From the NCBI GenBank assembly GCA_945862155.1, contig CAMAXJ010000010.1, positions 1 to 34,060 on the forward strand: a DNA stretch of 34,060 nucleotides. Direction: 5' to 3'. The notes under the pieces were generated by a model. The model was not told the origin of the DNA and searched no databases. It worked only from the letters and a program-made list of their open reading frames with translations. This document shows positions 1-34,060 of this stretch, in pieces. The position numbers and the translations under genes are program-made. This DNA comes from Rhodoluna limnophila. GTDB taxonomy: Bacteria; Actinomycetota; Actinomycetes; Actinomycetales; Microbacteriaceae. Each line of letters opens with the position of its first letter. Within the stretch, counting starts at the first letter, position 1.

Positions 1-51
1 GAACAGGGCAAGAACCGCCCAGAGCCCAAGGCTTGCCAGGCTGAGCGTCAC
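1..51 (-). CDS. comEC: ComEC-like competence protein, N-terminal fragment (runs off window)
   Basis: GTG at 51..49 overlaps the comEA TGA (50..48) as GTGA; translation VTLSLASLGLWAVLALF is hydrophobic; comEA-comEC order is standard. Confidence 0.55.
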   Translation of the reverse strand, partial: MTLSLASLGLWAVLALF

Positions 52-647
52 AACGTAATCAGATCGGTGAATCCGGCGAAAATCGAATCCCCAATTCCAC
101 TTACGTTTAGAAGATCCTCTTTGGTTTTGAATCCCCCGTTGGCATCTCGGTAAGCAATTATTCGAGAAGACAGCGCAGGTCCAATGCCCGGAAGTTCCTC
201 TAGCTGTTCTGCGGTTGCGCGATTAATGCTGATTAGCCCTCCAGGTGCAGAACCGCCTGCTTCGGCAATCTCGCCTACCTTGAAGACCACGATTTGCTCA
301 CCATCGGAAAGTTCTCTGGCGAGATTCACACTCGAGTTGTCGGCATCGGCTGTTAGACCTCCGGCCGCAAAAACAGCATCGACTAGTCGCGCACCTAGTG
401 GAAGTTGATACATGCCTGGCGTTTTGATTTCACCGACTATATGCACATACAAAAACTGTTCAATAGATTCCGCCTCGTTCAGGCCTTCACTAATCTCAAA
501 CTCACCAGTTGGAGCCTCGGGTCGATTGATGGCTACCAGTACCAAAGAAGCAACTGCAACCAGTGCTGCGAGAGAGACTAATAGCTTCCTGGTTACTTTT
601 TGATCGCCCGACAGAGCTGAAATTAGCTGAGTCTTGAGCCAGTCCAT
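48..647 (-). CDS. comEA: ComEA family helix-hairpin-helix DNA-binding competence protein
   Basis: N-terminal TM segment, SLBB-like region (VHIVGEIKTPGMYQLPLGARLVDAVFAAGG), C-terminal HhH (INRATAEQLEELPGIGPALSSRIIAYRDANGGFKTKEDLLNVSGIG). Confidence 0.95.
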   Translation of the reverse strand: MDWLKTQLISALSGDQKVTRKLLVSLAALVAVASLVLVAINRPEAPTGEFEISEGLNEAESIEQFLYVHIVGEIKTPGMYQLPLGARLVDAVFAAGGLTADADNSSVNLARELSDGEQIVVFKVGEIAEAGGSAPGGLISINRATAEQLEELPGIGPALSSRIIAYRDANGGFKTKEDLLNVSGIGDSIFAGFTDLITL

Positions 648-681
648 AGCCCAAAGATAAATAGCGGACGCGCAGCTAGAA

Positions 682-694
682 AGCCCTCAGGGCT
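682..694 (-). terminator. Short hairpin downstream of leuS (AGCCC-TCA-GGGCT), possible weak terminator
   Basis: Inverted repeat just after the leuS stop; only a weak T tract on the minus strand. Confidence 0.4.
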
Positions 695-711
695 AATCTG
701 TGCAAAAGAAA

Positions 712-3186
712 CTAGTTAGTAGCGATGTTGACAAGCTTTGGCGCACGAACGATTACGTTCTTGACCTGCTTGCCTGCGAGGGCGTTTTGGACATTAACAG
801 AAGCCATAGCCAATGCCTCGAGTTCAGCTTCGGTTATCGAGGACGAAACCTCAAATTTATCACGCAATTTGCCATCCACCTGAACCACGGCCGTAAGAGT
901 GTCCCTTACCAAAAGCTCGGCAATCGGCTCAGCAAAGCCCGCCAAGGCAACAGCTGGCTTATGGCCAAGCAGTTGCCACATATCCTCAGCTGTGTAGGGG
1001 GCAAACAAGCTCAGGGCTTTGGCGACTGCCTCTGTTGCCTCACGAACGGCAGGGTCTGAGCCACCTGCTGGGCTATCGATGGTTTTGCGCAGCGCGTTTA
1101 CTAGCTCCATAATTTTTGCAACGCCCACGTTGAATTTGAAGGATTCAATTTGCTCTGGGAACTCCTTCAAAAACAAGTGAGTTGCTCGTCGAAGTTCTTT
1201 TTCTCCGGTTGCAAAATCAATACCCGGTCCACTACTCACATCTTGGGCACATCTCCAGGCGCGAGCAAGAAATTTGGCACTAGCGGCTGGAGAAACATCA
1301 GCCCAGTCAATGTCATCTTCCGGAGGGCCAGCAAATGCCATGGTTAGTCGAACCGCATCCACTCCGTGCTCATCCAATTGCTCGGAAAGGCGAACTAAGT
1401 TTCCGCGCGATTTGCTCATCGCGGATCCATTCATCAAGACCATGCCTTGGTTCAAAAGCCTTGTGAAGGGCTCTTCAAACTCAACGTAGCCCAGATCATG
1501 TAACACCTTGGTGAAAAAGCGTGCATAAAGAAGGTGCAAAATCGCGTGGGTGACTCCACCTACATACTGATCAACCGGTGCCCACTTCTTGGCTTGATCC
1601 TTTGGAAAAGCCTCGGTGTCTGAGTTTGGAGAAAGGAATCTCAAGAAATACCACGATGAGTCCACAAACGTGTCCATGGTGTCAGTATCGCGTTTGGCTG
1701 GCTGGCCACACTTAGGACAGGAGGCATTCACCCAGTCGCTTGCTCCCCCAAGAGGAGAAGTGCCCTTTGGGGAAAGATCAAGTCCTTTGGAGTCGGGAAG
1801 GCGAATAGGAAGTTCACTTGCTGGAACTGGAACTTCGCCGCAAGATTCGCAGTGCACAATTGGAATCGGAGTGCCCCAGTAGCGCTGGCGAGAAATTAGC
1901 CAATCACGAAGCCTAAAGTTCTTGGCTTTTTTACCCAAGCCTTTGGAAGCCAAAACCTCAGTGATTTTGGCGATAGCTTCGGTTTTCTTCAGGCCGTTGA
2001 GCTCAGCTGAATTTACAATCACGCCATCGCCAGTTGTAGCAACGCCCGATTGAGAAGGGTCATCTTCACCAGTATCGACAACCACCTGCACAGGCAAGTT
2101 GTTCTGTTTAGCAAAATCCAAATCTCGCTGGTCGTGAGCCGGAACGGCCATGATTGCACCAGTTCCATAGTCAGCAAGAACATAATCTGCAGCCCAGATC
2201 GGTAGCTTCTCACCGTTGACGGGGTTGATTGCAAATCTGCCAAGATCGATACCACGTTTGGGTCTATCGGTTGCAAGCCGCTCGATGTCGTTGGTCTTTT
2301 TGGTTTCTTCCAAAAAGTCCTGGAACTTGATTCGAACTTCAGGCGAAGCTTCGGAGGCAAGCTCTGCGGCCAGATCAGAATCCGCTGCAACCACCATAAA
2401 TGTTGCACCATACAAAGTGTCGGGGCGTGTGGTGTAAACCTCGATTGGGTTTTTTCTTCCTTCAATCTCAAACTTGACCTCTGCACCGTAGGATCTTCCA
2501 ATCCAATTGCGCTGCATGGAAAGCACCTTTGCCGGCCATGCTCCCTCAAGGGTGTCCAGGTCATCTAGCAATCTGTCGGCATAGTCGGTGACCTTGAAAT
2601 ACCACTGAGTCAGGGCCTTTTTTGTGACGGCTGTGTCGCATCTTTCACAAAGGCCCTGAACGACCTGCTCGTTGGCGAGCACAGTCTGACAAGAAGGACA
2701 CCAGTTGACGTTTGAGTTTTTGCGGTACGCCAGACCTTTGTTATAAAACTCGATGAATAACCACTGGTTCCATTTGTAATACTCAGGGTCAGAAGTAATA
2801 AGCACTCGGTCCCAGTCAAAGCTGCAGGCGTACCTTCGCATGGAAGCTTTTTGCTGAGCGATGTTGTCGTAGGTCCAGCCTCTTGGATCAAGCCCACGCT
2901 TGATTGCAGCGTTCTCGGCAGGTAGACCGAAAGAGTCCCAACCGATTGGGTGCATGACATTGAAGCCCTTTTGAATCCAGTACCTGGCGATTACATCGCC
3001 CAGTGCGTAAGCTTCGGCGTGACCCATGTGAAGATCGCCTGATGGATAAGGGAACATATCCAACACGTACTTCGTAGGTCTGTTATCCCCTGGCTTGCCA
3101 GAGTCAAATGGCTTTATTTCATCCCAAACCGGAAGCCATTTATCCGTTAACGCCTTCGCGTCAAACTGAGCTGGCTCGGTAGACAA
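712..3186 (-). CDS. leuS: Leucyl-tRNA synthetase
   Basis: 824 aa; HIGH region [19 protein letters not shown] region [10 protein letters not shown], full-length bacterial LeuS-like sequence. Confidence 0.98.
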
Positions 3187-3249
3187 AGTAAAACTCCTAA
3201 AGATTGCAGGCTTTCCTTTGGCAAGGTTACCAAGGCTAGGGCTTTGGGT

Positions 3250-3498
3250 TTACTTCTTCGAAGCAGGCCATAACGTGATTACGGCCGTCAATATCGCCCA
3301 AGCAAGGGGAATCATGCCCAATCGGTCAGATCCCTGCCAAGCCACAAGGGCTAGCACGCCAAGTGCAACTGCGGCACCCAAGGGCCAGTAGCGAGAGATC
3401 TTGTTTTTGCGAGCAAGTACGGCAAGAACAACCGAGCCTGCACCGATAAAGATCAGGCCAAAAAGTATTCCTGTTACAAGAAGTGCTAAACTTTCCAT
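3250..3498 (-). CDS. Small integral membrane protein, unknown function
   Basis: 82 aa, predominantly hydrophobic with about three TM segments; sits between pabB and leuS on the same strand. Confidence 0.7.
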   Translation of the reverse strand: MESLALLVTGILFGLIFIGAGSVVLAVLARKNKISRYWPLGAAVALGVLALVAWQGSDRLGMIPLAWAILTAVITLWPASKK

Positions 3499-3503
3499 TT
3501 TTT

Positions 3504-4829
3504 CTAACCTCCTAGCGCCTCAAGTAGCGCCTTTGATTTGAGCATAGTTTCTTCAAACTCACTCTCAGGGTCAGAATCAATTGTTATTCCGCCACCAACT
3601 CCTAGGGTTGCCGAAGTTCCCTCAAAAACCAGGGTCCTGATGGTCATTCCAAAATCCGCCGAGCCATCAAATCCGAGGTATCCAAAAGCTCCCGAGTAGA
3701 TATTTCTTGGCCCACTCTCAAGCGATTGCAAAATCTCCACCGCTTTAATCTTTGGCGCACCCGTCATTGATCCTCCAGGAAAACAAGCTGCCAGGGCACT
3801 GGTTGCGCTTTCGCCGGGCTTGAGTGTTCCTGTGACAGTGCTTACAAGCTGGTGAACGGTTGCGTAGCTTTCAATCTCAAAGAGTTTTTCAACGGTCACC
3901 GAATCTATTTGGCAGACTCGACCCAGATCGTTTCTCATTAGATCCACAATCATCAAGTTCTCAGCGCGTTCTTTTTCGTTGTTAGCTAATTCGTTGGCAA
4001 TCTTGGCATCCTCTTCCAGGTCTTGAGATCTAGGCCTAGTTCCCTTGATTGGTTTAGAAGATGCTTTTCCACTAGCTGAAACTTTCAAGAACTGCTCAGG
4101 AGATGAGCTGACAATTTCTACTCCGCCGAGTTTGAGATAGCCGCCGTACGGTGCTGGGTTTGATTCACAGAGAGTGATGAATGTTCTTAAGGCATCAGCT
4201 TCGTGCTCGATGTGAATCTGGTTCGTTAGGCAAAGCTGAAACACGTCTCCGGTTTTTATGTGCTCCTTGGCTTTTTGGATTAGCTCAAGGTAGTTTTCCT
4301 TGGAGTGACGAAGTTTGGTAGAAACCAAGGTTGGTGCCTTGGTTTTTTGCATGAAGGATCCCAACTCCCCTCCAACCAGGGTGAGCCTCAATAAAGCTGC
4401 CCGATGCCAGTTGTCAAATTCTTCTTTGGTTTCAAACAGCCCAATGAAATACATTGTCTTGTGCTTGTGATCAAAGACCATGGCTCGATCAACAATCATG
4501 AATTGGGCTTTGGGGTGCAGTCCTGATTTCTCGGCATTTCCTAGTTCGTAGCCAAGATAGCCAATCAGGCCTGGTCTAAAGCTAAATGGGATATCTATTT
4601 CAGGGGCAGATTCAATCGAAGCGTTGATCGCCTCTATGTGCTCGCTTGCGAGCGCGAAGGCTTCATTGCCTGCCAAGAGTATTGATCCTGCGGATCCGAT
4701 AACTGAAACCGGTTCGTCCTGATTAGTTGACCTATCAAGCCAGAAAGCATTGGGGTCTTTTGAGTGCATGCCTACAAAGACATCGGCTGGATTTACCCAG
4801 CCTCGAAGCTTTTCTATCTCTAGACGCAA
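3504..4829 (-). CDS. pabB: Aminodeoxychorismate synthase component I
   Basis: Chorismate-binding domain; PIKGT motif (PabB-type lysine; TrpE has PIAGT), GGSMTGAPKIKAVEIL; probable TTG start. Confidence 0.9.
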   Translation of the reverse strand: MRLEIEKLRGWVNPADVFVGMHSKDPNAFWLDRSTNQDEPVSVIGSAGSILLAGNEAFALASEHIEAINASIESAPEIDIPFSFRPGLIGYLGYELGNAEKSGLHPKAQFMIVDRAMVFDHKHKTMYFIGLFETKEEFDNWHRAALLRLTLVGGELGSFMQKTKAPTLVSTKLRHSKENYLELIQKAKEHIKTGDVFQLCLTNQIHIEHEADALRTFITLCESNPAPYGGYLKLGGVEIVSSSPEQFLKVSASGKASSKPIKGTRPRSQDLEEDAKIANELANNEKERAENLMIVDLMRNDLGRVCQIDSVTVEKLFEIESYATVHQLVSTVTGTLKPGESATSALAACFPGGSMTGAPKIKAVEILQSLESGPRNIYSGAFGYLGFDGSADFGMTIRTLVFEGTSATLGVGGGITIDSDPESEFEETMLKSKALLEALGG

Positions 4830-4872
4830 TGTAAGTTCACCTAATCAAGGGTTGGGGAAAACGGTCTCGGAA

Positions 4873-4899
4873 TTGCTCGTAATCTATAGATTAGAGCAA
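4873..4899. promoter_or_regulatory. Interrupted palindrome in the divergent pabB/aminotransferase intergenic region
   Basis: TTGCTC-g-TAATCTATAGATTA-GAGCAA: 14-bp perfect core palindrome plus 6-bp flanking arms. Confidence 0.5.
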
Positions 4900-4916
4900 G
4901 GCCTACCAAGAGGAAT

Positions 4917-5711
4917 TTGATGAGCGTTCTAGGAGATTTCTACCGCCTAGAAGCAGGCGAGCTCAAACCCGTACTCGAATCCTCAACGGATGTTCAATTA
5001 AGGGTTGCCGACTCCTGGCTTGTCGAGGACGGTCGGGTTAGATCTCTTACCGCTCACTTCGAACGCTTTGCTAGTTGGGTTGTCCAAGAAGATCCAAACC
5101 AGAAGCAGTATCTGGATGGGTATTTTGCTGAGATTAGGCGACTACTTCCAAGGCAAGGTCGCTGGTTCCCACGTATGGAGTACCACGGTGAGCAGCCGTC
5201 GAACCTGAGGCTATATCTTCGGCTTCGAGAAGCACCTTCAAAGATTGATTCTGTTTCACTATGGAGCTATCCGGAACCTGATCCGCGACTGAATCCTAGA
5301 GTGAAGGGACCGGATCTATCGCTGTGCCAGCAACTTAGGCGCCACGCCAACATGAACGGTGCTGATGAGGCAGTTATCACCAACTCAAAGGGCTTTGTTG
5401 CGGAAGGAGCGCTGAGTGCTCTGGTTTGGTGGCGCGGGGATGTGCTTTGTTCTTCAGATGATCAAACCGATTGGCTTCCTTCGATAACCCGTGACGAGGT
5501 GATTTCTATCGCATCTCAAATGGGCTTTGAAGTTCGGGTGGAAAACGTTAGGGCTGAGGATTTAGCGAGATTGCCAATTTGGGCCCTTAGCTCGCTCAAT
5601 GGCATCATGCCGGTTCGCTCCTGGGTTGGTATTTCCGATCAGCTTCCCGAATCGGTCAATCTGGAACCGTTTTTGAAGCGCATGAAGCTATTGGGCACAC
5701 AGCTGGACTAA
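4917..5711 (+). CDS. Class IV aminotransferase (4-amino-4-deoxychorismate lyase-like)
   Basis: Fold-type IV signature: RVKGPDLSLCQQLRRHAN (candidate PLP Lys), DEAVITNSKGFVAEGALSALVWW; divergent from pabB. Confidence 0.85.
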   Translation: MMSVLGDFYRLEAGELKPVLESSTDVQLRVADSWLVEDGRVRSLTAHFERFASWVVQEDPNQKQYLDGYFAEIRRLLPRQGRWFPRMEYHGEQPSNLRLYLRLREAPSKIDSVSLWSYPEPDPRLNPRVKGPDLSLCQQLRRHANMNGADEAVITNSKGFVAEGALSALVWWRGDVLCSSDDQTDWLPSITRDEVISIASQMGFEVRVENVRAEDLARLPIWALSSLNGIMPVRSWVGISDQLPESVNLEPFLKRMKLLGTQLD

Positions 5712-5758
5712 AGCCAACCATCAGGGTTTTCTCACACTTTTCATGGGATGATTTTCAT

Positions 5759-6418
5759 GTGAATGAGATTCTGGACTGGTTGCTTACTGGGGTATCTGGT
5801 ATCGACCCGTTATGGCGTAACTTCTTTGCAGGTCTTGCCATCATGCTCGAAACTTCATTGTTTGTTGGAATCATCGTTCCCGGCGACAGCGTAGTTTTGG
5901 TTGCCTCAACGGGAGTAGTAGACCTTCCTGACTTCTTCTGGTTGGTAGGGGCTGTTCTGGTGGGCTCAATGATTGGTGAAACCCTCGGTTTCTCTATTGG
6001 AAGACTCTTCGGCAAAAGAATTAGATCCTCCAAGTTGGGCCAGCGCTTTGGCGAGGAGAACTGGAAGCGGGCAGACATATTCGTTGAAAAGCGCGGCGGA
6101 CCAGCGGTTGCAATCTCTAGATTCCTGCCAGTTCTTCACTCGCTAGTTCCAGTGGTGGCGGGAGCCACAACCATGCGCTACAAAACCTTCATTACCTGGA
6201 CTTTTGGGGCTTGTCTGGTCTGGGCCAGCACCTACGTCGGCATCGGATACATCGCTAAAGCCAGCTACCAAGAAGTTGCCTCAAGCTTCAAATTTGGCGC
6301 CCTGGCCTTTGTTGGCGTTTTGGCCATTTTTATCCTGGTTATTCACCTTGCCAAGACCAAGATCTCCAAGGTTGCCGACCAGATGATCGACGAAGAGATC
6401 AACAAAACCAATAAATAG
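5759..6418 (+). CDS. DedA family membrane protein (SNARE-associated/VTT domain)
   Basis: 219 aa; VGIIVPGDSVVLVAS, GSMIGETLGFSIGRLFGKRI, ISRFLPVLHSLVPVVAGATTMRYKTF; GTG start. Confidence 0.93.
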   Translation: MNEILDWLLTGVSGIDPLWRNFFAGLAIMLETSLFVGIIVPGDSVVLVASTGVVDLPDFFWLVGAVLVGSMIGETLGFSIGRLFGKRIRSSKLGQRFGEENWKRADIFVEKRGGPAVAISRFLPVLHSLVPVVAGATTMRYKTFITWTFGACLVWASTYVGIGYIAKASYQEVASSFKFGALAFVGVLAIFILVIHLAKTKISKVADQMIDEEINKTNK

Positions 6419-6467
6419 CTGCCTTCTGGGCTCGATTTTCCTTTGTCGGTCCATAGCCATACACTAA

Positions 6468-6497
6468 TGATTATTCGAACAAGTGTTCGAATAATCA
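6468..6497. promoter_or_regulatory. LexA/SOS box
   Basis: TGATTATTCGAAC-AAGT-GTTCGAATAATCA; contains exact actinobacterial/Gram-positive-type TCGAAC-N4-GTTCGA; about 20 bp upstream of the DUF6504-dnaE2 unit. Confidence 0.93.
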
Positions 6498-6516
6498 GCC
6501 GTTTATGGGGAAGTTC

Positions 6517-6801
6517 ATGATTGCAGTCGACGAAAACGTCAAGGTTCTTACCAACCAACAAGGAGAGCCGGTTCGCTTCAGCTGGCGAAATGGCAGCTAC
6601 CAGGTCACCTCACGCCCTGAGCGTTGGTTTTCAAGAAAGCCCTGGTGGCTAGAAGCCAGCCGAGCCCAGCGCGGCATTGGATCAGAGGTTTTAGAAGTTG
6701 AGATGTGGCGAATAACTGCCGCCAAAGGAGTCAACTCCCCCAGTGAATTTGAACTACTTCACAGCAATGACCGCTGGCAATTGGTTCGAATCTTTGGCTA
6801 A
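6517..6801 (+). CDS. DUF6504 family protein (dnaE2-associated)
   Basis: PVRFSWRNGSYQVTSRPERWFSRKPWWLEASRAQRG..VEMWRITAA resembles the DUF6504 proteins adjacent to actinobacterial imuB/dnaE2; internal ATG at 6517 has a better-spaced GGGGAAG than the 6505 ATG in the ORF track. Confidence 0.85.
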   Translation: MIAVDENVKVLTNQQGEPVRFSWRNGSYQVTSRPERWFSRKPWWLEASRAQRGIGSEVLEVEMWRITAAKGVNSPSEFELLHSNDRWQLVRIFG

Positions 6802-6803
6802 AT

Positions 6804-9800
6804 ATGTCCTTTACTCACCTGAACGTCTCGTCGGCCTACTCGTTTCATTTTGGAACAGCTAAGCCTGAGAAGCTAACCCAAGCTGCTGCAAGCTTTGGTC
6901 AGGATGCGCTGGCTATAACCGATATGAACGGTCTTTACGGAGCAGTGAAACATATCGGGTCGTGTCTAGATAAAAACATCAGTCCAATAGTTGGGGTTCG
7001 ACTGGAGGTCCAAAACCGGGGCATTGTTACAATCCTGGCTAAGGGGCATAACAAAGGAACAGGCTGGGCAGCTCTTTGCAAGATAGTTTCAAAAGCCCAA
7101 AGCAAATCAAAAAAAGAAATAGCCATCACAGAAAAGGATCTATCGGAACTTATAGCTACCGATGGAAAACCCAACTGCACTATCTTGCTGGGACCCGACT
7201 CTGATTTTGGTAGGGCAGTTATTGATTCCAACGCGACCGTTTCTGCAAAAAAGCTCTTGGCTTGGCAGGAGCTAATTCCAGTTAGCGAATGCTTAAGTGT
7301 AGAAATTGTTTCTCACCTAACTGAGCCTGGTACAAACTACTCGACCCTGCAGGCTAAAAGAATGTTGCAGTTGGCAATTACCTTAGGAGTTAGAGCCGTG
7401 ATAACAAACGCGGTTCGCTATCTGGAGCCAGATGATGCGCTAACCGGAGATGTTCTAGATGCCGCAAGGCACCTAGAGCCACTTGGGATCTTTACCCCTC
7501 AACCCAATGCCCAGGCATGGCTCAAGCCCGAATCGCTGATGAACAAGCTCGCAGTTGAGATAACACAAAGCCAAGAGCTAGCAGCCACCCTTATGAAAAA
7601 TACCGAGGAATTAGCCAATAGCCTTCGGCTTGACCCGGTTAGTGACTGCGACTGGTCAAGACCTAAAACCCCAGAGAAATCAGCTCTCGGCATTGAAGGA
7701 AATCCTTTTGAGGTGCTCTGGCAAAAAGCTCACGCTGGCATTAGCTGGCGCTACCCAAATCTTTCAGACAACAAGCTGCTTCCGGTTAGGCATCGACTAC
7801 ATCAAGAGCTAATAACAATCAACAAACTTGGCTTTGCCACCTACTTTCTAACCGTGGCCGATGTTGCCCAGATGATTCGAGATATGCGAATTCGAACAGC
7901 TGCTAGAGGTTCAGGTGCTGGGTCACTAACAAATTACCTACTTGGTATTAGCGGAGTTGATCCGATTGAGCACGATCTGCTGTTTGAAAGATTCCTGAGC
8001 ACCGAGCGTTCCAGTCTTCCTGATATCGACATCGATGTTGAATCAGCCAGAAGGCATGATATTTATCGAGCAATCTTTAAGCGCTACGGTGGCAATCGCG
8101 TAACGCTGCTTTCGATGCAATCCACCTACCGCGGCCGAGGTGCGGTTAGAGATGGCGGCTTGGCACTTGGCTTTGAAGAAGATCAGATCGATGAGATTGC
8201 CAAAAGCATTTGGCGCTTTAGTGCTAGAAACTTTCGAGGCATGCTAGGACAAAAGCCCGAACTTCAAAAACTAGCCCAACAGCTTGAACATGATCGAAGA
8301 CTAAACCTGCTTGTCGATGTTACTGAGCGCCTCGATAGACTGCCTAGGCACATCTCGATGCATCCCTGCGGTGTGATTCTAGGAAACGAAAATCTTTTAT
8401 CTTTGACACCAGTTGAACCAAGCGGTTTAGGGCTACCGATGAGTCAGTTCGATAAGGACGATATGGACCCGATGGGAATGCTCAAACTAGACATTCTTGG
8501 AGTGCGGATGCAATCCAGCATGGCCTACGCAATTAGAGAAATAGAACGCGTGTCTGGAGAAGTTATTGATCTTGACTCAATCGCACGCGACGATAAGGAA
8601 ACCTTCAGGCAAATCAGGACCACCAACACCCTCGGTGTTTTTCAAATCGAGAGTCCAGGCCAGCGAGAGCTAACTGGCAAGCACCAACCAACTGAGTTCA
8701 ATGACCTAACAATCCAGATTTCACTATTTAGGCCAGGTCCGATGAAAGGCAACATGATTGCCCCATACCTTGATGGCCGGCATGGTTTTGTAAAGCCCGA
8801 CCTGATTCATCCGGATTTGGCTCCGATTCTGACATCAACTCAGGGTGTTGTGATATTCCACGAGCAGGTGCTGAAGATATTGAACGTGATGACCGGGTGC
8901 TCGCTTGCCAAAGCAGACGAGCTTCGAAGAACCCTAGAAAAAGACCGTGGCTTTGTTGAGAAGTTCTTTAGGCAAAACGCCACTAAGCGCGGCTATTCAA
9001 AAGCGGTTGTCGATCGAATCTGGAGCGTGCTAGAAGGCTTTGGAAGCTTTGGGTTCTGTAAAGCACACGGTGCCGCATTTGCTCTTCCCACCTACCAAAG
9101 CGCCTGGCTCAAAACCCACTACCCAACTGAGTTTCTAGCAGGTCTATTCACACATGATCCAGGGATGTATCCGAAGCGACTGCTGTTATCTGAAGCTCGA
9201 AGACTAGGGGTAAAGATACTGCCGCTTGATGTCAATAAATCCAAGGATGAGTATCTGGTTGAAAAAACCATCGATGGCACCGGTATTCGAATGGCACTAA
9301 CCGATCTGCATGGAATCTCAAACTCCGAGATAACAAGAATTATCAAGCAGGCACCTTTTATTGATTTGGCGGATTTCTACCTGCGGGCAACGCCTTCCAG
9401 GGTTACCGTAAAGCGATTAGCCCTGGTGGGGGCGCTTGATGAACTAGCCGGTGGCTCAAACGATCACACCAGAGGAGATGTCCTAGAAAGAGTTCGTCAA
9501 CTAACAGCCCTGAAGACAAAGCCAAAGCTAGATCAAAATCAGCCAATGCTGGATTTTGAAGCGAAGGAGCAAATGCCCTCTGGCTTCGCCCCAATTTCAG
9601 CAACTGGGCAAATTCAGGCAGAGCTAGATCTGCTGGGAATGGATATAACGGATCATCAATTGGCTAAGTATCAACCCATGCTGGATCAGATGGGTGTTGT
9701 TAGGTCAAATGAACTAGTTGGGTTGAGATCAAAAACCGACGTGTTGATAGCAGGAGTTAGGGTTGCAACCCAAAGCCCTCCGATGCGATCTGGCAAGCGA

Positions 9801-10034
9801 GTGGTATTTATCACTCTCGACGATGGAACTGGCTGCAGCGACGCTACTTTTTTTGATGAAGCCCAGGCTAGATCCAGTGCAGTGCTATTCAATACCAAAC
9901 TGATTTTGATCTCAGGCAAGACAAGGCGTACCGGAGTAAAAGGTGTTTCGATAATGGCCGAAAATGCCTGGGACTTAAATCAGCTCTGGCAAGAGTATCG
10001 CCAGAAAAACCAGCTAGTCGCGGTTGAAAATTGA
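6804..10034 (+). CDS. dnaE2: Error-prone DNA polymerase III alpha subunit (DnaE2/ImuC type)
   Basis: 1076 aa; PHP-like N-terminus, PDIDIDVESARRHD catalytic motif, MLKLDILGVRMQ, HISMHPCGVIL; next to SOS box and DUF6504. Confidence 0.9.
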   Translation: MSFTHLNVSSAYSFHFGTAKPEKLTQAAASFGQDALAITDMNGLYGAVKHIGSCLDKNISPIVGVRLEVQNRGIVTILAKGHNKGTGWAALCKIVSKAQSKSKKEIAITEKDLSELIATDGKPNCTILLGPDSDFGRAVIDSNATVSAKKLLAWQELIPVSECLSVEIVSHLTEPGTNYSTLQAKRMLQLAITLGVRAVITNAVRYLEPDDALTGDVLDAARHLEPLGIFTPQPNAQAWLKPESLMNKLAVEITQSQELAATLMKNTEELANSLRLDPVSDCDWSRPKTPEKSALGIEGNPFEVLWQKAHAGISWRYPNLSDNKLLPVRHRLHQELITINKLGFATYFLTVADVAQMIRDMRIRTAARGSGAGSLTNYLLGISGVDPIEHDLLFERFLSTERSSLPDIDIDVESARRHDIYRAIFKRYGGNRVTLLSMQSTYRGRGAVRDGGLALGFEEDQIDEIAKSIWRFSARNFRGMLGQKPELQKLAQQLEHDRRLNLLVDVTERLDRLPRHISMHPCGVILGNENLLSLTPVEPSGLGLPMSQFDKDDMDPMGMLKLDILGVRMQSSMAYAIREIERVSGEVIDLDSIARDDKETFRQIRTTNTLGVFQIESPGQRELTGKHQPTEFNDLTIQISLFRPGPMKGNMIAPYLDGRHGFVKPDLIHPDLAPILTSTQGVVIFHEQVLKILNVMTGCSLAKADELRRTLEKDRGFVEKFFRQNATKRGYSKAVVDRIWSVLEGFGSFGFCKAHGAAFALPTYQSAWLKTHYPTEFLAGLFTHDPGMYPKRLLLSEARRLGVKILPLDVNKSKDEYLVEKTIDGTGIRMALTDLHGISNSEITRIIKQAPFIDLADFYLRATPSRVTVKRLALVGALDELAGGSNDHTRGDVLERVRQLTALKTKPKLDQNQPMLDFEAKEQMPSGFAPISATGQIQAELDLLGMDITDHQLAKYQPMLDQMGVVRSNELVGLRSKTDVLIAGVRVATQSPPMRSGKRVVFITLDDGTGCSDATFFDEAQARSSAVLFNTKLILISGKTRRTGVKGVSIMAENAWDLNQLWQEYRQKNQLVAVEN

Positions 10035-10772
10035 CAGCAGTCGAAGAATCTCGACGTATAGCCAGATAAGAGTCACTGCAAGGCCGAAAGCTGCACGCCA
10101 CTCCATCTCAACTGGCCACTTGTCACGAGAACCAACCATGATGGTTTCAAAATCCAAGTTCAGAGTGAATGCAGCCAGACCAGCACCAACTAGCCCAGCA
10201 AGCCAACCGAATGCTGAGCCGTAAACGCCAGCTCCGCCAGAGATTAGGACAAAACCAATGTTGATTACTGCAAAGATCATGTATCCAACAATTGCGAAAG
10301 TCATGATCCTGGTAAATCTGGCATCGACCTTAATCCAGCCAAAGCGGTAGGCAGCGAACATCGCACCTGCGGTAGTCAAGGTAGCCAAAACAGCCGACTG
10401 AACAATTCCTGGGTACATTGCCTCAAACATTGAAGAGATTCCACCAAGGAATACTCCCTCAACAGCTGCGTAAGCCACGATTACCGCAGGCATAACCTTC
10501 TTTGAAAAAGTGATCCACAAAGCAAGACCTAGTCCAACCAGCATCGCTGGAAAAACCAGTCCCTGCAATGGAGTGAAGAACCAGGTTGCTGCGGCAGTTG
10601 CAAGCAACACAGTGAAGATGGCGATGACCTTGCCAGAAGTTCCCTCAACGGTCATTGGCTCAGACTTGGCAGCAATCTTGGCAAATTCTGCATCGACTAG
10701 TTCCTGAGGAACCTCGCGAGCAGCCTGAAGTCCGGTCTGCATTGAGCGATTGAATACTGGGTTATGGGACAC
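10014..10772 (-). CDS. Bax inhibitor-1/YccA family membrane protein
   Basis: 252 aa, about seven TM segments, LNLDFETI and C-terminal YVEILRLLSIF motifs; GTG start. Confidence 0.93.
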   Translation of the reverse strand: MSHNPVFNRSMQTGLQAAREVPQELVDAEFAKIAAKSEPMTVEGTSGKVIAIFTVLLATAAATWFFTPLQGLVFPAMLVGLGLALWITFSKKVMPAVIVAYAAVEGVFLGGISSMFEAMYPGIVQSAVLATLTTAGAMFAAYRFGWIKVDARFTRIMTFAIVGYMIFAVINIGFVLISGGAGVYGSAFGWLAGLVGAGLAAFTLNLDFETIMVGSRDKWPVEMEWRAAFGLAVTLIWLYVEILRLLSIFNRD

Positions 10773-10842
10773 GCTAATCTCCTTCTTTCATGGGGGTCAA
10801 CTAGTCAAATTCTAGGCTGGATTTCTTTAAGAATACTGAATG

Positions 10843-11463
10843 TTAGCTTCGAAGTTCAGACGCGATGAAACGTACGTGGTCACCGCTAATTTGGTGGCCT
10901 CCAGGGTGCATTAGCAGGCTCACCTCGGCTCCGAAGCCCTCAAACTGAGCAATCATCGCAATAGTTTTTGCCTCGGGCGAGTAGTGGTCTTGCTCGCCAT
11001 TGGCGATAAAAACTTGCTTGCCTTGAAGATCTGGTTCCTGGGCGAGTTCGGTGAGAACTTGCGTGGTGCCAAAAGCTACCAGGGTCTGCATAAGCTCTGG
11101 TCTCAATAGCAGCAGCGCCCCTCCGGCGTGAGAGCCGTTTGAAAAGCCAACCGTGACAACCGACTCCAGCGGGAAGTCATATCGCTCACTTGCCAATTCC
11201 AAAAAATCAGCGAGTTTTCCAACTTCTTGCAATAGAGATTCTCTCGATGGCGTGAAGTCAAGCTCATATTCAAAAAACCTTGTCATTCCCTGCTGCGATA
11301 CTGCTCCCCTGGGAGAAAGAATGTTTGCTTGCGGGTCTAATTCCCGTCCAAGCGAGAGAAGGTCATGTTCATCTGCTCCAGAGCCATGCAGTAAAAGCAA
11401 TGTTCTGAATGCGCCTGGCTGGGGAAGCCAGACATGTGGCCGAGAGAGTTTCTTTTTTTCCAA
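10843..11463 (-). CDS. Alpha/beta hydrolase (phospholipase/carboxylesterase family)
   Basis: LLLHGSGADEHDLLSLGREL, nucleophile GFSNGSHAGGALLL, C-terminal D/H (NGEQDHYSP, MHPGGHQI). Confidence 0.9.
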   Translation of the reverse strand: MEKKKLSRPHVWLPQPGAFRTLLLLHGSGADEHDLLSLGRELDPQANILSPRGAVSQQGMTRFFEYELDFTPSRESLLQEVGKLADFLELASERYDFPLESVVTVGFSNGSHAGGALLLLRPELMQTLVAFGTTQVLTELAQEPDLQGKQVFIANGEQDHYSPEAKTIAMIAQFEGFGAEVSLLMHPGGHQISGDHVRFIASELRS

Positions 11464-11524
11464 GGTAGGTCTCCAATACTTTCCAGTCTAGATTTGAATG
11501 ACTGCGACCAAGGCTTAAAAGAAA

Positions 11525-11544
11525 AATAGCCCCTGAGGGCTATT
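11525..11544 (-). terminator. Rho-independent terminator downstream of tRNA-Ala
   Basis: AATAGCCC-CTGA-GGGCTATT followed on the minus strand by TTTCTTTT. Confidence 0.8.
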
Positions 11545-11553
11545 AGTCTTTTG

Positions 11554-11626
11554 TGGACCTGAGGGGATTTGAACCCCTGACCCCCTGCATGCCATGCAGG
11601 TGCGCTACCAGCTGCGCCACAGGCCC
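11554..11626 (-). tRNA. tRNA-Ala (anticodon GGC)
   Basis: Reverse complement GGGCCTGTGGCGCAGCTGGTAGCGCACCTGCATGGCATGCAGGGGGTCAGGGGTTCAAATCCCCTCAGGTCCA; cloverleaf with GGC anticodon and G3:U70; CCA not encoded. Confidence 0.96.
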
Positions 11627-11649
11627 ATCTTTTTTAGAACTTGGTTAGT

Positions 11650-12030
11650 TTAGCTCAAACTGCTCTCGGCCGAAACAACGTCAAGAGACACCACCGGACA
11701 GTCGCTCCAGATGCGCTCTAGGGAGTAATACATCCGCTCCTCTTCGTGCATAACGTGGCAAATAACGTAACCGAAATCCAACAGAATCCAACGACCCGAG
11801 GTCTTGCCTTCTCGACGCAAAAGCTTGACACCATTTTCGAGAAGCTTTTCCTCGATGCCGTCCGAAATGGCCATTACCTGTCGCTCGTTACGCCCTGATG
11901 CAATGAGGAAAATGTCAGTTAAAGGCATCGGGTTTGTGACATCTAATGCGACTAGGTTTTCAGCTACTTTGTCAGATGCAGCCTGGGCTGCAATTTGAAC
12001 AATTCTGAGTGCTTCTTTACTGGCGGTCAC
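11650..12030 (-). CDS. rsfS: Ribosome silencing factor RsfS/YbeB
   Basis: 126 aa; LVALDVTNPMPLTDIFLIASGRNERQVMAISDGIEEKL, WILLDFGYVICHVMHEEERMYYSLERIW. Confidence 0.95.
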   Translation of the reverse strand: MTASKEALRIVQIAAQAASDKVAENLVALDVTNPMPLTDIFLIASGRNERQVMAISDGIEEKLLENGVKLLRREGKTSGRWILLDFGYVICHVMHEEERMYYSLERIWSDCPVVSLDVVSAESSLS

Positions 12031-12040
12031 AAATCCCTAT

Positions 12041-12619
12041 CTATTGGAAGATTCCAAGCATAAAGCCTGCAACAATCAATGCCCCAATCGTGATCATCAA
12101 CGCGGCAGTAGACATAACGGCATAGACCTGACCTTGGCCCTTTCGGGTCACTAATGTTAGCTCAACCGTTCGGGCTCGATTCTTCGCAATTCCTGCCGCT
12201 CGAATTGGTGCCACCGACGAGACAAATGAGTTCAGGCTATCTTCAACAACCGCTTCGTCAGCTTGTTGACTTTGATTGATTACTGCGATACTGCCTGTGG
12301 TTGGATCGATTTGAGGAACTTCAATCGACCCGGTGGTCATCACAGCGCCAGTGCCACTTATGACAATTGGGCTATTTTCTAAATCCGGAACTGTGTTGAT
12401 AATTACCGAAGCCGTCACTGGCTCAGCTCCCAAGTTGCTGGTCGAGTCAAAATTGGCACTTTTGACTGGTTCCAAAAAAATATCAGGTTGTTTGATTGTT
12501 GGGGTTCGAGCAGTCATTGCAGGTTCCGCGAAACTCCCGGGATTCGAAATAGGTAAGGAGCCTTTCTTTTCCGCTTCTCTTCGTTCTTTTCTTGACTGGT
12601 ACATGGTTGAGTCGCTCAT
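12041..12619 (-). CDS. Unknown protein: long low-complexity N-terminal region plus one C-terminal TM segment
   Basis: Re-called start [19 protein letters not shown] at 12619 (ATGA overlap with the nadD stop) rather than the track start at 12718; C-terminal [21 protein letters not shown]. Confidence 0.75.
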
Positions 12620-13203
12620 AAAACCGCCCGATACAAGCCGTGCTTTCCGATGTACTGAACAACACCGTCTGGCACTAAGTACCAAATTGGATCCCCGTTG
12701 GCAACGCGGTTGCGGCAATCAGTTGAGCTGATTGAAAGTGCAGGTACTTCAACGCTAGTTACAGCCCCCGCAGGGACCTCAGGTATTTCCAAAGTGTGGC
12801 CAGGTCTACTCACTGCGACGAAGTTAGCCAAGTCCCAAAGCTTGGCTGCGTCGTGCCAGGAAAGAATTTGAGCGATGGCATCACTACCGGTTATGAAAAA
12901 CAACTCCGCGTCAGGGTACTGAGTCTTTAGATCCCTAAGTGTGTCGACGGTGTAGGTTGGCTTGTCTCTGTCGATGTCGACTCTAGAAACCATAAATCTT
13001 GGATTTGCCGCAGTTGCAATAACCGTCATCAAATAGCGATGCTCCCCTCCAGTGACTTCTTCTTTTTGTGAAGGAGCCCCGGTTGGAACGAAAACTACCT
13101 GATCGAGATTAAGTGCGGCTGCGACTTCACTGGCGGCAACTAAGTGGCCGTTGTGAATAGGGTCGAAGGTTCCACCCATCACGCCCAGTCGGAATTTTGC
13201 CAT
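12616..13203 (-). CDS. nadD: Nicotinate-nucleotide adenylyltransferase
   Basis: [50 protein letters not shown]. Confidence 0.96.
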
Positions 13204-13221
13204 GCTAGAAGCTTTAAGGGC

Positions 13222-13407
13222 CTAGTGACCTTGAGAGCGGGAGTTTTTGTGATCGTGGCGGTTGGCTACATCGCGGTAAGAGTAAGTGATGAATGCCAAA
13301 AGGATGAATATCGACATTGCAATTACTCCATACATCAAAGGCGGGATAGGCAGCTCGCTGTGCTGGATGAATGGTCCTTCACTACCCTCAGTAAGCAATG
13401 TCAACAA
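13222..13407 (-). CDS. Small single-TM protein, unknown function
   Basis: 61 aa; ELPIPPLMYGVIAMSIFILLAFITYSYRDVANRHDHK; between proA and nadD, same strand. Confidence 0.75.
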   Translation of the reverse strand: MLTLLTEGSEGPFIQHSELPIPPLMYGVIAMSIFILLAFITYSYRDVANRHDHKNSRSQGH

Positions 13408-13443
13408 TTAGTTCTCCTTGGGATCTCGTGTTTCCAGAATAAC

Positions 13444-14694
13444 CTAGATGCGGGTTTGACCCGAGCCGCGAACTAGCCATTTCGTTGAAGTTAGTTCGCT
13501 AAGCCCCATCGGGCCCCTCGCGTGAAGCTTTTGAGTGGAAATACCCACCTCTGCCCCGAAACCGAATTGACCGCCATCGGTAAAGCGGGTTGCGGCATTG
13601 ACCATCACCACGGCTGAGTCCACCTCGGCGAGGAATCGCTCAGCATGGGCTGAGCTATCGGTGATAATTACCTCAGTGTGGTAGGTTGAATATTTGGCAA
13701 TGTGCTCAAGGGCCTGATCTAATCCAGCAACTACCTTGACTGCCAAATCTAAGCTGTAGTACTCGGCGCTCCAGTCTTGTTCCGTTGCTGCAACAGCGGC
13801 AGGGAATATTGCGCAAGTTTCCTTATCGCCATGGATTGTGACCCCGGAATCGGCAAGCCTTTTTAGAACCTTCGGCAAAATTGTCTTCGATACTGCTTCA
13901 TGAACCAAAAGTGTTTCTAATGCGTTGCAGGTAGAAGGTCTTTGCACCTTGGAGTTATGAACAATCTCGACTGACCAATCAGGATTAGCCGAGTCGTCGA
14001 TATAGACATGAGTCACACCGTCGCCAGTTTCAATAACTGGAACTTTTGAATCTTCCACTACGGCTTTGATCAAACCGGCGCTGCCGCGGGGAATCAAAAC
14101 GTCAATCAAACCTCGAGCAGCTATCATGGCACTGGCACCTTCACGACCGAAATCATCGACTGTCTGTACTAAGTCGCTGCTCAGTCCTGCCTTGACCAAC
14201 CCTTGCTGCAGAATCTTGACTAAGGCAATGTTTGTGTTCTCAGCGGCAGTTCCCCCACGAAGCACAACAGCATTGCCTGCTTTGAGCGCCAGGGCCGAGA
14301 TGTCCACTGTCACATTTGGACGAGCTTCATAAATTGCACCAACAACTCCAAACGGAACCCGAGTCTCAGACAGCTTGAGCCCATTAGGAAGAGTCATTCC
14401 CCTAATCGCTTCCCCAATTGGATCTGGCAAAGAGACGATTTCATGCATGGACTTGGCAAGCCCAGCGATTCTTTCCGTGTTCAGCATTAGTCGATCCTGC
14501 AAGCCGGCCGATAGCCCGTCAGTCTTAGCTCTTTCGAGATCTTTCAGGTTGGCCGCAACAATATCTTTCTCGAATGCGACAAGTAGTTTGGCGATCTGCT
14601 CGAGAGCATCGTTTTTTTGAATGGTCGAGGCAATAGCTAATGAACCGCTAGCTTTTTTTGCCAGCTTGATTTTCTCGAGGGCAGACATAATCAC
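13444..14694 (-). CDS. proA: Gamma-glutamyl phosphate reductase
   Basis: 416 aa; PFGVVGAIYEARPNVTVDISALALKAGNAVVLRGG, VQRPSTCNALETLLVH, FGFGAEVGISTQKLHARGPMGL. Confidence 0.98.
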   Translation of the reverse strand: MIMSALEKIKLAKKASGSLAIASTIQKNDALEQIAKLLVAFEKDIVAANLKDLERAKTDGLSAGLQDRLMLNTERIAGLAKSMHEIVSLPDPIGEAIRGMTLPNGLKLSETRVPFGVVGAIYEARPNVTVDISALALKAGNAVVLRGGTAAENTNIALVKILQQGLVKAGLSSDLVQTVDDFGREGASAMIAARGLIDVLIPRGSAGLIKAVVEDSKVPVIETGDGVTHVYIDDSANPDWSVEIVHNSKVQRPSTCNALETLLVHEAVSKTILPKVLKRLADSGVTIHGDKETCAIFPAAVAATEQDWSAEYYSLDLAVKVVAGLDQALEHIAKYSTYHTEVIITDSSAHAERFLAEVDSAVVMVNAATRFTDGGQFGFGAEVGISTQKLHARGPMGLSELTSTKWLVRGSGQTRI

Positions 14695-14697
14695 AGC

Positions 14698-15495
14698 CTA
14701 CTTACGGGCAATCTTGATAGCAGGATTAGGTTCGAAGAAAGTGCCTAGTGACTCGCCGGTAAGGGTCCTGGCGACGTTGTCGGCGTTGGTAATTACAACT
14801 CCGATGCCAGCTTCTGTGCAGCTGAGGGCGGCCGCAACTTTTGTGATAGCGCCGCCGGTTCCAACTCCCGTGTTTGTGCCTGCTATCTCTAGATTTCCAA
14901 GGTCGGTTCCAAACGGTACTCGTGGAATTAACTTGGCTTCGGGATTAGTTGGTGGCATGTCATACAAGCCATCCACATCGCTAAGCAGTACCAGCGCATC
15001 GGCTTGAATTAGAAGCGCAACCATTGCTGCAAGCCTGTCGTTATCACCAAAACGGATTTCCGTTGTTGCGACAGTGTCATTTTCGTTAACAATTGGCAGA
15101 GCACGGAGTTGGAATAGTCTTTCTAAAGCCTTTTTAGCGTTGTCTCTGCTTTCCGTTTTTTCAATATCGGTTAGGGTCAGCAGCACTTGTCCAGCGATGA
15201 TGCCGTGACGCTCGAGACTCTTTTGGTACCGAGTCAGCAATCGAAACTGTCCGACGGCAGCAAGCGCTTGATAAGTCTCCAGATCTGTCGGTTTTTCGTC
15301 AAAGTCAAACAGTGGCATCCCTGTAGCGATAGCTCCAGATGAAACAAGAACGACTTCTGCTCCGCGGCTCATAACAGCCGCTAGAGCGTCAACTAGCTGG
15401 TCAATTTTGCCTTCGTTTTCTCCGGTAACAGAATTCGAGCCAATCTTGACGACAATTCGACTGGCAGAAACTAGCCACTGACCGTGATCTGACAC
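14698..15495 (-). CDS. proB: Glutamate 5-kinase, short form (no PUA domain)
   Basis: 265 aa; VVKIGSNSVTG, VLVSSGAIATGM, PIVNENDTVATTEIRFGDNDRLAAMVA, GVGTGGAITKVAAA. Confidence 0.96.
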   Translation of the reverse strand: MSDHGQWLVSASRIVVKIGSNSVTGENEGKIDQLVDALAAVMSRGAEVVLVSSGAIATGMPLFDFDEKPTDLETYQALAAVGQFRLLTRYQKSLERHGIIAGQVLLTLTDIEKTESRDNAKKALERLFQLRALPIVNENDTVATTEIRFGDNDRLAAMVALLIQADALVLLSDVDGLYDMPPTNPEAKLIPRVPFGTDLGNLEIAGTNTGVGTGGAITKVAAALSCTEAGIGVVITNADNVARTLTGESLGTFFEPNPAIKIARK

Positions 15496-17019
15496 TTACT
15501 TGCTCTCCTCAAGATCATCAGGGGTTGACCATGCGCCAGATTTTCTCTCCGCTTCCATCTTGTCTCGAAGTGCAGATCGAGCATCCATCATTTCAAGGTA
15601 GCGCTTGCGACGTTCAACGTTGGTGCGCCTTTCATTCAAAGGGCCAAAGCGAGGGTCGGTTCCGCGAGGGCTAACCAAAAGCTCAGCTGTTGAGGCGATT
15701 GTTGGCTCCCAGTCAAAGATGACTCCGTCTCCAGGGCCAATCACCACAGTGGAACCGTTGGATGCTCCGGCTTTGAACAGAGCGTCTTCAATACCAACTT
15801 TGGCTAAGCGATCTGCCAGGTAGCCAACGGCTTCTTCATTTCCAAAATCAGTTTGTGCAACCCAACGCTCGGGCTTTGCTCCCAGAATTCTAAAGAACTC
15901 CTCGACACCGCTGAACTCACGAACAATCTTGAAGCTGTTGTCTTCTCTCTTGGTCTGCATTAGCTGAATCTTTGGGCGAGCTGGAATTTTGGCTTTTTCG
16001 AAACGATCTGAATCAACCAGTTTTGCCATTGCGAACTTCAGTTCTTTTAGACCAGTGTGTGAAGCAGCCGAAACCTCAAAGACTTGGTATCCGCGGGCCT
16101 CGAGCTCAGGACGGATGAACTCTGCAAGTTCTTTACCGTCTGGAATGTCAATTTTGTTTAGAGCAATCAGAGCCGGACGCTGGGTCAACGGGGTCTGGCC
16201 TTCCGGTACCTGGTAAGCATCTAGTTCTTTCAGGACTTTGTCCAGATCCGATACTGGATCACGGTTTGGTTCTAAAGTCGCGCAGTCAATAACGTGCAAC
16301 AAAGCTGAGCAACGTTCAACGTGTCGAAGAAACTCAAGACCAAGACCTTTACCTTCGCTGGCTCCTTCAATCAGCCCTGGGACATCAGCAATGGTAAATC
16401 TTGTTTCACCGGCTTGAACAACTCCAAGGTTTGGATGCAACGTGGTGAATGGATAGTCAGCAATTTTTGGCCTGGCTGCTGAAACTGCAGCAATCAAAGA
16501 TGACTTGCCAGCGGATGGATAGCCAACGAGTGCTATGTCAGCAACAGTTTTTAGCTCAAGGATTACGTCTCCCGACCAACCAGGAACTCCAAGCAGTGCA
16601 AAACCAGGTGCCTTGCGTTTGGTGCTGGAAAGTGCCGCGTTTCCTAATCCACCGATTCCACCTTCGGCAACTACAAGTTCCATGCCGGCTTCATCAAGGT
16701 CGGCAATTACTTCACCATTTGATCTCTTGACGATTGTTCCAATTGGCACAGCTAGCTTTAGGTCTTCGCCGTGAGCTCCGTTTCTAAAATCTCCGGCTCC
16801 AGCGGCACCGTCGCCTGCGGCGCGATGTGGGTGAAAGTGGTAATCCAAGAGTGTGGTGGTGTTTGGGTCTGCGAACAGTGCAATACTTCCCCCGCCTCCA
16901 CCGTCGGCACCGTCAGGACCACCTAGTGGTTTAAACTTTTCGCGCTTTACGGACACGCACCCCTTGCCACCATCTCCAGCGCGCAGGTGAAGGATCACTT
17001 GGTCAACGAATGAGACCAT
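15496..17019 (-). CDS. obgE: GTPase Obg/CgtA
   Basis: 507 aa; glycine-rich Obg fold, GYPSAGKSSLIAAVSAARPKIADYPFTTLHPNLGVV, OCT domain. Confidence 0.98.
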   Translation of the reverse strand: MVSFVDQVILHLRAGDGGKGCVSVKREKFKPLGGPDGADGGGGGSIALFADPNTTTLLDYHFHPHRAAGDGAAGAGDFRNGAHGEDLKLAVPIGTIVKRSNGEVIADLDEAGMELVVAEGGIGGLGNAALSSTKRKAPGFALLGVPGWSGDVILELKTVADIALVGYPSAGKSSLIAAVSAARPKIADYPFTTLHPNLGVVQAGETRFTIADVPGLIEGASEGKGLGLEFLRHVERCSALLHVIDCATLEPNRDPVSDLDKVLKELDAYQVPEGQTPLTQRPALIALNKIDIPDGKELAEFIRPELEARGYQVFEVSAASHTGLKELKFAMAKLVDSDRFEKAKIPARPKIQLMQTKREDNSFKIVREFSGVEEFFRILGAKPERWVAQTDFGNEEAVGYLADRLAKVGIEDALFKAGASNGSTVVIGPGDGVIFDWEPTIASTAELLVSPRGTDPRFGPLNERRTNVERRKRYLEMMDARSALRDKMEAERKSGAWSTPDDLEESK

Positions 17020-17040
17020 GATCTTCCTCCTTCACAAATA

Positions 17041-17071
17041 ACTAAAGGCGAGCCGCTGGCTCGCCTTTAGT
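17041..17071. terminator. Strong intercistronic hairpin between rpmA and obgE
   Basis: ACTAAAGGCGAGCC-GCT-GGCTCGCCTTTAGT, perfect 14-bp stem; no long T run, so terminator/attenuator or processing site. Confidence 0.7.
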
Positions 17072-17093
17072 AGAAACTTTTGCCGATCTTGAC

Positions 17094-17348
17094 TTATGCA
17101 GCCTCGACGATGTTTACTACTCGGCGGCCGCCCTTGGTTCCGAATTCAACGGCACCGGCAGCTAGAGCAAACAGAGTGTCATCCTTGCCCTTGCCAACGT
17201 TCTTTCCCGGGTGGAAGTGAGTTCCGCGCTGGCGAACGATGATTTCTCCTGCGTTAACTTCCTGGCCTGCGTAACGCTTTACGCCAAGACGCTGAGCGTT
17301 GGAATCGCGACCGTTTCTGGTGGAGCTAACGCCCTTTTTGGATGCCAT
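17094..17348 (-). CDS. rpmA: 50S ribosomal protein L27
   Basis: 84 aa; [57 protein letters not shown]. Confidence 0.98.
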
Positions 17349-17361
17349 TTGTTCTAACCCT

Positions 17362-17670
17362 TTACTTGATCTCTAGTACTTTGACGCGAGTAAGTTCTGA
17401 ACGGTGACCTTGTCGCTTCTTATAACCGGTCTTGTTCTTGTACTTCTGAATGATGATCTTCGGTCCGCGAAGGTCATTTAGAACCTCGGCAGTAACTTTT
17501 ACAGCAGCAAGAGCGCTGGCGTCTGTGGTGACCTTGTCGCCGTCCACTAGCAATAGAGCAGGAAGCTGAATCTTGCCATTGGCATCGGCCTTGATGCGGT
17601 CAAGGGTAACGATGGTGCCTACTGACACCTTCTCTTGACGGCCGCCTGCGCGAACTACTGCGAAAACCAC
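17362..17670 (-). CDS. rplU: 50S ribosomal protein L21
   Basis: 102 aa; [41 protein letters not shown]. Confidence 0.98.
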
Positions 17671-17723
17671 TTGATTTACCTTTTTCTAAGTTTGGGAAGT
17701 CACCACCTGGGCAACAGCTCCCT

Positions 17724-17753
17724 AGTCTAATGGGGCCTAGGCTACTGGGTCAA
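17724..17753 (-). promoter_or_regulatory. Candidate sigma70-type promoter for rplU-rpmA-obgE
   Basis: Minus strand TTGACC-N18-TAGACT (or N17-TTAGAC); -35 element lies over the last codons of rne. Confidence 0.45.
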
Positions 17754-19839
17754 CCTTGGCCGGACTGGTAGCCCGCCTGGGTTTGCGCTTGGCGTCGGCC
17801 TTGAAATCTGCCTTTACCTCAGCCTTGGCTACAGGTAAAGCTTCCAGAATGCGCTCTAGAGTCGGGTCTTGTTTACCCTGATCGCCTGACTTTTTGGACT
17901 CGATTTTTCCTGTACCCATAGTCGAGGCGGCAATCTTGGCAACCACAGAGTTAATCTCCGAGGCACGCTCAGGGGTAACAACGTTGGCTACTTCCATGTG
18001 CCCCTTGCGCTTTTTATCTGGCTTTGAATCATTGGAGTTTCTAACTCGCATGATTGGCTCATGGTGCACGATGGCTCCCCGAGCGCTACAGACTTCGCAG
18101 GGCTCACTGAAGGATTCCAAAAGCCCTAGACCAAGCTTCTTGCGGGTCATTTGGACAAGACCAAGCGATGTCACTTCAGCAACCTGGTGCTTGGTTCGGT
18201 CTCTTCCAAGACACTCGATAAGTCTTCTAGAGACCAGGTCACGGTTGGATTCAAGAACCATATCGATAAAGTCAACAACGATGATTCCACCGATGTCTCG
18301 AAGCCTCAGCTGACGAACAATCTCCTCTGCCGCTTCCAGATTGTTCTTGGTGACGGTTTCCTCAAGGTTTCCACCAGAACCTACAAACTTTCCAGTGTTC
18401 ACATCCACAACGGTCATGGCTTCAGTCCGGTCAATCACCAGCGAACCGCCGGATGGCAAATAAACCTTGCGCTCTAGAGCCTTGCCGATCTGCTCTCCCA
18501 CGCGATGGCGCTCAAATAGATCTTCCTTGCCGTCGTAGATCTCGACACGCTCCAAAAGATCTGGGGCGACAGACTCGAGGTATTCAGTTATTACGGCCTG
18601 GGCGTCGGCGCCTGAGATGACCATCTTCTGGAAGTCTTCGTTGAAAACATCCCGAACAATCTTTACAAGTAGATCTGGCTCAGAGTGAAGAAGTGTAGGG
18701 GGCGTAGCCTTCTTGATCTTCTTCTGAATTCCATCCCACTGCGCCTGCAGTCTGGCAACATCCAACGTGAGCTGTTCTTCGGTTGCTCCCTCGGCGGCAG
18801 TTCGGACAATTACACTGGCCTCTTCGGGAACGATGTCCTTCAAGATCTTCTTTAGTCGAACGCGCTCAGATTCCGGAAGCTTTCTTGAGATTCCATTCAT
18901 GTTGCCATTTGGCACGTAAACAACGTATCGGCCAGGAAGTGATACCTGGGAAGTCAGTCTGGCGCCTTTTTGGCCAACTGAGTCCTTGGTGACCTGCACC
19001 AGCAAAATGTCGCCGGATTTCAACGCAAGTTCAATCTTTCGCGGCTGGCCATCTAGCCCATCAGCTTCCCAATTGACTTCGCCGGAGTATAAAACAGCAT
19101 TGCGTCCCCGGCCGATGTCAACGAAAGCAGCTTCCATCGAAGGAAGAACGTTCTGCACTTTACCCAAGTAAACATTTCCAATAAGTGACCCGTCTTGGGT
19201 TTGAGCAACATAGTGCTCAACAAGCACCTTGTCTTCAAGAACACAAAGCTGAATCTTGTCATCCTTGGATCTAACCAACATCATGCGATCGACCGATTCA
19301 CGGCGAGCCAGGAACTCGGTCTCAGTAATGGTGGTGCGTCGTCTTCCAGAATCTCTGCCGTCACGACGGCGCTGTTTCTTTGCCTCAAGTCTTGTGGAGC
19401 CCTTTACTCGCTGAGGCTCGTTGCTTGGCTCCTTTAGTGCGCGGGGAGTTCTAACCTTGACAACTACATTTGGAGAATCTGGATTTACATCGATTGGCTC
19501 ACCGGCACGGCGACGTGAGCGTCGGCGAAGGTGCGATTCTGATTCCGCTTCGTTGGTTTTCTTGGCAGCGCCTTTTTTGCGAGGTTCCACCGGAGGAAGA
19601 TCTGGGGCCTTGAAAATTAGCGATGTTGCGCTAACTGCTGGAGACGCTTTTGCAGCTTTAGTCTTACTTGCATCCTGAGAATCTGATTTGCCCTCAGGCT
19701 TTTTTGAAGATTCTTTTTTGTCAGCAAGTTTCTTAGAAGTCTTTTCCTGCGCAGGCTTTAAATCCTTGGCACGAGAATCTTTGACTCCCTTTTTGTTCGC
19801 TTTGTCAGCTTTTGCTGATCCTTCTTTTTCCTTCACCAT
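17737..19839 (-). CDS. rne: Ribonuclease E/G
   Basis: 700 aa; S1-like VYLGKVQNVLPSMEAAFVDIGRGRNAVLY, LVIDRTEAMTVVDVNTGKFVG, IGGIIVVDFIDM, zinc-link-like EPCEVCSARG; disordered Lys-rich N- and C-terminal arms. Confidence 0.95.
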   Translation of the reverse strand: MVKEKEGSAKADKANKKGVKDSRAKDLKPAQEKTSKKLADKKESSKKPEGKSDSQDASKTKAAKASPAVSATSLIFKAPDLPPVEPRKKGAAKKTNEAESESHLRRRSRRRAGEPIDVNPDSPNVVVKVRTPRALKEPSNEPQRVKGSTRLEAKKQRRRDGRDSGRRRTTITETEFLARRESVDRMMLVRSKDDKIQLCVLEDKVLVEHYVAQTQDGSLIGNVYLGKVQNVLPSMEAAFVDIGRGRNAVLYSGEVNWEADGLDGQPRKIELALKSGDILLVQVTKDSVGQKGARLTSQVSLPGRYVVYVPNGNMNGISRKLPESERVRLKKILKDIVPEEASVIVRTAAEGATEEQLTLDVARLQAQWDGIQKKIKKATPPTLLHSEPDLLVKIVRDVFNEDFQKMVISGADAQAVITEYLESVAPDLLERVEIYDGKEDLFERHRVGEQIGKALERKVYLPSGGSLVIDRTEAMTVVDVNTGKFVGSGGNLEETVTKNNLEAAEEIVRQLRLRDIGGIIVVDFIDMVLESNRDLVSRRLIECLGRDRTKHQVAEVTSLGLVQMTRKKLGLGLLESFSEPCEVCSARGAIVHHEPIMRVRNSNDSKPDKKRKGHMEVANVVTPERASEINSVVAKIAASTMGTGKIESKKSGDQGKQDPTLERILEALPVAKAEVKADFKADAKRKPRRATSPAKVDPVA

Positions 19840-20115
19840 TTAAGGTGCACTCCAAGCTACCGGTTGGCCAAAGCCCACACACTTGGCCGAAATTCCGGCT
19901 CTAAATCCTTATCAGCGACTTTTGCCACCGACTAAACCTTTTAGTTGCGAGTCATTGCTGTCACGTCGCCCTGCCAGCTGCCCGATGGGTCTTATGCCTT
20001 GGAGCCAAATGCTCGATAAACCTTTTAAGCGGGAGGATGTGGCTCCCATTTGCTTACCCTTAAGTATCACACCAAATGGTCAAAACGGGCTGAATCGCCA
20101 TGGAATACTTGAATT

Positions 20116-20733
20116 ATGAGTGTTGAAACCAGTCAAAAACCCCTGATCGGTGGAACTATGTCGCTGGCCTGGATGCTAATCACCGGAGGCATCGTCGGCT
20201 GGATTGGCGCTTTGGCTCTCACAATTGAGCGACTAAACGTGGCGGCAAATCCAGATGCAGTTTTGAGTTGCGATGTCAGCCCATTTATATCTTGTAAGTC
20301 GGTGATGCTCACTGAGCAAGCTGCGCTTCTAGGATTTCCAAACTCCCTGATTGGCTTGACTACCTTTGTTGTTCCAATCCTTATTGGATTTGCAATTCTC
20401 GCCGGTGCCAAATTTGCCAAATGGTTCTGGCTGCTATTTACTCTGGGAATGACCGGAGGTTTTACCTTCGTGGTTTGGCTATTTAGCCAGAGCTTGTTTG
20501 TTATCGGAGCGTTGTGCCCATATTGCATGGTTGCCTGGACTGGAATGATTCCAATGTTCTGGAAGCAATTTTTGTTCTCGGCCAGAGAGGGAATTGTCCC
20601 AGTTCCTCTAAAGACAGTTGGTTTCTTTGTGGCAGCCTATGACTGGCATTGGCTTTTCACCTTCGGTACATTCGGGTCAATAATCGCAACAACCGTGTGG
20701 CGCTTCTGGGAGTTGTGGCCGAGCCTGTTTTAG
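20116..20733 (+). CDS. Vitamin K epoxide reductase (VKOR) family protein
   Basis: 205 aa, multi-TM; CDVSPFISCKSVM loop cysteines and CPYCMVAW CxxC. Confidence 0.92.
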   Translation: MSVETSQKPLIGGTMSLAWMLITGGIVGWIGALALTIERLNVAANPDAVLSCDVSPFISCKSVMLTEQAALLGFPNSLIGLTTFVVPILIGFAILAGAKFAKWFWLLFTLGMTGGFTFVVWLFSQSLFVIGALCPYCMVAWTGMIPMFWKQFLFSAREGIVPVPLKTVGFFVAAYDWHWLFTFGTFGSIIATTVWRFWELWPSLF

Positions 20734-21143
20734 CTAAACCAGATTCCAATCTCACGGCTGGCGGACTCGACCGAGTCCGAACCATGAACTAGGTTCTTCT
20801 GAACTTTCTCGCCCCAGTCACGACCTAAATCTCCCCTAATGGTTCCAGGTGCGGCAGTTGTCGGGTCGGTTGCTCCGGCCAATGATCTAAATCCCTCAAT
20901 AACTCGCTCACCCTCAACACGAAGAGCAACAATTGGACCAGAAGACATGAACTCAATTAGAGGCGCGTAAAAAGGCTTGCCTTCGTGCTCGGCGTAGTGA
21001 GCGGCTAGTTGTGCAGGGGTTGGGGTGAGCATTTTTAGGCCAGTCACCAAATAACCTTTTTGCTCAATGCGAGAGATGATCTCTCCAGTGAGAGATCTCG
21101 CAACGCCATCTGGCTTTATCAGAACAAGTGTCTGCTCTTTCAT
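20730..21143 (-). CDS. ndk: Nucleoside-diphosphate kinase
   Basis: 137 aa; TLVLIKPDGVARSLTGEIISRIEQKGY, NLVHGSDSVESASREIGIWF. Confidence 0.98.
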   Translation of the reverse strand: MKEQTLVLIKPDGVARSLTGEIISRIEQKGYLVTGLKMLTPTPAQLAAHYAEHEGKPFYAPLIEFMSSGPIVALRVEGERVIEGFRSLAGATDPTTAAPGTIRGDLGRDWGEKVQKNLVHGSDSVESASREIGIWFS

Positions 21144-21511
21144 TTTGTGCCGCCTTCTGAATCAAGTTTGCTCTTTGCTACTCGAGCTTTATCAATTGTG
21201 CCACCGGCAATCATTCCCCAGGCCCACATTGCTAGAAAAACCGCACCTAGCCCGAACATCAATGGCACCCAGATGCCCAATGAAACCACTATCCCTTGAA
21301 GAATCCAGCCAAGAGCGTAGCTTCCTGGCTTTCCCAAGAATGCAGGAAAGAGCATCAAGATAACGGCCAGGCCTAAACCGACTCCCCAGATCACCGCTGG
21401 CTCAGGATAAACCTGAAGACCAAAACCCACCAGGGTTGCAAAGAACACAACTACGGATTGAAAGACCATCACGAGCGAACCCAGAGTTGCCTTTGTGGAT
21501 CTATTCCTCAT
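21140..21511 (-). CDS. DUF4233 family membrane protein
   Basis: 123 aa, four TM segments; located between folC and ndk, as is usual for DUF4233. Confidence 0.8.
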   Translation of the reverse strand: MRNRSTKATLGSLVMVFQSVVVFFATLVGFGLQVYPEPAVIWGVGLGLAVILMLFPAFLGKPGSYALGWILQGIVVSLGIWVPLMFGLGAVFLAMWAWGMIAGGTIDKARVAKSKLDSEGGTK

Positions 21512-22865
21512 CGGATTCCTCCTGGATTAACTTGATGACGTCTCCTACTAAGGTAATCGACCCGGTTACCACAACCGTGCCATCAATTTCTATAGCCCTA
21601 TGCTTGGCACGCTCAAGAGCCAATTTGAAATCTGAAATGCTCTCAGTTTCCTGGCCTAACCGATCTTTGGCTAGAGACTCTAACTCAGCTACCGGCATTG
21701 ATCTAGGAGATGAAGACTGGGTCAGCACAACGCTCTCGAACACTCCAGCGAGATTTGAAAATAAGCCCGTAGCATCTTTATCAGCCAAAACAGCGATAAC
21801 TCCAACCAATGGTTTTTCTGAGAACTCAGCGCGTAAGGCTCGCGCAAGAATCAAGGCACCTGCCGGGTTGTGTGCTCCATCAAGCAAAAGGTTCGGAACA
21901 GTGTTAATCAACTGGAGCCTTCCAGGCGATGAGACATCTGATATTGCCGAGCGCAAGATGTCATCAGCAATTTGAATCTGACCACCACCTAGAAACGCTT
22001 CCACGGCCGCAACTGCAACAGCTAGATTCTGACCCTGGTGAGAGCCAAAAACTGGAGCCTGATACGGGCCATAGGAACCTGCCAGCCCAGAAATGGAAAT
22101 TAATTGACCGGTTGAGCTAGGGACATACTCTCTTACTTCAAAATCACGCCCCTGCAGCTTAAAAGCCTCGGCTTTTTGTTTAGCTGCATTTTCTAAAACC
22201 GCAAGCACACCGCGTTCTTGGACTGAACTGACAACAACACTGCCTGGCTTGATGATGCCTGATTTGGTGTCAGCAATTTCTTCCACAGTGTTCCCTAAGC
22301 GATCCATGTGATCTAGTCCTATTGGAGTAAAAACGGCAACGTCCCCATCTGCAACATTCGTTGAGTCCCAGGCTCCCCCCATACCAACTTCAAGAACCAG
22401 AACATCAACTGGCGCATCTGCAAAAACTGCGAAACCAAGGACAGCTAGCGCTTCAAAGAAAGTTAGCGGGTTCTCCCCTTCAGCGGCTAGTTCTTGATCG
22501 ACAAATTCAAGGATTGGCTCGATGTCGGAGTAAACGCTGATCAGCTGTTCGTCACTCACGGGCTCTCCATCAAGCGCCATACGCTCGTTGAGTCGAACCA
22601 AATGAGGGGAGGTAAATCTTCCGGTTCTTAGGCCGTGCTCGCGCAGGATGCGCTCAATGAACCTGGTGGTCGATGTCTTTCCATTGGTGCCGGTAACGTG
22701 AATCACTCGGTAGGAGCGCTGTGGGTCTCCAAGTAGCTCAACTGCGCGTCTGGTTGGTTCAAGCCTTGGTCGAATTTTGTTTTCAGGAATGCGAAGCAGT
22801 AATTTTTCTAGAACGATGTCCGACTGTGATGCCCAATACTTGTCGTCTCTGGCTTCTGGACTCAA
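21501..22865 (-). CDS. folC: Folylpolyglutamate synthase/dihydrofolate synthase
   Basis: 454 aa; [54 protein letters not shown]. Confidence 0.96.
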
Positions 22866-25800
22866 AGCTTTGTCACCGCAATTTGAACTTGCTGTGACTC
22901 ACCAACTGGGACTGGGCTCGACAGGGAGTCTGCCTCCAATAACGAAAGCTCGAGAGTAAGGGTTTCGCTTTTTACAAGAACTTCGTGCGCCAAAATTGCA
23001 GCCACCACGAAACCATCGCCAGACAGAACTGTTTTAACTCGATCAGAGACATCAAAGTCAGCATCCTTGCGGGCCTGCTGAATTGCACGGATTACATCTC
23101 TTGCCAAACCTTCGGCTGCTAACTCTTCCGTGACAACACGATTCAAAATCACAAATCCTCCGCCAGGCAAAATTCCAATTAGTTTCTCTTCGCTTGATTC
23201 ATCCTTCGCAACCAGGCTGATTTCGTATTCGCCCTGCTCAAGAGCTACACCGTTCACTGACACGTTGTCGCCGCTAAGTTCCCAGTTGCCCGCCTTGGCC
23301 GCTTGGATAATTTCCTGAACTTGCTTTCCAAGTCTTGGACCAAGTGCTCTTGAATTAACAGTGAGCTGTTTTTCAACGCCAAAAGCCTTAGTTGATTCAA
23401 CAGCCAATTCAACAAGCTCAATGTCTTTCACGTTCAACTCTTCAGCAATAATCGCTGCAAACTCGTTGAGCTTCGAAGCTTCCGTTGTTACAACAGTCAA
23501 TTTTGAAAGCGGCAAACGCACGCGCAAGCCATTGGTTTTCCGAAGCCCCAGAGCTACCGAGCTGACAGCGCGAACCTGATCCATTGCGGTAACAAGGTCC
23601 TGATCATATGCCTGCTTGCTCGCGTCCGGCCAAGCCTCAAGATGGACACTCTTGCCGCCAGTTAGTCCACGCCAAATCTCTTCCGACACCATTGGAAGAA
23701 GAGGAGCAACAACTCGGGTCACCTGTTCTAGAACTGTATACAGGGTGTCGAAGGCTTCCTCGTTGCCTGCCCAGAATCTATCTCTTGAGCGGCGGACATA
23801 CCAGTTGGTCAGAACATCGCTGAAATCACGAAGTCTCGCCGATGCAGCATAAGAGTCGTATTGATTCAAATCAGCTTCAACTTGAGTTATTAGATCGCGT
23901 GTTTTTGCAAGCAGATAACGATCAAGAACGTCAGTGCTAGATACCGAGTACTTGGCCTTGTAGTTGGATGCATTTGCATAAAGAGAGAAAAAGTACCAGG
24001 TGTTCCAAAGTGGAAGCAGAACTTGTCTAACCCCTTCGCGAATACCCTGTTCGGTGACAATTAAGTTTCCGCCGCGGAGGATTGGGCTGGACATCAAGAA
24101 CCAGCGCATTGCATCTGAGCCGTCGCGATCGAAGACTTCGTAAACATCCGGGTAGTTGCGAAGCGACTTGGACATCTTGGCTCCATCGTTTCCAAGAACG
24201 ATTCCGTGCGAAATAGCTGACTTGAAAGCTGGGCGATCAAACAGTGCTGTGGCTAGAACATGCAGCGTGTAGAACCAACCTCTAGTTTGTCCCACGTATT
24301 CAACGATGAAATCCCCTGGGTTATGAGTTTCGAACCAGTCACGATTCTCAAACGGGTAGTGCACCTGTGCAAAGGGCATAGAACCGGACTCAAACCAACA
24401 GTCCAAAACTTCTGGAACTCGTCGCATTGTTGATTTGCCGGTTGGGTCATCAGGGTTTGGTCTGGTTAGTTGGTCAATAAATGGACGATGGAAATCCTCC
24501 GGGGCTTTTCCAAAATCCTTCTCGAGTTCTTCGAGGGAACCGTAAACATCAATGCGCGGGTAGTTTGGGTCATCAGATTTCCAGACCGGAATTGGAGCTC
24601 CCCAGAATCGGTTTCGGCTAATTGCCCAATCGCGAACGTTTTCGAGCCATTTTCCGAAAGAGCCATCTTTGGTGTGAGAAGGGGTCCACTCGATCTGCTG
24701 ATTTAGCTCAAGCATGCGGTCTTTGACCTTTGTGGTTTCTACGAACCAAGACGAAACTGCCTTGTAGATAAGTGGGTTCTTGCATCGGTAGCAATGTGGG
24801 TATGGATGCTCGTAGCTGGCTTGACGGAGCAACCTACCTTCGGCCTTTATCTTCTGGGTAATTGGCTTATTGGCATCAAAGACGTGCTGGCCTTCAAAGT
24901 CCGAAACAACAGAATTGAACTGACCGCGCTCGTTCACGGAGATATAAACAGGTATTCCAGCTTCCTCGCAAAGCCTCTGGTCATCCTCACCGTAGGCCGG
25001 AGCTTGGTGAACAATTCCAGTTCCTTCGTTGTCTGCAACGTAGTCGCCGACTAGAACCTGCCAGGCGTTCTTGGTGTCAAATTTTGTTTCGTCTGCGTAG
25101 TAATCAAAGATTCGGGTGTAGCGAATTCCGGCTAAGTCTTTACCTAAAATTGTTTTCTCGGTTGCAGCAATAGCTGAATCAGCATCTTCGTAGCCCAAGT
25201 CCTTGGCGTATGCCCCTAATAGTGATGCTGCAATTAGATACTTGGTTTTGGAATCTCCGCCATCGGCTGCGCCGTTTGGTCCCGCTGCAACAACCGCGTA
25301 AGAAATTTCCGGTCCTACCGCGAGCGCAAAGTTGGTTGGAAGAGTCCAAGGAGTAGTTGTCCAAGCCAACATCCGAACTCCAGCGAGCTGGCCTTCGATG
25401 ATTGGAAAAGTGACGGTGACAGACTGGTCTTGACGAGTTTTGTAAACCTCTTCGTCCATGCGAAGTTCGTGGTTCGAAAGTGGAGTTTCACATCTCCAGC
25501 AGTAGGCCAGAACTTTGAAGCCTTCGTAGATCAAGCCCTTTTTGTAAAGCTCTTTGAACGCCCAAATCACACTCTCGGTGTAGTTGGTATCTAGGGTCTT
25601 ATAGTCGTTATCGAAATCAACCCAGCGAGCCTGCCTTGTGACATAGGCTCTCCAGTCCTCGGTGTATTTCAGAACCGAGGTCTTGCAGTAGGCGTTGAAT
25701 TTATCTACCCCGTACTTCTCAATCTCCGGTCTGCCAGAAATGCCCAGCTGGCGCTCTGCTTCAACCTCGGCAGGAAGTCCATGAGTGTCCCAGCCAAAGC

Positions 25801-26074
25801 GGCGTTCAACGCGATAGCCCTGCATGGTTTTGAACCTGGGAACTAGGTCCTTGGAATATCCAGTAAGAAGGTGTCCGTAGTGAGGAAGACCGTTGGCAAA
25901 GGGTGGACCGTCATAGAAGACGAATTCCTCAGCCCCTTGCGCTTTTCGCTGATCGATGGACTCCTGAAAAGTGCCCTCTTTGTCCCAGTATTCGAGGATT
26001 TTCTTCTCAATATCAGGAAAGCTTGGACTCGGGTTCACACCAACTGCCTTACCGGCCGAGTTCAGGGGATACAT
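22862..26074 (-). CDS. ileS: Isoleucyl-tRNA synthetase, type 2 (eukaryote-like)
   Basis: 1070 aa; [55 protein letters not shown]. Confidence 0.98.
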
Positions 26075-26157
26075 TTTTTAGCTTTCTGGGCTTATGCGTT
26101 AGGGAATCTCTGACAATGTTAACCTGTAACGACCCCCATTTATGGAGACTTTGACCT

Positions 26158-28764
26158 TTGAATAATCAGCAACTGCCCGGTGTGAGCTTTGTCCGCGCCG
26201 CAACCACCCCTGACAAGGTAGGGGTAGAGGGTCTCGAAGCTAAGTGGGGTCCAAGCTGGGATAGCGAAGGCATTTACAGCTTTGATAAATCTGCTGCCAA
26301 AGCGAATATCTATTCAATTGACACTCCCCCTCCAACAGTTTCGGGATCCCTGCACGTGGGTCACGTCTTTAGCTATACCCACACCGATCTAATTGCCAGA
26401 TACCAGCGCATGCTAGGTAAAGAGGTTTACTACCCGATGGGTTGGGACGACAACGGTTTACCTACCGAACGCCGCGTTCAAAACTTCTACGGAGTGCGTT
26501 GCGATCCAACTCTTGCCTACCAACAGGGCTTTGTTCCCCCGTTTGAGGGAGGCGATGGGAAATCTTCCAAGGCAGCCGACCAGATTCCAATTTCAAGAAG
26601 AAACTTCATTGAGCTTTGTGAAAAGCTCACCCTTGAAGACGAAAAACACTTCGAGGCTCTATGGAGACAGCTCGGGCTATCAATCGACTGGTCCCAGACC
26701 TATCAGACAATTTCCCCAGATGCTCAAGCTGTTTCGCAGAAAGCCTTTCTAAACAACCTCTCTCGCGGTGAGGCTTACCAAGCCATGGCCCCGACTTTGT
26801 GGGATGTGACTTTTAGAACTGCGGTTGCACAGGCAGAACTCGAAGATCGTGACCAGCCAGGTGCTTACCACCGCATCGGTTTTGATGGCCCTGATGGAAA
26901 AATCTTTGTAGAAACTACCCGTCCTGAACTAATTCCTGCCTGTGTTGCCCTCGTTGCACACCCCGACGATGAGCGCTACCAGCCGATGTTTGGCAAGACC
27001 GTAAAAACGCCTCTGTTTGGAGTTGAGGTTCCAGTTCTTGCTCACCACCTTGCCCAAAAAGATAAAGGCTCCGGCATTGCGATGATTTGTACATTCGGTG
27101 ACGTCACCGACGTAATCTGGTGGCGCGAACTAGATCTTCCAAACCGAGCAATCTTGGGCTGGGATGGTCGAATACTATCCGAGGCACCAGATGTCATAAC
27201 CGATGCCAAAGGTAAAGAAATATTCGCCCAGCTGGCTGGTAAGACTGTGTTCTCAGCAAAGCAGACCATAGTCGAACTACTGCAGGCATCCGGTGACATG
27301 ATTGGCGATCCAAAGCCAATCACTCACCCGGTTAAGTTCTTTGAAAAAGGCGATAAGCCGCTGGAGATTGTATCTACCCGCCAGTGGTACATCCGAAACG
27401 GCGGACGCGACCAGGCTCTGCGCGAAAAGCTCATTGAACTTGGAAAGACACTCAAGTTCCACCCTGATTTCATGCGAGTTCGTTTCGAGAACTGGGTGAA
27501 CGGCCTAACCGGCGACTGGTTGATTTCAAGGCAGCGATTTTTTGGTGTTCCAATTCCGGTTTGGTACCAGCTTGATGCCGACGGAAACCCAGACTTCGAA
27601 AAAATAATTACGCCTGAGATTCAGAGCTTGCCGGTTGACCCATCTAGCCAACCTCCAGCTGGCTTCAAGGAAGATCAGCGCGGGAAGCCAAATGGTTTTA
27701 TCGGGGAAGTTGACATCATGGATACCTGGGCGACTTCTTCTCTAACTCCTCAACTAGCCGGTGGTTGGATATCCGATCCAGAAAAATACGCCAAGGTATT
27801 CCCATTTGACCTACGACCACAGGGTCAAGACATCATTCGTACCTGGTTATTCTCAACGGTGCTTCGATCTTTCCAAGAAGAAGGCGTACTCCCCTGGTCA
27901 GACGCTGGATTGTCGGGTTGGATTCTCGATCCAGACCGCAAGAAGATGTCTAAATCCAAAGGTAACGTCGTAGTTCCAAACGATCTGCTAGATGAGCACG
28001 GCTCTGACGCCGTTCGCTACTGGGCAGCCTCGGCAAGGCTCGGTACTGATGCCGCCTTTGACATTGGACAGATGAAGGTCGGTAGGCGTCTTGCCATCAA
28101 AGTTCTAAACGCTGCGAAGTTTGTTCTCTCGTTTGAAGCCTCCTCGGACGCAAAAGAAGTAGCCGAACCGATTGACCGCTCAATGCTGAGTACTCTGTCG
28201 GAAATTGTTGCTCAGGCCGGAAAAGCCTTCGAATCTTACGATCACACCAAGGCACTAGAGATCGCCGAGACATTCTTCTGGAACTTTACCGATGACTATC
28301 TCGAACTTGTTAAAGAACGTGCTTACGCTCAAGACACATCGCCAAAAGCTCAAGCGTCGGCAGTGCTTGCTCTTCGAATCGCCCTGCACACCCAATTGCG
28401 TTTACTGGCGCCGTTCATCCCCTTCGCAACCGAAGAAGCCTGGAGCTGGTGGCAGGAAGGAAGCATTCACCGATCCACCTGGCCTAAAGTTTCCGAGCTC
28501 GAAGGCTTCACCCAGGGTCAATCCGCCACGATGCTGAAAACTGCTTCAGAGGCGCTGATGGGTGTACGTAAAGCTAAGTCCGACCAGCAGCTATCCATGA
28601 AAGCGGAGATAACTTCTCTAACAATTAACGCACCGGCAGAAAAACTGCAGGAACTCAAGCACCTCGAAGCAGATCTGCGCTCGGTCGGAAAGATTGAGAA
28701 AATTGATTTTGCAGTTGGCAAAGTGCTGTCCATCTCGAACGTTTCGTTCAAGCCAGAAAATTAG
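26158..28764 (+). CDS. valS: Valyl-tRNA synthetase (archaeal-like type)
   Basis: 868 aa; TPPPTVSGSLHVGHVFSYTHTDLIARYQRMLGKEVYYPMGWDDNGLPTERRVQ, KKMSKSKGNV; TTG start. Confidence 0.97.
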   Translation: MNNQQLPGVSFVRAATTPDKVGVEGLEAKWGPSWDSEGIYSFDKSAAKANIYSIDTPPPTVSGSLHVGHVFSYTHTDLIARYQRMLGKEVYYPMGWDDNGLPTERRVQNFYGVRCDPTLAYQQGFVPPFEGGDGKSSKAADQIPISRRNFIELCEKLTLEDEKHFEALWRQLGLSIDWSQTYQTISPDAQAVSQKAFLNNLSRGEAYQAMAPTLWDVTFRTAVAQAELEDRDQPGAYHRIGFDGPDGKIFVETTRPELIPACVALVAHPDDERYQPMFGKTVKTPLFGVEVPVLAHHLAQKDKGSGIAMICTFGDVTDVIWWRELDLPNRAILGWDGRILSEAPDVITDAKGKEIFAQLAGKTVFSAKQTIVELLQASGDMIGDPKPITHPVKFFEKGDKPLEIVSTRQWYIRNGGRDQALREKLIELGKTLKFHPDFMRVRFENWVNGLTGDWLISRQRFFGVPIPVWYQLDADGNPDFEKIITPEIQSLPVDPSSQPPAGFKEDQRGKPNGFIGEVDIMDTWATSSLTPQLAGGWISDPEKYAKVFPFDLRPQGQDIIRTWLFSTVLRSFQEEGVLPWSDAGLSGWILDPDRKKMSKSKGNVVVPNDLLDEHGSDAVRYWAASARLGTDAAFDIGQMKVGRRLAIKVLNAAKFVLSFEASSDAKEVAEPIDRSMLSTLSEIVAQAGKAFESYDHTKALEIAETFFWNFTDDYLELVKERAYAQDTSPKAQASAVLALRIALHTQLRLLAPFIPFATEEAWSWWQEGSIHRSTWPKVSELEGFTQGQSATMLKTASEALMGVRKAKSDQQLSMKAEITSLTINAPAEKLQELKHLEADLRSVGKIEKIDFAVGKVLSISNVSFKPEN

Positions 28765-29972
28765 TTTTTCGGCGCTCCAGAGGAGCGGCCTAGCTTCGGC
28801 AGTGGCAATCGCTGCCAGCCCAGAACCAGCATCCCTGAAACCAAGGCCCAGAAAGCCCCGCCAATTCCGAACACGCTTATACCTGTAGCACCAACCACGA
28901 AAGTAATTGCTGCTGGCAAGCGATTTTCTTTGTCCTCTAGTGAAACGCCTATTGCAGAAACAAAGCTTGGCAGCAACGCTATTCCCACCACTGCTAGCAG
29001 AAGCTCCGTTGGTACTGCCAATACAAAAGCTGCAAAAAAGCCTGCTCCAATAGCAAAGAGCCAATACACCAGTCCGCCAACAAAAGATGCGACCCATCTA
29101 CGAGCAGGGTCCTTTGCAGCTTGCTCATTAGCATTGATGGCAGCCGTTATGGCGGCAAGATTCATTCCAAATCCGCCAAAAAATGAAGCAACTACAGTTG
29201 CAATACCGGTCGATCCAAGAACGGCGCGAACTGGAAGGATGTATCCGAAGCCCTTCATTATTGCTGTGCCAGGCAGATTCTGAGATGCCATGGTTATCAG
29301 ATACAGCGGAATTCCAATCGAGAACATCGGAACTAATTCGAAGGCAGGTATGACAACATCAAAGCTCGGGAACAAGCTCGCACCCTCGAGCCAGCTGGTT
29401 CCAACCTGAGCGTTAATGAGCCCGAAAGCCAACACAATAGCAATCGGCGTTGCCCAAACGGGCGAAATACGGTTGAGCAAAAACCAAACCAAAACAAATG
29501 GCAGGACCAAAAGCGGATAATCAACAGAAGCTCGAACGGTACTTATGACGAAGGTGAACAAGATTCCAGCCAGCATGGCTGATGCAATCTCAGCGGGAAT
29601 TCGCTGAACCAGCCTTGCAAGAGCCGGCCAAAAACCTGTGATGGTCAGAAGTACTCCTGAGAGAAAGAATCCGCCAACGGCTTGTTCGAATTCCAGCCCC
29701 AAGCCAGCCGAGGCTGCGAGAAATGCAGCTCCGGGTGTTGACCAAACAATTGAGATTGGCATTTTGTATCGGTAGCTCAGCACAGTCGATAGCAGTCCAT
29801 AACCAAACAACAAAACAAAAATTGCAGTGGAGGTTTGTTCTCGGGTTGCACCCATCGCCAAGAGACCGGCGATTGCGATTCCGAAAGTGGCAGCAGATCC
29901 TGAAACGGATGCGACAAATCCTGCGATTATTGGGGCTTTTAGTTCAGGCTTGGGCGTAGCCGCGAGGCTCAT
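28761..29972 (-). CDS. BenE family transporter (benzoate/H+ symporter-like)
   Basis: 403 aa, about 12 TM; IVWSTPGAAFLAASAGLGLEFEQAVGGFFLSGVLLTITGFWPAL, GGFGMNLAAITAAINANEQAAKDPARRW. Confidence 0.9.
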   Translation of the reverse strand: MSLAATPKPELKAPIIAGFVASVSGSAATFGIAIAGLLAMGATREQTSTAIFVLLFGYGLLSTVLSYRYKMPISIVWSTPGAAFLAASAGLGLEFEQAVGGFFLSGVLLTITGFWPALARLVQRIPAEIASAMLAGILFTFVISTVRASVDYPLLVLPFVLVWFLLNRISPVWATPIAIVLAFGLINAQVGTSWLEGASLFPSFDVVIPAFELVPMFSIGIPLYLITMASQNLPGTAIMKGFGYILPVRAVLGSTGIATVVASFFGGFGMNLAAITAAINANEQAAKDPARRWVASFVGGLVYWLFAIGAGFFAAFVLAVPTELLLAVVGIALLPSFVSAIGVSLEDKENRLPAAITFVVGATGISVFGIGGAFWALVSGMLVLGWQRLPLPKLGRSSGAPKN

Positions 29973-29975
29973 TTA

Positions 29976-31253
29976 CTAAGCGGACTTTTCTTGGGCTGAT
30001 TTCTTGAAGGCTACAATCTGCGCCTCTTTGTTGCCAAGCACAACGTCCTTTGTGATCTTGACAACTCCCTGAGTCTCCATAGTTGGAATCTCAAACATTA
30101 TTGGACCCAAAATGTTTTCTAGAATTGCTCGAAGTCCTCGAGCTCCGGTTTCTCTTTCGATGGCCAGATCTGCCATCAATTCAAGAGCCGGTTTATCAAA
30201 CTCCAGCTCAAATCCATCTAGCTCAAACATTCTCTGGAATTGCTTAGTCAGTGCGTTTTTTGGAACAGTCAATATTTCAATAAGCGCTACTCGGTCAAGT
30301 GGTTCAACCGTTGCAATAACCGGCAATCTTCCGATGAACTCAGGGATCAAGCCGAACTTGCGCAGGTCTTCTGATTGAACGTCATTGAAGATGTCTGGGT
30401 CAATACCGTGAGCTCGGACTTCGTTTCCAAAGCCAATGCCGCGCTTTCCGGAACGGCTAGAGATAATCTCCTCAAGACCTGCAAAGGCACCTGCAACGAT
30501 GAATAGGACGTTTGTGGTGTCAATCTGGATGAACTCCTGCTGAGGGTGCTTTCTACCGCCCTGCGGAGGAACCGAGGCTACAGTACCCTCAAGAATCTTC
30601 AATAGTGCTTGCTGGACACCTTCACCAGAAACATCTCTGGTGATGGAAGGGTTTTCGGCTTTGCGTGAGATCTTGTCAATTTCGTCAATGTAAATGATTC
30701 CCTGCTCAGCGCGCTTGACATCAAAATCCGCTGCTTGCAGAAGCTTCAACAAAATGTTCTCTACGTCTTCTCCGACGTAGCCAGCCTCCGTAAGTGCAGT
30801 TGCATCCGCTACTGCAAATGGCACATTTAGGCGCTTAGCTAAAGTCTGAGCCAGGTAGGTTTTGCCACAACCAGTTGGGCCAATCATTAGAATATTGGAT
30901 TTGGCAATCTCTATTGCATCGTGCTCTTTGCCAGCGGCAGTAAGTGTGCCAGCTGAGCGAATGCGCTTGTAGTGGTTGTAAACCGCAACCGAGAGCACCT
31001 TCTTGGCTTTGTCTTGACCGATAACATACTCATCCAAGTAGCCGTAGATTTCCTTTGGCTTTGGAAGTTCAATGTCTTCAAAATCTTTAGTAGCAGCTGC
31101 GCCAAGCTCTTCTTCAATGATTTCGTTGCAAAGCTCAATGCACTCGTCGCAGATGTAAACACCTGGGCCGGCAATTAGCTTGCGAACCTGCTTTTGGCTC
31201 TTTCCGCAGAAAGAGCACTTGAGTAGGTCACCAGACTCACTGAGTTTTGTCAT
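29976..31253 (-). CDS. clpX: ATP-dependent Clp protease ATP-binding subunit ClpX
   Basis: [42 protein letters not shown] zinc finger, [41 protein letters not shown]; start trimmed from 31283 to the conserved MTKL. Confidence 0.97.
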
Positions 31254-31307
31254 AGGTAAAACCCTATTACCAAGCCCCGACAATCGAGGTTAGGTTGCCC
31301 CCAATAT

Positions 31308-31952
31308 TTACTTGACTGGTAGCGGATTCTTGCGAGAAGTAAGGACCTGGTCAATAAGTCCGTACTCAAGAGCCTCATCGGCGGTCAAAATCTTGTCGCG
31401 ATCGATGTCCTTGTTTACTTCTGGAATGCTGCGGTTTGAGTGCTTGGACAAAGTCGCCTCTAGCCATTCGCGCAAGCGCATAATTTCTTTGGCCTGAATC
31501 TCAATGTCAGATGCCTGACCGCGACCTGAGTCTCCGGTAGCTGGCTGGTGAATCAAAATTCGCGCATTTGGAAGTGCAAGACGCTTGCCAGGAGAACCAG
31601 CTGCAAGAAGTACAGCTGCCGCGGAGGCTGCTTGACCCAGGCAAACAGTTTGAATGTGGGGACGGATGTACTGCATGGTGTCGTAAATGGCTGTCATCGC
31701 AGTAAAAGATCCACCGGGTGAGTTGATGTACATGGTGATGTCGCGGTCTGGATCTTGACTTTCTAGAACCAGAAGCTGTGCCATGACGTCATCAGCTGAT
31801 GCGTCGTCAACCTGAACACCTAGGAAGACAATTCTGTCTTCAAACAGCTTGTTGTAAGGGTCTTGACGTTTGAAACCATAAGAGGTTCGTTCTTCGAAGC
31901 TTGGAAGAATGTAGCGAGCTTCTGGGCTCAACTTTGAAAGATCAATAGACAA
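31308..31952 (-). CDS. clpP2: ATP-dependent Clp protease proteolytic subunit ClpP2
   Basis: 214 aa; [52 protein letters not shown]. Confidence 0.96.
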
Positions 31953-31966
31953 TTTTCAGCTGCTCT

Positions 31967-32548
31967 CTACTTGTTTCCAACACCGGTGGCGACGCCAGCA
32001 GATGCCTGAATGTGGTCGATGAATCCGTACTCGAGTGCCTCGGCAGCAGTGAACCAACGGTCGCGGTCACCATCAGCCATAATCTGCTCAAGAGTCTTTC
32101 CAGTTTGGTCAGCGGTGATCTGAGCTAGCTGACGCTTCATAGACATAATCAGTTCGGCCTGAGTTTGAATATCAGATGCGGTTCCACCGAAGCCACCGAG
32201 TGGCTGGTGAAGTAGAACGCGTGTGTTTGGAGTTGCGTAGCGCTTGCCCTTGGTTCCAGAAGAAAGTAGGAACTGTCCCATTGAAGCTGCCATACCAATT
32301 CCAACGGTCACGATGTCGTTGGGTACGTACTGCATAGTGTCGTAGATGGCCATACCGGCTGTTATTGAACCGCCAGGTGAGTTGATGTACAAGTAGATGT
32401 CCTTGGTGGAATCTTCCGCTGCTAGGAAGAGGATCTTGGCACAAATGTCATTTGCGTTGTCATCTCGAACTTCGCTTCCGAGCCAGATGATTCTGTCCTT
32501 AAGCAACCGTTCAACGGTTGAGAACTTGTCCATAGCTTTTTCTGCCAT
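31967..32548 (-). CDS. clpP1: ATP-dependent Clp protease proteolytic subunit ClpP1
   Basis: [55 protein letters not shown]; start trimmed from 32611 to [10 protein letters not shown]. Confidence 0.95.
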
Positions 32549-32620
32549 TTGTAGCTTGCTCCTAGTTTTGATGGGGCCTATCTCCCACAAAGATACTTCC
32601 AAAAATGCCAAGAACCGGCC

Positions 32621-32638
32621 TTGTTCGCCGAGGGCAAT
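32621..32638. promoter_or_regulatory. Candidate degenerate ClgR operator upstream of clpP1
   Basis: TTGTTCGCCGAGGGCAATA resembles GTTCGC-N5-GCG with one core mismatch (GCA); 73-90 bp upstream of the clpP1 start. Confidence 0.4.
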
Positions 32639-32650
32639 AAAGTGTCTGTC

Positions 32651-33967
32651 TTAGTCGTGGTCGTGGCCAGCGTGGGACTTTTCTGGGGTAGCTGTGCCCT
32701 TTAGAAACTCAATTAGATCCACGGCAGCTCCTGCCTTATCGGTTACTACTGCCTCGGACAAAACCGCATGCAGGGCCTTTCGTCTTGATACCTCTCCGAC
32801 AAATGCCGGCACCTGACCGTTTTTGCTTATGGTCTCGATGAATTCGTTTGGTTCCATGCCGTAGTTCTGGCTACTCATAACCAGGTACTGCATAAGCTCC
32901 TGCTCGTTGACCTTTACCTTCTCTGCTTCGGCAATTTCGTCGAGCAACATCTGCACCTTGAAGGACTTCTCTGATTCCTCAGTGACCTCGGCACGGTGCT
33001 TGTCATCTTGTAATCTGCCTTCGCCCTCTAGGTGGCGATTAACATCAGATTCAATAGTCGCCTTGGAAACTTGAACATCGACAAGCTTCAGCAAGTTATC
33101 GGTCAAGACATTTCTTGCCTGCGCACCCTGAGAAAAGGTCTTTGCTTTGGCAATCTGTGCCTCTATGTCGTCCTTGAGCTCTTTCAAGGTATCGAACTGG
33201 CTTGCCATTTTTGCAAAAGCATCATCGGCTGCCGGAAGCTCTCGCTCTTTTACGGCAATGACCTTGACCGTGACTTCAGCCTCAACTCCGGCCATGTCAC
33301 CGCCAACTAGCTTGGAACGGAAAATTGTTGTCTCACCGGCGGTTAAGGTATCGATTGCCTCATCGATACCGTCGAGTAGATTGCCAGAGCCAACTTCGTA
33401 CGAGATGTTCTCTGCTGAGTCAATCTCTTTGCCTTCAATGGCTGCGCTCAGGTCGATTGCTACAAAATCACCCTTCTTGGCTGCGCGCTCAACTGTCTTG
33501 AGCGTTCCAAAGCGAGCGCGAAGAGCATCTAGCTCTTCCTCTACTTCTTTGCCGGCAACCTTGATGGTGTCAACTTCGACCTTTATACCTTTGTAGCTAG
33601 GTAACTTGATCTCTGGTCTTACCTCGACCTCAATTTCAACAACTAGGTTGCCGAGGAAGGTCTTCTCGTCTGGTGAGGACTTCACGTCGGCTTGCGGCTG
33701 GCCTAGAGGGCGCAGTTTGGCTTCTTCTAGGGCCTTTTTGTAGATGCTGTCGAGACCATCGTTGATGGCGTGCGCCAAAATAGCTGGCCGGCCAACTCTC
33801 TGATCCAAAATCGCCGCTGGGATTTTGCCTTTTCTAAACCCTGGAACATTTACCTGCTCAGCGATGTGCTCGTAGGCGTGATCAAGTGAAGGCTTGAATT
33901 CTTCTGGACTGACTTCGATGTTGAGCTTTACGCGAGTTGGATTAATGCGATCGACTTTGGTCTTCAA
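32651..33967 (-). CDS. tig: Trigger factor (peptidyl-prolyl isomerase chaperone)
   Basis: 438 aa; ribosome-binding VPGFRKGKIPAAILDQRVG, FKBP-type central domain; TTG start; directly upstream of clpP1-clpP2-clpX. Confidence 0.97.
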   Translation of the reverse strand: MKTKVDRINPTRVKLNIEVSPEEFKPSLDHAYEHIAEQVNVPGFRKGKIPAAILDQRVGRPAILAHAINDGLDSIYKKALEEAKLRPLGQPQADVKSSPDEKTFLGNLVVEIEVEVRPEIKLPSYKGIKVEVDTIKVAGKEVEEELDALRARFGTLKTVERAAKKGDFVAIDLSAAIEGKEIDSAENISYEVGSGNLLDGIDEAIDTLTAGETTIFRSKLVGGDMAGVEAEVTVKVIAVKERELPAADDAFAKMASQFDTLKELKDDIEAQIAKAKTFSQGAQARNVLTDNLLKLVDVQVSKATIESDVNRHLEGEGRLQDDKHRAEVTEESEKSFKVQMLLDEIAEAEKVKVNEQELMQYLVMSSQNYGMEPNEFIETISKNGQVPAFVGEVSRRKALHAVLSEAVVTDKAGAAVDLIEFLKGTATPEKSHAGHDHD

Positions 33968-33986
33968 ACTAAGCTCCTGGGTGATA

Positions 33987-34020
33987 GCCCCATGAAGGGG
34001 CAGAGTGTTTTTTACTTTTT
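33987..34020 (+). terminator. Plus-strand terminator-like hairpin between tig and tRNA-Pro
   Basis: GCCCC-ATGAA-GGGGC followed by AGAGTGTTTTTTACTTTTT on the plus strand. Confidence 0.5.
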
Positions 34021-34021
34021 A

Positions 34022-34060
34022 TGGTCGGGGTGACAGGACTCGAACCTGCGATATCCTGCT
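34022..34060 (-). tRNA. tRNA-Pro, 3' portion (runs off window)
   Basis: Reverse complement AGCAGGATATCGCAGGTTCGAGTCCTGTCACCCCGACCA: T arm, acceptor 3' strand and encoded CCA; G72 implies the C1:G72 pair typical of tRNA-Pro; anticodon outside window. Confidence 0.75.

Follow-up and report, generated by a model that had tools for sequence, protein, structure and literature searches.

Results

The window analyzed in this study is a 34,060-nt stretch of DNA from the small freshwater actinobacterium Rhodoluna limnophila, in which a gene for a DedA protein (VTT domain, PF09335, by profile match) ends at 6418 and is followed by a LexA/SOS operator, TGATTATTCGAACAAGTGTTCGAATAATCA, at 6468..6497, whose core, TCGAACN4GTTCGA (TCGAACAAGTGTTCGA), lies at 6475-6490. 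Downstream on the forward strand are a gene for a 94-residue DUF6504 protein (6517..6801) and one for a C-family DNA polymerase of 1076 residues that we refer to as dnaE2B (6804..10034), to which a Bax-inhibitor-like gene (10014-10772) is convergent. Re-reading of the coordinates and profile searches bore out the original prediction of an SOS box, DUF6504 and a C-family polymerase in that order, with no imuA or imuB in the window. An alternative in-frame start for DUF6504 exists at ATG 6505; ATG 6517 is the likelier start as a Shine-Dalgarno-like GGGGAAG, read directly at 6507..6513 on the forward strand, lies three bases 5' of it. The start of dnaE2B is two bases past the DUF6504 stop, and the genes probably constitute a two-gene operon with translational coupling. 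Scans for sigma-70 promoters and terminators produced no excess relative to shuffled sequences, with no promoter beside the SOS box, and PADLOC gave no defence-system match.

The operator is an SOS-like palindrome with 13-base arms, symmetric at 28 of its 30 positions. Its TCGAACN4GTTCGA core occurs nowhere else in perfect form in the 1.17-Mb assembly; of the five sites there with one mismatch, two are upstream of lexA and recA. A LexA box with two or fewer mismatches preceded DUF6504 at 84 of the 92 distinct loci, versus 0.9% of shuffled regions. With this conserved box in the promoter region, and both LexA and RecA encoded in the genome, the pair is a predicted member of the SOS regulon. In some genomes the two genes are separated, mostly by 2.6-5.8 kb, and dnaE2B had its own box, with at most one mismatch, at seven of the ten such loci checked (one genome being counted twice in that set), including those of Frondihabitans and Frigoribacterium; Clavibacter-type split loci had no good box at dnaE itself. 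The genes lying between DUF6504 and dnaE2B in Frondihabitans- and Clavibacter-type loci were rejected as substitutes for ImuB, as none matched an ImuB or ImuA profile. A gene that recurs inside split loci resembles, by eye, family 15 glycoside hydrolases.

It had originally been suggested that imuB was relocated in the genome, or else that a reduced mutasome operates. Neither the Y-family profile PF00817 nor a full-length ImuB profile had any match in the whole genome of the window species or in two complete genomes from its genus; these genomes were likewise found to have no RecA paralogue of ImuA size. A weak second RecA match in the genome corresponded to an open frame of ~450 residues, which is the size of RadA and not of ImuA. 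Possible support for a full ImuA-ImuB-DnaE2 mutasome, whose imuA and imuB would be located elsewhere or in an assembly gap, comes from the window species assembly being 93% complete (63 contigs, 1.17 Mb) and from split cassettes being known in mycobacteria. However, this explanation is very improbable given that both genes were also missing from complete, one-contig genomes that keep the pair, two from this genus and two from a further genus whose polymerases are the nearest, and that the window polymerase falls outside the ImuB-linked clade. At the genus level, the complete genomes refute both relocation and an assembly gap. RecA, LexA, DnaE1, DUF6504 and DnaE2B were all present in the species' own genome and the two complete genomes of its genus. 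The DUF6504-DnaE2B pair was the only candidate translesion polymerase found in these streamlined genomes, and seems to be the sole lesion-bypass polymerase of the cell.

The window polymerase has domains PF07733, PF17657, PF02811, PF14579 and PF01336. Its NCBIfam scores for DnaE1 (624 bits) and "error-prone DNA polymerase" (621 bits) were practically equal and both under the cut-off, making a plain dnaE2 label imprecise, and its identity was ~31% to ImuB-linked DnaE2 and ~31% to DnaE1. DnaE1, DnaE2A (the ImuB-linked type) and DnaE2B each formed one clade in a phylogenetic tree (SH-aLRT 100), with the window polymerase falling in DnaE2B, apart from DnaE1 and DnaE2A, together with Arthrobacter DnaE2s and Streptomyces plasmid DnaE2s encoded beside a Y-family homologue. 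The original framing is to be amended in that the polymerase is not an ImuB-linked DnaE2 whose partners were lost. Since the polymerase is from a different clade, a history of reduction in this lineage is probably wrong.

The catalytic aspartate triad, comprising Asp407 and Asp409 (PDIDID, codons at 8022..8030, forward strand) and Asp563 (LKLDILG, codon at 8490..8492, forward strand), was invariant in 103/103 DnaE2B, 10/10 DnaE2A and 9/9 DnaE1 aligned rows. A residue check of the window polymerase revealed loss of the PHP proofreading site with the catalytic aspartates intact, a combination by which it is predicted to be an active error-prone DNA polymerase. The C-terminal SRDF[R/H] motif is missing and the protein ends EYRQKNQLVAVEN; SRDFR was found at the C-terminus of six of the ten DnaE2A rows and a close variant in three more, and SRDF[H/R] is reported for ~77% of DnaE2s. 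Between the HhH and OB domains is a clamp-binding-like motif, QPMLDF (residues 913-918; 9540..9557, forward strand), whose position matches the site of QVDLF in DnaE1. Motifs of this Q-x-x-L type occurred at that site in 91 of 103 DnaE2B rows versus 8% of random 40-residue stretches, and near the same place in seven of ten ImuB-linked DnaE2 rows, so the motif is not a distinguishing mark of DnaE2B.

The DUF6504 protein matched PF20114 with 27.5 bits (cut-off 24.2) and its AlphaFold2 model is a 7-strand, all-beta fold (pLDDT 88). Comparison with the C-termini of ImuB proteins gave a profile score of 20.4, with none of 60 column shuffles scoring above 16.4, and an alignment that was colinear from RxxWW through the final W...YD, with an hhalign probability of 6.6% that is weak in absolute terms. 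The AlphaFold2 models of DUF6504 and ImuB-C were both all-beta, agreed in strand order and in their final strands, and each had a turn at the WW motif. PF20114 was not matched by ImuB proteins in Pfam scans at E<=5, and Pfam leaves the two families unjoined, so the link rests on profile comparison, fold order and context. There were no matches to DUF6504 in the PDB by sequence or fold, as is also reported for ImuB-C; the best match among viral structures, a marginal one to the unnamed A0A6V7BBH2 (E=0.017), was set aside, being only 43rd for ImuB-C. The identification of DUF6504 as a probable standalone version of the ImuB C-terminal domain is thus supported, but not proven, by sequence comparison and modeling.

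Several aromatic and basic residues of DUF6504 are conserved (W41, R44, W47, W48, W68, R69 and W91), and on a Pseudarthrobacter plasmid a DUF6504-like gene sits beside one for an ATP-dependent DNA ligase with no dnaE close by. Both observations would suit a module that recognizes DNA or lesions and directs DnaE2B to damaged sites, as opposed to a structural subunit bound to the PHP domain. We consider this unlikely, as published complex models seat ImuB-C on DnaE2, and the consistent occurrence of DUF6504 with a single clade of polymerases is what a dedicated partner would show. Recognition of lesions and a structural role are not mutually exclusive.

A comparison across Microbacteriaceae, as originally proposed, was made with 110 genomes and identified ImuB in two of the 24 with DnaE2B versus 74 of the 86 without it (Fisher p=1.5e-12), an exclusion that is not absolute since two genomes (G050 and G077) carry both. 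DUF6504 was adjoining or near DnaE2B in all 24 genomes with this polymerase and in 77 of 80 named loci. The pair is not peculiar to this lineage, as had been thought, but was found in ~17 of 85 sampled Microbacteriaceae genera, as well as in Micrococcaceae, Propionibacteriaceae and plasmids. A usual position of DUF6504 between imuB and dnaE2, as originally stated, was not seen in Microbacteriaceae; of the ImuB loci read, three have a DUF6504, upstream of imuA, and the others have none nearby.

Plasmids, three families and many genera all keep the pairing, and each of the separated genes retains a LexA box in most loci checked. This argues against DnaE2B working by itself or together with RecA or the DnaE1 holoenzyme, with DUF6504 a separate SOS protein that shares its promoter. 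Despite the clamp-like motif within the polymerase and the few DnaE2Bs for which no partner is reported to have been found, we regard such independence as quite improbable. The pair was also kept in every Rhodoluna/Aquiluna-type genome examined (1.2-1.4 Mb), and a relative with a 0.9-Mb genome (G015) has lost LexA, DnaE2, DUF6504 and SRAP together. Genome streamlining, along with the usual occurrence of DnaE2 in large genomes, could suggest that the pair is what is left of an ImuA-ImuB-DnaE2 cassette, now decaying and functionless as the genome shrinks. Decay is exceedingly improbable, however, based on the full-length open frames, invariant catalytic residues, perfect and conserved SOS boxes, and the retention or joint loss just described.

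Discussion

We consider it likely that the LexA-repressed two-gene operon encodes a minimal polymerase for error-prone translesion synthesis, of the DnaE2B-[ImuB-C] type. Neither ImuA nor ImuB is encoded, in which the complete genomes of the genus concur, and the polymerase clade is separate from the ImuB-linked DnaE2A; a DnaE2A mutasome has imuB, encoding a Y-family protein that is catalytically dead and carries a clamp motif, and imuA/imuA', encoding an inactive homologue of RecA, both of which are missing from this genome. Following DNA damage, RecA would trigger self-cleavage of LexA, turning on the operon, and DnaE2B would carry out synthesis with intact catalytic aspartates and a lost PHP proofreading site. 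The DUF6504 protein would bind DnaE2B as the standalone counterpart of the ImuB C-terminal beta-barrel, most likely at the PHP domain, and DnaE2B would reach the sliding clamp via its own internal motif, with neither the ImuB hub nor ImuA needed. We infer that the outcome is mutagenic. The reduced mutasome of the original prediction survives in outline, in that DUF6504 resembles ImuB-C and the polymerase has a clamp-like motif, but not as an ImuB-linked DnaE2 without its partners, the polymerase being of a different clade.

If the pair works in this way, few forms of DnaE2 mutagenesis are smaller, and the roles of ImuB are split up: clamp binding has apparently passed to the polymerase, binding of RecA/ImuA can apparently be dispensed with, and the C-terminal barrel persists as a protein of its own. 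Tentatively, we also suggest that this natural two-protein mutasome may be the complete SOS translesion machine of Rhodoluna-/Aquiluna-type bacteria without a Y-family polymerase, reaching the clamp via the motif in the polymerase and having no RecA-/ImuA-binding Y-family subunit. If true, the RecA-like activator that Pol V and the mycobacterial mutasome require would not be needed universally. Cultured, non-pathogenic relatives with 1.4-Mb genomes, in which no other candidate translesion polymerase was found, make these proposals testable by removal of one or two genes. The presence of the pair in small genomes counters the rule that DnaE2 occurs in large, GC-rich genomes, and DUF6504, which is still functionally unassigned in Pfam, gains a likely identity and role; no paper naming it was found in our literature search.

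The Rhodoluna pair probably belongs to an arrangement already described, as a standalone ImuB-C beside DnaE2 by Aravind et al. (2013; PMC3765255) and as a DnaE2B linked only to ImuB-C in Arthrobacter alpinus (Timinskas 2026; PMC12926913). It shares with the latter type a DnaE2 outside the DnaE2A clade, a small and probably ImuB-C-like sole partner, missing imuA/imuB and a restriction to Actinobacteria, but differs in that the Rhodoluna genome has no Y-family polymerase and is only ~1.2-1.4 Mb. Arthrobacter chromosomal homologues in our sample, which did not include A. alpinus itself, were in the same clade as the window polymerase with DUF6504 upstream. The main text of Timinskas (2026) does not name DUF6504, and the portion of Aravind et al. 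(2013) considered here proposes damaged-DNA binding for ImuB-C and gives no lineage-wide count or LexA-box footprint of the pair. Our analyses add that footprint, which is strong over ~90 loci, split loci with a separate dnaE2B box and plasmid-borne copies of the pair, as well as a polymerase whose catalytic site is intact and whose proofreading site is lost, and streamlined genomes in which the pair is the only candidate detected.

ImuA and ImuB are thought to be necessary for DnaE2-type mutagenic repair. In published AlphaFold models the PHP domain of DnaE2 packs against ImuB-C, and DnaE2-[ImuB-C] complexes have been proposed. The mycobacterial ImuA'-ImuB-DnaE2 mutasome is similar in that its C-family polymerase is under LexA control and has an error-prone role, and its ImuB-C domain is also modeled on the DnaE2 PHP domain. 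In contrast, Rhodoluna has no ImuA' or ImuB hub, and its polymerase belongs to a different clade, lacks SRDF[R/H] at the C-terminus and has lost the PHP site. The nearest sister polymerases, with ~40% identity, are those of the Streptomyces DnaE2B-iPolY(-RecA) system (plasmid copies L146 and L179), in which the next gene encodes a shortened Y-family homologue (IMS_C, thumb), whereas the partner gene in Rhodoluna is DUF6504.

Results

Every feature named in the original prediction, which described an SOS-controlled DUF6504-dnaE2 cassette with no adjacent imuA or imuB, was found in the window where it had been placed. An SOS-like palindrome (6468-6497), with 13-base arms and a 16-base core (TCGAACN4GTTCGA), lies upstream of the DUF6504 gene, whose most likely start (6517) is preceded by GGGGAAG. 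The DUF6504 stop codon (6799-6801) is followed only two bases on by the dnaE start (6804), hence the two genes are probably translationally coupled. At its 3' end dnaE2B shares 21 bases (10014-10034) with the 3' end of the convergent Bax-inhibitor-like gene. The single perfect TCGAACN4GTTCGA in the 1.17-Mb assembly is the core of this palindrome. Five further sites have one mismatch, of which two are upstream of lexA and recA; lexA encodes a 223-aa LexA and its box is ~140 bases 5' of the ATG.

Upstream of DUF6504, 84 of 92 distinct loci have a LexA-type box with two mismatches or fewer, compared with 0.9% of shuffled regions, and 72 of the 92 have one with no more than a single mismatch (0.07% of shuffled regions). 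Ten loci (one genome being counted twice) have DUF6504 apart from dnaE2B, most by 2.6–5.8 kb, and in seven of these a box with no more than one mismatch accompanies dnaE2B itself. Nothing else in these data argues as strongly for a shared function as the fact that both genes seemingly stay under LexA once separated.

The window polymerase scored 624 bits with the NCBIfam DnaE1 model and 621 with that for error-prone polymerase, below the cut-off for both. Second DnaEs of Microbacteriaceae are of two sorts, the ImuB-linked sort, whose matched stretches share ~31–37% identity with the window protein, and the window sort, with 50–71%. In a maximum-likelihood tree of 49 proteins, DnaE1, ImuB-linked DnaE2A and the window sort were separate (SH-aLRT 100 each), with Streptomyces plasmid DnaE2s that have a Y-family homologue as the next gene clustering with the window sort. 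The window sort matches DnaE2B as characterized by Timinskas et al. 2026 (PMC12926913), and the window polymerase is missing the SRDFR tail that belongs to ImuB-linked DnaE2A.

Catalytic Asp407, Asp409 and Asp563 are invariant across 103 alignment rows. Residue comparison revealed that most PHP metal ligands of DnaE1 are lost (e.g., the DnaE1 positions H11, H45, E70 and H223 are N, M, R and R, respectively, in the window polymerase). Between the HhH and OB domains of the window polymerase is a Q-x-x-L type motif, QPMLDF (residues 913-918; QVDLF in DnaE1), and 91 of the 103 rows have such a motif at that place, compared with 8% by chance. The motif supports clamp access for the polymerase but is not diagnostic, because ImuB-linked DnaE2s often have one too (close to the same place in 7 of 10). 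In some relatives the residues here are QLPLF, similar to QLPLWG, the clamp-binding motif of mycobacterial ImuB.

No match to the Y-family model PF00817 or to a full-length ImuB profile was found in the genome that holds the window, which is 93% complete in 63 contigs, in the complete same-genus genomes G010 (1,430,433 bases) and G092 (1,398,704 bases), or in two complete genomes from another genus (G013 and G095). The latter four genomes all encode LexA, RecA, DnaE1, a second DnaE and DUF6504. A second, weak match to the RecA model PF00154 in these genomes is within an ORF of ~450 residues, a length suggesting a RadA-sized and not an ImuA-sized protein, and they yielded no RecA-NT-bearing Y-family partner.

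Among 80 named loci retrieved with a polymerase profile, 77 have DUF6504 beside or close to the polymerase gene; none was found to hold ImuA or ImuB. Of 110 Microbacteriaceae genomes, 24 count as carriers of the window-sort polymerase, leaving out G107, whose 29%-identical match beside its own imuB was taken as an ImuB-linked DnaE2. DUF6504 is near the polymerase gene in all 24 carriers, and ImuB is encoded by two of them versus 74 of the 86 other genomes (Fisher p=1.5e-12, indicative only as genomes are not independent).

One genome, G077, has four DnaEs (C2:5487-7880, C2:348332-351646, C1:93035-96196 and C3:742342-744621): DnaE1, an ImuB-linked DnaE2A and two DnaE2Bs, each with its own DUF6504. 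Three ImuA-ImuB-DnaE2A loci (L053, L054 and L055) have a separate DUF6504 gene upstream of imuA, despite their ImuB already having its own C-terminal domain. At L051 (G019:C2:112000-128000), in a genome without ImuB, dnaE2B is broken into two pieces separated by ~1.6 kb, and an SRAP gene and what remains of DUF6504 precede them, an apparent case of the module decaying in one genome.

It is quite likely that DUF6504 is ImuB-C. As described by Aravind et al. 2013 (PMC3765255), ImuB-C is a beta-rich domain that ends ImuB and also occurs alone, and it has a conserved tryptophan at the C-terminus as well as basic residues. Its genomic neighbors include DnaE2, whether or not an inactive DinB is present, SRAP and ATP-dependent ligase. 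DUF6504 fits on every point named there. Its conserved residues are W47-W48, W68-R69 and W91. A profile of ~100 DUF6504 sequences aligned with 12 ImuB C-termini, starting at the WW motif and continuing to the end, with a score of 20.4; none of 60 column shuffles exceeded 16.4, although absolute significance is low. AlphaFold2 models of DUF6504 (pLDDT 88) and ImuB-C (pLDDT 90) are both all-beta and share the order of their final four strands and of a helical turn located at the WW motif. Neither sequence nor fold searches found a PDB relative of DUF6504, and Timinskas et al. 2026 (PMC12926913) report the same for ImuB-C.

DUF6504-dnaE2B also occurs on plasmids, Agreia pCOWG (L145) and the conjugative Arthrobacter pYA7-1a (L147), each with an SRAP gene close by, and we read this combination as a mobile SOS mutagenesis module. 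An SRAP gene is directly upstream of the pair in relatives L032, L033, L034 and L035; in the window the pair's neighbor is DedA, with SRAP elsewhere in the genome (G000:C1:36237-36878), as it also is in G010. DUF6504-like proteins annotated as hypothetical (hits H51-H73) are encoded on many, often conjugative, Arthrobacter-group plasmids. The one such plasmid locus read, from Pseudarthrobacter, has a DUF6504-like gene (L180:4974-5297; weak PF20114 match) near an ATP-dependent DNA ligase and no dnaE close to it.

Discussion

The conserved box suggests that LexA controls the operon. Beyond this, the most likely mechanism would be that the PHP domain of DnaE2B is the docking site of the DUF6504 protein, matching the place of ImuB-C in published models, that DnaE2B reaches the clamp by its own motif, and that its synthesis is error-prone because the proofreading residues are gone.

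The consulted parts of Timinskas et al. 2026 and Aravind et al. 2013 contain no mention of the pair being kept without any Y-family polymerase in ~1.2–1.7 Mb genomes, of the LexA-box footprint including the split loci, of the DUF6504 identity, or of the contrast with a 0.9-Mb relative. In that complete genome of the same family (G015), RecA and DnaE1 are present, but LexA, a second DnaE (DnaE2), DUF6504, SRAP and Y-family proteins are all without a match, and SOS mutagenesis was apparently lost from it as a block. The arrangement itself is described in both papers: Aravind et al. 2013 (PMC3765255) noted the operon, and Timinskas et al. 2026 (PMC12926913) noted DnaE2-[ImuB-C] in Actinobacteria only and gave Arthrobacter alpinus as the example of a DnaE2B group "linked only to ImuB-C". 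Since both papers reported it, the window pair belongs to an already described kind.
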